A stretch of 53,845 bases of DNA from a virus, in the IMG/VR virus record IMGVR_UViG_3300033141_002656, positions 1 to 53,845 of that record; one strand, written 5' to 3'. The position numbers were made by a program, and so were the translations under genes. Positions 1-53,845 of the stretch are shown here, piece by piece. The notes beneath the pieces are model-generated. The model saw only the letters and a program-made list of their open reading frames with translations. It was not told the origin of the DNA and did no database searches. The stretch's first letter is position 1; each line of letters opens with the position of its first letter.

Positions 1-114
1 CGGTCGATCTTGTTGGGCTGCCACACCACAATCACATGCACATCATTAGCCCTTGCCAGGTCAATCAGTTCAGCATAGGCATTGAGCTTTTCACCATGGT
101 TGTCCCGGGTGATG
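1..114. repeat. Terminal direct repeat, left copy (circular closure)
   Basis: This stretch is identical base for base to 53732-53845. The primase-helicase frame continues through the joint without a shift: 2546 bases here plus 265 bases at 53467-53731 make 937 whole codons. The simplest reading is an assembly overlap of a circular or circularly permuted genome of about 53,731 bp. It is not a long terminal repeat. Confidence 0.95.
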
Positions 115-2546
115 AAATCCAGGTTGTCCAGGATGAGCAACTTGCAGCCAGATGCAATCATGCCCTGGTACTCGGTGACACAATCCCGCCAACCCACCTT
201 GGTTCCCTCAAGTTTGGAAATCACCAGGTTGTCCAACACCACCTGGTATTGCTCCGGGTCTGCCAGGCCCTTGATGATGTCTTTGAGTTTGCGTTTGAGA
301 CTGTCGCGTGTTCCCTCAAGACTGATCAGCCCAGTCATGTTCCGGTTCAGTGCAGCAAACACTGCCACCTGATTGACCAAGGTAGTATTGTGCGTAACAG
401 TGAAATCACCCAACAAGAAACGGCCATCACCATCAATGGTGAATCCATAGTATTTCCCAAAGCCAAGAGATTTGATTTCGAACCCCACGCTGGTAGCATT
501 TTTGATCTGTTTTCTTACCATTGCTTGTTTTCTCAACACTCTAGTTGGTATCTTGTCAACATCACCAAATATATAAATTCTCCAATACTTACCTGAAAAG
601 CCATAGCTTTTGATAGTTGATGTTCTCCGCTTGCATGTAACCATCAATCCCAGACTACGACATAAAAACAATATGTCATCTTTTAAGTGATCATATACAG
701 TAACAATTTCAAAGCCGTTGTAAGTTAAATATCCATCAGTGTCTAACAAGCCAGCAAGCAATTCATATCTATTGCTCACTGATGATTTCAGGTAGCTATC
801 TGGTATAAATTTTTGACCATCTTTAATGCATGTATTTAAAACATCTGTGAATTTATTTGATACCTTGCTGTTTCTGTCGGGTTTGACCACAGACAACAAC
901 GAACACTTGTCACCATTGTCATTCACTTTGCAAACTAATTCATATTTGTTAACAGCAGACTTTACGTACTCATGTATCTCTTTGTCTGGGTTTGAAATCC
1001 TAGGAACAGCTTTTCCATTACACGTATGACCATCACCTATCCAAAGCCCAATCAGATATGGGTCAATAGGCAATTCCCTTGACACAAAATCAACGCCAAC
1101 CTTAAATAACTTGTGTGTGTTTTTGAACCAATTGCTTTTTTTAATATATTCATTCAGTGGAATGTCAATTACATCCCCGGAATTACAATTTCTAAGCGTA
1201 AGAACATGAACATCATTGCACACCCATGGATCACCCTTTGTAGGAATGATTTTAAAAAGCTCACCATATCCACTATTGGTTCTTTGAACTGTCCTTGGCC
1301 TTGAGTCAGGTCCCATCAATTCATCACCTGGACAGATATTCTGCACGGGTACAATTGTTCCATCAAACTTTAGAACCGGAGTATTCTTGCCAAGACACTT
1401 GCCCATCCCGGACGGGGCCAGTATTCCGGTGGTCTCCCCACCCCTCCACCCACCATCCAGCAGATTGTTCAATGTTTCCCAGGGAGTTTCAGCCACCAAT
1501 GATGTTGTATCCCCATCCATGTTCTCATCCAGGCTCATCTCAAGGTACCGTTTGCTGTTTCCATTTTGCACACCAAACATGGACACAATGGTGGTAACCC
1601 CCACTGCTGTCCGCTCAACCTCAGCTGGTGTCAGCCTTGGATTTTCCATCAGCCAGTCATTGAGGTCCTTGCATGGCAGCTGCAACCTGGCAACCCGGTC
1701 AGGTCCCAGCTGTGCAAAGAACCGTTCAACACATGCCTTGCCTGGCTCATCCATATCCATGGCCAGCCAGATCTCAAACCCATCGGGGATGTATTGCAGC
1801 ATTGAACCCACACTCACATGAGATGCCCCGTTAGGGAGGCTAAACACGTTCCTCAGGCCAAGTTCCCAGGCAGCCATTGCATCCCACTGTCCCTCAAAGA
1901 TGATGGCTCTCTGTGGCACTGAGGCACTCGTATCAAGCAAGTGGTTACCGATCAACAAACCGGTGGGTCCATTCTTGATATCAAACCAGTCTCTGGCTTT
2001 GGCCTGCTCAATATCTAGGCAGACCCTGACCCGGGCATTGACCATTCTCCATTGGCTCTCAACCCAGCCATAGATCGGCCATCTCAGTGCCCGAGGTCCT
2101 TTGGTACTCACCCGCCATGCATCCAAGGTAGCATCATAGATCCCACGGCTGTGACAGTATTTTCTCAATTCAGGGTAATGCCCACCGGTCACCGGTCTCC
2201 GTGGACGGTCTGGGATCATGAATGGCTTGCACTGGTCAAGGGTCAGATCAAAGTTCTGCCCATCGGCATACCGGTCACACTCGGGTAGTGGGGCATTGAA
2301 TGAGCGGGTGAGTGTGTACCAGTTGCCCACAGCCCCACACCGGAAACAGCGCCAGAATCCAGTGACCTCATTGATCTGACAGGCTGGGTTGTGTTCCTTG
2401 CTGTGGTTGCATTTAGGGCATGGTCTGAACCGGATCTCATCACCGGTCTTTTGGTTGTGTGACCGCTTGGCCCAGGTTGCGTGTGTCGAGAGGAACGCTG
2501 ATATTTCACCTGTCCGTGGCGCCCTGTATTCACGTCTAGGTCTCAC
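1..2546 (-). CDS. Bifunctional primase-helicase (T7 gp4-like) interrupted by an intein; continues at 53467-53731
   Basis: The gene starts at GTG 2546, which overlaps the upstream TGA and has GAGGTGA just before it. It runs leftward past base 1 and ends at 53467, giving 936 codons, or 599 residues once the intein is removed (T7 gp4 has 566). In order, a C4 zinc-binding module (C43, C46, C67, C70) recognises priming sites. A TOPRIM primase core carries E218 in FEGQWDAMA and D264/D266 in AMDMDEPG. The RecA-like helicase begins with APSGMGK (K383), is interrupted by the intein at residues 384-720, and resumes with TTLVNQVAVF. A Walker B LLILDNLDF follows. Removing the intein restores the P-loop GMGKTT. 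The protein would unwind DNA and lay primers at the phage fork, and it sits directly after the replication protein. The upstream GTG is the first possible start, because an in-frame TGA precedes it by four codons. Confidence 0.93.
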   Translation of the reverse strand, partial: MRPRREYRAPRTGEISAFLSTHATWAKRSHNQKTGDEIRFRPCPKCNHSKEHNPACQINEVTGFWRCFRCGAVGNWYTLTRSFNAPLPECDRYADGQNFDLTLDQCKPFMIPDRPRRPVTGGHYPELRKYCHSRGIYDATLDAWRVSTKGPRALRWPIYGWVESQWRMVNARVRVCLDIEQAKARDWFDIKNGPTGLLIGNHLLDTSASVPQRAIIFEGQWDAMAAWELGLRNVFSLPNGASHVSVGSMLQYIPDGFEIWLAMDMDEPGKACVERFFAQLGPDRVARLQLPCKDLNDWLMENPRLTPAEVERTAVGVTTIVSMFGVQNGNSKRYLEMSLDENMDGDTTSLVAETPWETLNNLLDGGWRGGETTGILAPSGMGKCLGKNTPVLKFDGTIVPVQNICPGDELMGPDSRPRTVQRTNSGYGELFKIIPTKGDPWVCNDVHVLTLRNCNSGDVIDIPLNEYIKKSNWFKNTHKLFKVGVDFVSRELPIDPYLIGLWIGDGHTCNGKAVPRISNPDKEIHEYVKSAVNKYELVCKVNDNGDKCSLLSVVKPDRNSKVSNKFTDVLNTCIKDGQKFIPDSYLKSSVSNRYELLAGLLDTDGYLTYNGFEIVTVYDHLKDDILFLCRSLGLMVTCKRRTSTIKSYGFSGKYWRIYIFGDVDKIPTRVLRKQAMVRKQIKNATSVGFEIKSLGFGKYYGFTIDGDGRFLLGDFTVTHNTTLVNQVAVFAALNRNMTGLISLEGTRDSLKRKLKDIIKGLADPEQYQVVLDNLVISKLEGTKVGWRDCVTEYQGMIASGCKLLILDNLDFITRDNHGEKLNAYAELIDLARANDVHVIVVWQPNKID
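387..1397 (-). other. Intein with LAGLIDADG homing endonuclease, in the helicase P-loop
   Basis: This is a 337-residue in-frame insertion between Lys383 and Thr721 of the primase-helicase. It begins with Cys (CLGKNTPVLKFDG, block A) and ends with VTHN followed by Thr. It therefore has Cys1, penultimate His, terminal Asn and a Thr +1 nucleophile, as in a class 1 splicing intein. Block F is recognisable as GKYYGFTIDGDGRFLLGDF. Block B reads NDVH, with Asn where Thr is usual. Two dodecapeptide endonuclease motifs are present: LIGLWIGDG (about 1032-1060) and LLAGLLDTDG (about 731-757), each with its acidic residue. The DNA is clearly more AT-rich than the exteins, which fits acquisition by transfer. 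Splicing and homing activity are inferred from intact motifs. Confidence 0.93.
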
Positions 2547-3634
2547 TTGGGGTTCACCTCATCGATGCTAACTGATTGTTTTCCAAAGTCATAGCCCAGC
2601 TTGTCATACACCGTTTCCCCATCGCGGGGGCCGATCTCAAGAATGGCGGGATAGTCCGAAAAGAATTCTTTGAGGTTGCCACCGATCTCATCCCAACGCA
2701 AGGTGGCATAGGTCTTGAATATGGGATCCTTGAGGATGGCATTGAAATGCTTTGCAAAGTGAGATGGCTTTTTGTCACACCCGACAAACTGCCGGTGTGG
2801 TGAGTCCGGGATGTATTCCCGCTTACCGGTTTTCTCATTCACTGCCGGGACCCCACCACAATAGACATACCAAGCAAGCCCAGTCACCAGCCCACCATAC
2901 TGCTGGAACGTCTTTGTCAGTTCAGTCCGTTCCCGCCGGGCAGCTGGACTCAGATCAGACCCAACCCAGTTAGGCTGTTCCTGTCCATAGCCCAGCATGG
3001 ACTGACCCCGGACCCACATGAGGGCAGCAATCTCAACAAACTCATTTGACCTGTCACGCCAGTATATCAGATCAGCGTTCTTGTTGGCCTTTTCAACATC
3101 AATACTGGCAACCATTTCATTGAGTTTGGCCATGGCATCATCCTGAGTCTCGGTAGGGATAGGTTCCTCAACCCCATACTTGCAATCAGTCTCAAAGCCC
3201 TGGATGATTTCCGAGGCATCAACCCGCCTGAGGCCCAGGCCAATGAAATGCTTGATAGCTGCATTCCGGAGTGAGGGCCGGACCCCATGACCCAGGACCG
3301 TGACCAGCTTGGGGTTGATGGTGATCTGCATGGGTAACCGCTTGAGAGTCCCATCATTACGCCATGGAGTCACCACCTTGATGAGCCCATACTGGGCAAG
3401 CAGATGATCCCTTGATCTAATTTTCCTGGCTGTGTCCCCCACAGCATTAGCCCAGGCCCCACGGCCCAGATGAACCACACCCTGGTCATCGGTGTCTTGT
3501 TGCATCAGAACCCACAGCATGATCATCACCGTGGGATCAAACAAACGGTTCTCAGCATCGGTCCCCATTTTTCTCAGGGTCTTGTTCATCTGCAGGCAGA
3601 ACTTGTGAATCAGTTCCAGCTTGGGTGGTGTCAT
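2543..3634 (-). CDS. Replication initiator-like protein (winged-helix type)
   Basis: This 363-residue protein has AAGGA eight bases before its ATG. Residues about 25-110 look like a helical DNA-binding domain. The pattern runs from FDPTVMIMLWVL through LGRGAWANAVGDT to LLAQYGLIKVV, the layout of winged-helix modules in phage and plasmid replication initiators. The rest is helical and unfamiliar. The identification rests mainly on context: it lies next to iterons and DnaA boxes, and its stop overlaps the primase-helicase start (GTGA), so the two are probably co-translated. A dyad repeat overlaps its likely promoter, which suggests autoregulation. It could instead be another DNA-binding regulator. 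No catalytic motif is visible. Confidence 0.55.
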   Translation of the reverse strand: MTPPKLELIHKFCLQMNKTLRKMGTDAENRLFDPTVMIMLWVLMQQDTDDQGVVHLGRGAWANAVGDTARKIRSRDHLLAQYGLIKVVTPWRNDGTLKRLPMQITINPKLVTVLGHGVRPSLRNAAIKHFIGLGLRRVDASEIIQGFETDCKYGVEEPIPTETQDDAMAKLNEMVASIDVEKANKNADLIYWRDRSNEFVEIAALMWVRGQSMLGYGQEQPNWVGSDLSPAARRERTELTKTFQQYGGLVTGLAWYVYCGGVPAVNEKTGKREYIPDSPHRQFVGCDKKPSHFAKHFNAILKDPIFKTYATLRWDEIGGNLKEFFSDYPAILEIGPRDGETVYDKLGYDFGKQSVSIDEVNPK

Positions 3635-3711
3635 AGTCAGTTCCTTTTGAATGGGTAATGGTGAATAGGTAGTCAGTGAATAGGTAACTAGTTAGTAGTA
3701 TGTATTTAGTT

Positions 3712-3735
3712 ATTATATAACTTGACATAATGTCA
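3712..3735 (-). promoter_or_regulatory. Likely promoter of the replication gene with overlapping dyad operator
   Basis: Read leftward there is a TATAAT -10 box (complement of 3712-3717). The near-perfect dyad TGACAT-A-ATGTCA (3723-3735) sits immediately upstream, where the -35/-10 spacer would be. The -35 box is poor. An initiator bound to this first iteron would block the promoter, the usual autoregulation of iteron plasmids. Confidence 0.45.
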
Positions 3736-3748
3736 CGTTTGAGGGGGG

Positions 3749-3757
3749 TGTGGATAA
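3749..3757 (-). promoter_or_regulatory. DnaA box (TGTGGATAA)
   Basis: Exact complement of the strong DnaA box TTATCCACA, located between iterons 1 and 2. Confidence 0.7.
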
Positions 3758-3763
3758 GTCCCA

Positions 3764-3775
3764 GTTTGACATAAT
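3764..3775 (+). repeat. Iteron copy 2 (TTTGACATAATG)
   Basis: This is the second of three direct repeats; it reads TTTGACATAATGGCA, a degenerate form of the same 13-bp dyad. It lies between the two DnaA boxes. Confidence 0.7.
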
Positions 3776-3787
3776 GGCAAACTGCAG

Positions 3788-3801
3788 TTTGACATAATGT
3801 C
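3788..3801 (+). repeat. Iteron copy 3 (TTTGACATAATGTC)
   Basis: This is the third direct repeat, 24 bases after copy 2 (copy 1 is 43 bases before copy 2). Spacings near multiples of about 22 bases would put bound protein on one face of the helix. Confidence 0.7.
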
Positions 3802-3826
3802 CCGTTAATGGGATTTCGGGGGGTAG

Positions 3827-3835
3827 TTATCCACA
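3827..3835 (+). promoter_or_regulatory. DnaA box (TTATCCACA)
   Basis: Exact match to the strong DnaA box consensus, 69 bases from the first box and in opposite orientation, just beyond iteron 3. Confidence 0.7.
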
Positions 3836-4018
3836 GGCTGAGCATCATTCTATGATCTGATTGCTGTGGGTAAGCTGGGGATGAACTGTGAATTGGGGGT
3901 TGATTTTTGACGCGGGTTTGGTACAACTGAAACGTCCTTGACCCCACCTCTGGTGGGTTCTCTTTTGGACTCATCAGGTGCGAACTGATGGGGTCCGGTG
4001 ACAGGATGCTGAAACGAC

Positions 4019-4048
4019 AAAATCCCGGCAATGATAGGCCGGGATTTT
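4019..4048. terminator. Bidirectional rho-independent terminator
   Basis: AAAATCCCGGC and GCCGGGATTTT form a perfect 11-bp stem with an 8-base loop. On the plus strand a T-rich tail (TTTTATTTT) follows. On the minus strand the tail is TTTTGTCGTTT. It separates the origin region from the small-gene operon at 4077 and beyond. Between 3840 and 4018 I see only two further hairpins (3943-3957; 3972-3990) and no convincing gene. Confidence 0.8.
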
Positions 4049-4076
4049 ATTTTGGGCAAGCAGAAAAGATCAGTGA

Positions 4077-4403
4077 CTATTCAACGCCATACCGTGACTT
4101 GTACTTGTGCTGATTGTGTTTGCTGCAGAACCTGGGGATACCAGGCATCAGAGGCCACCAGCATTGAGCCTTGTCCTTACAGTTCTTGATGATGCAGGTA
4201 TGGCGATCACAGAATTCACCACCATTGACCACGGGATCATTGCAAAAATCATCCTTTGCTCTGACGTGTCTGGCCTTGCAACAACCGGTTCCATGCCATG
4301 TGAAATTGCTTGGTTTTATGTTGATCTCCCAATTGTGCTTTTTGAAATTTTTGCAAGCAGGCTGCCAACAACTCCAATTGTGCCTTCTGTTACATCCACA
4401 ATT
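4077..4403 (-). pseudogene. Cys/His-rich frame without a start codon, probable 3' part of a frameshifted gene
   Basis: This minus-strand frame is open from just after a TGA (4404-4406) to TAG at 4077. It encodes about 108 residues rich in paired Cys and His: CGCNRRHNWSCW, CKNFKKHNWE, CCKARH, CDRHTC, CSKHNQH. That looks like a multi-zinc protein. It has no ATG, GTG or TTG near its beginning. The gene at 4316-4552 overlaps it in the neighbouring frame. A one-base slip near 4400 would join the two into a single protein of about 158 residues. The cause could be a mutation, a sequencing error or recoding. The family is unknown to me. Confidence 0.4.
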
Positions 4404-4552
4404 TCACCCCGGCCATTGATGTAATCAATTAATTTTGCCTGTAAATTTTCGTAATAAATAGTGCTATCATGATTCCTTCTTTGCATGCGGAACAGAGCAT
4501 TCAGTATTCGGTGTGCCTGTTTTTTTCTTTTTTTTATTCGCCTCTTCTCCAT
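4316..4552 (-). CDS. Small basic protein, possibly the 5' part of the Cys/His-rich gene
   Basis: The protein has 78 residues, and AAGGA stands seven bases before its ATG. The N-terminus is very basic (MEKRRIKKRKKQ) and is followed by a helical stretch to about residue 50. Beyond the point where the overlapping Cys/His-rich frame opens, this frame becomes less convincing. The ATG overlaps the end of the upstream gene by 19 bases, as expected in a packed operon. Function unknown; a nucleic-acid role is suggested only by its charge. Confidence 0.55.
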   Translation of the reverse strand: MEKRRIKKRKKQAHRILNALFRMQRRNHDSTIYYENLQAKLIDYINGRGEIVDVTEGTIGVVGSLLAKISKSTIGRST

Positions 4553-4845
4553 TGATTGTTCCTTCTGTCATAGCGCCAATCCCCACTATCCCACTTGTCA
4601 GGAAATACCCGTTCAATTTTCCAGATCATTCTCAATCGCCACATTTTCAGACGGTCCATGCTGCGACAGCTTTTTGAAATGTTCTTTACTGTGTACGGCA
4701 ACTGCCAGTAATAGTCAGTGTTATACAACCACCTTTTTTTATATTCTTTTTCTAAGAGATAGCGGAAATACTCATTCCTTGGATTTTTAAAAAATCGCCC
4801 TCTCGAAGGCATATCTGATGTCCCCCATTTTTCAACACCAAACAA
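4534..4845 (-). CDS. Hypothetical protein rich in aromatic and basic residues
   Basis: A 103-residue product with unusually many Trp, Tyr and Arg residues (for example KKRWLYNTDYYWQL and GDWRYDRRNNQWRRGE). There is no signal peptide or membrane segment. It overlaps both neighbours by a few bases in a leftward operon. I do not recognise a family. Confidence 0.6.
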   Translation of the reverse strand: MFGVEKWGTSDMPSRGRFFKNPRNEYFRYLLEKEYKKRWLYNTDYYWQLPYTVKNISKSCRSMDRLKMWRLRMIWKIERVFPDKWDSGDWRYDRRNNQWRRGE

Positions 4846-5179
4846 TACCGCCTAATTGTTCCCACTTGGCTTGCCAGGACAATCCCTCTTGCAGGTACCT
4901 TTCCTCTTGTCGCAAACGCCAATCCTTATACTGTTCTCTTGTCATCGGTCGAGGCACAATTCTGTCGGCCATGATATATGGCATTCCATTCTCGACAAGA
5001 GATTCAATCCAGCAGTTTCTGTCTAACAAAGTGAAAATGTCAGAATCACAATGATCCCCATTCATCCTGGCAAGAACAAGAAACTCTGCCGCACATCCAA
5101 GACCATGTTTTTTAAATAATTTAACACATTGCCTTGTGGTAATGGCTATATCAATGAACATAGCATTTTCAATTTCCAT
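4832..5179 (-). CDS. Hypothetical protein
   Basis: A 115-residue soluble protein. The middle is acidic with several Cys (NGDHCDSDIF, RNCWIESL), and a charged helix lies near residues 80-100. It ends in WC, overlapping the next gene by 14 bases. No family recognised. Position suggests an early-expressed accessory function. Confidence 0.6.
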   Translation of the reverse strand: MEIENAMFIDIAITTRQCVKLFKKHGLGCAAEFLVLARMNGDHCDSDIFTLLDRNCWIESLVENGMPYIMADRIVPRPMTREQYKDWRLRQEERYLQEGLSWQAKWEQLGGIVWC

Positions 5180-5238
5180 ACAGTCACCCCCATATTGATT
5201 GACGTTTCTCTAGGCCCCCATCCGTGGGAGCAATGGGG

Positions 5239-5529
5239 TTACCGCTTGTCAACCCATTGATAGGCATCTCTGATGTGATCACGATAGACGCGTACCCATT
5301 GGCAGGAATGCAGCCCAAGACTATCCATCACGGATGTTCCATGGGTTCTATACGCCTCTCTCAGATAGTGCATGAAATCCATTTTCATCAGGTATGGCTT
5401 GATAGCATCGCCATCACCGTACATCTGGGCAGCTACGCGTATCAGAGCCAGATAGGTGGGCTTGGTTTCAATCCGGATCTTGAGCATTCTTTCACATGCC
5501 CAATGATACCCACGTTTCCTCTTAGCCAT
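5239..5529 (-). CDS. Hypothetical small basic protein
   Basis: The ATG at 5529 (MAKRKRGYHWACERML) has GGGGGA a few bases upstream, so I prefer it to an in-frame TTG at 5565. The 96-residue product is basic and mostly helical. No domain recognised. It is the first gene after the terminator and hairpin cluster at 5730-5822, so it may have its own promoter. Confidence 0.6.
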   Translation of the reverse strand: MAKRKRGYHWACERMLKIRIETKPTYLALIRVAAQMYGDGDAIKPYLMKMDFMHYLREAYRTHGTSVMDSLGLHSCQWVRVYRDHIRDAYQWVDKR

Positions 5530-5747
5530 CTGTCCCCCATGTAATTGATTTTGTTGAAATCCCAAACTTAGTTTGGACAGGCTGACCTAACACATAGCCT
5601 TTTCAACCTCAACGGTTTTCTCATACTGCAACTTGAATGCCCGGGAATAGGTCAATGATTCCAGCAGTGAAACCTCAACATTGTTTGTTCACTTGACAGA
5701 TTGTCAGACAACCTGGGGGCAAGGTACCGGGGGCTTTTGCCCCAGAC

Positions 5748-5778
5748 AAAAAAAGCCGGACAGTATACACTGCCCGGC
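5748..5778 (-). terminator. Rho-independent terminator, minus strand
   Basis: On the minus strand GCCGGGCAGT and ACTGTCCGGC pair (10 bp, one G-T) around a 4-base loop and are followed by seven T. It ends the early replication/recombination transcript. A second small hairpin (GGGGC AAAA GCCCC, 5730-5743) lies just beyond. Between 5530 and 5747 I see no supported gene, only the palindromes AAACTTAGTTT (near 5573) and TGAC-AGATT-GTCA (near 5696). Confidence 0.85.
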
Positions 5779-5790
5779 CATCACCGAATA

Positions 5791-5822
5791 GGGAACGTTT
5801 CTCCGGAGAAACTCCCTTTTTT
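5791..5822 (+). terminator. Hairpin with T-tract on the plus strand
   Basis: GTTTCTCC and GGAGAAAC form a perfect stem extended by GGGA/TCCC and followed by six T on the plus strand. It would stop rightward transcription from the 5.2-5.7 kb region, although no plus-strand gene is seen there. It may instead protect the 3' end of leftward messages. Confidence 0.6.
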
Positions 5823-5825
5823 GGA

Positions 5826-6038
5826 TCAGTCCACCATGTTGTTCTCAATCCACCTGGCTGCATCCTTGTAACAACATGGGACAAAGACCATTGACGTTGA
5901 CAGGCTTTGCCCCCCAGTCTTGTCAGGAAATCCTGACACAATGGATTTCAACACCAGCCCACCAGGGACATGCCTGACATAGGTGGGCCAAACTGATTCA
6001 TCCTTTTCAACTTTCACCCAGTCAGATTCTCCATTCAT
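5826..6038 (-). CDS. Hypothetical protein
   Basis: The ATG at 6038 follows GAGGGG by seven bases. The product has 70 residues (MNGESDWVKVEKDE...). It is soluble and mixed alpha/beta in appearance, with two adjacent Cys near the middle. It is the last gene before the terminator at 5748 and lies ten bases after the helicase gene. Function unknown. Confidence 0.6.
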   Translation of the reverse strand: MNGESDWVKVEKDESVWPTYVRHVPGGLVLKSIVSGFPDKTGGQSLSTSMVFVPCCYKDAARWIENNMVD

Positions 6039-6048
6039 TTTCAACCCC

Positions 6049-7869
6049 TCAAAAAGAATCATCCAACACCTTGACAATCCCAGGATACTCTGGCCGGCTG
6101 GTGATCCATTCCTGTTGCAGCAACCATTCCAGGTAGTGGGTGGGAACGTCCTCAATCTGTCTGCCCTTGTACTTGCCAAAGGTCATGATCCCCTTTTCAG
6201 CCTGGGCATTCAGCCGGGCCCGGTGATAATTGATCAGTTCACTGGCACGGAACCGGGTCAGGGTCATGTCATCTGGCACCCGGATGTTGGCCCGTTTCAG
6301 GTAATTCATCTGGGCCTCACTGACCGGCCTGCCCCATTCACTGGTCTTGAGAAACGGGATGTGGGTGGGGAACTTTTCGGTGATCCAGTCCTCAGCCGAG
6401 CCCACCACACTCCGGAGTTCAACACCTCTCATGATCGGTGTCCTGGTGGTGCCCATCCGGTATTCGGCCACGTAGTCACCAAGGCTATTCTGGCTGATGA
6501 CCACCGTGGCATTGTTGATGACAATCCGGTATTCCTTGTTGAGGTCAAGCCAGTTGAACTCACATTGGCTGAGGTAGGTTGAATCCGGGACAAAGGATTC
6601 ATCGGCTGTCTTTTCAAGTAACCGCTCAACGTCCCACCTCATGGTGCACTGCCAGAGCATTGACTGGATATGCCAGGTTTGCCCCCTCATCTTTTCCTGG
6701 AACCACACCTGGTCCTCTCTCAGGCAATTGCCATCGGCGTTCCATCGGTGGGGCAGCTGGAATGACTGGCTGATGGGGACCCGGTCCTCATCACCGATGT
6801 CAGCAAAGTCCAGGACATAGGCAAACTCTTTTCCCTCAAGGAACCTCAGCACCCTGCCCAACATCTGGTCTGCCAACAGGGCTGACTTGGTTGGCCGGGG
6901 GAACAATCCAAGATTGATTTCCTCTACATCATAGCCCTCGATCAACACTCCACACGAAATAAGTACAGTGGGCTCTTTTGCGTACCTCAGGGCATCATCA
7001 GCCGCTCGGCGTTCTGGTATGGGGGTAGTCCCATCGATGGCATAGGCTTGCCATCCGGCAGCCTCAAAGACATCTCTGAGTTCATGGGAGTGAGCAACCG
7101 ACAGAGAGAAACAAACACCCCTTGCAACAAAGCCCTGGTCTTTGAGCAACCCGGCTGTCTCGGTGGCAGCTGCCACCACCAACTGATTCCGGTCATCCAC
7201 GTTGATGGCTTCCTCAAGGTCTTTTTCAACGTAGTCACCACGCTTGGTTCTCACGTTCTTGAGGCTGGCTTTGGTGGTGATCAGAAACTGCTTGGGCCGG
7301 GCCAGCCACCCACTGTCCAACATTTCACCACGGTCAATCTTGAACCCCACCTCTGGGAAAACCTCGGACAGACTCTGGCCATCACCTCTCATGGGAGTGG
7401 CCGTCACACCAATCAACCTGTCTGGCTCAAGATCATCAATCAGCTGGCGGTAACTTGGGGCCATGGCATGGTGAGCCTCATCAATGAACACCATGATTTT
7501 TCTGCCAGTTTCCCGCCATGAATCAATGCAACGTTCCAGCCTTTTCCCCTTCATGGACTGGATGCTGCAACTGATCACATCGGCTGTGGGGTCTGCCCGT
7601 TCCTTGGCAATCTCACACTGGACGTTCAGGTGTGGCGCAACTTTGAGACACTTGTCCGCGTTCTGAGCCACCAGTGCCTCACGGTGAGCCACAATGACTG
7701 TGAGCCAGTTGTCCTTGGCTAACCGCTCGGCAATGACACCCATGATTATGCTTTTGCCGGCAGCTGTCGGAGCTATCCCAAGGTGGGATCTGCAACTCTG
7801 GTTTGCTCTGATAGCCTGGCTCAATTGTATCAATGCCTGTTCCTGGAACGGCCTCAGAGTTATATCCAT
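6049..7869 (-). CDS. SF2 DNA helicase (DEAH), with C-terminal small accessory domain
   Basis: A 606-residue superfamily 2 helicase. Motif I is APTAAGKS (33-40), motif II DEAH (130-133), motif III region VTATPMR, and motif VI QMLGRVLRF. A PFQ signature follows the start. The first half resembles UvsW/RecG-like remodelling helicases that act on forks and recombination intermediates. After about residue 540 the sequence changes to MTFGKYKGRQIEDVPTHYL. That pattern resembles the small DUF3820-type domain usually found alone or beside exonucleases, so this may be a fusion. The start is the ATG at 7869 because AAGGG precedes it; the in-frame ATG at 7923 has a poor site. It is the distal gene of the recombination operon. 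Confidence 0.88.
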   Translation of the reverse strand: MDITLRPFQEQALIQLSQAIRANQSCRSHLGIAPTAAGKSIIMGVIAERLAKDNWLTVIVAHREALVAQNADKCLKVAPHLNVQCEIAKERADPTADVISCSIQSMKGKRLERCIDSWRETGRKIMVFIDEAHHAMAPSYRQLIDDLEPDRLIGVTATPMRGDGQSLSEVFPEVGFKIDRGEMLDSGWLARPKQFLITTKASLKNVRTKRGDYVEKDLEEAINVDDRNQLVVAAATETAGLLKDQGFVARGVCFSLSVAHSHELRDVFEAAGWQAYAIDGTTPIPERRAADDALRYAKEPTVLISCGVLIEGYDVEEINLGLFPRPTKSALLADQMLGRVLRFLEGKEFAYVLDFADIGDEDRVPISQSFQLPHRWNADGNCLREDQVWFQEKMRGQTWHIQSMLWQCTMRWDVERLLEKTADESFVPDSTYLSQCEFNWLDLNKEYRIVINNATVVISQNSLGDYVAEYRMGTTRTPIMRGVELRSVVGSAEDWITEKFPTHIPFLKTSEWGRPVSEAQMNYLKRANIRVPDDMTLTRFRASELINYHRARLNAQAEKGIMTFGKYKGRQIEDVPTHYLEWLLQQEWITSRPEYPGIVKVLDDSF

Positions 7870-7973
7870 GGTAACCGCCCTTTGATATAATTGGCGTGAC
7901 GTGTATTCAGCTTGTGTTCTCATCTTCAGAGAACAGGGGATGGGCCCAATGGCGGACCCATCCCCGCTTACCC

Positions 7974-8579
7974 CTAGAATGGAATATCATCAAGGCTCAC
8001 TCCCTGTGAGCCCGGCTGTCCAGCCTGGGCCGGTGGTTGCTGCCCAGGTGTTGGGGGTTGTGCTGCTGGTGGACTGGCTGCAGGTGGGGTCTCAATTGTG
8101 GGGGCTGGCTGGTCCGGGACATTGTCCCTGGGCGCATTGAGAAACACTTGCTGATACTCAGGCCGCCTGGGATTGGACCGGCAGACAACCCAGCATCTCT
8201 TGCCAATCAACTGACCCATCATGCCCAGGATTGAGTCTGCCCCCTGGGACCAGCTGGCTGGCTGGTTCAGGCCCAGATCAACAAACATTCTCTTGGTTCT
8301 GGCAATACTGTTCACCATCATGTCACGTTTCTGGGCATCACTCTGGGCCTCATAGTATTCCTGCTCAGTAAATGACCACAGGGTATACCTGGCTGTTCCG
8401 GATGCAGTCTTAACGGCAAACTCCCAGCGGGTCTTGTTCACGTTCTCATCCGGATTCTTTTTGATAATACCGGTGATCATCCCGTTGTACTCACCATTGG
8501 GATGGGGAGTGAATTGGGGGGCCTCAGCTGGCGCCGTGTCTCTTGCTAACTGGTTGATTCCATCAACAAACTCTGTCAT
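7974..8579 (-). CDS. Single-stranded DNA-binding protein (SSB-like)
   Basis: The product has 201 residues. An N-terminal beta-rich domain (about 30-150; NGEYNGMITGI, RYTLWSF) is followed by a Pro/Gln/Ala-rich linker and ends in SLDDIPF. That acidic-hydrophobic tip is the signature of SSB proteins, where it docks partner enzymes. The OB-fold itself is inferred. It lies between the SF2 helicase and a RecA-fold ATPase, as expected for a phage recombination module. AAGGG stands upstream of the ATG. Confidence 0.8.
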   Translation of the reverse strand: MTEFVDGINQLARDTAPAEAPQFTPHPNGEYNGMITGIIKKNPDENVNKTRWEFAVKTASGTARYTLWSFTEQEYYEAQSDAQKRDMMVNSIARTKRMFVDLGLNQPASWSQGADSILGMMGQLIGKRCWVVCRSNPRRPEYQQVFLNAPRDNVPDQPAPTIETPPAASPPAAQPPTPGQQPPAQAGQPGSQGVSLDDIPF

Positions 8580-8593
8580 ATGCTACCCTTTCA

Positions 8594-8815
8594 TTAGAAT
8601 GATGTCTTGACCTGCATGACTTGCTGACTGGACAACTCACCCTTTTTGCCCTGGAAAAATGCCAGTACATTCCCGGGATTCTCTTTGATCATGGCATCCA
8701 TGTCCCGCTTGTATCGGAACGTATGGATGATTTTCTGGTGAGTGACCAGGTGAAAATACCCACGCTTGGGATCTTTTTTTGGTTGTTCGGTTGTGGCTTG
8801 CTCATTGTTCTCCAT
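8594..8815 (-). CDS. Hypothetical protein in the recombination operon
   Basis: A 73-residue soluble protein with a charged N-terminus (MENNEQATTEQPKKDPKRG) and a central YFHLVTHQKIIHTFRYK strand-like stretch. GGGAG precedes its ATG. It sits between the SSB and the RecA-fold ATPase and may assist one of them, but I see no diagnostic motif. Confidence 0.6.
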   Translation of the reverse strand: MENNEQATTEQPKKDPKRGYFHLVTHQKIIHTFRYKRDMDAMIKENPGNVLAFFQGKKGELSSQQVMQVKTSF

Positions 8816-8844
8816 GTGTTTTCTCCCATCCCTAATTGGTTAGA

Positions 8845-9636
8845 TCAGCCCCAACGGCTGACTATCGATAAGCCCATTTCCTTGGCCTTGTCCTCATACC
8901 TCTTGGCCACCTCAGCCCAGTTGGCCGGCATGGGGCCCAGCTGAGTTAGTATGTCTGTGCGATCTTTGCAACCCACATCTGCCGTCTGCCGGAACGTAAT
9001 GAGGAACTCATCCTCAGGCCCCTTTGTCATGAACCCCATTGAGTTCACAATTCCGTCCAGATACTGGGCAGCCTTGGATCCGGCAAAGGTTGGGATCCAC
9101 CGGTCAACCTCAACCTTGATCCCATCAGCCTGGGTGATAGCCACAGCCTGGGTTCTGGTGTGACTGATGAACCGGACATTGGTGAGTCTCATCAGGGCCC
9201 CCAGCCATTCTCTCCATTCCCGGGTAACCTCTGACCAGGTCTTGCCAAAGTCATTCTCTGGGGGATAGGCAAGTCCCTTCCGCTTGCACACAGCATCCCG
9301 GGCCATGTTGTTGAGATTGTCAATGATATCAATGACCACCCCCTTATAGTCATACTTGCCGGCCTTGATATCATCGGCCACCTCTTTGATACCCTCTTTG
9401 AATCCGGACCTGATCTTGCCCTTGTCATCCATTTGGAACGGAACCCCCTCCCAGGCAACAATGTCAATGACTGTGGACTTGGTGAACTCTTGGCCGGGTT
9501 CGGTTGAAAAGAACAGGGCCTTGGGGTCCCCACTGCAGAACCTGGTTTTCCCCGCACCGGGAGGTCCAAACACCAGCAAAGTCAACTCATCAAACGGGGG
9601 GACAGGAAACTTTTCTGATCTCTTGGGAATTGGCAT
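8845..9636 (-). CDS. RecA-fold AAA ATPase, Sak4-like annealase/recombinase
   Basis: A 263-residue compact RecA-like NTPase. Walker A is GPPGAGKT (24-31), Walker B VVIDIID (100-106), and there is a sensor-like ISHTRTQAV segment. The size and the short core without extra domains fit the Sak4/AAA_24 phage group, which cooperates with SSB in single-strand annealing. The neighbours (SSB on one side, Cas4-like nuclease on the other) support this. GAGGTG lies five bases before the chosen ATG; an upstream in-frame ATG at 9663 lacks a ribosome site. Confidence 0.85.
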   Translation of the reverse strand: MPIPKRSEKFPVPPFDELTLLVFGPPGAGKTRFCSGDPKALFFSTEPGQEFTKSTVIDIVAWEGVPFQMDDKGKIRSGFKEGIKEVADDIKAGKYDYKGVVIDIIDNLNNMARDAVCKRKGLAYPPENDFGKTWSEVTREWREWLGALMRLTNVRFISHTRTQAVAITQADGIKVEVDRWIPTFAGSKAAQYLDGIVNSMGFMTKGPEDEFLITFRQTADVGCKDRTDILTQLGPMPANWAEVAKRYEDKAKEMGLSIVSRWG

Positions 9637-9672
9637 GTACCACCTCATCAATTGGTTCAACAAAAAATAGAA

Positions 9673-10575
9673 CTACCATATTTCACTTTTAAATCGTCCG
9701 CCGTCAAGGGGTTCTTTGTCATTACTCTGATACCTCTGGCCCAGGGCATCTGACCCAGTTGCACACAGAGCCAGGAATGGACACTCACCATATGGCCCAG
9801 CACAATTGGCAGTGTTCCTGGGCCAGTTCTCAAAGCTATGGATCTTGAACGCACTTTGGATAGCTATGTTGAGGTTGTATTTTTCAGACCGGTACCGGTC
9901 AATCTCTTGGGGGCTGTATGAGATCACACATTCACGATATAAGTCATCCATCTCATTGATATACTTTGTCATCATCCTTTCAGCAAACTGTGAGACTGTT
10001 TCTTTTTTGGTGACTCGGCTGGTAGTCTTTTTGGTTTCCCGATAGACAAAGCCACCGAAATGCATCCCGCTATCCACTGCCATGCAGGCATAGCTGAGCA
10101 ACTGGTCATCCACTCTGAGGACCCATTCCAGGTTCTCAGCAAACCGGCCACGGGTCTTGTCCTCAACAACCCACACATGGCCATCATCCTCAAACACGGC
10201 ATCAAAGTAAGCCACCTCATCCTGGTTCTCAACCTTGACTTCAGGGGCCCAGACACGCTTCCTGTCCGCTCCGAACCGGTGGGTATACCCATTGAGGTAG
10301 GCATTGAGCTTGGCTGTCTCGGCGTCAATTACGGCGTCCTCAAAGCCATTGGCTTGCAAACCGTCAAGCAAACATGCCTGACCCTGCCGGACGGCATCAG
10401 GAATATTCCCAACCTTCCGCCATTGTTCAAGGCCCATGTGAAATGCCCGGCCCATGAACAGGGCAGGACTCTTGATGGTCTTGGGCTCAACCCCGGCCAC
10501 ATACCTGAAAAAGACCTTACGCGGACAGGACTTGTACAGTGATCTCATCGATGTTGATAGTGCTGGAAGTTTCAT
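9673..10575 (-). CDS. Cas4/RecB-like PD-(D/E)XK exonuclease with Fe-S cluster
   Basis: A 300-residue nuclease. The RecB-type catalytic set is visible as H46, D125 (YFDAVFEDDG), E138 and K140 (VVEDKTRG), and Q158/Y162 (DQLLSY). One Cys near the N-terminus (C17, KSCPRK) and three near the C-terminus (C258, C265, C271) match the four-Cys iron-sulfur staple of Cas4 and AddB. It would resect DNA ends for annealing by the neighbouring ATPase and SSB. There is no CRISPR context, so a recombination role is preferred. The start is ATG 10575 with AAAGGA; the open frame further upstream overlaps the divergent gene and is rejected. Confidence 0.88.
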   Translation of the reverse strand: MKLPALSTSMRSLYKSCPRKVFFRYVAGVEPKTIKSPALFMGRAFHMGLEQWRKVGNIPDAVRQGQACLLDGLQANGFEDAVIDAETAKLNAYLNGYTHRFGADRKRVWAPEVKVENQDEVAYFDAVFEDDGHVWVVEDKTRGRFAENLEWVLRVDDQLLSYACMAVDSGMHFGGFVYRETKKTTSRVTKKETVSQFAERMMTKYINEMDDLYRECVISYSPQEIDRYRSEKYNLNIAIQSAFKIHSFENWPRNTANCAGPYGECPFLALCATGSDALGQRYQSNDKEPLDGGRFKSEIW

Positions 10576-10662
10576 TGGGCATCCTTTTTCTGAGGGGATA
10601 GACAAAAACCATTGTGCAATTATCACACACTTGGTAAAAAGGTAAAACAAAAAGGACAGCCC
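10576..10662. promoter_or_regulatory. Divergent intergenic region, likely promoters
   Basis: This 87-base gap separates the leftward exonuclease gene from the rightward RuvC-like gene, so promoters in both directions are expected. Leftward, TGTGATAAT resembles an extended -10 box. Rightward, no good -35/-10 pair is seen apart from A-rich DNA. Confidence 0.4.
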
Positions 10663-11193
10663 ATGAGAATTATTGGTATTGATTCTGGCAAGAATGGCGC
10701 GGCTGTGGGACTGGATACGGTCTCTGGCCATGGGACAACCTATCGTCTGAAGTATGACAAGACAGGAATCCTGATGGGCAGGGATCTGTTTGATTGGCTC
10801 AAAGCCCAGGATCCTCAGACAGTCCTGGTTGAGGCTGTCCGTGGCAGAGGTGGGCCAGACAGTCCCTGGGGAGCCACCCACAATTTCAGGTTCGGATGGT
10901 TCTATGGTCAGCTGATCCAGGTTCTTGACCTATGTCTGTTCCCATACCGCCGGGTTGAGCCCAAGGTCTGGCAACGGATGATCCATGAGGGGATTGGTGG
11001 TAAGCTCAAACCAAAGGACCGATCAATCATAGCGTACCGCCAGCTGTTCCCACATGACCCGTTGCCCAGGCATCCAAAGGCAAAAGGCCCACATGATGGG
11101 ACACTGGATGCTTTGCTCATTGCTCATTACGGGGTGGTTAGGTTGGCAGGCAATGAGGTTAAAAAATGGACATTCCCAGGGGGAAAATCATGA
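10663..11193 (+). CDS. RuvC-like Holliday junction resolvase
   Basis: A 176-residue RNase H-fold nuclease of typical RuvC length. Acidic catalytic residues are D7 (IIGIDSGKNG), E57 (VLVEAVRG) and D145/D149 (HDGTLDALLIA). It would resolve branched DNA before packaging. It is one of only two plus-strand genes and is transcribed away from the exonuclease gene. AAGGA lies six bases before the ATG. Confidence 0.87.
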   Translation: MRIIGIDSGKNGAAVGLDTVSGHGTTYRLKYDKTGILMGRDLFDWLKAQDPQTVLVEAVRGRGGPDSPWGATHNFRFGWFYGQLIQVLDLCLFPYRRVEPKVWQRMIHEGIGGKLKPKDRSIIAYRQLFPHDPLPRHPKAKGPHDGTLDALLIAHYGVVRLAGNEVKKWTFPGGKS

Positions 11194-11399
11194 GCTTTGA
11201 GGAACTGCCCATTGAACGTGTGGTGTTCCTGGTGATTGCTGGGACAATCCTGATTGGTATTTTCATCACTATAATGGTCTGGAAACGTGGCAGAAAAGAG
11301 ATTGGTTTGAAAGGATCCCAGTTAAAAACCTACCTAATGGGCTCAATCTTTGAACCAAATGGGCCGACAGAAAAAAAGGAACGGATACGGATAGGCTGA
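11190..11399 (+). CDS. Small single-pass membrane protein
   Basis: The ATG overlaps the stop of the RuvC-like gene (ATGA) and follows AGGGGG. The 69-residue product has one hydrophobic helix (about 9-30, VVFLVIAGTILIGIFI), followed by a basic cytoplasmic tail (WKRGRKEIGLKG) and a charged C-terminus. Function unknown. It could be a lysis accessory or membrane-targeting protein. Confidence 0.65.
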   Translation: MSFEELPIERVVFLVIAGTILIGIFITIMVWKRGRKEIGLKGSQLKTYLMGSIFEPNGPTEKKERIRIG

Positions 11400-11434
11400 T
11401 GCCCGTTTGATGAACCGTATCCCGTCCCAAAAGG
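11371..11434 (-). terminator. Terminator between the convergent operons
   Basis: On the minus strand GGGACGGGATACGG pairs with CCGTATCCGTTCC across a loop of about 25 bases, followed by seven T. It would end the very long leftward structural and lysis transcript. The same hairpin also faces the short plus-strand operon. Confidence 0.7.
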
Positions 11435-11454
11435 CAGGTACCTCAATTGTACCA

Positions 11455-11805
11455 CTACCTCTGAGACAGGACATACCCGACAATCCCGCCTAATGCAAAG
11501 CTCACCCCGATCCCGGCAACAACCCAGACGGGATCGGTATACCAGCTGTGATCAGGCTTTTCAGTCATCTCTGTCACATAGTTGTTGAGCAGGCCAAGCT
11601 CATGGACACACATCTCACTGAGCATGATTTCTTTGGCAATCCGGTCAACTGCCGGCGGTAAGAAACACAGGCAAGGTGGCATGGTTGGCAAACACTCGGA
11701 TGGTGATAGTGTTCGGAATGCATCGGCTGGTAGGATGGCCGGGTCAGCGCTGACCAGACTTGCCAAGAAAATCATCAATGATATTGCGGCTGCTTTTGCC
11801 CTCAT
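11455..11805 (-). CDS. Exported protein with C-terminal membrane anchor, spanin-associated candidate
   Basis: A 116-residue protein with a Sec signal (hydrophobic 4-19, cleavage near LVSA). The mature part has three Cys (SECLPTMPPCLCF), and a C-terminal hydrophobic helix (VWVVAGIGVSFALGGIVGYVL) is followed by SQR. It overlaps the 3' end of the spanin-like gene by 62 bases in another frame. That arrangement recalls Rz/Rz1 pairs, but there is no lipobox, so it is not a classical outer-membrane spanin. Confidence 0.55.
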   Translation of the reverse strand: MRAKAAAISLMIFLASLVSADPAILPADAFRTLSPSECLPTMPPCLCFLPPAVDRIAKEIMLSEMCVHELGLLNNYVTEMTEKPDHSWYTDPVWVVAGIGVSFALGGIVGYVLSQR

Positions 11806-11995
11806 TGGCTGCTCTCACTTTGGCTTTTTCCTCACTGATTGTAACCCGTAGTTTGGCAGTTTCTAGCTGTTTTTCAAGTCCTGCTTTTTGACTTTTCAGC
11901 CTGCCATTCTCGGCAATGAGGTAAGCCGGTATCAACATCTCAATCAGACGCAATACCTGCAGGACAACTTGCAGCCATAGTATCTTAGATTTCAT
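11744..11995 (-). CDS. Inner-membrane spanin-like protein (Rz-like)
   Basis: The product has 83 residues. An N-terminal membrane helix (about 4-24) is followed by a heptad-rich coiled coil (ENGRLKSQKAGLEKQLETAK) in the periplasm. That is the plan of i-spanins. The start TAATG overlaps the holin-like gene stop, and the downstream exported protein overlaps its 3' end. Role in outer-membrane disruption is inferred from topology and position in the lysis cassette. Confidence 0.55.
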   Translation of the reverse strand: MKSKILWLQVVLQVLRLIEMLIPAYLIAENGRLKSQKAGLEKQLETAKLRVTISEEKAKVRAANEGKSSRNIIDDFLGKSGQR

Positions 11996-12351
11996 TACTG
12001 ATTTTTCTTTTTCACCTTGGGGACACCACCACCGAACCAACCCAGGATGGATGCAGCCCAGTCAGCCAGGCCGGCAAACCACTTGGCCCATTCATCATCC
12101 TTTTTCCCCACGGTCTTTTCAGAGATGAATGTCAGCAGATCGGCAACAGCCCTCAGGATCACAGACAGTGCCATGAATATTGCAATGACCCAGCCATTGA
12201 TATCCGGGAACTGACCCAGGAACTTGGCCGTAATACTGACATACCAGGGGGCGTCATCAGGCGGCAGAACCACAGCCGGCTGTCCCAGAGCAATGGCCGT
12301 CCCCTGCAAGAACACTGTGATGGCAATCAGAAACCAGAATGCAGTTCTCAT
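11995..12351 (-). CDS. Holin-like membrane protein
   Basis: The product has 118 residues. A hydrophobic N-terminal segment (4-22) could be a signal-anchor, a second helix lies near 53-72 (WVIAIFMALSVILRAVADLL), and a Trp-rich amphipathic stretch (WAKWFAGLADWAASILGWF) precedes a basic tail (KVKKKNQ). It lies directly after the endolysin gene with ATGA overlap. Topology and position fit a holin, but no holin family motif is recognised. Confidence 0.55.
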   Translation of the reverse strand: MRTAFWFLIAITVFLQGTAIALGQPAVVLPPDDAPWYVSITAKFLGQFPDINGWVIAIFMALSVILRAVADLLTFISEKTVGKKDDEWAKWFAGLADWAASILGWFGGGVPKVKKKNQ

Positions 12352-12812
12352 TTTGAACCCCCATGTTGATCTAAATAAGCCCAGACACCCAGTACCCCAA
12401 GCTCTGAGCGGACCTCTCTCAACTCGGACAAAGGAACCTCAGTCATGAACTGATAGTGTGGGTACTCGGGAAACGTCTTGCTGTCACCCAACCATTCTAA
12501 CCCAACCTGTTTGAAAATGGGACCGGCCCTCTGGTATAAATCCAGTGGGGCCCAGGTCCATTTGCCATCCCGATACACCACCATGTCACCAGCCAGACCA
12601 TACTGATGCCATGAATGAAATGGACGGGCCCTGGTAACTATCCTGCCTGGGGCAGTCCGGCCCTGGGAATACAGCTTTGCTTGCCTGATAGGTGAGCGGT
12701 AACCCTCAAATAAATAAATAGGAATCCCAGCCTGATGACACAACTCTTGACCCCTGATGAGGACTACCCTGAAAGGGTGGTATAAAAGGTTGTAAGAATT
12801 GTTTCTGTTCAT
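12348..12812 (-). CDS. Endolysin, VanY/M15-type zinc peptidase
   Basis: A 154-residue enzyme of the L-alanyl-D-glutamate / D-Ala-D-Ala peptidase type. Conserved signatures are EGYRSPIRQAKLYSQGRT (36-53) and SxHxxGxAxD read as SWHQYGLAGD (67-76; H69 and D76 bind zinc). The third ligand H119 lies in PHYQF. It would cut peptide crosslinks in peptidoglycan. There is no signal peptide, so release depends on a holin, and the holin-like gene follows immediately. Confidence 0.88.
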   Translation of the reverse strand: MNRNNSYNLLYHPFRVVLIRGQELCHQAGIPIYLFEGYRSPIRQAKLYSQGRTAPGRIVTRARPFHSWHQYGLAGDMVVYRDGKWTWAPLDLYQRAGPIFKQVGLEWLGDSKTFPEYPHYQFMTEVPLSELREVRSELGVLGVWAYLDQHGGSK

Positions 12813-12863
12813 CGGCCGGGACTCCCGGACATGGGTCTTCAGGAACAGTGTCCCGTCACCATC

Positions 12864-13199
12864 CTATCGGTCATCCGGGCCATCACTTAAGCGTTTGGGT
12901 AAGCCATTGACCCTCTCAACGGTTTTCCAAAGGGTGGTAAGGCTCTGTTCTATGGTGCCTATTGACTTGTAATTCTGATCAAGTGAAACCTGGATCTGAT
13001 CCAGTCTGCCGGCAAGGTTTGAGTTCTTTTCTTTGTCAACTGCAATGTCAACTCTGAGGTCAGAGATCCGTTCTGCTTGAGCTGTCAGCTTGGCATCGGT
13101 CTGGCGGACCCAGTGGGACAGCCAGAACTTGGCACCCATGAACCCAGCCGCCCCACTGAGGGCAGTCAGGCCCATGTTGATCAACTGACTAGTGTCCAT
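12864..13199 (-). CDS. Membrane-anchored coiled-coil protein
   Basis: A 111-residue protein with one hydrophobic segment near the N-terminus (about 6-25) and a long charged helix (QTDAKLTAQAERISDLR to TLWKTVERVNG). The start ATG lies inside the last codons of the lipoprotein gene. It could be a second spanin-like or holin-associated protein. Assignment rests on topology and the lysis-gene neighbourhood. Confidence 0.5.
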   Translation of the reverse strand: MDTSQLINMGLTALSGAAGFMGAKFWLSHWVRQTDAKLTAQAERISDLRVDIAVDKEKNSNLAGRLDQIQVSLDQNYKSIGTIEQSLTTLWKTVERVNGLPKRLSDGPDDR

Positions 13200-14079
13200 A
13201 CTGAACAAATTCCAACAGATGAGAGGCTGCAAAGATCCATTCACCAAGATCGGCATTGATGTCATGTGGTCTCATATATTGACACATGTCCTGAGAAACC
13301 CTGTCACGGGCCCGGAGAATGTCCACAGCGGCCTGAAGTTCTCCGGAGTACATTCCCCATGCCAGAGCATAGAACGGGCACTGAGGCTCACGTTCATGGT
13401 GTTCCTGCAGTCTCTGGTACATAGTCTGGGATATTCCCAACAAACCGGCAGCCGGGACAGCATCTGCATCCCCGATCCCTTTGCTGATCTCACCTCTCAG
13501 GAATATTCCCAGTACCTGCAGGTGGGCCTGATAGTCTGTGAGCCCAGGTGAATAGGTGTTGGGCCAGAGCCTATTGGCTGAATTCTCACCACCCAGGGAA
13601 TAGATGGCCTGATACAGGATCCCTACCATGGCCGGGGTGTACACGGACCTTCCATCTGTGGACTCACCCATTACCCAATTGTGGGCTTTGCCATACCTGG
13701 CATGCCTCTCAAGGATATCCAGCCGGCCCTTGAACCAGCCGTAAGTAATAAGACCCATACCCATGTCCCTTGACCATTCATTGGGCAGGCAGTGATCATC
13801 CGGGTATCTGAGGAACTTGCCATTGTCCCCATCCTCAGCTGCCTCAATATCCACCCCCCTAACCCCAGGGGATGAGGCATACTTGGCTGTGTACATCATG
13901 GCATCACACCCATCCACCAGCCAGCCATGATCTGGGTTCCTGGCAAGCTCAGCTGTGTGCATGAGTTCAGATAGCTTAGCCTCAAGTTCATCCAATCCAG
14001 CCAGTTCCCCTGGGTCTTTGGTTTCCTTTTTTGAACAGCCCAGGAACATGGCAACGGCAATGATCAGAATCAGTCTCAT
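13189..14079 (-). CDS. Lipoprotein of unknown function
   Basis: The product has 296 residues, with a signal peptide ending in MFLGC-SKKE, a lipobox-like site (Cys15). The mature part is rich in aromatic residues and Cys, and helical repeats are suggested by ITYGWFKGRLDILERHARYG and MVGILYQAIYSLGG. It stands between a permuted NlpC/P60 enzyme and the lysis genes. It may be a periplasmic or outer-membrane factor for host exclusion or lysis. Family not recognised. Confidence 0.6.
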   Translation of the reverse strand: MRLILIIAVAMFLGCSKKETKDPGELAGLDELEAKLSELMHTAELARNPDHGWLVDGCDAMMYTAKYASSPGVRGVDIEAAEDGDNGKFLRYPDDHCLPNEWSRDMGMGLITYGWFKGRLDILERHARYGKAHNWVMGESTDGRSVYTPAMVGILYQAIYSLGGENSANRLWPNTYSPGLTDYQAHLQVLGIFLRGEISKGIGDADAVPAAGLLGISQTMYQRLQEHHEREPQCPFYALAWGMYSGELQAAVDILRARDRVSQDMCQYMRPHDINADLGEWIFAASHLLEFVQYGH

Positions 14080-14738
14080 GGTTTCACCTCATCAGGATGG
14101 TTGGTATAGATGATGTCCCCGAGTTTGATCACTGCATCCGGATCAAACACCCGCCGGCCCCATATCGGTTTGCTGAGGATATTGATTGAGTCGATGGCCT
14201 CACGGCAAACAATATACACCAGTTCACTGCAGTATATCTTTGGCCCGTTGTTCAGAGTTTGGGCATAGTCATACTTGATTCCTAGCTGATTGTTCATGAT
14301 GTAAGCAATCCGTTTCTGGGCCCTTTCATAGCCATCCTGAGGCAAGGCAATCTCAACCAGGGTAAAATAGTCCACCCGCTTGAGAACGTCCAACAGAGGC
14401 TCAATGACAAGGCCATTGCCCTGCATGTGCATGGCTTTGGTATTCCGGTCCTGGTCTGGCAGGATCCAGCCGGAATGGGAATACTTGCCCCGGCCACCTG
14501 TTACCCACCGTATCAATTTTGATGCCAGGCTCTGATGGTCAGAACAGCTGAACCCATAGACAGCCCGGCGGTTCCTTGCTACCTGGGAAACCCCAATGAC
14601 ATCAATGATTTTGAAATAGTCCGCCATGGGGAACTCGGGGTAACCCCAGACACGGAACGTGAAATGAGCAATGATGTTACCGGCTACCCAGCGCCATGCC
14701 TTGGTTGTCATGAACCAGGAAACAAACCGCTTGAACAT
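14076..14738 (-). CDS. Permuted NlpC/P60 (YiiX-like) cysteine hydrolase
   Basis: A 220-residue protein in which the catalytic His comes first (H88 in GKYSHSGWIL) and the Cys second (C170 in IYCSELVY). This is the circularly permuted papain-like arrangement of YiiX/LRAT-type hydrolases. These enzymes cut amide bonds in peptidoglycan or lipids. A hydrophobic, Trp-rich N-terminus (VSWFMTTKAWRWVAGN) may bind membrane. It overlaps the lipoprotein gene by 4 bases. It may be a virion or lysis-stage wall enzyme separate from the VanY endolysin. Confidence 0.7.
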   Translation of the reverse strand: MFKRFVSWFMTTKAWRWVAGNIIAHFTFRVWGYPEFPMADYFKIIDVIGVSQVARNRRAVYGFSCSDHQSLASKLIRWVTGGRGKYSHSGWILPDQDRNTKAMHMQGNGLVIEPLLDVLKRVDYFTLVEIALPQDGYERAQKRIAYIMNNQLGIKYDYAQTLNNGPKIYCSELVYIVCREAIDSINILSKPIWGRRVFDPDAVIKLGDIIYTNHPDEVKP

Positions 14739-14751
14739 GGTGTCCCCCTGT

Positions 14752-14871
14752 TCATTTTTTGTACGGGCAATCAGGGTATGTACAGTCTTTGGGCTTACAC
14801 TGCTTGGGTGTCTTTTTGCACTTGGGGCAGATCAAGTCCTCAACCTTTGTTCCCTTGGGTGGCAGTTTCAT
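14752..14871 (-). CDS. Tiny zinc-ribbon-like protein
   Basis: The product has 39 residues with six Cys (ICPKCKKTPKQCKPKDC, YPDCPYK); GGGGAG lies just before the ATG. The density of Cys pairs suggests zinc binding. It fills the gap between the permuted hydrolase and a tail-region gene. Function unknown. Confidence 0.6.
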   Translation of the reverse strand: MKLPPKGTKVEDLICPKCKKTPKQCKPKDCTYPDCPYKK

Positions 14872-14880
14872 GTTCTCCCC

Positions 14881-16056
14881 TTACGTGGTTTTTGTCCGAT
14901 ACATCATGAGGCTGGCTACCATTTTCCAGTCATGATCATCACCAATGGTCTGGCCCCTGAGCCTCATGAGCATGTTGTGGCCCATCCTGGAACTGTCATC
15001 TGTCATACAATCCTTACGGCCAGTACCCATGAGCAAACGCTCATACATGAAATTGAAAAGGACAACCTCAAGTGCAAACATGTTGAACTCTCCGGTACCA
15101 CCGGCATTGGGAGCAATGTTCTCGAATTGTTTGGTTGATGTGTTCCAGTCAGCATCCCAGTACCCGGCTGGCGTCTGGCCAAACTCATTAGGTGTGTTCT
15201 GCACCAAGACCCGGTCATTGTCTGCCACCGTGATGGCCCCATCCCCTGCAGCCGGGACGATAAGATATCCACCATACAGGTTGTAATTGGTGTTGGATCC
15301 TGCTGAGTATGCTGTGGTCTTGGGGACAATGCTGAACGTGGTGGCCATCACATCATCAGCCCCATCCTGGGACCACATGAGATCACCTTGCCTGATGTAA
15401 CTGATGTTGTTGATGGTGTTGAATGACAGCCTCAGATAGTGGACCTTGTCCCCGGTCACTGTCCCGGTGGCTGACTTTTCATCCTCATCATCACCAGTAT
15501 TGGGATAGCTGAAATGGGTGGCATCAATCTTGGTTACCACCACATCAGACTCATCATAGTCATCATCGGAACAATTCACGTCTATGATTGCCCCAGTCTC
15601 AAGCCCATGGGCAGCTGAGGTCTCAATGGTGGATACGTTTGAGGACCGTGCCACGTTGCTGATGTTCTTGGTTGACGCCACGTGCTCAAGTTCAATCCGG
15701 TTGCCACCACCACCCACAGCATGTGGATCATCTGGATCATCATCCCGCCCGGCAAAATAGGTGAACGTCCCTAAGTACCGTGGCGTGGTGTGGACAACGT
15801 CTCTTCCATCCGTATCACTAGGACATTCGCCACGGTTCTTGAGCCATTCAATCTGATCACTGAATGATGAAAAATATTCAGTGCCATTCCCAACTATCAG
15901 ATCACCATCAACTATCGCTGTGAGGACATCATCATTACTACCCCACTCAAGTCTCATGGGGTCAGGAATGATGTATTCCTCATTATTATCAAGCACTTTT
16001 ATGATAGACAGCTGAGATCCACTAACATTTTTGACTTGGCATAGATTCCAACTCAT
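14881..16056 (-). CDS. Putative virion protein, distal tail region
   Basis: A 391-residue acidic protein with long Asp-rich loops (DDDPDDPHAVGGGG, DDDYDESDV, DDEDEKS) and beta-rich segments. Near 165-190 it has a pattern (ETSAAHGLETGAIIDV) common in phage tail and appendage proteins. The C-terminal third resembles a globular assembly domain. The ATG at 16056 overlaps the upstream stop (ATGA) and follows AAGGAT; a TTG at 16077 is the alternative. Position suggests a tail fibre or appendage. Confidence 0.5.
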   Translation of the reverse strand: MSWNLCQVKNVSGSQLSIIKVLDNNEEYIIPDPMRLEWGSNDDVLTAIVDGDLIVGNGTEYFSSFSDQIEWLKNRGECPSDTDGRDVVHTTPRYLGTFTYFAGRDDDPDDPHAVGGGGNRIELEHVASTKNISNVARSSNVSTIETSAAHGLETGAIIDVNCSDDDYDESDVVVTKIDATHFSYPNTGDDEDEKSATGTVTGDKVHYLRLSFNTINNISYIRQGDLMWSQDGADDVMATTFSIVPKTTAYSAGSNTNYNLYGGYLIVPAAGDGAITVADNDRVLVQNTPNEFGQTPAGYWDADWNTSTKQFENIAPNAGGTGEFNMFALEVVLFNFMYERLLMGTGRKDCMTDDSSRMGHNMLMRLRGQTIGDDHDWKMVASLMMYRTKTT

Positions 16057-16589
16057 TCCTGTATCCTTGATATCCAAAGGGTCATGGCCATATCACTGGG
16101 ATTAGTGCCCTGATCCTTGTGTAAAATACGGATCCAATCACCTGCCTCAAAGAACAGATCAACCTCAAGCTCATAGCCGTAATTATTTGGGGTATCTCTG
16201 AGTTGATATGTCCAGATAAGATTGCCGGCAGCTGTACCGTTCTTGTAAAATTCAAAATCAGAATCAATACTTGGGTCACTGTTTGCCCAGGTTAATTCAT
16301 TCAGCTTTGTCTTGACCGGGAAAACAATTTTAGCATCAGGGGTCAATGAGCTGTATGTCAACCAGTCATTATTTCCAAGAGTACCATTGTGGACAAGCAC
16401 AATCCCCGCCCGAGGGAAACCCTCAGCATTTTGCTTGGCCTCAACAATGGCATCATGGACATTGTCCGAAGTGAAATCATCATCAGAAAAAGGAACACCG
16501 TTGGCCTCTGGACTATGATGCCAGTCCCAGGGCTGGGCCTGGGCAGGTAGTGTAAAAATCAAACATAGCAATAGTTTTTTAAACATCAT
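16053..16589 (-). CDS. Exported putative virion-cluster protein
   Basis: A 178-residue protein with a clear Sec signal (KKLLLCLIFTLPAQAQ, cleavage after AQA). The mature part is beta-rich and aromatic (WDWHHSPEANG, DWIRILHKDQG). It overlaps the next gene by 4 bases and belongs to the tail-gene operon. A signal peptide on such a gene is unusual. Function unknown; it may act in the periplasm or on the cell surface. Confidence 0.55.
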   Translation of the reverse strand: MMFKKLLLCLIFTLPAQAQPWDWHHSPEANGVPFSDDDFTSDNVHDAIVEAKQNAEGFPRAGIVLVHNGTLGNNDWLTYSSLTPDAKIVFPVKTKLNELTWANSDPSIDSDFEFYKNGTAAGNLIWTYQLRDTPNNYGYELEVDLFFEAGDWIRILHKDQGTNPSDMAMTLWISRIQE

Positions 16590-16954
16590 TTCAGTTCCTG
16601 TACAATGATCTCATTGCCAGCTGATCCGGCTATCACATACACGGCCACATCTCCGATAGGGATCACGGCTATCTGCCTCTTGAACACCGGGATGCCCCTA
16701 GTTGATCCGGTAACCGTCACCCCGGTTGGACCGTAATAGACAGTGTTTGAACTGTCATTGTACAGCAGGACACGCTGTCTGTCAGGGTCCCTGGCGCCAC
16801 CCACCTTGAGTTCAACCTGAGTCACTCCCACGGTGATCACAGTGGATGAATACCCACGGTCATTCACATCAGCCCGGTCTGCATTGTAAGATATCTGCCC
16901 CAGGGATCCCTGGGCAAACAGAGCCAGGACCACCAGCAACATTAGCTTTTTCAT
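16586..16954 (-). CDS. Exported small beta protein, paralogous to the end of the 17234-18109 product
   Basis: A 122-residue protein with a Sec signal (MKKLMLLVVLALFAQGSLG). Residues about 38-122 (VITVGVTQVELKVGGARDP...) align by eye with the last 85 residues of the 291-residue protein two genes upstream (AVVTVGTTAVQLDSGGALG...). Both end in a short EL(A/K) tail. So the same small beta domain occurs once exported and once in a cytoplasmic virion candidate. Function unknown. Confidence 0.55.
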   Translation of the reverse strand: MKKLMLLVVLALFAQGSLGQISYNADRADVNDRGYSSTVITVGVTQVELKVGGARDPDRQRVLLYNDSSNTVYYGPTGVTVTGSTRGIPVFKRQIAVIPIGDVAVYVIAGSAGNEIIVQELK

Positions 16955-17217
16955 TTTTTGGCCTTATCTCTTGTGGGTTTGCGTTTGGGCTTGGGTGGTG
17001 GTGGGGTGACAGGTGGGGCCGGTGGCTCGGCCCCTTTTTCCTTTTCCTCTTTGAGGGCTGACCCAATCCTCTGTTCCAGTTGGTCAACCCAGGCCAGAAC
17101 CTGGGCAGCTGCCATGACTTCTAACCCCCCCTTGTAAGTGACAACTGCCTTGTTGATCAAGGCGCACAATTGCTCAGCCCTACGGGCATCACTTGCTGTC
17201 ACCTGAATCAGAGCCAT
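16951..17217 (-). CDS. Small helical protein with Pro/Lys-rich tail
   Basis: An 88-residue protein. Residues 5-60 are helical (ASDARRAEQLCALINKAV), followed by PPAPPVTPPPPKPKRKPTR. The basic proline-rich tail is probably disordered. It is coupled to both neighbours by overlap or close spacing. No family recognised. Confidence 0.55.
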   Translation of the reverse strand: MALIQVTASDARRAEQLCALINKAVVTYKGGLEVMAAAQVLAWVDQLEQRIGSALKEEKEKGAEPPAPPVTPPPPKPKRKPTRDKAKK

Positions 17218-17233
17218 GGCAACCCCCTAATGG

Positions 17234-18109
17234 TTAGGCCAGTTCCATGAACATCACGGATTGGCCGGCTTGTTCCCCGATGGCATACACCGGGATATTC
17301 TCCCCAAACTCAATGGTATCTGAACCACCCCTTGGGATCAACAGGCCAGCCGTGGCCCCTGAGGTTGTGACCGTGGACTTGCCAACCCAGATGTCCTTGG
17401 CTGACTGATTCTGGATCCTGATATACCGCCGGCCACCCAGGGCCCCACCGGAATCCAGCTGGACAGCCGTGGTCCCAACGGTAACCACTGCATGGTCCAA
17501 GGAAATATTGGGACTGCTGTTGATCCACTGCCGGCGGTACAGATCACTGATACCATCGGCCCGATCATCGGCAGCCGAGAGGGCAGTGAGGGCTGCATCT
17601 GTTGCCCGGAAACCGATCTTGACCGGATCCCCTGCATCAGCTGCATCATCAGCCACGTTGCCCTGAACGTCAACTGTTGCAGTGAATCCAGTGACATCCA
17701 CCTCAAGGCCATTGGCCGATCGGGTCAGCCGGTCCCAGGCAGAGCCGTCCCAGCCCATGAGATAGCTGTTGGTATCCAGGGCATGGACATTGGCCGGATC
17801 CACATTGTCAGAATCCGGGTTGTCTGCCGTGGGCCTCTGGTTCTGGTCAGTCTCATCCGGGCTGGCACCACGGTCATGAACAATGAGGCCAACGGAATCC
17901 GGGGTGGGATTGGTTGACACATCATAGTCACCATCAAGGTCACACTCAGCCGTGATGTCATTGCCCACATTGACATCAAGAGCAAGAACCCCACCACCCA
18001 GATCCGTTGAGGTCAGAGCATGGGATCCAGTTCTCAGATATGCAGCAACACTGTCACCCTTTGCGGGTGTGGTTGAGTCATATACTAAACGTCCTTTTCC
18101 AATAGGCAT
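17234..18109 (-). CDS. Putative virion protein with C-terminal beta domain
   Basis: A 291-residue acidic protein rich in Asp, Asn and Thr. Its first 200 residues resemble repetitive phage surface proteins (SVGLIVHDRGASPDETDQNQ). The C-terminal 85 residues are paralogous to the exported protein at 16586-16954. No signal peptide. The tail cluster position suggests a fibre or decoration protein. Confidence 0.5.
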   Translation of the reverse strand: MPIGKGRLVYDSTTPAKGDSVAAYLRTGSHALTSTDLGGGVLALDVNVGNDITAECDLDGDYDVSTNPTPDSVGLIVHDRGASPDETDQNQRPTADNPDSDNVDPANVHALDTNSYLMGWDGSAWDRLTRSANGLEVDVTGFTATVDVQGNVADDAADAGDPVKIGFRATDAALTALSAADDRADGISDLYRRQWINSSPNISLDHAVVTVGTTAVQLDSGGALGGRRYIRIQNQSAKDIWVGKSTVTTSGATAGLLIPRGGSDTIEFGENIPVYAIGEQAGQSVMFMELA

Positions 18110-18187
18110 GGTATCCCCCTTGGTGTTGAAAACAGAACAAACCCATGGAGGGACATCGGACAGAGATGATTGGGCTTTAGGAATTGA

Positions 18188-18571
18188 TTATGACCAGGTG
18201 ACTATCCGTGCAGTATCGTTTGGCTTATCGGACTGAAAGTTCAATGTGATGGACGCCGCTGGGTCAATGAATGAGATATGGTGATCTGCCCCTCGGGGTA
18301 TTTCAATGTCCTTTGTGCCCGTTGCCGTCCCCCAGTTCAGCAACATGTTGCCATGCTCTTTTAACTGGATCAGATACCGCTTGGTTCCGGCAGGCAGGAC
18401 ATAGGTGTAATTGTTGTTAGCCGTTGGCATTGAGACCTCATCGACACTGGCAGCTGTCACAAGCAAATCAGAAAAGTCAATGTCAGCCGTGAAATTGCCG
18501 GCAACATTCAGGGGATCAGCATCGGGACACTGCTTGATGGCCGTGACTGGCAGATGGATCACATTACCCAT
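18188..18571 (-). CDS. Putative small virion protein
   Basis: A 127-residue beta-rich protein with several Asp/Asn turns (SMPTANNNYTYVLPAGTKRY, IEIPRGADHHISF). It lies between two tail-cluster genes. The composition resembles small attachment or decoration proteins; there is no decisive motif. Confidence 0.5.
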   Translation of the reverse strand: MGNVIHLPVTAIKQCPDADPLNVAGNFTADIDFSDLLVTAASVDEVSMPTANNNYTYVLPAGTKRYLIQLKEHGNMLLNWGTATGTKDIEIPRGADHHISFIDPAASITLNFQSDKPNDTARIVTWS

Positions 18572-18579
18572 TGCCTACC

Positions 18580-18795
18580 CTACCCCCCTTTTTTGCCCAG
18601 GGCGATGATGGTGAGAGTCCCCTGGGTGTTGCTGCCCTTGAGATATTTGACCAGACTGTACCGGTATCCCAGATATCCTAGGTTGAACATCTGGGTTTTC
18701 TCATTGCCAGTACTGCCATCCTCATCCATAACATGGGCCCCACAGTCCAGCTTGGCAAACGTGGCTGCATCCGGCCAGTTGCTTGCATACACCAC
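18580..18795 (-). CDS. 3' part of a virion protein separated from its 5' part by a TAA
   Basis: A 71-residue product if started at GTG 18795, which has GGTGAG five bases upstream. The frame is continuous with the gene at 18811-18963: only one TAA (18811-18813) and a few sense codons lie between. The joined sequence (..VWSGND*TNGELVVYASN..) reads like one jelly-roll type phage protein of about 125 residues. Reinitiation at GTG, stop-codon readthrough or a nonsense mutation are all possible. Confidence 0.55.
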   Translation of the reverse strand: MVYASNWPDAATFAKLDCGAHVMDEDGSTGNEKTQMFNLGYLGYRYSLVKYLKGSNTQGTLTIIALGKKGG

Positions 18796-18810
18796 AAGCT
18801 CACCATTAGT

Positions 18811-18963
18811 TTAATCATTACCAGACCACACAGCCTGGATGGACCCCACTACCATTTCCTTCCAGTCAATGATTTCCGTGGTGAAATCAGAACCCATCTC
18901 AGCCCCAGCCAGTGGGGTGATGTATGTACGGTGTACGTTCTGGGCTCTTTTGGGTACGGTCAT
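18811..18963 (-). CDS. 5' part of a virion protein ending at an in-frame TAA
   Basis: A 50-residue product (MTVPKRAQNVHRTYI..) with GGTGACCC before its ATG. It stops at TAA, after which the same frame continues open through 18580. The split falls inside a strand-like stretch, so the stop looks secondary. See the downstream half for alternatives. Confidence 0.55.
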   Translation of the reverse strand: MTVPKRAQNVHRTYITPLAGAEMGSDFTTEIIDWKEMVVGSIQAVWSGND

Positions 18964-18970
18964 GGGTCAC

Positions 18971-19954
18971 CTAGTCTATGGTCCAAGTGAGTGTGATTTC
19001 CTGATCTAAACCAACATTGGTTGTTGAATCTGGGATAGATCCAGCATTGACAGTGTTGAACATTTCAATGGTTCCTGCGCTGGTGACCTTGAACCTGCGG
19101 GTGTCTTCAGTGTTATTGACCGTACCTACATCGATCATGTCTTTGGTTGACGGAGGCCGGAAGTCGGTAGGGGCAGCGTTAACCCAGGTTAGCTTCCCAG
19201 CTCCACTCTTTGTCCCTAGCACGGTGCTAGTGTTTGTGGCGAATACCACGTTACCAATACGATGGAATTCCCAGTTGACCGTGGGAGAACCAGAAAGGCC
19301 AGTAGTCGCAACGGCATTATTTTCTTCGCTGTGGTAAAAGTTCAAGGTTGCGTTTCCAGTCCCAAGGACGATCCCGGTAGTGAATGTTTTTGTCCCACCG
19401 ATACTTTCAGCCCCGGTATCATTGACCTTGGCGTCAAGCTGGCCTTGGATATCTGCAGACACACCATCAAGATGCTGGAACTCAGTATTGCTAACAGTGC
19501 CATCGGCAAAATTGGCAGCATCAAGATTGGTTCCTAACTTAATGTTGGTAACCGCCCCAGTGTCAATCTCAGATGATTGTACAGCATTGGGGGCAATCTC
19601 TGAGCTATCCACTGAATTGGCAGCAAGATCATCAGCCGTGATGCTGTTGTCTGTAATTACCCCGCCTGCCCCACCAGACACTGCCCCGGCTGTCTCAATC
19701 TTGTTGTCCTTGAGCGTAACACCGTCAACGGTAACGCCGGCCGCTGCCGTTAGTTCGTCAACCGTGTCGACCTGCAACTTGCCGTCATGCGTAACCTTGG
19801 CACTCGTCGTATCGGCCGACCCCCCTGTCGGGTAGGTTTTAAAAACAATGCCAAACCCCTCGTAAATACTTTTTACCTCGCTGTCGCGCCCAGTCTGGGC
19901 AAGGGCGTATGCAGCAACAGCAATGCAAGCTATAATAATAAAATATTTTTTCAT
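18971..19954 (-). CDS. Exported fibre-like protein with SxEI/NSxTADDLA repeats
   Basis: A 327-residue protein. The Sec signal (YFIIIACIAVAAYALAQ) is cut near ALA-Q. Residues about 90-170 contain short repeats (NSITADDLAANSVDSSEI, NAVQSSEIDTGAV, GTVSNTEFQHLDG) typical of tail-fibre shafts, and the C-terminal part is a beta-rich receptor-type domain. A fibre-like protein with a signal peptide is odd, since virions assemble in the cytoplasm. GGGGGA is five bases before the ATG. Confidence 0.6.
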   Translation of the reverse strand: MKKYFIIIACIAVAAYALAQTGRDSEVKSIYEGFGIVFKTYPTGGSADTTSAKVTHDGKLQVDTVDELTAAAGVTVDGVTLKDNKIETAGAVSGGAGGVITDNSITADDLAANSVDSSEIAPNAVQSSEIDTGAVTNIKLGTNLDAANFADGTVSNTEFQHLDGVSADIQGQLDAKVNDTGAESIGGTKTFTTGIVLGTGNATLNFYHSEENNAVATTGLSGSPTVNWEFHRIGNVVFATNTSTVLGTKSGAGKLTWVNAAPTDFRPPSTKDMIDVGTVNNTEDTRRFKVTSAGTIEMFNTVNAGSIPDSTTNVGLDQEITLTWTID

Positions 19955-19968
19955 TATATCCCCCAAAA

Positions 19969-20979
19969 TTAGTACAATCTATGGCACCCACCCCGCCCAA
20001 TTCTGGTGAACCCTGATGTGTTTTTTAAGCATATTTCCTCATCAGTCCCCACTGATGCACACGTTGAAATCTCAAGACCACCAGCACTCAGTATTACGGC
20101 ACAACTGGCATGATCGGTACCGTCGCCAGCAACACCACACATTGAGCACGCAGCTGAACCTAGCTGAGATGTATTTGCCGCTGACTGAGCACAACACAAA
20201 TAGTGGGCATAACTGGCAAGGGTAGTATCATCTAATATTATAGCCTCACTGCCGTTGGCTATTGACCCTGTTGAAATCAAAATAGATCTAACAACAAAAT
20301 TACCAACAGAAATATTGCCGCTGTCTATTACACTGTTTTCAAAATGGACACCCTCTATTGTGACGCCATTGTTCAGTAAGCGCTCAACAATAGAATTTGT
20401 CTTTGTTGTGTTTGCCCTTACCTCACCACCACTATCTGTGGTGAAATGACCACCCCCAGTGATGTTAACACCAGCTGCTGATGTCACCTGAATCCCTCGG
20501 GTGAAATCTGGGGCAGCTGTATCATTCTCATTCACAATAGTATCAAATTGTCCGATGTCCCCCATTACCTGGTCACTGGCATCCACATCACCAGTCACTG
20601 CCACAGTACCAGTTGCACCCAGGCCATCGGGAAAACTGGGGGCCCCAGCCCCACCAGAGTTTGAGTAATTGTCAGCCCTAAACTCATCACCGGCTGACAA
20701 TGACACATGGTCAGACCGGACAGACATGGTGAGCCCATCACCATGGCTCATGAATATTGCGCCGGTCCCGGTACCGCTATTAACATAGACATGTTTCCCA
20801 GACCCATTGGCCGTGATAGTCACATTGTCATCATAAGTAATGTTTTTGATGGTCATAGTGGTTAGGTCAAGGGCCTGCATGATGGTTTCCCACCTGGATG
20901 AATCCGAGGTCTGAGCTAGGGCAAAATACCCACCCACCAAAGCCGATACAATTACAAAAGCTAATAAATTCTTAAGCAT
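19969..20979 (-). CDS. Exported fibre-like protein with Cys-rich C-terminus
   Basis: A 336-residue protein with a Sec signal (LLAFVIVSALVGGYFALAQT). The middle is a Gly/Asn/Thr-rich beta stretch resembling a right-handed helix. The last 90 residues hold eight or nine Cys (YLCCAQSA, SAACSMCGVAG, HASCAVIL, ISTCASVG, EEICLKN), which would form disulfides outside the cytoplasm and so agree with export. The ATG overlaps the end of the upstream gene. Receptor binding or surface display is a guess from composition. Confidence 0.6.
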   Translation of the reverse strand: MLKNLLAFVIVSALVGGYFALAQTSDSSRWETIMQALDLTTMTIKNITYDDNVTITANGSGKHVYVNSGTGTGAIFMSHGDGLTMSVRSDHVSLSAGDEFRADNYSNSGGAGAPSFPDGLGATGTVAVTGDVDASDQVMGDIGQFDTIVNENDTAAPDFTRGIQVTSAAGVNITGGGHFTTDSGGEVRANTTKTNSIVERLLNNGVTIEGVHFENSVIDSGNISVGNFVVRSILISTGSIANGSEAIILDDTTLASYAHYLCCAQSAANTSQLGSAACSMCGVAGDGTDHASCAVILSAGGLEISTCASVGTDEEICLKNTSGFTRIGRGGCHRLY

Positions 20980-22732
20980 AGATTCTGGTTCTCCATCCTT
21001 GTGCAGCATTGATGTAAGTGAATGTCACACCCCTCATTGTACCATCACATGTGAAATTGCTGGCAGCCCCGTTGATGTTCTTGGCGTTCCGGTCAATGGT
21101 CAGGTTGTTGGATCCCCAGGATCCCGTGGCATCGATGAACTCAACCTCATCCCCCTGCACCGGATTGGGCGGCAGGGTGTGAGTCAGGATGCCTGCATTG
21201 GTATCACTGAGGACCTTGTCCCAGATCTTGGCTGTGTATGCCGTGGCTATCAAATCAGTTGACTGTGAGCGGTTCGGATCGACAGCCAGAGCCATTGCCC
21301 CGATGGCCAGATAGATCCGTATGGGGTTGGCAGATGATGGGCTCAGGCTTGAGATATCGCCTCTCAGTTGCCGGGCTGGTGCCGGGCCTATCTTGATATA
21401 GTCGCCAACGTTGTGGATCGGGACCCAGTCCACACCATCATACCGCTGAATGATCATGGTCAGCGGGACATCAGCCAGGTTGGTGTCAATCGGGCTGGCC
21501 GGCAGGTTGGGATCACTGGTGAATGTTCGGTCAAAATACTCAACCGGAATGATGCTGGGTGTGATCCCAGTGTTGAGCAACTTGACCGTCACAGTATCCG
21601 TGAGGTTCAAGGAACTGAAATCATAGGTGAGAACATCCCTGGTCTTTTGGGTAACAAACTGAGACCCATCCAGCTGGTATTCATTGGCGCCATCATCATA
21701 GAACGCCACCCACTGCTGATCCTTGACCGGGATGTTCTTGTTGTGGGTGATGGTTCCCGTGGCCCCACCGAACCCGGTCACCGTGTCTGTCTCGGTGTAT
21801 GCCACCGGACTCACTGCCACCGGGGCATTGTCCTGGCGTTTCTGTGGGGTAGTCCCAAAGACCGTGGTAGACCAGGCTGCAGTTGCCCGGCGGACAAAGC
21901 CCAGGTACATGTACCGTGCCAGGTTGGTTGCATCCGGGGCCGTGGTCAACAGAACCAAGTTGGCCTCTTGGATCCCATACAGGTCTCTGTCTGCATCGGT
22001 GGTGATGGGGTAATTCAGGGTATTATCATCTATGTACAGGTAATAGGTGGTGTCATTGGTGGGGGATGATTCCAGGTTGTCCAAGTCAATATCAAGGTCC
22101 CCAAAAAAGTCTGTCTCTGCCGTACCGGACCCATCATAGGTTGCCAGCTGGCGGTTCCGGTTGTCTATCATATGACCACCCTTGATGGTGGTCTCACCCG
22201 TGGCTGCCACATCCTGGATCTTGAATGATGAGTCACCACTGGCACCGGGAACCCAGCCAGTCCCAGGCTCATAGACCAGGGCCTGCCCATCCTCTGGGGG
22301 TGTGGATAGATTCACATCAATGTGATCATCCAGGAACGTGGGAGCACACACCACAACCAGGGCAATGTCCTGGGCTGAGCCGGTGTTGTTGGTTACCCGG
22401 ACCTGGGTGGTGGTTGAGCCAGGGGTCGCCACAATGGTGAAATCATCCAGATCTGGGGTCCCACCAGTGACAATCCTGGTGAGTTCCCCAGTGCCTGTGT
22501 TCCGATTGAACAGGATCACCCTGAGATCAGAAAAGGCGATTTTGAAATTGTGGTCAAAATCCACAGAGGCAGAATCAGCCAGGGCATCCTCAGTGAAAAA
22601 CCGTGAGTTGTCATCATCACTAAGCTTTGTCCAGGCCGTCCTGACCTTGGTGTGTAAGTTGGTACCCCCATCATGATTGAAATCAGGATGTTCCAACTCA
22701 GAACGGCCAACGGTGGTGGTGGTCTCAGCCAT
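20972..22732 (-). CDS. Large tail fibre / distal tail protein
   Basis: A 586-residue acidic protein without signal peptide. The N-terminal 170 residues look like a tail-attachment domain, the middle has fibre-like segments (DGQALVYEPGTGWVPG), and the C-terminal 130 residues end in a compact beta domain (TFTYINAAQGWRTRIYA). Composition and position next to hub and tape measure genes suggest a receptor-binding fibre. TAATG couples it to the upstream gene. Confidence 0.6.
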   Translation of the reverse strand: MAETTTTVGRSELEHPDFNHDGGTNLHTKVRTAWTKLSDDDNSRFFTEDALADSASVDFDHNFKIAFSDLRVILFNRNTGTGELTRIVTGGTPDLDDFTIVATPGSTTTQVRVTNNTGSAQDIALVVVCAPTFLDDHIDVNLSTPPEDGQALVYEPGTGWVPGASGDSSFKIQDVAATGETTIKGGHMIDNRNRQLATYDGSGTAETDFFGDLDIDLDNLESSPTNDTTYYLYIDDNTLNYPITTDADRDLYGIQEANLVLLTTAPDATNLARYMYLGFVRRATAAWSTTVFGTTPQKRQDNAPVAVSPVAYTETDTVTGFGGATGTITHNKNIPVKDQQWVAFYDDGANEYQLDGSQFVTQKTRDVLTYDFSSLNLTDTVTVKLLNTGITPSIIPVEYFDRTFTSDPNLPASPIDTNLADVPLTMIIQRYDGVDWVPIHNVGDYIKIGPAPARQLRGDISSLSPSSANPIRIYLAIGAMALAVDPNRSQSTDLIATAYTAKIWDKVLSDTNAGILTHTLPPNPVQGDEVEFIDATGSWGSNNLTIDRNAKNINGAASNFTCDGTMRGVTFTYINAAQGWRTRIYA

Positions 22733-23196
22733 TACCCTGCCCCCAGTCTGTGTTCAAAATTGGCAAACCGTTTCTCATACTCATCCATCAACTCGGTCTT
22801 GGTTTGCCCGTCCTTGTATACGGTAACCTTGTACCCGTTGGCTAACAGGAACTGCAGGCCAATCACCTTGCCCGGGGATTTATAAGACCCCTTGGGAAAT
22901 ATCGGCAAGGGGGCAGCTGCCCTCCACCTTGCCATGGCATACATATGCCCATCACATTCAAACAGAGGTTTGATCCCATACCCATCATGATGGGCCTCTC
23001 CCTCAATGACAGCCCGAGCCAGACCGGTCTTGTTGACCACTGCAGCCATGTCATCAAGTCGGTCACCTGCCCCATCCCAGATCCCATACCTGACCTTGCC
23101 GTCAAGAAAATCAAACCGCCACCTCAGCCGATACCAGGGCAGGACCCCGTATATCTTAGGCAGCATCTGCTTTTTCTGTTCGGCTGTCAGAAACAC
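22732..23196 (-). CDS. Hypothetical tail-region protein
   Basis: A 154-residue basic/aromatic protein (WYRLRWRFDFLDGKVRYGIW). I prefer GTG 23196 because GGGG lies six bases upstream; TTG 23208 is the alternative. No domain recognised. It sits between a fibre gene and a virion protein gene. Confidence 0.5.
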   Translation of the reverse strand: MFLTAEQKKQMLPKIYGVLPWYRLRWRFDFLDGKVRYGIWDGAGDRLDDMAAVVNKTGLARAVIEGEAHHDGYGIKPLFECDGHMYAMARWRAAAPLPIFPKGSYKSPGKVIGLQFLLANGYKVTVYKDGQTKTELMDEYEKRFANFEHRLGAG

Positions 23197-23213
23197 AACA
23201 AACCCCAATGATA

Positions 23214-23888
23214 TCAGGCGGTGAAGCTATAGGCCAACACCCAGTCCCACTGAATGATCCCACCGTCTGGGGCAGAATCCTCAAGATAGAACCTCATGCC
23301 AATATGCATGTGATCGCCCAGGACGGTATCCCCGATTTTGCCAATCTTACCTGTCTCGGGGGTGGTTGCATCCACCTCTGAGCCAGCATTGTCATAGACC
23401 ATGGCATCAACGTGCAGATCAAAGGCACTGGCCAGGTCAATACCGTCTGTGTTGTTGTTGCCATAGATATTAACCTGGGCTCTGGACGGCAGGAACGCTG
23501 AGGCCCCAAGGCCAGCCAAGTCAATCCCACCATGGTCAATCCTGAGACCCGAGGCATTGCCGTCCGAGTTATTGGCCGTTGCCTCATTGTCAGCATTGCC
23601 CTTGGCAATCAAGGTGGCATAGTCATTGGCAGCTGAATCAGCACCACCATATGACTGGCTGTACACGGCGATGTGGGTCTTGCATTCCGTGATCTCATCA
23701 ACCGTTGCATCATGCCATGCATACAGATCCTGCCAGCCGGTATTGGCTGCCTGGGATATGATGGGGCAGTACTGAGAGTTGATGCACTGACCGAGATCAA
23801 GGCCCGTCCCACCCCCAGCAAGACTGTCTGCAACAGCCCCAAGGGCATCTGTCTTAAGTCCTTTTGATACTGTCACGTCAACAGCCAT
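23214..23888 (-). CDS. Putative tail-tip or adhesin-like virion protein
   Basis: A 224-residue protein with Gly/Asp/Asn-rich turns and a few Cys (GQCINSQYCPII). The C-terminal half (ASAFDLHVDAMVYDN, HMHIGMRFYLEDS) looks like a beta-sandwich. AAGGGG is seven bases before the ATG at 23888. Position downstream of the hub-like gene suggests a tail-tip component. Confidence 0.5.
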   Translation of the reverse strand: MAVDVTVSKGLKTDALGAVADSLAGGGTGLDLGQCINSQYCPIISQAANTGWQDLYAWHDATVDEITECKTHIAVYSQSYGGADSAANDYATLIAKGNADNEATANNSDGNASGLRIDHGGIDLAGLGASAFLPSRAQVNIYGNNNTDGIDLASAFDLHVDAMVYDNAGSEVDATTPETGKIGKIGDTVLGDHMHIGMRFYLEDSAPDGGIIQWDWVLAYSFTA

Positions 23889-23898
23889 GATGAACCCC

Positions 23899-25650
23899 TT
23901 ACGTTTCCTGTGTGATGGTGGCTGTACTACCACCTGTTATACCTGAAAACCCCGGACTATATCCAGGAAAAGGCACCATCTGAAATGACCAGATCCTCAT
24001 GGGGATCCCCAAACCATCTGGGTTGTATCCAATATCACGGATCATCCCGGGCACCGTAGTTCCCGTGAAATCAACAGACCCAATGTTGGTTCCGATCACA
24101 ATGAAATCCCCGATGTCTTTGAGCATGGCCCGGCTGGTTGCCAGGACCTCAATGAACTCAGCATAGGCTGAGGCCAGCTTGATCATCTCTTTGAGTTCTG
24201 TGGTCACGTCGGATTCAATGTACAAGTTGGGAAACACTGGTATTTTGCTGATCTCTTTGCCGGCTGCAGTGATGGCCGTTTGGTTACGGAACCATGGGGT
24301 TGACAGTCGGTTCTCATTGATCGGTGGGCTGAATGCATAGTCAGCTTTGGCCCGGTTCCAGTTGTTCCTCTCATCGATCTGGGGCCTGAATGAATCCCGG
24401 CCAATGTCCCAGTTCCTCAGTGTGAACGTGGGGCTGGCAACAAACTCATCAAAGTGCAGGCTGTTGAGCTTGAACAGATTGTCCCGTGAGACAAAATTCT
24501 CAAGTCTGACCTGTTCCAACAGAGACAGGGCATATGCCAAAGTTTCCTTTGGTTCCTGCACCCAGACCCGGGATTTCCGATTGGCCACAGCTGACTCAAT
24601 CGGGGTGGACTTGGCGGCAAACGTGGCCCAGTTAGCATCAAAGTCCCCATTGACCAGTCCACCGAACCGCTTGAGCAGGTCTTTGGCCTGCAGGACCACA
24701 TTGTCCTCACTCCCACCCAGATCAATGCCTACACACTCACAATAGAATTCATCCCCAGTCTCATAGATCCATGGCTGGGTACCGCCGGCACCATCATCCA
24801 CCATCAGGTTCTTTTGGGTAATATCAATCACGGCATTGCCGGACCCACCCACAATACTGATGTCCCCAGATGAGAACGTATAATAGGCATCCCCACGGTA
24901 TAGCGTGATTGAATCTGTGGATAGGCTCTTGAGGTCCACAGAGGCTATCACGCAACGTAAAGCGGTATCCCCTACGTTTGGGTCTGGGGGATCCAAAGAT
25001 GCATTCACGAGAGGATCCAGGCCATTCACGGGGTAGCATGGAACCTCTGGTGCCTCGGGTCTCAGTTCCGTGGTCCAGTCACCATAGATCACCGGGGCAC
25101 CCAGGCCAACAAACTCATCCTCAAGATCCGGCCAGTCATCCTTGATGAGGGAATCGGTAGGGAACTTGGTGTTGACCTTGTCAAACCTGGACCTGGCAAT
25201 GAGGGTGAATGTCTTGGTTGAACGCTCAACCCCGGCCTCGGGTGTGACAAAGCCCTTGAATATGGTCTCATAGGTTGAGGCTATCTCAGCCAGGCCGATC
25301 TTGATCTCAATGGGCAAACCCAGCCAGGGGTCAAAGTCTGCCCCAGCCGGCAGATAGTTGGAATAGAACCCGTCTGTGTTGTTAACCTGGATCTCAACAG
25401 TTGAGAACTGCAACTGTCCGCTGAGCCATTCCCCAACGGTTTTCCGGATCGGGGGGAACGTCACCCGATTGGCATAGAATCTGGTACCAACAAACTTGGG
25501 CCGGTCTGACAGGTACAGGGTGGATCCATCAGGGGCCTCAATCTCAGCGATCATCTCAAACTTCTGCACCAGGTTGTCCTGGGAATTGTCCAGAACATCC
25601 TGGGTGAGTGATGTGGCTGACTCATATGGCCGTCTATTTGATGAACTCAC
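23899..25650 (-). CDS. Baseplate hub / tail-tip protein
   Basis: A 583-residue protein. The first 170 residues (VQKFEMIAEIEAPDG, TVEIQVNNTDGFYSNYL, YETIFKGFVTPEAG) match the look of phage hub proteins of the gp27/gpD kind, which link tail tube and fibres. It starts at GTG 25650, overlapping the upstream stop (GTGA). Two genes separate it from the tape measure end, as expected for distal tail structures. Confidence 0.6.
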   Translation of the reverse strand: MSSSNRRPYESATSLTQDVLDNSQDNLVQKFEMIAEIEAPDGSTLYLSDRPKFVGTRFYANRVTFPPIRKTVGEWLSGQLQFSTVEIQVNNTDGFYSNYLPAGADFDPWLGLPIEIKIGLAEIASTYETIFKGFVTPEAGVERSTKTFTLIARSRFDKVNTKFPTDSLIKDDWPDLEDEFVGLGAPVIYGDWTTELRPEAPEVPCYPVNGLDPLVNASLDPPDPNVGDTALRCVIASVDLKSLSTDSITLYRGDAYYTFSSGDISIVGGSGNAVIDITQKNLMVDDGAGGTQPWIYETGDEFYCECVGIDLGGSEDNVVLQAKDLLKRFGGLVNGDFDANWATFAAKSTPIESAVANRKSRVWVQEPKETLAYALSLLEQVRLENFVSRDNLFKLNSLHFDEFVASPTFTLRNWDIGRDSFRPQIDERNNWNRAKADYAFSPPINENRLSTPWFRNQTAITAAGKEISKIPVFPNLYIESDVTTELKEMIKLASAYAEFIEVLATSRAMLKDIGDFIVIGTNIGSVDFTGTTVPGMIRDIGYNPDGLGIPMRIWSFQMVPFPGYSPGFSGITGGSTATITQET

Positions 25651-26894
25651 TTTGATTCATCCCAATTCAGTTCAAGTGTTACATGCCAGTTGTCATCCTC
25701 AACCGAGTCACTGTTATGTGATTCCTCAGGCAAATCCACAAGTTTGCTGAACACTGCCAGGGCTGATGGTCTGGTGGGCCTCGGAATGATCAAGCACTTA
25801 AGGTCTGTCTTGGCACTGAGCATATAGTTCTCAAGGATCCGGTAGTTGGTTCCAAACCGGTTGAGTTCAGACCACCTGAGGCCCAGGATCTTGCGGGTTG
25901 CCCGGTCATTAGACACCGAGGTGAAACCCTCGGTTTCAAGGGTATCTTTGAAATGCCTACGGCCAAAGGTTGCCGGGTTGTCAAACTCAGCTGTTGGGCT
26001 CAGGATATTGGCCAGTCCGAACACAATGCACCCAATATACAGGTGATTGTCAGCATTTGCAGAATCCTCAATGATCAGTCTGCGGTATCGGTATGCACTG
26101 CTGGCCGGTGTGGGTTTGATCCAATACATATTGTCAAGCTCAGTGGTCAGAACCACCGATTCATCCACCGATGTCCATGAGGCTGAATTGCTGGCCTGGA
26201 ATGTTACCCTGGCACCCTTGGTGAAATTGTGTCCCAGGATTGCCAGAGTATCAACAAATGCATTGGTGATCCCGGTGTCACACCGGATTTCCCAGATAGC
26301 TGTCACACCATTTGCTGTCTGGGCCCTGTGTTCAATCAGGTCATTGTTCAGATTGCTGAGGTCACCAAGATCATCAGCGGCCATGGATTGCATTGATGTC
26401 CAGTTGTTCCCGCCCAGGGCTGGGGTTCCCCGGCTGATGAAATCACACAGGATCCTCAGCTGTGTAACATTGTACAGGACCCCATTGACCTGACAACTGA
26501 CAGCAATGGCTCTGGCCATATTGGCCTGCATACCAATGGCCTCATCATCCTTGATCACCATCTCAACTTGCATGCCGATGAACTCATCATCGGTGGCATC
26601 AACAATTTTCATCTCTGCCTGGGAACCGGTTGCCTTGTCCTTGGCAATGATCATGCTGGCTTGGGATCCCACAACATCAGTCCCAGCCGCCACCATCCCA
26701 GCCTGCATACCAATGAACTCATCATCTGTTGAGTCCACAATTTTCATCTCAGTCTGAACACCGATTTCCTCAGACCCATCAGTGATCATATCCACCTGCA
26801 TCCCGATGGCATTCTCTGCCCTACCTGCCAGGTATCCATAGGTGGTGTGGGCCAGGTAACCCTCAGATAGATATCCGTAATAAGTAATAGCCAT
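25647..26894 (-). CDS. Distal tail protein with GxQxxM repeats and lectin-like domain
   Basis: A 415-residue protein. Residues about 30-130 contain seven copies of a short motif, [IVT]G[MVS]QxxM (IGMQVDM, IGVQTEM, IGMQAGM, VGSQASM, TGSQAEM, IGMQVEM, IGMQANM), spaced 14-17 residues apart with Asp/Glu-rich linkers. The following 180 residues (WTSMQSMAADDLGDLSNL, RYRRLIIEDSAN) resemble a discoidin/F5-8C-type carbohydrate-binding fold. It is translationally coupled to the tape measure gene. Role: distal tail or receptor contact, inferred. Confidence 0.6.
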   Translation of the reverse strand: MAITYYGYLSEGYLAHTTYGYLAGRAENAIGMQVDMITDGSEEIGVQTEMKIVDSTDDEFIGMQAGMVAAGTDVVGSQASMIIAKDKATGSQAEMKIVDATDDEFIGMQVEMVIKDDEAIGMQANMARAIAVSCQVNGVLYNVTQLRILCDFISRGTPALGGNNWTSMQSMAADDLGDLSNLNNDLIEHRAQTANGVTAIWEIRCDTGITNAFVDTLAILGHNFTKGARVTFQASNSASWTSVDESVVLTTELDNMYWIKPTPASSAYRYRRLIIEDSANADNHLYIGCIVFGLANILSPTAEFDNPATFGRRHFKDTLETEGFTSVSNDRATRKILGLRWSELNRFGTNYRILENYMLSAKTDLKCLIIPRPTRPSALAVFSKLVDLPEESHNSDSVEDDNWHVTLELNWDESK

Positions 26895-29800
26895 TAGACT
26901 GGGGTCCTCAAGCCGCGAGTTGATATCACTGACCGGCCCTCAAGGGATCGGCGTTTCAGATGCTTGTCAATCATCGGGATCAGCCTGGTTCTGACACCAG
27001 CCTCATCCATGCTGGTGGTCATGTTGATGGTCAGGTTGTACGTGTCCCCACCACCCATCCGGACATCAGCCCCATCATTGACGGCCTGCAGAGCCGGCAA
27101 GTTGGGCTGTACCCGGGACCGTTGGACAACAAACTCACCAGCCTCAGCACCAATGGGCACCACCCCACCACCAGCATATGCTGGGATCAAGCCGCCATCA
27201 TGGAACCGATTTGCCTCAAAGATCCTCATCATCAGTTCATTCATGACAAATTTACGGATCTTTTTCATGGCTGCCACAATATCCAGACCCTTGACGGTAT
27301 CAATGGCCTTTTGGGCCTCCTCTCCAATCTGCTCAACTGAGATGTTCTGAACATCAGCAATTGCCCCACCAACATCACCAGACACAACCTTACCAAGCGT
27401 ACCCCCCAAGCCAAACTTGGGGAGCTTGTTTCTGGAATCAATCAACCATTGGACAATCTTGCCAAGGACCGGATGCATGGTCACAGATCTTGGAATGAAT
27501 GCCTCACCAGGGGACACCATGGCAATGATTCTGTCATTGACCTCACTGTCTCCCTTGACTGCCGGCCTGCCAGGAATCACACCACCCTCAGCAAACTTGA
27601 GGAACGGAACATCAACATTGAGGGTTTTTTCAATGGTACCCTTGCCCCAGGCTGAATCAGGAACCTTGAATATCTTGTTGAAAAGAGTATCAATATTGAG
27701 ATCCTTGAATGCCCTAGTGACTATCCTACCAACACCCTCAAAGCCTTTTTTGATCGGGTTCCATATCATGTCACCCATCTTGGTGAACTGACTGAAATCA
27801 ATGGCGTCTGAAAATCCCTGCCATATTTTCTTGCCAATGTCCTTGATGGGACTGAGGATGTTGTCATCAATCCACTGCCAGGTGGATTTCAGCGTATTCC
27901 ATACCCCCTCAACAGAATCCATGAACCACTGGAATATTCCCTTGAGGACCTCCCACGTGGCCCCCAGGGCATCAACCACACCCATGAGGATCTGCTCTGC
28001 CACCTGAAACAAGGCTGTGGCAGCGTCAAGGAATGGGTTGAGGATGTTGTCCTTGATCCAGGTCCAGGCTGCTGTGAGCATATCCAGGAACGGCTGGATG
28101 ATGGTGTTCCAGATATGCAGCCATACCTCACGGAGCTTGGCCCAGGCTTTGGCAAACAGATCCGGGATCCGGTTGGTACTGGATGCAATGGCATTCCGGA
28201 TCCGGTCGGCAATGTCCATCCCACGGGCCGCAGCCTCAGCGTCCAGGACCTCAAACATCTGGGATGCTGACCGGCTGACCCGGTCACCCAGGTTCTGCAA
28301 TGCCTTTTCTGCATCACTGAAATCAAGCTCAGGCAGATCAAAGATGTCAGCCATGCCCAGGGCATTGGCAATGCTGTTGGCAATTTCCATAGCTCCCTGT
28401 TTGACACCCTCAAGGATGGCCGGCGGCAGTTCAGTCCACATGACTTTCATGAGTTCAAAAGCCAGCTTGGGGGCCTCAATGATTGCCCAGCGCATAAAGG
28501 CAATGGCTATCTTACTCTGGCGTGAGACCAGCCCCCGGACCAGGGCCGTGGCCAATTCCGGGATCCGAGCAATCAAGGCTGACATGGCCTTGGGGATACC
28601 CTCGGTTAGCAAATTAGAAAATGCCTGAGGTAACTTGATGAGCAAGCCCACAATGATGTCATTGAGCTTGTCACCTATGCCATCAATGATATTCGGAATG
28701 AATTCAGCAACAAAGCGTATCAATTCCTTGACTAGGTTTCTCATCACCTCAGTCAATCGCTTGGGCAGATCGGTCACTGATGATATCAGATCAGCTGCCT
28801 TTTGAATCAGATTGGGGATGGCATCAACCAGGGCCTGGGCAGCGTCAAGAACGGCATTGGCTGCAGTCACCGGGGCAAGGGCCACACTGGCCATAGCACC
28901 AGCCAGGGATGCTGCCCCAGCCAGTGGGGCAACGGCCTCAGCCATGCCAGCAGACGCTGCCTGAATATGCTGGGCAACACCAGACCCAAGGGTATCGCCG
29001 ATCTTTTGAATCTCATCCGGATCCACCAGGGCAGGCCGTCTGATAGCCCCAATCTGTTGTTCTGCTTGCTTTTGCAACAGGATGTCCTGTTGCCTGAGTT
29101 GTTCGGCCACCTCTTTGGTGAGTTTCTTTTCTGCCTTGAGCTTGTCGGCCATGAGCCTCAGTCGTGTCCTGTCATGATCAAGCTGCAACTGAATCTGTTG
29201 GATCTGGGACTTGCCAAACTTGTCAGCCTCAAGTTGCATTTGGGCTGTCTGGGCCCTCATCTGCTCAAGTAGTTGCAGGGCCTCTTTGTCTGTCTTGATC
29301 GGGGCCCCACCAGCTGCCTGGGCTGCAGCCTGACCGGCAACCTTGCCGGTTTTCTTGGCCTGGGCCTCTGCCTTTTTCATGCCGTCTGTGAGACCCGCAA
29401 CAAACTTGCCAATCTGGCCGGCAAAGCCAAAGTCAATGCCCTCGGCAGACTTTTCAAGTTGCTTGTCAATGACAGCTATCTCAGATTCAACCTGTTCAAA
29501 AGCCTTGAGGTTTTCAAGGTTCTTTTTCCGTTGTCTGTCAAGGGCCTCGTCAGATGCCAAGCCCATTGAGTTCAAGCCCTCAATGATACCCTCAACACCC
29601 ACACCAATTGCCAGAATCACACCACGGATAGTCCGCTCAACCCGCTTGGCCCACGCCACCAAGGCATCACCCACCATATCGCCAAGCTCATCAAGCCGGT
29701 CAAAATTCCTGATGAGGATATCAATGGCAGCTGCCACAGCCACCACTGACACACCAATAGCAACCACCTTGGCAGCCAGGATAGCTGCAGGGACAACAGC

Positions 29801-31117
29801 TGCCCCCAGCCATGTGGCCAATGCCTGGAACCCACCAACAATGATACCCAGATTGGTAACAATCATCGGGGCTACCATGATGGTTAGGGCCGTCGATATG
29901 ATGCCCACGGAGATGGCAATCTGATCCCAGTCCACAGCATCAAAGGCATCCCCCAGAGCCTTGACCAGCCTGCCTGCCTTTTCCAGGGCCACATTGAGCC
30001 CTTGGATGGCTGGCAACAGAACCACCAGGATCTGTTGACCGATTCGGGTCAATGCTGCCTGGGCCTGACCGGCTGCCTTGCTCAATTGAAAATCAGCTGT
30101 CTGGGCGATTTTCTGAAATGCCTCATCAGTGACTGACCCAGCCTTGTCAGCTGCAGCTGCCATGTCATCCATGGTGGCAATGAATGTCTTGTTGATGGAC
30201 TCAGAGGTGAATGCCGTGATGGCCGGCAGGGCCTCGACTGATCCAAACAGTTCCTTGATGGCCGTGGCTGAACTGCCACCCTCTCTGGTGATGGCCTTGA
30301 GAGTCCCGACAAAGCCCAGCTGTTGGACGGCAGCCTCAGCTGATTCAAAGCCCAGCCTGTTATACACGTCCTTGAGGGCCTCTGTGGGCTGTGTCAGGGC
30401 AACCATTGCCGCCCGGACAGCAGTGGTTGCCACCTGGGTATTCCGTGAGACTGTGGCCACGTTTGACACCGTGGCTACCAGTTCCTCAAGGTCCACACCC
30501 AGCACTGCAGCTGTACCAGCTGCCTGACCGATCTGGGCCGAGAGTTCCCCAATGGTGGTCTGGCCACGTTTCATGCCGATGAACAGGATGTCTGAGATAC
30601 GGGCTGAATCATCAGCGCTCATGCTGTACACCTGCATGAGCTTTGTCAGACCACCGATTGCCGTGGTGAGATTGGTGACACCACCAATGGCCAGTTTCTG
30701 GGCAGATTGTAAGAGGGTCATGGCATTGCTGGAATCAACGGCACCAGAGGACAGGGCCTGATAGAATGCCTTGGCTTTGTCTGCCTGATCCCCGCCAAAT
30801 TGGGCTTGCAGGTCAAGGACCTGTTCCGTGAACTGTTCCTGGGCCCCAGCTGCATCACTGACTAGGGTGGTAACCTCAGCCACCTCTTTTTGCAGCCTGA
30901 TGGCTGAGCCCACCGTGGCATCAATACCCTGGTTGAACTTGTTGATGACCCTGCCGGCCAGTTCCCAGGTCTGGTTCAGTGTGACCACGGTGGCCTGGAC
31001 TTTGCTGAATCCCTGGACAAGAGACTTGCCGCGTTTCTCAAGGCGCTTGAGGGCCTGTTCAGCGCGGTCCTCAACCCCAATGGGGATGACATGTTCATCT
31101 GATGTTGTGACTGCCAT
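26894..31117 (-). CDS. Tape measure protein
   Basis: At 1407 residues this is the longest gene. The N-terminal 400 residues show the phage tape-measure core (MTLLQSAQKLAIGG, SARISDILFIGMKRGQTTIG, VATVSNVATVSRNTQVATTA). Hydrophobic helices (about 400-460) follow, then coiled coil (590-690) and amphipathic Trp-containing repeats (AWTWIKDNILNPFLDA, STWQWIDDNILSPIKDI). It sets tail length and crosses the host envelope during DNA entry. At the usual 0.15 nm per residue it predicts a tail of about 210 nm. It follows the chaperone genes directly, as in lambda-like tails. Confidence 0.93.
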   Translation of the reverse strand: MAVTTSDEHVIPIGVEDRAEQALKRLEKRGKSLVQGFSKVQATVVTLNQTWELAGRVINKFNQGIDATVGSAIRLQKEVAEVTTLVSDAAGAQEQFTEQVLDLQAQFGGDQADKAKAFYQALSSGAVDSSNAMTLLQSAQKLAIGGVTNLTTAIGGLTKLMQVYSMSADDSARISDILFIGMKRGQTTIGELSAQIGQAAGTAAVLGVDLEELVATVSNVATVSRNTQVATTAVRAAMVALTQPTEALKDVYNRLGFESAEAAVQQLGFVGTLKAITREGGSSATAIKELFGSVEALPAITAFTSESINKTFIATMDDMAAAADKAGSVTDEAFQKIAQTADFQLSKAAGQAQAALTRIGQQILVVLLPAIQGLNVALEKAGRLVKALGDAFDAVDWDQIAISVGIISTALTIMVAPMIVTNLGIIVGGFQALATWLGAAVVPAAILAAKVVAIGVSVVAVAAAIDILIRNFDRLDELGDMVGDALVAWAKRVERTIRGVILAIGVGVEGIIEGLNSMGLASDEALDRQRKKNLENLKAFEQVESEIAVIDKQLEKSAEGIDFGFAGQIGKFVAGLTDGMKKAEAQAKKTGKVAGQAAAQAAGGAPIKTDKEALQLLEQMRAQTAQMQLEADKFGKSQIQQIQLQLDHDRTRLRLMADKLKAEKKLTKEVAEQLRQQDILLQKQAEQQIGAIRRPALVDPDEIQKIGDTLGSGVAQHIQAASAGMAEAVAPLAGAASLAGAMASVALAPVTAANAVLDAAQALVDAIPNLIQKAADLISSVTDLPKRLTEVMRNLVKELIRFVAEFIPNIIDGIGDKLNDIIVGLLIKLPQAFSNLLTEGIPKAMSALIARIPELATALVRGLVSRQSKIAIAFMRWAIIEAPKLAFELMKVMWTELPPAILEGVKQGAMEIANSIANALGMADIFDLPELDFSDAEKALQNLGDRVSRSASQMFEVLDAEAAARGMDIADRIRNAIASSTNRIPDLFAKAWAKLREVWLHIWNTIIQPFLDMLTAAWTWIKDNILNPFLDAATALFQVAEQILMGVVDALGATWEVLKGIFQWFMDSVEGVWNTLKSTWQWIDDNILSPIKDIGKKIWQGFSDAIDFSQFTKMGDMIWNPIKKGFEGVGRIVTRAFKDLNIDTLFNKIFKVPDSAWGKGTIEKTLNVDVPFLKFAEGGVIPGRPAVKGDSEVNDRIIAMVSPGEAFIPRSVTMHPVLGKIVQWLIDSRNKLPKFGLGGTLGKVVSGDVGGAIADVQNISVEQIGEEAQKAIDTVKGLDIVAAMKKIRKFVMNELMMRIFEANRFHDGGLIPAYAGGGVVPIGAEAGEFVVQRSRVQPNLPALQAVNDGADVRMGGGDTYNLTINMTTSMDEAGVRTRLIPMIDKHLKRRSLEGRSVISTRGLRTPV

Positions 31118-31560
31118 TACCTACCCTTACCCTTTTTGCCACCAAAGAGAGCCGAGAACATCTTGCCAAATTGTTTCAGAATCTCGGGTGAGAACTCACC
31201 CACGTCCCGCCACACACGGGCATATTGCCGTTCCTGCCACCTCTCGACAAAAACGGGATACACCTCTGTGAACAACTCGGGCTGGTCATCAAGACCACCG
31301 GGCCCAGGCAGGTGGCCGGTGATCTGCGATACACGGCATTGGTTGAATAGGTTGGTAATGGTGGGGTTCCAGGTAGCCTTACCAGGACAGAACCTGAACT
31401 TGACACCCTGGTCATCAACCCTGTGATACTTGCCGGGCGGTAGGTTGTCATGACCAGGTTCCTGGCACCTACGCTGTATCTTTGTTGATTCCCGGCACTT
31501 ATCACAGCTGAATCTCTTACGGTCTTTTGCACTGGCCCATGACAGGTCAACCAGTGCCAT
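31117..31560 (-). CDS. Tail assembly chaperone, T part of G/GT
   Basis: A 147-residue frame lying between the G-like gene and the tape measure gene. It can be read separately from ATG 31560, but a -1 slip on A AAA AAC (31566-31572) carries ribosomes from the G frame into it, giving a 314-residue GT product. It has four Cys in a zinc-like layout (FSCDKCRESTKIQRRCQEPGH) and a basic C-terminus (GGKKGKGR). In lambda the T part recruits the major tail protein. Confidence 0.8.
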   Translation of the reverse strand: MALVDLSWASAKDRKRFSCDKCRESTKIQRRCQEPGHDNLPPGKYHRVDDQGVKFRFCPGKATWNPTITNLFNQCRVSQITGHLPGPGGLDDQPELFTEVYPVFVERWQERQYARVWRDVGEFSPEILKQFGKMFSALFGGKKGKGR

Positions 31561-31562
31561 GA

Positions 31563-32060
31563 TCAGTTTTTTGAGTTTGCAACCTCATCTTTGTCAGGTT
31601 CTATGAGGTTATTGTACACCTGCAGGATTTCCTGGGCAATGCCCAGCCTCTCAAGGAATGTCATTGTGTCATCATGGACATACCCCCTACCGTCCTTACG
31701 GAACGTGATAGTGTCCTTGACGTTTGGGGGATTCTGGATGTCCTTGATGGCATACTTGGCCACCATGTAAGCCCACCGGCCCATGCTGATCTTTGGGCTA
31801 TTGTCGTCCACATCAAAGCCCTTGAGCATAGCATCCTTGATATTGGCCTGTTCTTTTCCGGTGAACTCAAAGTTGCAGACAAAGACTGTGGGCTGCATCT
31901 CAGGTTTGAACTTGAGCAAGCTCTCATGCTTTTGGGGATCTTGCTGATAGCGCTCCCACTTTTCTTTGAACTCAGGATCATCCTTATCAAGGGCACCATC
32001 CCTCACAGAGATTACCCGGATTGAATTGAGTTTCCGGATCTGATTGACGGTAATAGCCAT
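31563..32060 (-). CDS. Tail assembly chaperone G, with -1 frameshift at its end
   Basis: A 165-residue protein placed between the major tail and tape measure genes, the usual chaperone slot. The last codons read TCA AAA AAC TGA, so the slippery heptamer A AAA AAC is in the correct phase just before the stop. The -1 frame joins directly to the 31117-31560 reading frame. GGGAG precedes the ATG. Function: shields and assembles the tape measure during tail building. Confidence 0.8.
   Translation of the reverse strand: MAITVNQIRKLNSIRVISVRDGALDKDDPEFKEKWERYQQDPQKHESLLKFKPEMQPTVFVCNFEFTGKEQANIKDAMLKGFDVDDNSPKISMGRWAYMVAKYAIKDIQNPPNVKDTITFRKDGRGYVHDDTMTFLERLGIAQEILQVYNNLIEPDKDEVANSKN
31566..31572 (-). 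promoter_or_regulatory. Programmed -1 frameshift site A AAA AAC
   Basis: Canonical slippery heptamer in zero-frame phase (..TCA AAA AAC TGA). After a -1 slip the next codons are CTG ATC ATG GCA, which is the T frame. The stop codon directly after the slip site can itself promote stalling. I did not identify a downstream pseudoknot. Confidence 0.85.
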
Positions 32061-32109
32061 GTGTCTCACTCCCTTTTGATTGGTTCTGTTTCAGTGATAT
32101 CAAAGAAAA

Positions 32110-32136
32110 CCCCCCTTGACCAGAGGCCAAGGGGGG
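32110..32136 (-). terminator. Terminator after the major tail protein gene
   Basis: CCCCCCTTG pairs with CAAGGGGGG around a 9-base loop, followed on the minus strand by TTTTCTTTG. It would attenuate transcription between the abundant tail tube protein and the less needed chaperone and tape measure genes. Confidence 0.8.
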
Positions 32137-32178
32137 GCGTCCCCTCACACGCGACTCTCCCCATTAGGGCAAAAGGCG

Positions 32179-33783
32179 TTACAACCATTCAACACTGATC
32201 GGATCCCGGGCACCCGGGGCCGATTGATAAAAGTTACCTTCCATTGAGATGCTGGTAGTTCCTGACTCGGGCACGTCAATGGGTGGTATGGATGGGATCC
32301 ACTTTGGTGCAGTGATCTTGAGATATCGGCCAGTTGCCGAGTCACCCAAGATGATTTCCGGAGCAAATCCAGAAAACTCGCGGGCCTGGACCAGATCACC
32401 CAGGTTCTCATTGGACAGGTCAAACTCAACCGTAAGTGTCCCCGTTGCCCGGTTGCCGGCAACAAAGCCCACGTTGGCATCCCGCCCAAACCGGTTGTCA
32501 AGGTCCACATGATCATTGGCAAAAGCCAAAGTGATCTGGGTGGTATCGATGACAGAACCGGAACTGTTGAACTTGAATGAACCCTCAAGGTCAGTGTACG
32601 GATTGTCCCTGCCAGTTTGCTGGATGGCCCCAGGATGCCAGAACACCAGGAACCCATCATCCTCAGCATCCACCGTGGTTGACAAGACAACTTCATCAGT
32701 CGCCACACTGATGCTGTCAATGGTCAGAGACCCATCAGCACCAGCTGTGATGGTCCTGCCATCGGCGCCCACAATCATCACCGGGGGCTGACCATAGAAC
32801 CGTTTAGCATGGTCAGTGTTCAGGGTGACTGTTGCTGATCCCGATACCAACCCATCAATCTGGCCGATGCCAGCCATATTTGCCTTGGCTGCCTTGCCGG
32901 TGAACTTCATGGTGGCCTCGGACTCACCCGGCAGAGTCAGAGTGAAATCACGGCAATAGGCCCCAGTGTAATACTCGGCAAAGATGGTTGAGACCCGGAC
33001 CATGGAGAACGTGAAATTGGGCAAACCCTGGGTGTACTTGATACTCTGGCTGGCCGTGACGGTCTCGGTGCCAAAGATGGATTCAAGTAACAACATCAGG
33101 GCAGCATCGATGGATGCCCCTGCAGAACCGGACATATTCACCAGGGTGTCAATGTCAAACTCGGCAACCTTTTTGCGTTTCAGGACGCCAGTATGGAACC
33201 GGCCAGTTCTGTGTGGATTGGATTCAACCGGTTGCTCAAATGTGGGCCCGCCAGTTGTGTACAGCAGAAAATCCTGGTCATCGGTTCCGGCAGTCTCGGT
33301 CCCACCGTTTGCCGTGCCCAACTTGAGATCATCTGCCACGTTGTCAGCTGTGGCATCAGTGATCACCACAGATGATGTTGTTCCGGTGAATTGAGAATAG
33401 ACCTCATAGTGGTCATCCCCACCATCAAAATCAACCCAGACACGTCCATCTTGCGCGGCTGCAGCCAAAGCTGTATTGATCTGTGTCTCAAGCTCCGTTG
33501 CAATTGCTGCACCGGTTGTCAAGCCGGCCAGCGTTAAGGTCACATCAACAACGGTCCCACCATCAACAGCCACCTTGAGGGAATCATCCGTTCCCGCTGA
33601 GATGTCTGTTGAGGCTGCAGTATCCCCAACAGAGGAACCCTGGGTTCCAATCCTGGGGGCAATGAATGTCCGTTGTGTTGCTTCCTTACGCACAAAGACA
33701 GACCCATCCAGACCTACGTTGAAACCCTCTTTGTCTCCTTCAAAGACCTGCAGGAAATCAACCTTTGATCTGTACTTGGCCAT
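32179..33783 (-). CDS. Major tail (tube) protein with inserted Ig/flagellin-like domain
   Basis: A 534-residue protein upstream of the chaperone genes, where the tail tube gene is expected. Residues 1-45 and about 165-534 form the tube body. Between them (about 47-165) lies a domain (GSSVGDTAASTDISAG to GTANGGTETAGT) whose relative is found in the next gene. It resembles hook/flagellin-type insertion domains displayed on surfaces. It is far longer than most tube proteins (about 200-250 residues), which fits decoration by extra domains. GGGG precedes the ATG. Confidence 0.75.
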   Translation of the reverse strand: MAKYRSKVDFLQVFEGDKEGFNVGLDGSVFVRKEATQRTFIAPRIGTQGSSVGDTAASTDISAGTDDSLKVAVDGGTVVDVTLTLAGLTTGAAIATELETQINTALAAAAQDGRVWVDFDGGDDHYEVYSQFTGTTSSVVITDATADNVADDLKLGTANGGTETAGTDDQDFLLYTTGGPTFEQPVESNPHRTGRFHTGVLKRKKVAEFDIDTLVNMSGSAGASIDAALMLLLESIFGTETVTASQSIKYTQGLPNFTFSMVRVSTIFAEYYTGAYCRDFTLTLPGESEATMKFTGKAAKANMAGIGQIDGLVSGSATVTLNTDHAKRFYGQPPVMIVGADGRTITAGADGSLTIDSISVATDEVVLSTTVDAEDDGFLVFWHPGAIQQTGRDNPYTDLEGSFKFNSSGSVIDTTQITLAFANDHVDLDNRFGRDANVGFVAGNRATGTLTVEFDLSNENLGDLVQAREFSGFAPEIILGDSATGRYLKITAPKWIPSIPPIDVPESGTTSISMEGNFYQSAPGARDPISVEWL

Positions 33784-33854
33784 CTATATATCCCCTCTTG
33801 TTAAGTTCATGAAAAGCCCTGTTTGCAATCCTCAGGGGGTATTCTAACTCCCTG

Positions 33855-34601
33855 TCACTGTCGCCATTGAATAACAACGTATCCGGTATCCTCAACCGAG
33901 GCTACCACATTGGTATCCTTGAGGGTCTTGGGACTGCAGTTGCTGCAAGCATGACAATCACCAGCTGCCAGCCTGATCCCATCACTGGACGGGTCAGCGT
34001 TCTTGGACACTGCCAGGTACCCGCCATTGGCCGCACTGCCTGAGACCTCGGTCCCACCATTGGCGGTACCGATCTTTAGGTCATCAGCCACGTTATTGGC
34101 TGCACCATCGGCAATGGCCACAGTTGAGGATGTCCCTGTAAGTCTCGAATAGATCTCGTAATGATCATCCGAGTCATCAAAGATGACAGAGACCGCACCA
34201 CCCTCAGCGGCAATCGCGGCATTGATGCCTGTTTCCATTGCTGCAGCAATCAGGGCCCCTGTATTGAGACTGGCCACAGTCAGAGTGACATCAACCTGGG
34301 TACCCCCATCAACCGTGACTTTGAATGTGGTATCCGTGCCACCAGAGATGTCCGTTGATGCAGATGCTGCACCAATTGAGGAACCCTGGGTTGCAGAAAC
34401 AGCATCCATGCAGATGGCCCAGCTGAGCAGATTTCCGCCCACCGAGGCTGCAGCAATGGCATCCTGGGCAGTGAGTCCGGCGGACCCACGAGCATACTCA
34501 ATCCGGCCAGTTCTTGTGTTCGCAAAGAAAACCTGAGCAGTTGCCAGTGATGCAAACAACATCCCGGCTGTTAACAAAAGAATTCCAACAACTCTGTTCA
34601 T
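33855..34601 (-). CDS. Exported protein sharing the major tail protein's insertion domain
   Basis: A 248-residue protein with a Sec signal (VGILLLTAGMLFASLATAQ). Residues about 72-195 repeat the tail-tube insertion domain: STDISGGT, VDGGTQVDVTLTVASL, DDHYEIYSRLTGTSS and NNVADDLKIGTANGGTE all have close counterparts there. The C-terminal part has a short Cys cluster (CHACSNC). A secreted copy of a displayed virion domain beside the tube gene could act as a decoy or surface protein; that is speculation. Confidence 0.6.
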   Translation of the reverse strand: MNRVVGILLLTAGMLFASLATAQVFFANTRTGRIEYARGSAGLTAQDAIAAASVGGNLLSWAICMDAVSATQGSSIGAASASTDISGGTDTTFKVTVDGGTQVDVTLTVASLNTGALIAAAMETGINAAIAAEGGAVSVIFDDSDDHYEIYSRLTGTSSTVAIADGAANNVADDLKIGTANGGTEVSGSAANGGYLAVSKNADPSSDGIRLAAGDCHACSNCSPKTLKDTNVVASVEDTGYVVIQWRQ

Positions 34602-34614
34602 GATGAACCCCCTG

Positions 34615-35082
34615 TCAAATGTTGAACAATCGTGCAGTGTAATTCACTGCAAAAGCACACTCATAGATACGGTTACCATCGATCATATGTAAGTCAGGGA
34701 CAATAGGTAATGGATCTACCTGATAGATGGATGGATGGATGGACCGAAAACCGTCATTACGTTCAGCTGTGGGACTGTCAGCAAAGATTGCCTTGTATAC
34801 CTGCCCACAGAACTGATGCATCACCGAGTCTGCAACATCGACATGAATCAATTGTAGCGCGATTTCCCAGGAACCGTAAAGCCTTTGATGTTGCATTCTT
34901 GGGTCATCCGGGCCGTCAAGAACCAGGATAGCCGGGACCTCAGTCTCATCAAGGCTGAGGCCCATAGGGATCTTGCCGTCTGAGAATATCTGCCTAACGG
35001 TCATGGCATACCCATTGGCCGTTGTGATGGTGGCCAAACGGGCAGCAATGCCGGAAATGATTGCACTACGTATGTCAGACAT
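34615..35082 (-). CDS. Tail terminator / completion protein
   Basis: A 155-residue protein in the conserved slot between neck and major tail genes. The start (SAIISGIAARLATITT) and the pattern of beta segments ending in YECAFAVNYTARLFNI resemble tail completion proteins that cap the tube. TGATG overlaps the upstream gene. No catalytic motif. Confidence 0.6.
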   Translation of the reverse strand: MSDIRSAIISGIAARLATITTANGYAMTVRQIFSDGKIPMGLSLDETEVPAILVLDGPDDPRMQHQRLYGSWEIALQLIHVDVADSVMHQFCGQVYKAIFADSPTAERNDGFRSIHPSIYQVDPLPIVPDLHMIDGNRIYECAFAVNYTARLFNI

Positions 35083-35744
35083 CAGGACCCTCTCATCAAT
35101 GCGTTCAGGTGTTTGTTCATCACCTTACGGTATTGCTTGATAGCAAACTCTGCAGCCGGTACAAGGTAAGGTCTCTTTGGGATCTTAACTTGTTTCCTGA
35201 GGAAAAACAAAGGAATCCACCTGGCTATCCGGATCCTGGGCTTGCCCCTTTTCCGTGCCCCCTGAGCATACTTGCTTGGGCCCTTGTACCAGGCAGTCAG
35301 CCCACCACTGTTGTCCTCGAAGATCTGGAACTCATCTGGCCGTTTGCGTTTGTTCTCAATGAACTCCCTTGGTGTCATGCGTCTGAACTTGGCTGGGACC
35401 TTTTGATACTGCTTGAGCCAGAGCCATCGAGCCTGGACCGGTTTGACCACCCCACCCAGTTCATGAATCCGGCCATATGGAATTCGGCGAGTTCCCAGCC
35501 AGATCATCAGCAACTTGGTTCCTGTTACCTTTTCCCGGCGGGTGAACACGGAATTCATCAGCTGGCCGGTTTGCCGTCTGCCCGGGACCCGATGCCCAAA
35601 TTCCTCACGGACATTCTGGACAGCCTGCAGTTTGGCAATCTCACCCAATTCAATCATGGCCAGGTTGTGGGCTTTGATGCGCCTGTCCCTGATCTTGCCA
35701 ATGGTCTTGACCAGATGGTCTATGGGTTTCTTTTTCTTAACCAT
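35082..35744 (-). CDS. HK97 gp10-like neck/tail protein
   Basis: A 220-residue very basic protein. The pattern of a long N-terminal helix, TGQLMNSVFTRR and YGRIHELGGVVKP, followed by RPYLVPAAEFAIKQYRKVM, is the recognisable HK97 gp10 type of head-tail joining or tail-completion proteins. I start it at MVKKKKP (35744). Its position after the adaptor and before the terminator protein fits. Confidence 0.75.
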   Translation of the reverse strand: MVKKKKPIDHLVKTIGKIRDRRIKAHNLAMIELGEIAKLQAVQNVREEFGHRVPGRRQTGQLMNSVFTRREKVTGTKLLMIWLGTRRIPYGRIHELGGVVKPVQARWLWLKQYQKVPAKFRRMTPREFIENKRKRPDEFQIFEDNSGGLTAWYKGPSKYAQGARKRGKPRIRIARWIPLFFLRKQVKIPKRPYLVPAAEFAIKQYRKVMNKHLNALMRGS

Positions 35745-35877
35745 CTCTTGCAGGCCCCCAGAGCCAGCAGTCCAGGCAGGTCCAGAAATGAAACCCCTGG
35801 GCATAGTGTTGCTTGATATTTGAACACCGGCAACGTGGACACATCACCGGGAACTGATAGGCCCTACCGGCAATCAA
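35737..35877 (-). CDS. Small zinc-ribbon protein
   Basis: A 46-residue product if started at TTG 35877, which overlaps the upstream TGA; ATG 35844 would give 35 residues. It has two Cys pairs (CPRCRC and CLDC), spaced like a zinc ribbon. It is embedded between neck genes with overlaps at both ends. Function unknown. Confidence 0.5.
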   Translation of the reverse strand: MIAGRAYQFPVMCPRCRCSNIKQHYAQGFHFWTCLDCWLWGPARDG

Positions 35878-36074
35878 TCGTCTGACATAGCCATGATTGC
35901 CTTTTGCTGGGCTGCCCTCTTGGCCTGGGCTTTTTCGATCGTCTTGCAATAGGGACACCTGACCTCAGTGATTCTGCCAGTGAACTTGTTGATGAGGGTA
36001 ATATACCCGTCAATGCATGAGCGATCATGCTCATACTTATCACGGGTATATTGGTTGAGTGTTTCCTGTTTCAC
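35874..36074 (-). CDS. Small protein with a single Cys pair
   Basis: A 66-residue helical protein with CPYC near residue 40 and an Ala/Lys-rich end (AQAKRAAQQKAIMAM). It overlaps the adaptor gene by 4 bases. Probably co-expressed with neck proteins. No family recognised. Confidence 0.5.
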   Translation of the reverse strand: MKQETLNQYTRDKYEHDRSCIDGYITLINKFTGRITEVRCPYCKTIEKAQAKRAAQQKAIMAMSDD

Positions 36075-36703
36075 CGGTTGCGTACCGCCATTGGTTGGAC
36101 CGGGATCTCAAAGGCCCGGTAATGGGACAGCATGGCAACCACCTCTTTAGGTAACCCAGTCTTGGAATCCCAGGCAGCCTGATCCCCGCCACCAGATGCA
36201 GTGAACCGCTCGGACTCATCCTTTTTGGACCGGCCGCCCAGGCCAATGGACTTGCGGCCACGGCGTCTGAACGTGGCCTCAACACCAAGTAGGATGGCCA
36301 TCTTGACATCATCAGGTAGGGAGGCATATCCCCAGGTATAGTCCACCCGGATACGGCCCCTGCCATAGGGGGAATAGGTGGCTGACTGCAGGACAACACC
36401 CTCTGGGTTCACCGTGTACTCACTGGAATCAATCACAGACCCACCTGACCCATCAGCGTCCACATAGAACACCAGTTGTTGCACAGATATCAGCGGGTAG
36501 TTCTTGGGGGTAACCGTATCTGCCTTGTCCCCGTCCAGGATCTCATTGGTGACCACGGTTGGTTCAAACTGAGCCTCTGTGTAATTCTTGACAGCCTGCT
36601 CAACCGAGTTCTGAATCATGGACAGGATGGTGTCATAGGTGGTGTCACCAGGATCAATACCCAGCCAGGGCTTGATGTCAGTGTTGAGATCAACCAGAGA
36701 CAT
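36071..36703 (-). CDS. Head-tail connector (adaptor) protein
   Basis: The product has 210 residues. An N-terminal helical domain (KPWLGIDPGDTTYDTILSMI, AVKNYTEAQFEP) is followed by a beta-rich insert (NYPLISVQQLVFYVDADG) and a C-terminal helix (VAMLSHYRAFEIPV). This is the layout of gp6/gp15-type adaptors that bind below the portal. It stands right after capsid genes, as expected. Confidence 0.75.
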   Translation of the reverse strand: MSLVDLNTDIKPWLGIDPGDTTYDTILSMIQNSVEQAVKNYTEAQFEPTVVTNEILDGDKADTVTPKNYPLISVQQLVFYVDADGSGGSVIDSSEYTVNPEGVVLQSATYSPYGRGRIRVDYTWGYASLPDDVKMAILLGVEATFRRRGRKSIGLGGRSKKDESERFTASGGGDQAAWDSKTGLPKEVVAMLSHYRAFEIPVQPMAVRNR

Positions 36704-36706
36704 GGA

Positions 36707-37117
36707 TTACCTCTTTTTGGTTCGGGCCTTTTTCTTGCCGCGTTTGGAACCCATGGACTTGTCCGCCGGGGCCTCATCCATTTCTTTGGACTCTGGCTCA
36801 GGCTCTGGATCAGGGGCAGGCTCTGGATCAGTGGCAGGCTCGGGTTCAGGGTTGGGTGCCGATTCCGGGGCAGCTGCAATAGCTGCACCATCAGACTTGC
36901 CTCTGAGGACCTCATACCAGCCCCCTGACAGACGTTCCTTTTCCAGGTCTCTTACCTCAACCAGGAACGGTTTATATTGAACCTTGAGTCTCTGGACCAC
37001 CTCAGCTGCAACAATGATCTGGTTCCCGTTGTCCAGAAACAGACCAGCCTCAGCAATACTGAGGTTGGTGCCTTTGAGATTGGCCACCTCAAGCAGTACA
37101 CACTTTTTCATGTTCAT
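36707..37117 (-). CDS. Capsid-associated protein with Pro-Glu repeat tail
   Basis: A 136-residue protein. Residues 1-75 are globular; residues about 83-110 are a repetitive PEPEPAxDPEP stretch encoded by imperfect DNA repeats (36785-36850). The end is strongly basic (GSKRGKKKARTKKR). The gene follows the major capsid gene across a terminator. It could be a head-tail connection or decoration protein. The DNA repeat could vary in copy number. Confidence 0.55.
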   Translation of the reverse strand: MNMKKCVLLEVANLKGTNLSIAEAGLFLDNGNQIIVAAEVVQRLKVQYKPFLVEVRDLEKERLSGGWYEVLRGKSDGAAIAAAPESAPNPEPEPATDPEPAPDPEPEPESKEMDEAPADKSMGSKRGKKKARTKKR

Positions 37118-37128
37118 GACTCCCTGTT

Positions 37129-37160
37129 AAAAACCCCCGTCCCGTGGACGGGAACGGGGG
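37129..37160 (-). terminator. Terminator after the major capsid gene
   Basis: On the minus strand CCCCCGT and ACGGGGG form the outer stem and CCCG/CGGG the inner one, followed by TTTTT. It would keep capsid message levels above those of downstream genes. Confidence 0.85.
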
Positions 37161-37226
37161 CTATTGGTTTGGAGAAAACAAGCCGGAAACCGTCCAATCC
37201 TTAGACAGACAACAGCCTGTCAGGAT

Positions 37227-38618
37227 TTAGACAGCAGTCTCAATGTTGATGCCCATGACCACGGAACGCTCATTGGCCGACTGGGGAAACCCAGCAAAGG
37301 CATGGCGTTTTTTGGCGGACATCAGCATCTGGTCACTGCTGGGCAGACTCGGGGCAGCCCAGACCCGTGTGGCTTGGCGGACCCAGTTCTGGAACCGGGA
37401 CTTTTGGACCAGCAACAGACAAGTGCTGGTTCCTGCAGCCGGATTGTCAGCCAGACCATCAACGCCCAAATCCTCACGGATATGCTGAGTCTCAACACCG
37501 TTAACGCCAAAAACCGGGGGAACCTGGCCTGTTACGTTGGAGGCAAGACCACCAAATGCAAACGCCGTGAACAGTTCCGGGATACCGCCAGTGACCAGAT
37601 CATGAGCAACACTGGTTCCCATGATCCACTTGAGGTCAGCCTTTTCACTGGACTGTTTTCGCATGAGCTTGAGCAAGCTGGCAAACAACAATTTGCTGGC
37701 TGAATCACCACCGTGATTGTACACAATGGACCCCGCGCCAACCACAGCATCATTGGCAAATGCCAGTTTCCTGAGACCCTTGTATGCCTTGCTGAACAGC
37801 TTGGCAGATCCGGCCTCGGTGTCATCATCCTGGTGGGGAGAACTGTCATCACCGTTGATGATGACCTTTTCCTCACTGCGGACAATACCCATCTGGCATT
37901 CTTTTCTCAGCTTGTCGATCAGAGGTGGGGCCGAGTCATCCAACAGGTCCTGAGTGATGATGGTGTGAACCACGTTGTTCTTGGCCTCAACAGTGTAAGA
38001 ACTGCTGGTGTTGGCCTGACCCGTGAACGTGGCATCATCGGTCTCAAGCTGACCCTCAAGCAGGCCGAGGGCGCCAGGAACCCGGACAAAGGCAGCACCC
38101 ATGGGCAACGTGTCAAACACGTCAACCAACAGGTGGGGAATCTCATATTCCTCAAAATAGAACCGGGCCTGCACCGTGGTGTCCGCCCAGTCACTGAAGT
38201 CCGTGATGTTGAATGCCTTGAGCATGGGCTCAAGGAAATTCTTATAACATGATGTGGACTTCATCTGAGCCACCGTGGGCATCAGGGTCCGGTATTTGAT
38301 CTGGGCTTGGATCTCGCAGTTGCTGATGGCCTTTTTCAGACCCAGCAGTCTCAGCCTGGTCTCATCAGGCAACATGCCGGTTGAGTCTTTGCGGCCAAAG
38401 TTCAGCGGGTGGCTGTAACTTTTCTCATTGGTTTCATCGATCCGATGGCCGACAACATCCCCGATAGTCTTGCAACCAAGATGCTTGCAAAGTTCAAAGT
38501 CCTTTGCATAGATGGGCTTGCCACCTTGAGCCGGTGCTTGCTTGTTCTGCAGACAATCATAGATCTTGTCAATGTTTCCCTTTGCCGGATCGGCAGGTGT
38601 TCCTTGTGCAGTTGTCAT
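37227..38618 (-). CDS. Major capsid protein (HK97 fold)
   Basis: A 463-residue protein directly downstream of the protease-scaffold gene. The central part (ARFYFEEYEIPHLLVDVFDTL, AKNNVVHTIITQDLLDDSAP) and the Gly/Ala-rich P-domain-like C-terminal half fit large HK97-type capsid proteins. The N-terminal 90-100 residues may be processed by the protease. It has eight or so Cys, many for a capsid protein. GAGGGTT precedes the ATG and a strong terminator follows. Confidence 0.85.
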   Translation of the reverse strand: MTTAQGTPADPAKGNIDKIYDCLQNKQAPAQGGKPIYAKDFELCKHLGCKTIGDVVGHRIDETNEKSYSHPLNFGRKDSTGMLPDETRLRLLGLKKAISNCEIQAQIKYRTLMPTVAQMKSTSCYKNFLEPMLKAFNITDFSDWADTTVQARFYFEEYEIPHLLVDVFDTLPMGAAFVRVPGALGLLEGQLETDDATFTGQANTSSSYTVEAKNNVVHTIITQDLLDDSAPPLIDKLRKECQMGIVRSEEKVIINGDDSSPHQDDDTEAGSAKLFSKAYKGLRKLAFANDAVVGAGSIVYNHGGDSASKLLFASLLKLMRKQSSEKADLKWIMGTSVAHDLVTGGIPELFTAFAFGGLASNVTGQVPPVFGVNGVETQHIREDLGVDGLADNPAAGTSTCLLLVQKSRFQNWVRQATRVWAAPSLPSSDQMLMSAKKRHAFAGFPQSANERSVVMGINIETAV

Positions 38619-38685
38619 GTCTGAACCCTCACATGAATGTTTATAAAATTACCGTATGGAATACCGGTAGGCCCTGCCCACCCGG

Positions 38686-40026
38686 TTACTCGGCCTTGTT
38701 TGCCTCAGCCATCTTGAGCATGGCCTCAGACAGCTTGGTGATGTTCTCACCCTGAGCCTTGACGGTCTCAGAGATTTCCTTGACCTGATCAGCCAGGGAC
38801 TTGTCACCGTCCTTGTCCTTGTCATCATCCTCTTTGGGCTTGTCGCCACCCTTTTCCTCAAGTTTTTTCATGAGGTTGTTGGTGGCCTCAAGGGTTTTCT
38901 CCATGGTGCCGTTCATGGACTGACACAAAGTCATGAGGTTGTTGATGGCTTCTAAGATCTTTTCTTCCATTTCACTGTCTCCCTCATCATCTTTGAGCTT
39001 GCCTATTACGGCCTTGATGCCATCATCAAGCTCAATGGTTCTAAATGAATCCTCAATAAATTCATCCGGATCACGTTGCCTGATCCGGTATGAGTCCTCA
39101 GTCTCGTCAACTCCATCTGACTTGAAATCATGTTCCTCTGCCCAGTCAATGGCCTGTTGCTTAGTGAACTTCTCTTTGTCGAATATCAGCGTCTGAACGG
39201 TGGTTGACTGTTGCTTGAGGTGGGCTATCTTTTGGCCTGGGTCCATTCCGTTTAACGCTTTGTCATCAATCTCAATGGTCTTGATTTCATTGTTACATGA
39301 TCCATGAGACTTGTGCAAACTGTTTGCATATTGCCTCATCTCAAACGTGGCATCGGGGTTGCAGGGAATGGCTACCACGGACAGTTCTAACAGTTCCCAT
39401 TCCAGGACCACGGCCGGTTCCATGAGCTTGCCAGATTCCTCATCATAGACCGGGGCCTTGATCTTTTTGGGAATGAACCCAATGGATACAGTCTTGAGGA
39501 TCCCTTGGGAGATCAGGGACCGGACATCCTTTTGGGCATCGGTCAACAGCCCAGCCTTGGGGTCCCCAACCCATGCCTCAAAGTGGACACCATTTTCCTC
39601 GGCCCAGATTTTCTCAACCACACCCACGCCAGCGTTTGTCCAGTACATATGGTCAGCCAGCAGGATCTTGTTCTTGACAAAGTTCTTGATGTCCATGCCG
39701 GCGGGTTCCATTCTCTCATCCCACCGGTCCACCACGTTGGCATTGGCCACACCCTTGATCAGCATCTTGGCGTCCGGGTCAAACCCTTTGGTACCAGGCT
39801 CATTACCATTGCCGTCCCGGATACTCTTGATGGTTCCCTGGGCTACCCGGTATTCCGGATTGTCAATGTACGGGTTTCTCATCTGCCCACGGGACTGGGC
39901 CGGGAACCGCTTGAGCCCACCATACTCAACCCGCTGACCAGTTGCAGGATCCACCCCATTCTCTGCCCCTCTCTGCTTGATATACCGTTGCACGTTTTTG
40001 GGTTCACCCACAATCACCAGTGCCAT
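38686..40026 (-). CDS. Prohead protease fused to scaffold
   Basis: The product has 446 residues. The protease part (about 55-225) shows the HK97/U35 signature: H126 in LLADHMYW, S181 in LKTVSIGFIPK, and WELLELSVVAIPCNPDA. Residues about 250-340 resemble an XkdF-like linker (FTKQQAIDWAEEHDFK, DSYRIRQRDP). The last 110 residues are coiled coil and Lys/Asp-rich, typical of an internal scaffold. The fusion delivers protease and scaffold together into the prohead. GGGAG lies seven bases before ATG 40026. Confidence 0.88.
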   Translation of the reverse strand: MALVIVGEPKNVQRYIKQRGAENGVDPATGQRVEYGGLKRFPAQSRGQMRNPYIDNPEYRVAQGTIKSIRDGNGNEPGTKGFDPDAKMLIKGVANANVVDRWDERMEPAGMDIKNFVKNKILLADHMYWTNAGVGVVEKIWAEENGVHFEAWVGDPKAGLLTDAQKDVRSLISQGILKTVSIGFIPKKIKAPVYDEESGKLMEPAVVLEWELLELSVVAIPCNPDATFEMRQYANSLHKSHGSCNNEIKTIEIDDKALNGMDPGQKIAHLKQQSTTVQTLIFDKEKFTKQQAIDWAEEHDFKSDGVDETEDSYRIRQRDPDEFIEDSFRTIELDDGIKAVIGKLKDDEGDSEMEEKILEAINNLMTLCQSMNGTMEKTLEATNNLMKKLEEKGGDKPKEDDDKDKDGDKSLADQVKEISETVKAQGENITKLSEAMLKMAEANKAE

Positions 40027-40084
40027 GGCCAAACTCCCAGTGTGGTTGTTCGATAGTTCTCTTGGATAGTATATAAAATTTTTG

Positions 40085-42448
40085 CTATTCGGTATCTAAA
40101 ATTGCTGGCGCGTTTGATGTGGCTGTCTCGGGGATCACCGTGACCATTGTACATCTGCAGTTGATCACATCCTTGGCACCGGCCTGGGGATCCCTGGGGT
40201 ACCGGAGCTTGGCCCCCGTTGTGGGGTTTTCCCACTCGTAACTGCTGGGCACTACCCCATTCTTGCCGGCATTCTCAAATGCTGCATGTTCCTCACGGGC
40301 ATCCGGATTGGCCCCAACATCACCCACATGGAACCATTGCTTGTTGACCTCGCTGAACACCTGGCCCAGGACCTCATGATTCCATTGTATCCCAGCCGAG
40401 ACTGCTGACAAGACCTCGGTCCTGGCAATTGTCTGGGCCTGACCAGAGTAGTTGTCATCATAGGTCCCACGGATAGTCCGGGCAATCTCATCCTCAGTCC
40501 TGCCATCAGCCAGGGACCGCTCAATGATATCCATGATGATCTCAGTCCTGGTCTGGTCAAACCCTTTGAACGTGGTCAGGTTCCTCTGTCTGAGGGTCTG
40601 GCGCTTACCGTCACGGTCCTTTTCCCTGAGGATCTCAATGGCCTCAAGGTCAACGGGATCAAACGTGAGGGCCTGTTTGCGGCCCACACGTGGCACTGAG
40701 AATGTCTTGGCATTGTGGGTCCCCAGGGTGAAACCACGTTCCTGGGAATCCATCAGGACTGGGTCAGCCTCACTCACATAGACCTTAACCCTCTCATCCT
40801 GGTGAACGTCCAGATATTTCCGAACATCCCTCTGGTTCCTCAGGGCATACTCAACCTGGGATAGAAACACCCCAAGGTATCTGTCTAATGCCTTGACATA
40901 TTTCCTCATTTGACGTTTCTCGGTACGGGATTGAGACTCGGTGGCCTGGGCCTTACGGGTCCCACCATCAAGCATCTGCTTGTCCGTGTCATCATCGGTT
41001 GGGTCATCCTCAGCCGGTGTGGGCTCTGCCAGGTCTGGGTCCTCAGGGCCCATGTCCCCGGGATCCGGATCTGTCATGGGCCCACCAAACGGATCGGCCA
41101 TGGCAGGCTTGATCTCTGCAACAAACATGTTCCCCCTGGGGTCAGTCTCTTTGAGAGGCTCATACCCCAGGATGTCTTGCCTGATCTCATTGATGACCAG
41201 GTACTTGTCCACCTGCTGGGCTGCCTCCCCCCGGCTGGTCAGGCTACCCTCAACGGCCTCAACCCCAGAGAGGTCTGGCTCAATCCGGTACCCTGGATAG
41301 ATCTGCCTGACCAGGTAAGATGAGTTCCAGCCATTGGCCCAGAACTTGGCAAGCGGGATGATGGTATTCTCATAGAACGTCCGATCCTGAACCTCAGAGG
41401 TTGACCGGTTCACGTCCTCAACAACGCCCACCTTGGTTGGGGGAATCCCGAGAACTGCCAGCAGTGTCCGGCGGTTCTCCCTGAGACCCTCAAGGTGTTC
41501 CATGTCCTTCATGGTCAGACCCGAATTGACCCACTTGGCCCCCTTGGGCAGGAACAGGGTACGCCACCAGTTGCGTTTGCCGGTGAACGCCTGCTCAAAG
41601 GTTCTCATGAGCCGGTCCATCCGGGCCTTTGAGATATCCTGTGTGGTCTCAATCACCCCAGCATTGGTGGCTCCCCTGAGATAGAATGCCATCTCAAACT
41701 CATTCTTGTGACGGTCAAGAAGGATGGGCCTCACAGCTGCAACAAACATTGACATCCCATAGAACGGATTGAACGGGTTGGGGAACTTGTGGTGTACCAC
41801 GTTCTTGTACTCAATCCGGTTGCTGGCTGATCCAGTTGCACACATGGCAGGGCCCTGGATCTCAATGTGGGATATAGGTCCCTCTTGTTCTCTCTTGAGG
41901 GCCCCCTCAGCCCCACAGGATCCCTCTCTCAGCTGAATGTTGACATACTCAACAGGCACGTGGATGGCTGAGCGATACTTCTCATCAAAGACCAGGAATG
42001 AGTTGCCGCCCAGGATCAGGTCCAGGAATGAAACCCACTTGAGACTGGTGTTGTCCTGAATCTCATTGCTGGCATTCAGCAGGTCACACAGAGGATGGTT
42101 CTCAACTATCTCATCTGTGGCCTCATCAATCACAATAAAGGGAATAGATGACAGAGTCCGAGCAATGAGGGTGGCCGTGGCATAGGTCCAGGGCTCACGG
42201 CTGTACATGGACTTGAGCCTGCCGGCATTGGAACCCAGGTTGAACTCAGTTCCGAAATGCCCACCCGTATCATTGAAATCCTCCATACCAACAAAATCAC
42301 TGAGGGTATAGGACTTTTTCAGAACATTCTGCATGGCAAGCTCAATAGCCCCTTGCAGGTTGTTCATTTGGCAGAGGTCTAACATCTGTTGGTTTTCTGT
42401 GTTTGTTTCACGTGAAACGGGTATTGACTTACGGCCCCATAGTCTCAT
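40085..42448 (-). CDS. Portal protein fused to MuF-like head morphogenesis domain
   Basis: A 787-residue protein. The first about 450 residues form an HK97-type portal (YATATLIARTLSSIPFIVID, LDLILGGNSFLVFDE, GIPPTKVGVVEDVNRST), the ring through which DNA passes. Acidic linkers (GDMGPEDPDLAEPTPAEDD) lead to a C-terminal Mu gpF-like domain (DGRTEDEIARTIRG, QTIARTEVLSAVS, CRCTM). Portal and MuF are usually separate genes, so this is a fusion. Codons 11-15 contain the parS-like palindrome at 42404-42419. GAGGATT precedes the ATG. Confidence 0.9.
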   Translation of the reverse strand: MRLWGRKSIPVSRETNTENQQMLDLCQMNNLQGAIELAMQNVLKKSYTLSDFVGMEDFNDTGGHFGTEFNLGSNAGRLKSMYSREPWTYATATLIARTLSSIPFIVIDEATDEIVENHPLCDLLNASNEIQDNTSLKWVSFLDLILGGNSFLVFDEKYRSAIHVPVEYVNIQLREGSCGAEGALKREQEGPISHIEIQGPAMCATGSASNRIEYKNVVHHKFPNPFNPFYGMSMFVAAVRPILLDRHKNEFEMAFYLRGATNAGVIETTQDISKARMDRLMRTFEQAFTGKRNWWRTLFLPKGAKWVNSGLTMKDMEHLEGLRENRRTLLAVLGIPPTKVGVVEDVNRSTSEVQDRTFYENTIIPLAKFWANGWNSSYLVRQIYPGYRIEPDLSGVEAVEGSLTSRGEAAQQVDKYLVINEIRQDILGYEPLKETDPRGNMFVAEIKPAMADPFGGPMTDPDPGDMGPEDPDLAEPTPAEDDPTDDDTDKQMLDGGTRKAQATESQSRTEKRQMRKYVKALDRYLGVFLSQVEYALRNQRDVRKYLDVHQDERVKVYVSEADPVLMDSQERGFTLGTHNAKTFSVPRVGRKQALTFDPVDLEAIEILREKDRDGKRQTLRQRNLTTFKGFDQTRTEIIMDIIERSLADGRTEDEIARTIRGTYDDNYSGQAQTIARTEVLSAVSAGIQWNHEVLGQVFSEVNKQWFHVGDVGANPDAREEHAAFENAGKNGVVPSSYEWENPTTGAKLRYPRDPQAGAKDVINCRCTMVTVIPETATSNAPAILDTE
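42404..42419. promoter_or_regulatory. parS-like ParB-binding site
   Basis: TGTTTCACGTGAAACG differs from the bacterial chromosomal parS consensus TGTTTCACGTGAAACA only in the last base and contains the perfect 14-bp palindrome GTTTCACGTGAAAC (42405-42418). A given 14-mer is expected about 0.0002 times in a genome this size. It lies in the 5' end of the portal gene. No ParA or ParB gene is seen, so any binding would be by host ParB. Confidence 0.7.
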
Positions 42449-42451
42449 GAC

Positions 42452-43927
42452 TCAATCCTCAAGCTCAATGATTGGGTCCTCTTCATCTGTGTCATCACCA
42501 TCAAAGAACCCATCATCATCTGTTTCTGACTCCATGGCCTCAGCATACAAGGCCAAGTCATCCCCTTTGATCTTATCATCTAATGCTTGTTCTAACATCT
42601 TTTCGGCAGCCTCGGCCATTGCTGATTGCATGGCATTGCTGATGGCTAGCATCCCAGCCATGACCACATCATCATGCTCACCATCCGGGGCCGAGTATTG
42701 GAACAGACCTGACTTGGTACTGTTCACCTCAAATGAGGCAAACTCATGCTCAATCTGTTCGATCCGTGGGGCCGAGTGCCAGCCCTGCTCAATGGCTATG
42801 TTGGTACGGGTGACCATCTGGGACTTGATCTTGTTGTTGAATGTCACGGCCTCAATGGTGGCATCAATGTCAAGCTCAGCCAGCAGATCACCAAAGGCGT
42901 CGCCCACACCCGTGGCATCATACCAGACCAGATTGTCTGATATGGGCTCACCCTTGGCATCCCTGACAATCTGGAAATATCGTTTGATGTACTGGGCAAA
43001 CCGCTCAGCCTGCCTGGGATATGGGAGTTTCCGGAACCGGCAATATCCCACCAGCTGACCCAGGCCATTAACAGAATAGAACACCGTGTAATCTTTGCGT
43101 TTGGCAATGTCAACACCGTGGTACACGTCCATCTGTCTGGCCTTGGGATCCGGATGGATCCAGAACCTGGTGACTCCAGCTGGTACCTCAAGGGCCTCAT
43201 CCCAGATCTTGCTGAGATCCCCGAACACCTCAGACTCACTGAGGAAAAGAGCAAGGTAATACTGCTCAAAGAGATGCTTTGGTAACAGACGTTTGGCCTG
43301 CTCAACGGCCTTGTCTGAGACATAGGGTGAGTCAGCTGTCTGCAGGTGGCCCCAGCAAAAGAACGGATCCCCCTGCTTGGCTTTGCGGAATATATCGTAA
43401 TACCAGGTATATCCTCTGGGTGTACCAGTGACGATCACCAGGCCCTCTGTCTGGGTCAAGGTGGTGTACAGGGAATACCAGACTTGCTTGCTGATCTTGC
43501 CGGCCTCATCGATGACAGCCCGGTCAATGTTCTCACCCTCAACGGTGGTCTCAGCATCCCGGCCATGCAGGAACTGAATGAATGACCCGTTGGCAAACCG
43601 TATCTCAAGCCGGCCATCCACTGGTTCAATCCATTCACAATCAGGTAACATAGCCTTGATGTATCGGTAACCGATCCGGCACTTGAGATAGGTGGGCGCC
43701 AACCAGACACAGTATGAGCCTGGATTCACCAGGGCCTCTTTGAGCAACCAGGCAGCTGAGCCAAAGGACTTGCCAGCCTTGGTTCCAGCTGGGCAAACCA
43801 GAGCCTGGGCATTGGGGTAACGTTCATTCCAATCCCAGAACAGTCTCTGCTTGGGATACATCTCTGGGAACCGGACCACCACCTGGTCAGGCATGATGGG
43901 ATTTGCCAGGGCCAGACCCAGGGCCAT
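42452..43927 (-). CDS. Terminase large subunit
   Basis: A 491-residue packaging motor. ATPase: Walker A PAGTKAGKS (46-54) and Walker B RAVIDEAG (D140, E141). Nuclease: acidic clusters in YHGVDIAKRKDYTVFY, VWYDATGVGD and EHDDVVMAGM. It cuts concatemeric DNA and pumps it into the prohead. The acidic tail (DDDGFFDGDDTDEEDP) is unusual. The frame is open further upstream through a hydrophobic stretch, but a hairpin lies there, so I start at ATG 43927. The small subunit lies about 2.5 kb away, beyond several small genes. Confidence 0.9.
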   Translation of the reverse strand: MALGLALANPIMPDQVVVRFPEMYPKQRLFWDWNERYPNAQALVCPAGTKAGKSFGSAAWLLKEALVNPGSYCVWLAPTYLKCRIGYRYIKAMLPDCEWIEPVDGRLEIRFANGSFIQFLHGRDAETTVEGENIDRAVIDEAGKISKQVWYSLYTTLTQTEGLVIVTGTPRGYTWYYDIFRKAKQGDPFFCWGHLQTADSPYVSDKAVEQAKRLLPKHLFEQYYLALFLSESEVFGDLSKIWDEALEVPAGVTRFWIHPDPKARQMDVYHGVDIAKRKDYTVFYSVNGLGQLVGYCRFRKLPYPRQAERFAQYIKRYFQIVRDAKGEPISDNLVWYDATGVGDAFGDLLAELDIDATIEAVTFNNKIKSQMVTRTNIAIEQGWHSAPRIEQIEHEFASFEVNSTKSGLFQYSAPDGEHDDVVMAGMLAISNAMQSAMAEAAEKMLEQALDDKIKGDDLALYAEAMESETDDDGFFDGDDTDEEDPIIELED

Positions 43928-44021
43928 GGACCCTGCCCCGGGAACCCAGTTACATAGCCATATGGCTAAGATCATTAGGGCAATGAGGACAATGCTGGTA
44001 AGGCAGTTACATAAAAGGACA

Positions 44022-44049
44022 CCCCCCAACAAGGCGTCTTGATGGGGGG
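44022..44049 (-). terminator. Hairpin upstream of the terminase gene
   Basis: On the minus strand CCCCCCATCAAG and CTTGTTGGGGGG pair (12 bp, one mismatch) around a 4-base loop, followed by TGTCCTTTT. The T-tract is weak, so it may attenuate rather than stop transcription into the terminase gene. Between 43928 and 44021 I see no separate gene. Confidence 0.5.
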
Positions 44050-44060
44050 CAGGGTTCGGA

Positions 44061-44534
44061 CTACATCGGTAGTTGAGCGGTATCCGTGGTGGGCTCATCG
44101 GATCCATCCTCATCAGTCTCAGGCTCAGTCTCTTTGTCTACCACCTTGAAACCGGGGATGTTGGGGCCATCACCAAACAGGCCCCGTTGCTTGAGGCCGG
44201 CAACCTCATACTCAGTGAGTTCTCTTTCCTCATAGCGTTCATCATTGTACAGGTACCAGGTCCTTTTGCTTTTGAGATCAAAGACCTGCTCACAGTCCAC
44301 TTGGCGGACCTCACGGCCAGTGACATGGGCTCTGGACAGTTTCAGGACCTCAGACTTTTTCTCTTTGATCTTGGCACCCCAATCCTTTTTGACCTCACGG
44401 TAGTCATCCTCAAGGGCATCCAGTTCCTTGAACCGGACCGCACAATCAGAGGCCCGGTCAGCCAGTTCTGATTCAGTCAGCTGCACGTGCAGGGACTGGG
44501 TGACATTGACAGTATCCAGCTTGGGTTCAGTCAT
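44061..44534 (-). CDS. Helical protein upstream of terminase
   Basis: A 157-residue charged protein. Residues 15-70 form a long helix (SDCAVRFKELDALEDDYREV), then SRAHVTGREVRQVDCEQVF and FDLKSKRTWYLYNDERYEER suggest a beta hairpin. The C-terminal 30 residues are acidic and Thr-rich. Its ATG overlaps the end of the upstream zinc-binding gene. Position would fit a packaging cofactor, but no motif proves it. Confidence 0.55.
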   Translation of the reverse strand: MTEPKLDTVNVTQSLHVQLTESELADRASDCAVRFKELDALEDDYREVKKDWGAKIKEKKSEVLKLSRAHVTGREVRQVDCEQVFDLKSKRTWYLYNDERYEERELTEYEVAGLKQRGLFGDGPNIPGFKVVDKETEPETDEDGSDEPTTDTAQLPM

Positions 44535-44688
44535 CCTCTTGTTCCTCAATATGGGGGCACCAATCGGGTACCTCGTTAACATCATCAATCTCTTGCTCGG
44601 TCTCGCCACAGATGGGATATGCCCCATCTCTGTCAATGAGCGGACAGTCTCTGCATCTGCTGATCTTGATCACTGCCAGCCTCACCAT
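44527..44688 (-). CDS. Small Cys-rich protein
   Basis: A 53-residue protein with the pattern CRDCPLI, AYPICGETEQEI and VPDWCPHI. That spacing of four Cys with a final CPH is common in small phage zinc-binding proteins of unknown role. GGGGGA immediately precedes ATG 44688. Overlaps both neighbours. Confidence 0.6.
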   Translation of the reverse strand: MVRLAVIKISRCRDCPLIDRDGAYPICGETEQEIDDVNEVPDWCPHIEEQEDD

Positions 44689-44816
44689 TCCCCCTTTTCC
44701 TTGGCCACCTTGCACTTTTCGCAGACCCATTTGCCATCCACGTTCCATTTCCGGTTGGTGGGGTTGTCCTTACCCACCAGATTGCAACCACACTTTGCAC
44801 ACTTCTGCTCACCCAT
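44682..44816 (-). CDS. Small zinc-finger protein
   Basis: A 44-residue product with CAKCGC near the start and CEKC near the end, separated by 20-25 residues, a zinc-ribbon spacing. GAGGTGA lies just before the ATG. Its stop overlaps the next start by 7 bases. Function unknown. Confidence 0.6.
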   Translation of the reverse strand: MGEQKCAKCGCNLVGKDNPTNRKWNVDGKWVCEKCKVAKEKGEW

Positions 44817-44824
44817 GTCTCACC

Positions 44825-45094
44825 TCAATGTTGTGTTGCCTCTTTGTTCTCATCCGATATCTGTTTGACCCGATCTGGCCTGATCACGCTCACCTCAAAC
44901 TGACTGTTGAGTATGAGCAGATCAACTCCCGGGTAATGGCCTTTTGACTTGGCAGTCTCGAACATCTGGATGAGATGCCTGACTGCCCCACGATCAATGT
45001 TCTCCCCTGGTCTGATCAGGATACAGTCCCCCGGTTTCACAATGACCGTGTCCATGTCCAGGATGATCTTACGGCTGGGGTCCATCAGGACCAT
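44825..45094 (-). CDS. Hypothetical protein
   Basis: An 89-residue mixed alpha/beta protein (MDTVIVKPGDCILIRPGENI at 14-33, DLLILNSQFEVSVI near 60). No domain recognised. Part of the packed cluster of small genes between the small and large terminase genes. Confidence 0.6.
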   Translation of the reverse strand: MVLMDPSRKIILDMDTVIVKPGDCILIRPGENIDRGAVRHLIQMFETAKSKGHYPGVDLLILNSQFEVSVIRPDRVKQISDENKEATQH

Positions 45095-45116
45095 CTGTCA
45101 CACCGCTTTGCGTTCC

Positions 45117-45326
45117 TCAATTGTCTTTTGGTTGATTTCCAATCTCAATTACTCCTGTTGCCTGTTTGACAAGTTCCAGTGCCTGCTCTGCATTCAGCCC
45201 TGTGGCTATCATTTCCCAGTCAGGAATATGCCTTGCATCACAGGTAGTTTCCCCGATGTATTCCTTGACACGATACTGGCCATTGGTACCCTGTTCCATT
45301 TTCCTACGCCATATCAGTTTGTTCAT
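45117..45326 (-). CDS. Hypothetical small protein
   Basis: A 69-residue protein starting at ATG 45326 with GGGGATGGG upstream. A beta strand pair (GQYRVKEYIGETT) is followed by ARHIPDWEMIATGLNAEQAL, which looks like the small tandem-helix modules of phage morons. Function unknown. Confidence 0.55.
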   Translation of the reverse strand: MNKLIWRRKMEQGTNGQYRVKEYIGETTCDARHIPDWEMIATGLNAEQALELVKQATGVIEIGNQPKDN

Positions 45327-45450
45327 CACCCATCCCCATTGCCGTTCTCATAGTCCTTGCCACCCCACCCTTGGTGGAGGGCTTGGCCACTTCAGCCTGT
45401 ACGTTCATCTCAGCCCTGAGTAATTCGATCTGGTTCTTGAGCTCGTCCAC
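45304..45450 (-). CDS. Coiled-coil small protein in frame with the upstream membrane peptide
   Basis: A 48-residue product if started at GTG 45450, which directly follows the TAG of the upstream membrane peptide in the same frame. Residues 1-22 (VDELKNQIELLRAEMNVQAE) form an amphipathic helix. No convincing ribosome site precedes the GTG. Readthrough of TAG would give an 85-residue protein with membrane anchor and coiled coil, so this may be one gene. Confidence 0.45.
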   Translation of the reverse strand: MDELKNQIELLRAEMNVQAEVAKPSTKGGVARTMRTAMGMGDEQTDMA

Positions 45451-45561
45451 CTAGGCCCAGGTCGAGAACTTGGCAACTACCCAGCCCAGGCAGAACCCAA
45501 AGGCAGTCCAGCCTATGGTAATCACAATCATCACCTTGACCCCAACCATTGCTTCATCCAT
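45451..45561 (-). CDS. Small membrane peptide ending at TAG
   Basis: A 36-residue product, mostly one transmembrane helix (VKVMIVITIGWTAFGFCLGW). It ends in STWA and a TAG after which the same frame continues as a coiled coil. Together they resemble membrane-anchored spanin or holin-associated proteins. It begins three bases before the methyltransferase stop region. Confidence 0.5.
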   Translation of the reverse strand: MDEAMVGVKVMIVITIGWTAFGFCLGWVVAKFSTWA

Positions 45562-45563
45562 GT

Positions 45564-46400
45564 TTACAACCCCATCAATCTTTTAAACGCTTCGGACACT
45601 TGCGCGGGAACAACCGCATTGCCCAAGGCTTTAATTCTGTCCACCCGGAATGGTAGCCCATCAACCACTCGACCCACGTCGGGTTCAACAGCCCACCAGC
45701 GCGAGTCGGCGTAGTCCGCGGCAATTCTTTTTTTGACTCTAATAAAGCGACGTGGCTCAATGGTTGACTGCATTGTGGTGTGCTGTATTTCCTCTTTGCC
45801 GATTTCCAATCCCTGGCGGTTGGGATTGGTAACATGACTTGCGCACTTAATTTCGGTTCGCCGCGGCTGTTCCATTTTCCTTTCTCTCTCTCTACCGCAT
45901 CGTCTGCTATTGGCGTTTGCCAATAAAAACCATCTTTCCCTCTTGTGCGGCGCTCCCACATCGTAAGCGGATAGCATACCCCACCGACAATCATACCGCA
46001 GCGAGGCCATCTCCCGTGCAACAATGTGCAGGTATTTGCGTATTCCAGGGACGTTTTCAAGGAATATGAATGTGGGTCTGATTTCTTCGGCCAAGCGCAT
46101 GATCTCGAAAAAAAGCCCGCTTCGCTCCGCTTCCAAGCCTTTTCGAGTGCCCGCACAGCTGAGATCCTGGCACGGGAATCCGCCGTAGACAATGTCGATT
46201 TGTCCTCGAAAATCTGAGATTGGAAATGTTCTGATATCGTCCCAGATAGGTGCAGTGGGTAATTGTCCATCTGCCATGCGAGAGAGAAGAACGGCACGAG
46301 CATATTCGTCGATTTCACAGTAGGCGACCGGTCGGGCCCACTGCCCCAGGGCAAGGGAGATTCCGCCGATTCCGCTAAATAGGTCCAGGCCATTTAACAT
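45564..46400 (-). CDS. C5 cytosine DNA methyltransferase
   Basis: A 278-residue Dcm-type enzyme. Motif I is DLFSGIGGISLAL (6-18), motif IV GFPCQDLS with catalytic C77, motif VI ENVPG (E115), motif VIII-like RERWFLLA, and motifs IX-X near the end (KALGNAVVPAQVSEAF). It would methylate cytosine to protect phage DNA from host restriction; no partner nuclease is seen, so it is an orphan. The sequence is richer in CpG and looks unlike neighbouring genes, suggesting separate acquisition. The target is unknown; the recognition region is short. Confidence 0.9.
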   Translation of the reverse strand: MLNGLDLFSGIGGISLALGQWARPVAYCEIDEYARAVLLSRMADGQLPTAPIWDDIRTFPISDFRGQIDIVYGGFPCQDLSCAGTRKGLEAERSGLFFEIMRLAEEIRPTFIFLENVPGIRKYLHIVAREMASLRYDCRWGMLSAYDVGAPHKRERWFLLANANSRRCGRERERKMEQPRRTEIKCASHVTNPNRQGLEIGKEEIQHTTMQSTIEPRRFIRVKKRIAADYADSRWWAVEPDVGRVVDGLPFRVDRIKALGNAVVPAQVSEAFKRLMGL

Positions 46401-46402
46401 CC

Positions 46403-47050
46403 TTACGATACCTTTCTCGGCCTTGCCCTCTTGAACTTACCCCGTTCACTCATCTCTACCACAAACACCGGACACAGAGGCTTGTCACTCGGGTCAGTTG
46501 GTGCAGAGTCTCTCGGATCCGGCAACCCTACGTTCTCAGTGGACATACCCAGTGCCAGCCTCTGGATCCTCTGAATGGTGGCAGCTGTCTCAGCCAATGC
46601 CCTCAGGTCTTTTGGTTCCAGGTTGCTGACAATCTTGTGTCTCCGCTGACCGGTCTCTGGGTCAAGGACCTGTTCCCTTTTGAATCCGTAATTGAGCAAT
46701 GATTCAATGTGGATCCTGATCTTGTTGGCCACCCGGTAATCATCCTTGGACTGAGTACATCTCCAATTGTTAACCAGAGACCAGAGTCTATTAACCTGGT
46801 CATCCTTGGGCAGATCACCCTCAAGTTCCCTAACATTGTGCAATGCTTGTGGCAGGGCCTTATCCCACCCATTGGTGTTCCGCCTGACAATGGCCCGTCT
46901 GAGGTCAAACCCTTTGGACCTGAGGAACGTGGCCTTGTCCTTACCCGATTCAATCCACTCTTTGAACAGCCCATCCCAGTCCACCTTGCCCTGACGGCAG
47001 GCTGCATCAGCGTCCAATCTCTTTTGCATCTGTGGTGTCAGTTTGCTCAT
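46403..47050 (-). CDS. Terminase small subunit (putative)
   Basis: The product has 215 residues. The N-terminal region (CRQGKVDWDGLFKEWIESGK) looks like a DNA-binding helical domain. The segment KDLRALAETAATIQRIQRLA then LGMSTENVG is characteristic of small terminase oligomerisation regions. It follows the sigma70-like promoter at 47105-47133 and begins the late operon, consistent with packaging. The gene is unusually far from the large subunit. ATG 47050 is preferred over TTG 47065; neither has a strong ribosome site. Confidence 0.7.
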   Translation of the reverse strand: MSKLTPQMQKRLDADAACRQGKVDWDGLFKEWIESGKDKATFLRSKGFDLRRAIVRRNTNGWDKALPQALHNVRELEGDLPKDDQVNRLWSLVNNWRCTQSKDDYRVANKIRIHIESLLNYGFKREQVLDPETGQRRHKIVSNLEPKDLRALAETAATIQRIQRLALGMSTENVGLPDPRDSAPTDPSDKPLCPVFVVEMSERGKFKRARPRKVS

Positions 47051-47104
47051 TTGGTATTTTGCCAAAAAGTGCTGGCTGTAAGTACCTGGGATTAGGATAC
47101 CAAA

Positions 47105-47133
47105 AATGTATTAAGTTGAACAGAATATGTCAA
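47105..47133 (-). promoter_or_regulatory. sigma70-type promoter for the late operon
   Basis: Read leftward: TTGACA (47128-47133), a 17-base spacer, then TACATT (47105-47110). The -35 box is perfect and the spacing ideal. It starts about 55 bases before the small terminase start and overlaps the last codons of the upstream gene. It is the best host-type promoter I find by eye. Confidence 0.7.
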
Positions 47134-47432
47134 TTGGTTTTCAGCTTGCTGATGAGTCCGTGGTAATATGCCATCTGGTGTTTATCGGCATAGGATGGGG
47201 GGCTCAGACGCCATTCCCTTGGGGGAACCCTCTTGGTATCGAACCAGTTTGAAACTGTCTTGGCGAGGCTGCCAGGGCCTCTGAGGACGTGATTGGGGAT
47301 GAGTCTATGGGTACCACCGATGTCCTCATGCAGCTGGTTGTGGGTATCAAAGATGAGGGCAATCCAATCCTGCTCTGCTGATCCCTCAGAATACAGCGGT
47401 TTGACTATGTACCTGTATCCTTGCCCCACCAT
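47130..47432 (-). CDS. Hypothetical protein
   Basis: A 100-residue protein; AAGGAGG seven bases before ATG 47432 fixes the start. The sequence has conserved-looking segments (RYIVKPLYSEGSAEQDW, IPNHVLRGPGSLAKTVSNWF) but no domain I recognise. Last gene before the late promoter. Confidence 0.65.
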   Translation of the reverse strand: MVGQGYRYIVKPLYSEGSAEQDWIALIFDTHNQLHEDIGGTHRLIPNHVLRGPGSLAKTVSNWFDTKRVPPREWRLSPPSYADKHQMAYYHGLISKLKTN

Positions 47433-47596
47433 GGATTGCCTCCTTGTTTCCCTAATGATATTATCATGGCAAAAAACAAAAAGCTCATTAGGAAATGCAA
47501 AAAGAACCATAGGGGATCAGCCTGTTTCTCAAACACAGCCCAGCTGAATGTCAGAACCAGGACGCTGTTGAATATGGACAGGGATAGCAAAATCAT
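47405..47596 (-). CDS. Small membrane protein with two hydrophobic segments
   Basis: The product has 63 residues. Hydrophobic stretches at about 2-21 (ILLSLSIFNSVLVLTFSW) and 29-48 (LWFFLHFLMSFLFFAMII) would cross the membrane twice. It overlaps both neighbours by a few bases. It may be an accessory holin or a superinfection factor. Confidence 0.55.
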   Translation of the reverse strand: MILLSLSIFNSVLVLTFSWAVFEKQADPLWFFLHFLMSFLFFAMIISLGKQGGNPWWGKDTGT

Positions 47597-47814
47597 TGGG
47601 TGTCAACCTGATTGATTTTTTCCAGGGCTATGCATCGTTTGCACCACAGTTTTCCTGGGCGGTTTCTTGTCGGACGACAATTGCACGGCTGCGCCTCCAA
47701 CGCCTCCACGGCAATCCTGAGCCGGTCGTAGAGCCATGGGATGTCTCGCTTATCGCAATATCCATGCTTTTCAAGGCGCTCAATGATCTCCGCGATCCGG
47801 TCGAGTGCTTTCAT
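47593..47814 (-). CDS. Small protein with helix and zinc-like Cys motif
   Basis: The product has 73 residues: a charged helix (ALDRIAEIIERLEKHGYCDK) followed by CNCRPTRNRPGKLWCKRC, four Cys in zinc-ribbon spacing. Codon choice differs from the structural genes (more CG dinucleotides). Function unknown. Confidence 0.55.
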   Translation of the reverse strand: MKALDRIAEIIERLEKHGYCDKRDIPWLYDRLRIAVEALEAQPCNCRPTRNRPGKLWCKRCIALEKINQVDTQ

Positions 47815-48029
47815 TTTTCATACCCCGCACATGGGTCTTTTGTTTTGAACTTAAGTTGGTCTTGATGTAAGCGACCAGTGGCTGCATCATGAATCAAAGT
47901 TACACATGAAGCACAAATAAACTGTTTTTCGCGTAACTGCACACACCAGACATTGCCTTTTTGTTTGCAAAGAATGCACTCTGCTCCGCTCCACCAATGA
48001 TCCTTTTCATGCTTTGGCTTCTCAAACAT
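47811..48029 (-). CDS. Small zinc-binding protein beginning MFEKPKHE
   Basis: A 72-residue protein with CILC and CASC pairs (ECILCKQKGNVWC, FICASC). Its first eight codons lie in a 50-bp direct repeat, so it shares its N-terminus exactly with the gene at 48891-49226 although the rest is unrelated. The ATG overlaps the stop of a short remnant frame (TGATG), as at the other copy. Confidence 0.6.
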   Translation of the reverse strand: MFEKPKHEKDHWWSGAECILCKQKGNVWCVQLREKQFICASCVTLIHDAATGRLHQDQLKFKTKDPCAGYEK

Positions 48030-48055
48030 CACTCCCACTTCCCCATCGCGTCCAG
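48006..48055. repeat. 50-bp direct repeat, copy 1
   Basis: Identical to 49203-49252. The repeat holds the last codons of one frame (LDAMGKWE stop) and the first codons of the next (MFEKPKHE). The two copies bracket about 1.15 kb. Confidence 0.95.
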
Positions 48056-48118
48056 ACTAGTATTGATTTTCTTCAGGGCTTTGCAGCATCGATAAACGCA
48101 TGCGCCTCTTGATCTCAA
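48029..48118 (-). pseudogene. Short remnant frame ending LDAMGKWE
   Basis: A minus-strand frame of about 29 codons, if started at TTG 48118 (RSRGACVYRCCKALKKI...), ends in exactly the same nine codons as the 259-residue repeat protein at 49226. It has no good ribosome site. It is probably the hybrid or leftover 3' end created by recombination at the 50-bp repeat, or a tiny Cys-rich gene. Confidence 0.3.
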
Positions 48119-48150
48119 ACGCTCTGCGTGTCATCACCGCGAAGATCCGT

Positions 48151-48546
48151 TCACTCCTTCTTTTTGCCGAATTGCAGATACTTGCATATTTCAAGGATTG
48201 TCCTGCCAACATCAGCCGCCGCCGTCAGTTCCTCGGGAGAGGGCACCTTCGCAGAATCCAGCTTCTCAAGCCGATTCAGCAAGACATCTGCGGCCTGTCT
48301 TGATAAGCCGCGACAATCCATATCGCTGCGATTTGATTTCGTGGATGCTTCGCTGCAGGTCTTTGATGACGCATCGATAGCGCAAGGCTTTTTTATTTTT
48401 TTGTTTGACCCATCTGACGGTTCGATATTTAGCTTTGAATCCTTCCTCATCTTTGCGTAAATACGCCCGTATTCCCGCTTGTAAGCATCTGAACCTTTGC
48501 GATATCCTGCTTGGGCCAACTCCGAAGCAATGGGCAATTTCGTCAT
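48151..48546 (-). CDS. Hypothetical protein largely overlapping the sigma-like gene
   Basis: A 131-residue product. Its ATG has GGGG eight bases upstream, inside the sigma-like gene. The first third (DAYKREYGRIYAKMRK) is basic and helical, the middle is Ser/Lys-rich, and the C-terminal 50 residues (SRQAADVLLNRLEKLD, ADVGRTILEICKYLQFGKKK) form a coherent helical domain. It overlaps the 48266-48901 frame by 281 bases out of register. Beyond 48266 it is the only open frame, so at least this end is likely real. Confidence 0.5.
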   Translation of the reverse strand: MTKLPIASELAQAGYRKGSDAYKREYGRIYAKMRKDSKLNIEPSDGSNKKIKKPCAIDASSKTCSEASTKSNRSDMDCRGLSRQAADVLLNRLEKLDSAKVPSPEELTAAADVGRTILEICKYLQFGKKKE

Positions 48547-48901
48547 TTTGCAATCCCCATTTGTATTTAAGTATTGCTATCATCCGATCGTCTCTGTTCT
48601 TTATATTTTCAAAAATGTCCAGATCAGTTTCCATTTTGGGAATAGTCACTGCAATGCGTTCTATATTTTGTGGTTCGCAGTATTTCAGTTGAATTCGGTC
48701 CTCATAAGAGATTTTACGAGAATCTCCCTTCGTTTGCCGGAGCCAATCAATATAAAGCTGTGCGAACGAACCGCTCGCTCCTTTCAATTTTTGGATGATG
48801 AACCAAGAAGCAAAATCCTCTTGGTCCTGGTAGTTACATTGCGGCCAGATCGAGGCATATGCCTTCGCTTTCCGCCAAAGAACCATTGCATCAGATCTCA
48901 T
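48266..48901 (-). CDS. Sigma-factor-like regulatory protein
   Basis: A 211-residue protein. An N-terminal helical part (DFASWFIIQKLKG) recalls sigma region 2. A helix-turn-helix follows (LQNDEIAHCFGVGPSRISQR, about 110-135) with the GVxxSRISQ pattern of sigma region 4. It could redirect host RNA polymerase or bind DNA as a regulator. After about residue 140 the sequence is basic and overlaps another frame, so the true C-terminus is uncertain. It lies in the segment bracketed by the 50-bp repeats. Confidence 0.5.
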   Translation of the reverse strand: MRSDAMVLWRKAKAYASIWPQCNYQDQEDFASWFIIQKLKGASGSFAQLYIDWLRQTKGDSRKISYEDRIQLKYCEPQNIERIAVTIPKMETDLDIFENIKNRDDRMIAILKYKWGLQNDEIAHCFGVGPSRISQRFRCLQAGIRAYLRKDEEGFKAKYRTVRWVKQKNKKALRYRCVIKDLQRSIHEIKSQRYGLSRLIKTGRRCLAESA

Positions 48902-49226
48902 TTTCGGCCGTCTCCCGTATCATCCTCAGTCTTTCGCGTCCATACGTTTCGGCCTCGTCATTTTCAACGAGATAATGCAGATACGATTGTCCAAAGCAGT
49001 AGCAGATAACATCAGCGACATCGCTACACTTACGGTAGGGAAAGTGGATCATCACGTCGAGAAAGGAATCTGATACCTGTGCTATTCGACGAAGACGATC
49101 GAGTTCATCTATATTCCATGCGTCAAGATCTGCCCGGACGTAAATTCCGGGAAATAAGTCATTAACCATTGATTTTCTCCAATGCCCCATCGGCCCATCC
49201 GATTCATGCTTTGGCTTCTCAAACAT
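48891..49226 (-). CDS. Hypothetical protein beginning MFEKPKHE
   Basis: A 111-residue soluble protein. The first eight residues come from the 50-bp repeat and match the 47811 gene. The remainder (DAWNIDELDRLRRIAQVSDS, VICYCFGQSYLHYLVENDEA) is helical and acidic. TGATG couples it to the octapeptide-repeat gene. It overlaps the sigma-like start by 11 bases, suggesting co-regulation. No family recognised. Confidence 0.6.
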   Translation of the reverse strand: MFEKPKHESDGPMGHWRKSMVNDLFPGIYVRADLDAWNIDELDRLRRIAQVSDSFLDVMIHFPYRKCSDVADVICYCFGQSYLHYLVENDEAETYGRERLRMIRETAENEI

Positions 49227-49252
49227 CACTCCCACTTCCCCATCGCGTCCAG
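49203..49252. repeat. 50-bp direct repeat, copy 2
   Basis: Identical to 48006-48055. It carries the end of the octapeptide-repeat gene and the beginning of the 48891-49226 gene. Confidence 0.95.
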
Positions 49253-50005
49253 CACACGCACACGCTTACATCTTACTTTTGTGATATCTCTCCCATAGAC
49301 AACAAAGTCTTCTGGCATAACTTCGCACTTTAAAACCTTCCCTTTGTTGTATAAAAGCGCTTGCTGTTTCGTCGGAGACAGGTGCAAACCTCCGCCGCAT
49401 TGACGATCTTGGTCATCGTCCCAATCAGGACATTCGACGAGTCCAGAATATTTAATTTTCCCCGTATAATAATCGGTCATGTCGTCTTTTACAGTTTTAT
49501 AAAGAATGACTCCGCCATTTGGCCCACGATCTGTGTAGATTCCAAGAAAATCATCTTTGCTATGGACGTGCTTTGTCGTTTTAATGGCAATAACATCAGC
49601 GTGAGAATCAAACTGTTTTTTTGCATCTTGAAAAACAACGATCGCTTTATTGTGGGCAACGATCTTCCCATTTGATGTAAATATTCGACAAAATGAATTT
49701 CCCCAGGCCACAACGCTGGAATTTTCCCAGGCCACAACGCTGGAATTTTCCCTGGCCACAACGCTGGAATTTTCCAAGGCCACAACGCTGGAATTTTCCC
49801 TGGCCACAACGCTGGAATTTTCCCTGGCCACAACGCTGGAATTTCCCAAGGCCACAACGCTGGAATTTTCCCTGGCCACAACGCTGGAATTTTCATACTT
49901 CTTTCTAAGAATTATATTTTTCGCAAAGATACGAAGCTCAGTAGATTCATCGCTTTCTTTATAACTGTCAATATCATTTTGAGATTTGATTTCTATAACT
50001 TTCAT
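49226..50005 (-). CDS. Protein with eight NSSVVA octapeptide repeats
   Basis: The product has 259 residues. After a 36-residue N-terminus come eight tandem copies of [EG]NSSVVA[RLW] (about 38-101). That repeat resembles the NA(T/R)VxA(Y/W)-type repeats of phage proteins, which are likely to form a small beta-solenoid. The C-terminal 130 residues form a globular domain (GIYTDRGPNGGVILYKTV, QCGGGLHLSPTKQQALLYN, PEDFVVYGRDITKVRCKRV). I have seen that combination in phage proteins of unknown function. The gene overlaps both neighbours by 4 bases or fewer. Confidence 0.65.
   Translation of the reverse strand: MKVIEIKSQNDIDSYKESDESTELRIFAKNIILRKKYENSSVVARENSSVVALGNSSVVARENSSVVARENSSVVALENSSVVARENSSVVAWENSSVVAWGNSFCRIFTSNGKIVAHNKAIVVFQDAKKQFDSHADVIAIKTTKHVHSKDDFLGIYTDRGPNGGVILYKTVKDDMTDYYTGKIKYSGLVECPDWDDDQDRQCGGGLHLSPTKQQALLYNKGKVLKCEVMPEDFVVYGRDITKVRCKRVRVLDAMGKWE
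49706..49893. repeat. Eight tandem 24-bp repeats
   Basis: Units begin every 24 bases from 49706 to 49874 with the core GGCCACAACGCTGGAATTTT; only the few bases around the variable Arg/Leu/Trp codon differ. The array stays in frame and encodes the octapeptide repeats. Slippage could change copy number. Confidence 0.95.
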
Positions 50006-50312
50006 TTTACTTCCTCCATTTTTGCATCCAGGTCGGCGAGGGCTTTGCGTAACGATTCCATTTCATCATTTCCGCCAAATAAATTAACCATCCGCGCCGC
50101 CTCCACCACGCGCATCATGGCATCTTCGCGGGGGCGGTGGTTCCATTGCCTGTCTGCCATACACCATTCACCAGCGCCGTACTGAGGCCCGAATACGCCA
50201 CAATCCAAACATCTCGCAGCGTCAATATCTGAGTAGACACCGTCATGTGTATAGTTTTTATCAATTTTTTATTGCTACCACAAAACGGGCACGGCTTCAG
50301 CTTGTCAGTCAC
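50002..50312 (-). pseudogene. Lar-like zinc protein gene split by a one-base frameshift
   Basis: The first frame starts at ATG 50312 with KLKPCPFCGSNKK, the classic start of Lar-type restriction-alleviation proteins. After an A6 run (minus strand; T6 at 50265-50270) the family pattern continues in the other frame: ARCLDCGVFGPQYGAGEWC, ADRQWNHRPRED, then a helical end to 50002. One extra A in the run would restore a protein of about 103 residues. Slippage, mutation or a homopolymer sequencing error are all possible. The separate reading from ATG 50160 would lack the zinc site. Confidence 0.6.
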
Positions 50313-50560
50313 AACTCACCCCCTCTTACACCATTCATCCTCAATCTGGATCTGCTGGTATCAAAGGCAGCATTGACCACCTCACGGGCCCGTCTGATAG
50401 CGTTCTCATAAGCAGGCAGATGCCTGACAGCCTCCACCCCTCTGAGGACACTGATCATCTGGGCAACAGCCCGTGAGGGTGGATGGATGGACATACCCTG
50501 CAGAGTCTCAGGAACCACCTCAACCTCAAAGATCATCTTGGTTGTCTTTTGCTCAGTCAT
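50309..50560 (-). CDS. Hypothetical small protein
   Basis: An 83-residue protein. A beta strand (MIFEVEVVPETLQG) and a helix (ENAIRRAREVVNAAFDTS) precede a basic end. ATGA-type overlaps with both neighbours. No family recognised. Confidence 0.6.
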   Translation of the reverse strand: MTEQKTTKMIFEVEVVPETLQGMSIHPPSRAVAQMISVLRGVEAVRHLPAYENAIRRAREVVNAAFDTSRSRLRMNGVRGGEL

Positions 50561-50757
50561 CTCTTACCCGTCCTATCAAAATCCTCTGGCAGCCCATGGG
50601 GATCCACCAGGCATTCAATCATGGCTCTGTGTGGATTGTGCCACTTACAGGTCAGACCCTGGACAGCAACCCAGCCCATGACCCCAGAGATCAGGAACCA
50701 GCCCACTGAGCCACAGAATATCCAGATGATCAACATGGCTCTGATGATGTCATCCAT
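50557..50757 (-). CDS. Small membrane protein
   Basis: The product has 66 residues. One long hydrophobic region at about 5-34 (AMLIIWIFCGSVGWFLISGV) may cross the membrane once or twice, followed by a short charged tail. Early accessory operon. Function unknown. Confidence 0.55.
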   Translation of the reverse strand: MDDIIRAMLIIWIFCGSVGWFLISGVMGWVAVQGLTCKWHNPHRAMIECLVDPHGLPEDFDRTGKR

Positions 50758-51037
50758 TGTCTCTTGCCTCCGGTAAGCGTTTCTGATTCAATTTCTGATC
50801 TAGGTTCCAGGCCAGCCACCACCGATAAGCTGTCCAAATCTTTAACTTGCCACGGATCCCCACCTTGAACTGAATGGCACTTTGGTATGGCTTGATATCA
50901 AACACTGTGTTGCTGATCCAGATGGATAGCCCACTGGGCTTGTGACTGAACGTGTACTGGCCTGCCTGCCATTCCGTGGGATTGTTATAAATACAATCAC
51001 ATATGGTCTGCCAGTCCTGAATTGGCTGCCTATCCAT
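50750..51037 (-). CDS. Hypothetical Trp-rich protein
   Basis: A 95-residue protein with beta-rich, Trp-containing segments (SGLSIWISNTVFDIKPYQS, LKIWTAYRWWLAWNLDQK). No signal peptide. It overlaps the next gene by 8 bases. No family recognised. Confidence 0.55.
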   Translation of the reverse strand: MDRQPIQDWQTICDCIYNNPTEWQAGQYTFSHKPSGLSIWISNTVFDIKPYQSAIQFKVGIRGKLKIWTAYRWWLAWNLDQKLNQKRLPEARDNG

Positions 51038-51056
51038 TCAATACTCCGCTCAGTTG

Positions 51057-51284
51057 TTACTCAGCCCAGTCCATCATCTCTGACCGTTGCTGTTTGCGGA
51101 CTTTGCCAATGGCCTGGTTGATCAGCCAATACTTGGCCCGGGGGCTGACCTTGCTTGTTAACAAAGCCTCTTTGATGAACCATGGTAGCCGGTTGTAATT
51201 GCGTTTGTTCTGGCGATACTCTGATGGCGTCCAGTTGTTGATCCGTTTCTTGTTCTGCATGAATCTGGCTGCACGTCCGTTCAT
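51057..51284 (-). CDS. Hypothetical small basic protein
   Basis: A 75-residue very basic helical protein (MQNKKRINNWTPSEYRQNKR). Its composition would fit nucleic-acid binding. TGAGATG couples it to the upstream gene. No motif recognised. Confidence 0.55.
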   Translation of the reverse strand: MNGRAARFMQNKKRINNWTPSEYRQNKRNYNRLPWFIKEALLTSKVSPRAKYWLINQAIGKVRKQQRSEMMDWAE

Positions 51285-51523
51285 CTCAATGCCCCTCTGA
51301 ATACCCGGTCAAGTCCATTCACAACCCAGCCCCACTGACCGTTGACCACAACCTTTTTGAACGGAACCTGGGCCTGCCGTTCAGTTGTGGTCAACGGATG
51401 ATCAAACAAAGGCACAATATAGAACTCGCCAGGGAATGATCTAGGATTGGGCAGCCTCTCAGCTGCCCTGATGATCGATCTGGTTAGATCACTTCTGGAT
51501 TTTGGTTGCTGGTGTCTTTCCAT
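51281..51523 (-). CDS. Hypothetical protein
   Basis: AGGAAA eight bases before ATG 51523 sets the start. The 80-residue product has a helical N-terminus and a beta-rich end (PGEFYIVPLFDHPL, KKVVVNGQWGWVVNGLDRV). No family recognised. Confidence 0.55.
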   Translation of the reverse strand: MERHQQPKSRSDLTRSIIRAAERLPNPRSFPGEFYIVPLFDHPLTTTERQAQVPFKKVVVNGQWGWVVNGLDRVFRGALR

Positions 51524-51806
51524 TAGTGATTTCCTTACACTTTTCACACACCACAGGTTCATCCATGGGCCTGCCATGGATGCATCGTCTGGTTGTTTCC
51601 GAGGTCCCATGGTGCAGGTTCCATTCTGTTGCAGCATCAACCACGTGGACATGATACCCACTTGTCTGATCACAGTTGGGGTTGCTGCACTCATACCGAT
51701 ATGCAGCAACCTGCTTGGGATCCACCAGCAATCTCGGTGTCCATTCCATGTTGCTCTGTTTCCAACAGTGCTTACACGCATACAATCTCATTGGCAGTAT
51801 TGGCAT
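51489..51806 (-). CDS. Zinc-binding protein, Lar-like layout
   Basis: A 105-residue protein with paired Cys in a Lar-like order: ACKHC, ECSNPNC, then AATEWN, the short end motif seen in restriction-alleviation proteins. A second pair follows (CIHG, CEKC). I choose ATG 51806 because GGGG stands just before it; ATG 51845 is possible. It might counter host restriction, together with the broken Lar-like gene at 50002. That role is inferred. Confidence 0.55.
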   Translation of the reverse strand: MPILPMRLYACKHCWKQSNMEWTPRLLVDPKQVAAYRYECSNPNCDQTSGYHVHVVDAATEWNLHHGTSETTRRCIHGRPMDEPVVCEKCKEITNGKTPATKIQK

Positions 51807-51807
51807 C

Positions 51808-51930
51808 TCAACCCCATTCAACCAGGCACTTGGCCCGTCTGTCATGCTTGAGGATAGTCCAGATGAATCTGTCTACCTCTCCAATATTGTCAAAAGAGAA
51901 CCGCCACTTTTTCCGGTCCCCTAGGAACAC
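51808..51930 (-). CDS. Short protein with uncertain, possibly non-AUG start
   Basis: A frame with coding character (KKWRFSFDNIGEVDRFIWT) ends at TGA 51808 just before the next ATG (TGAGATG). GTG 51930 gives 40 residues but has no ribosome site. A strong one (AGAGGGGGTGAG) lies further upstream, facing an ATA codon at 51952-51954 that would give 48 residues. No family recognised. Confidence 0.45.
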   Translation of the reverse strand: MFLGDRKKWRFSFDNIGEVDRFIWTILKHDRRAKCLVEWG

Positions 51931-51961
51931 GGTAATATATATACGTTTTTCTATAACTCAC

Positions 51962-52014
51962 CCCCTCTAAATAGATGTCAATGAATTAGACACCTATCTA
52001 TCGGGGGATTCACG
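51962..52014 (-). promoter_or_regulatory. Regulatory gap with imperfect dyad
   Basis: This short gap holds TAGATGTC and GACACCTA as an imperfect inverted repeat (near 51973-51998) and a TTGACA read leftward. A -10 box at good spacing is not clear. It probably contains a promoter for the accessory operon to its left. Confidence 0.4.
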
Positions 52015-52389
52015 TCAACCTTGAGTCTCAGCTGCAACCACCTGTTTTCCCTCACGACAATACAGCATCATTTCCTCAAGGTGATTGATTGCAGCTGGTC
52101 CCCACCCATTGGATGCCAGATACTCAGCCTGGTATTTCATCACCAGTTCATAGGGGTTCATACCCAGGCTGGCAAAATAGGACCGCTCACCACGGAGATG
52201 CAACTTACCATGTTCTGCATTGGAGAGGGGGATGGTGCAGTAGTCGCTTGGTTTCTGGCCCATGCCAGCCTGCATCCCAGACCGGATGTGATGAGCCACC
52301 ACCGTACCCTCAGACCCGGTCACACAACAGGGGTGTGACCGGATCCACTGCAGGTACTGCCTATCCCTTGGTGTTACTTTTTTGAGCAT
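52015..52389 (-). CDS. Ref/DUF968-type HNH-like nuclease
   Basis: A 124-residue protein whose core is HPCCVTG, VVAHHIRSGMQ, SDYCTIPLSNAEHGKLH and SYFASLGMNPYELVM. This order of Cys/His residues is that of small phage HNH-fold nucleases of the Ref/Rap/DUF968 kind, which act in recombination. It starts at ATG 52389 within the stop of the upstream gene (TGATG). It would add a nickase to the recombination module on the other side of the genome. Confidence 0.7.
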   Translation of the reverse strand: MLKKVTPRDRQYLQWIRSHPCCVTGSEGTVVAHHIRSGMQAGMGQKPSDYCTIPLSNAEHGKLHLRGERSYFASLGMNPYELVMKYQAEYLASNGWGPAAINHLEEMMLYCREGKQVVAAETQG

Positions 52390-52607
52390 CAATTCAATCC
52401 CATCTTTTTCATCAGGTCAATGGCTGTCCGCCCAGGCCCAGTATCATCCTGGTTCTGGACTTGGGTCTGAATTGCAGTTGTCATGATCACAGTGAATGCC
52501 TGCAACACACACTGATCCCAGCTGGCAATAACATTACCAGCTGCATATGCATCCTTGAGGCCCTTGGCCATCTGAACAATTGAATCTGCCAGTGTGATCT
52601 CAGTCAT
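52389..52607 (-). CDS. Hypothetical small helical protein
   Basis: A 72-residue acidic helical protein (LADSIVQMAKGLKDAYAAGN). GGGGAG is close before ATG 52607. An inverted repeat and operator-like repeats lie upstream, so expression is probably regulated. No family recognised. Confidence 0.55.
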   Translation of the reverse strand: MTEITLADSIVQMAKGLKDAYAAGNVIASWDQCVLQAFTVIMTTAIQTQVQNQDDTGPGRTAIDLMKKMGLN

Positions 52608-52626
52608 AATCTCCCCAGCTGGTTGA

Positions 52627-52691
52627 CCCTTACCCGGCAACTATGTTGGCATGGAACGTAATGGTTAAAGAAACTCTGCCGGGTAAGGGGG
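52627..52691. repeat. 13-bp inverted repeat
   Basis: CCCTTACCCGGCA (52627-52639) and TGCCGGGTAAGGG (52678-52690) are perfect inverted repeats 38 bases apart, immediately upstream of the 52389-52607 gene. No T-tract is attached to the stem, so a binding site or mRNA leader structure is more likely than a terminator. Confidence 0.75.
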
Positions 52692-52712
52692 AACCGAATT
52701 AACAATGACCCA

Positions 52713-52753
52713 CGTGTATCAATCGTGTATCAATTCTGTTCAACGCTATCAAT
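52713..52753. promoter_or_regulatory. Tandem 11-bp repeats, operator candidate
   Basis: CGTGTATCAAT occurs twice back to back (52713-52723, 52724-52734), and CGCTATCAAT follows at 52744-52753. They lie just downstream of the ribbon-helix-helix gene and before the next operon. Such regulators often bind short direct repeats of this size, so this may be its operator. Confidence 0.55.
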
Positions 52754-52776
52754 AGGATTCTGGATTGTCTAATGAT

Positions 52777-52986
52777 TCAGCCGGCACGTTCAAAGGAATC
52801 CAGCCAGCTGATCAGGATGGACCGATGCAGTTCTGCAGTCTCGGCCAGACCCAGCCTCATGGCTGCAAGCTCAAGTCTGGTCTTGAGTTCCTCAGGGACT
52901 TTGAGACCGATGTACCTGGTGTCATCCCTGTCTTTGCCCAGCGGTTTTCTGCCTGGGCTTTTCTTTTCTGGTAACCTTTTTGGCAA
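52777..52986 (-). CDS. Ribbon-helix-helix DNA-binding protein
   Basis: A 69-residue protein. After a basic N-terminus comes RYIGLKVPEELKTRLE followed by AMRLGLAETAELHRSIL. That is the strand-helix-helix pattern of Arc/CopG-type repressors. The start is TTG 52986 with AAGGA eight bases upstream. It is probably a repressor or centromere-type binding protein acting on the adjacent direct repeats. No ParA partner is seen. Confidence 0.65.
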   Translation of the reverse strand: MPKRLPEKKSPGRKPLGKDRDDTRYIGLKVPEELKTRLELAAMRLGLAETAELHRSILISWLDSFERAG

Positions 52987-53284
52987 TGGTCAGTTCCTTA
53001 CGGGCCAACTTAGTTAGGAAAACATACATGAGTTCATGCACTTTTCTGGCATCAACCTGCCGTACCTTTTGAAACCTCATGTGGTTCTTGGCCCACCACA
53101 GATCAAAATACCCTGGCTTGAGAGCATCGATCTCAGAGAGCCCACACTGGACAATGTCCATGGCTGGGGTCTTGTCGATCGCTGAGAACACCCGCTTGTA
53201 TTTCAGATCCTTTGATGCCCAGTTGGTGAACGACAACATGAGCCCACGTGCAATTGTCTCATGTGCAACAGCTTGCTGTACCAT
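52922..53284 (-). CDS. Hypothetical protein upstream of the ribbon-helix-helix gene
   Basis: A 120-residue basic helical protein (QAVAHETIARGLMLSFTNWA, ARKVHELMYVFLTKLARKEL). GGGGAG precedes ATG 53284; the frame is open to 53398 but crosses two hairpins. It overlaps the ribbon-helix-helix gene by 65 bases in another frame. No family recognised. Confidence 0.55.
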   Translation of the reverse strand: MVQQAVAHETIARGLMLSFTNWASKDLKYKRVFSAIDKTPAMDIVQCGLSEIDALKPGYFDLWWAKNHMRFQKVRQVDARKVHELMYVFLTKLARKELTIAKKVTRKEKPRQKTAGQRQG

Positions 53285-53357
53285 CTCACTCCCCTCATTG
53301 AGTACCGAGGTCCAGGATCCAAACCGTTCCTGGCACCGTTCAGGACCCCATTCATGA

Positions 53358-53420
53358 ACAACCAGCCTGGGCCTCAGCCCAGGACCGGACACCGGCATGT
53401 GTGGTGCCGGTCTCCAACCC
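53358..53420 (-). terminator. Hairpin pair downstream of the primase-helicase
   Basis: Two stems follow the end of the helicase gene: ACCGGCA/TGCCGGT (near 53390-53412) and CCTGGGC/GCCCAGG (53368-53385). Neither has a clear T-tract, so they may be rho-dependent or processing structures. The gap 53285-53466 holds no other supported gene. Confidence 0.4.
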
Positions 53421-53466
53421 CCACACAGGGTTCCCCGATACGTTCAACAAAATAACTAATTGTCTG

Positions 53467-53845
53467 TTATTTGACAAGAGACAACGGCAGGACCTGTCCT
53501 TCAGTGGTGCTCCGATTCATCACAACATCCCGTCCACACTCATCAAACCTACGCTTGTCTTTGAAATAGACGAACCAGACGTGACGGGCTATGTGATCCA
53601 CTCCCTTTTCCCTGGTCTTTTCAACCTCAAGCCGGATGAAATCCCCTTGCCTGTTGAGGTTCAGGTAATTGTCTGCATCCTGCAGGAACTGGCTGTATCC
53701 CTTTTGATTCCCAGAGTTCACCACTTTGTCCCGGTCGATCTTGTTGGGCTGCCACACCACAATCACATGCACATCATTAGCCCTTGCCAGGTCAATCAGT
53801 TCAGCATAGGCATTGAGCTTTTCACCATGGTTGTCCCGGGTGATG
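53467..53845 (-). CDS. Primase-helicase, C-terminal part (continuation from 1-2546)
   Basis: This is the end of the intein-containing primase-helicase. It includes the stretch after Walker B (VIVVWQPNKIDRD), the ring-helicase core (YSQFLQDADNYLNLNRQGDF) and the C-terminus (GQVLPLSLVK). The last 114 bases duplicate 1-114. It cannot be a separate gene because the frame is continuous with the larger part through the circular joint. Confidence 0.92.
   Translation of the reverse strand, partial: ITRDNHGEKLNAYAELIDLARANDVHVIVVWQPNKIDRDKVVNSGNQKGYSQFLQDADNYLNLNRQGDFIRLEVEKTREKGVDHIARHVWFVYFKDKRRFDECGRDVVMNRSTTEGQVLPLSLVK
53732..53845. repeat. Terminal direct repeat, right copy
   Basis: Identical to bases 1-114; it is the overlap that closes the circle. 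Confidence 0.95.

Follow-up and report, generated by a model that had tools for sequence, protein, structure and literature searches.

The lambda O protein binds, as dimers, to iterons that are 19-bp imperfect inverted repeats (PMC7466680), and the RepA_N initiators, among them RepA of plasmid pSK41 and RepA of the Vibrio cholerae satellite PLE, bind palindromic iterons (PMC5703833, PMC7145576). The lambda iterons are spaced by 20/24/23 bp, those of pSK41 are semi-palindromic and 23 bp apart, and both arrays lie inside the initiator gene. The Rep_3 iteron plasmids (F, P1, pSC101 and others) carry direct repeats, DnaA boxes and AT-rich DNA by the initiator gene. Low-copy plasmid origins typically combine iterons with DnaA boxes, and the P22-type modules of initiator plus helicase are another comparable system. 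In many uncultured phages neither an origin nor an initiator can be recognised.

We examined an IMG/VR virus record of 53,845 bases (the window) and conclude, with a probability of about 0.83, that positions 3661-3835 are the replication origin of this phage, with the neighbouring gene product P0001 as its predicted initiator, acting by the mechanism proposed below. The support comes from the elements of the site and their rarity, from geometry and synteny conserved among related loci, and from the constraint seen on the array between two closely related contigs, together with a predicted protein fold. In our best reading the site works like lambda ori or a RepA_N origin and is by sequence a member of neither family; P0001, again as best reading, is a new initiator family, absent from Pfam and PHROGs, encoded beside its own primase-helicase.

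An earlier note had described three TTGACATAATG direct repeats, two exact DnaA boxes in opposed orientation and an AT-rich stretch with repeats of its own, and all were present where it had placed them. In the reading direction of the gene (minus strand), a DnaA box comes first, followed by iterons 3 and 2, the other DnaA box, iteron 1, the AT-rich tract and the initiator gene. The array (3722-3802) is located ahead of the start codon (3634), outside the gene. The 53,845 bases contain three copies of TTGACATAATG and no more, all within the array (3722, 3766 and 3789). Beyond being direct repeats, the iterons are palindromic: iteron 1 (TTGACATAATGTCA, 3722-3735, centre 3729) holds the full palindrome TGACAT-A-ATGTCA at 3723-3735, and iteron 2 (TTGACATAATGGCA, 3766-3779, centre 3773) is the core of a 23-nt inverted repeat at 3762-3784. 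With iteron 3 (TTGACATAATGTCC, 3789-3802) centred at 3796, the centre spacings are 44 and 23 bp; the gap of 44 bp between iterons 1 and 2 is twice 22 bp, with the inner DnaA box (3749-3757, minus strand, centre 3753) near its middle. This box and the opposed one at 3827-3835 (plus strand) are perfect copies of TTATCCACA and the only two in 53.8 kb, where 0.53 would be expected by chance per window. The AT-rich tract (3661-3721), the likely DNA unwinding element, has two copies of a 15-bp repeat, GTGAATAGGTA(GTC/ACT)A, one at 3661 and the other at 3676, as well as a TATAAT in the minus-strand sense; by nearest-neighbour energies no 60-mer in the window is less stable than that at 3664-3723 (GC 0.25). 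The TTGACA within the repeats was considered as a set of plus-strand promoters and dropped, because there was neither a paired -10 nor a plus-strand gene behind it.

Palindromic iterons spaced at 20-24 bp beside an AT-rich tract, with the initiator gene adjoining a gene of helicase function, are shared with lambda, and the spacing and partial symmetry of the pSK41 iterons are likewise close. The window differs from both in that its iterons lie upstream of the gene, and from lambda also in having DnaA boxes. Direct repeats, DnaA boxes and AT-rich DNA by an initiator gene are shared with the Rep_3 plasmids; however, the window iterons are palindromic, a Pfam scan of P0001 found no Rep_3 domain and there were no plasmid relatives, and the window repeats resemble the sites of lambda O or RepA_N initiators, which are palindromic, more closely than Rep_3 iterons.

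The P0001 gene (2543-3634, minus strand) is an open reading frame of 363 codons, predicted to encode an N-terminal winged helix (residues ~1-115), a linker, and a C-terminal helical domain (~164-346). An AlphaFold2 model built from six sequences had a mean pLDDT of 76 and gave the N-terminal winged helix, for which the top VIA-align rows were RepA_N initiators (4pt7, Z 8.4, rmsd 6.7, 110 aligned; 4pql, Z 8.3, rmsd 4.2, 102 aligned; 5kbj, Z 7.5, rmsd 4.2, 102 aligned). RepA_N initiators, with their winged-helix dimer fold of the pSK41/pTZ2162 type, are the closest structural match, and since unrelated winged helices scored near Z 7, i.e., within about 1 Z, the fold alone does not settle the family of P0001. 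Winged helices are common and are typical of regulators. The C-terminal domain modelled alone reached pLDDT 81 and returned no useful PDB match, which is not proof of a new fold. By sequence, P0001 had no match in Pfam or PHROG, and DNA and protein searches of phage and plasmid collections returned nothing (72,556 plasmids without a match); the initiator of contig L017, a relative described below, also had no match in the phage collection, and a PDB sequence search gave chance matches only. The RepA_N family PF06970 gave no hit to the initiator at E up to 10 and none in the Pfam scans, and pSK41 RepA did not align with it; Phage_rep_O was absent from the Pfam scans of eight initiator proteins, and hhalign of the initiator with lambda O gave no alignment. 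A KPSHFAKHFNAI motif resembling KPNFAGWANDI of lambda O was set aside, as the resemblance was unsupported by hhalign.

Relatives were reached through the Sak4 gene, and then through alignments of the initiator and the primase-helicase; neither P0001 nor the SF2 helicase, when used on its own to scan viral contigs, brought up any, a viral scan with the C-terminal domain added no further lineage, and pattern-based scans of a collection of genomes from 84,980 species found no homologue or prophage relative. Initiator homologues were present in seven IMG/VR contigs (L004, L005, L006, L017, L019, L022 and L023), which make six lineages besides the window when the near-identical pair L017/L019 is counted once, or seven with the window. 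In all seven contigs the initiator gene lies directly upstream of the primase-helicase gene. Identity to P0001 is 26% for the L004 initiator and 37% for that of L023. Mean pairwise identity is 22% in the N-terminal domain vs 35% in the C-terminal domain; between the window and L022 the two domains are 30 and 51% identical, and between the window and L023, 22 and 50%. This faster N-terminal divergence fits a winged helix that reads the iterons, a pattern as in PLE RepA, whose DNA-binding domain covaries with the origin and whose C-terminus is conserved (PMC8263062). Contig L005 has tandem initiator genes, a 161-aa N-terminal-only copy (9218-9703) lying directly upstream of, and overlapping, the full-length gene (9685-10776); the short copy is possibly a regulator or a competitor for the iterons.

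We scored the upstream regions for two similar palindromic 15/16-mers placed 18-27 bp apart; the spacing and length limits were set after the first loci had been inspected, against which the whole-locus ranking and positive controls guard only partly. In the window, L004, L005, L006, L017, L019 and L022, none of 300 dinucleotide shuffles scored as high as the real DNA preceding the initiator gene, and in a ranking over the whole locus the array took first place in six of the seven, the window included, and second place in L017. Applied to known origins, the score put the pSK41 RepA iterons first in the 46-kb plasmid and found the lambda O iterons in lambda, and therefore it could help to find the origins of other phages. 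Palindromes 20-25 bp apart precede the initiator gene in the window and in five of the six related lineages. The sixth, L023, has no clear array (6/300 shuffles reach its score); at 4210-4652 it has instead an inverted repeat GGTGCGTTGATTT/AAATCAACGTACC and TTAGATAC repeats. The repeat sequences themselves are mutually unrelated: TGACATNATGTCA in the window, CTGGCGCACTATGCGCCAG in L004, TTGGCAAGTTGCCAA in L005, CTAGATNNATCTAG in L006, CAGCCCAAATGGGCTG in L017/L019 and TAYTACTWCGTARTA in L022. In the 921 bases compared between L017 and L019, the 82-nt array (-128 to -47) exceeds every other identical run in length, those of the coding part included, where the intergenic DNA is otherwise roughly 80% identical and the adjoining coding sequence ~92%. 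A strongly AT-rich flank is missing from L006, and L022 has its unstable tract on the far side.

Three palindromes about 23 bp apart also describe the operator arrays of phages, and it could be argued that these serve as operators only, bound by the winged-helix protein or by some other regulator, of phage or host, to control the initiator/primase-helicase operon, with replication starting elsewhere. The position of the array upstream of a gene, with a TATAAT just on the gene side of iteron 1, and the winged helix typical of regulators would suit such a role; yet it would leave unexplained the two DnaA boxes confined to the site and recurring in L004, as well as the adjoining most unstable 60-mer. 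Moreover, the array showed no paired -35/-10 promoter, no repressor gene was among the matches listed, and the distance from array to gene varies from ~25 to ~580 bp across the loci, that in L005 being too far for simple promoter control. We consider operators without an origin unlikely; an operator function in addition to the origin function is likely.

The DnaA boxes bear on a further alternative, that the site is driven by DnaA as are origins of the host-chromosome type, with the iterons secondary. Two perfect boxes do adjoin the AT-rich tract, and contig L004 also has exactly two, opposed and upstream of its iterons between the SF2 helicase and initiator genes, the sole ones in 20.8 kb. 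There are, however, just two boxes, no DnaA gene was found, and five of the seven lineages have the same gene module with no box there even when one mismatch was allowed, whereas the palindromic array is kept; DnaA thus appears to be a helper specific to some lineages. We regard a DnaA-driven origin as the least probable of the readings weighed here, with hardly any weight left to it.

For an iteron-type origin with P0001 as initiator, we propose that P0001 dimers would bind the palindromic iterons through the N-terminal winged helix and, with host DnaA presumably on the two boxes, would bend the DNA or put it under stress and thereby melt the AT-rich tract of 60 bp alongside. The C-terminal domain may then recruit or load the primase-helicase encoded directly downstream. 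The bound initiator would probably also repress its own transcription, as the array is just upstream of its gene. A more specific version can be drawn, of which we are doubtful: that this is a new family combining a fast-evolving winged helix with a C-terminal primase-helicase loader of new fold, that a fixed geometry of ~22 bp is kept through complete turnover of the iterons, and that a DnaA box occupies one iteron slot (3729, 3753, 3773, 3796), placing DnaA in the register of the initiator. Six of the seven lineages found supply initiator/origin pairs with completely different iterons, and so one can directly test what specificity code would link a winged helix to its iteron, and how the primase-helicase takes over from the initiator.

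The partner gene is read from the minus strand; its first part (1-2546) encodes a zinc finger, Toprim and ATPase with an intein in Walker A (Pfam Toprim_2, Hom_end_hint, Hom_end) and continues over the contig end to 53467, the end of the gene lying at 53467-53731, and 53732-53845 repeating 1-114. This perfect 114-bp terminal repeat (1-114 = 53732-53845) falls inside the gene, and the map is therefore circular or permuted; read as linear, the repeat duplicates 38 codons in frame. Joined without the duplicate, the gene has 936 codons without a stop and aligns with its relatives on both sides of the junction. The primase-helicases of the relatives match PHROG DNA primase/helicase (L004, E 2.5e-47). 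A zinc finger, Toprim and a DnaB/RecA-type helicase are all combined in a single protein, as in T7 gp4-like primase-helicases, whereas here the protein is encoded beside an iteron-type initiator and has the Walker A intein; the lambda partner, by comparison, is the loader P and not a fused primase-helicase. The intein, with a LAGLIDADG homing endonuclease, spans residues ~384-717 exactly in Walker A (GMGK|T), and the homologues in the related contigs are without it.

Genes for an SF2 helicase, a Sak4-like annealing protein, an exonuclease and a Holliday junction resolvase are near the initiator gene. When 47 other proteins of the window were scanned against Pfam and PHROG, none of the matches listed was to a partition, integrase or repressor family, nor was a DNA polymerase gene recognised among them. 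These data bear on the earlier designation of the site as a theta plasmid origin, and on the implied maintenance of the phage as a plasmid. An origin with iterons, DnaA boxes and an adjoining initiator was upheld by the comparison of homologous loci; the "plasmid-type/theta" part was not, in view of the missing partition, integrase and repressor families, the primase-helicase partner and the lack of a plasmid Rep match. Although the combination of iterons and DnaA boxes is as in low-copy plasmid origins and the record is circular or permuted by its 114-bp terminal repeat, the absence of matches in 72,556 plasmids and of homologues in the pattern-based scans of 84,980 species makes a phage-plasmid maintenance origin very unlikely. 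Sequence alone does not reveal the mode of replication, theta or other. An inflection of GC skew at 3.7 kb, which the earlier note had put forward as a check, was absent; all but five of the 1-kb bins were zero or negative, and the detrended cumulative skew gave a weak and unconvincing minimum at 2.2 kb (block-permutation p ~0.045 for the range). Skew is uninformative here because nearly all genes are on one strand.

The sole clear plus-strand gene of the window (10612-11193) is the one resembling Holliday junction resolvases, and its homologue in the related contigs is likewise opposite to the replication genes. A C5 cytosine DNA methylase gene (45564-46400, minus strand) is near the terminase and portal genes. 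A gene whose product is weakly similar to RIIB lysis-inhibitor families has, at 49695-49894 in its coding sequence, a 24-bp unit in eight copies, with a higher-order repeat of 72 bp.
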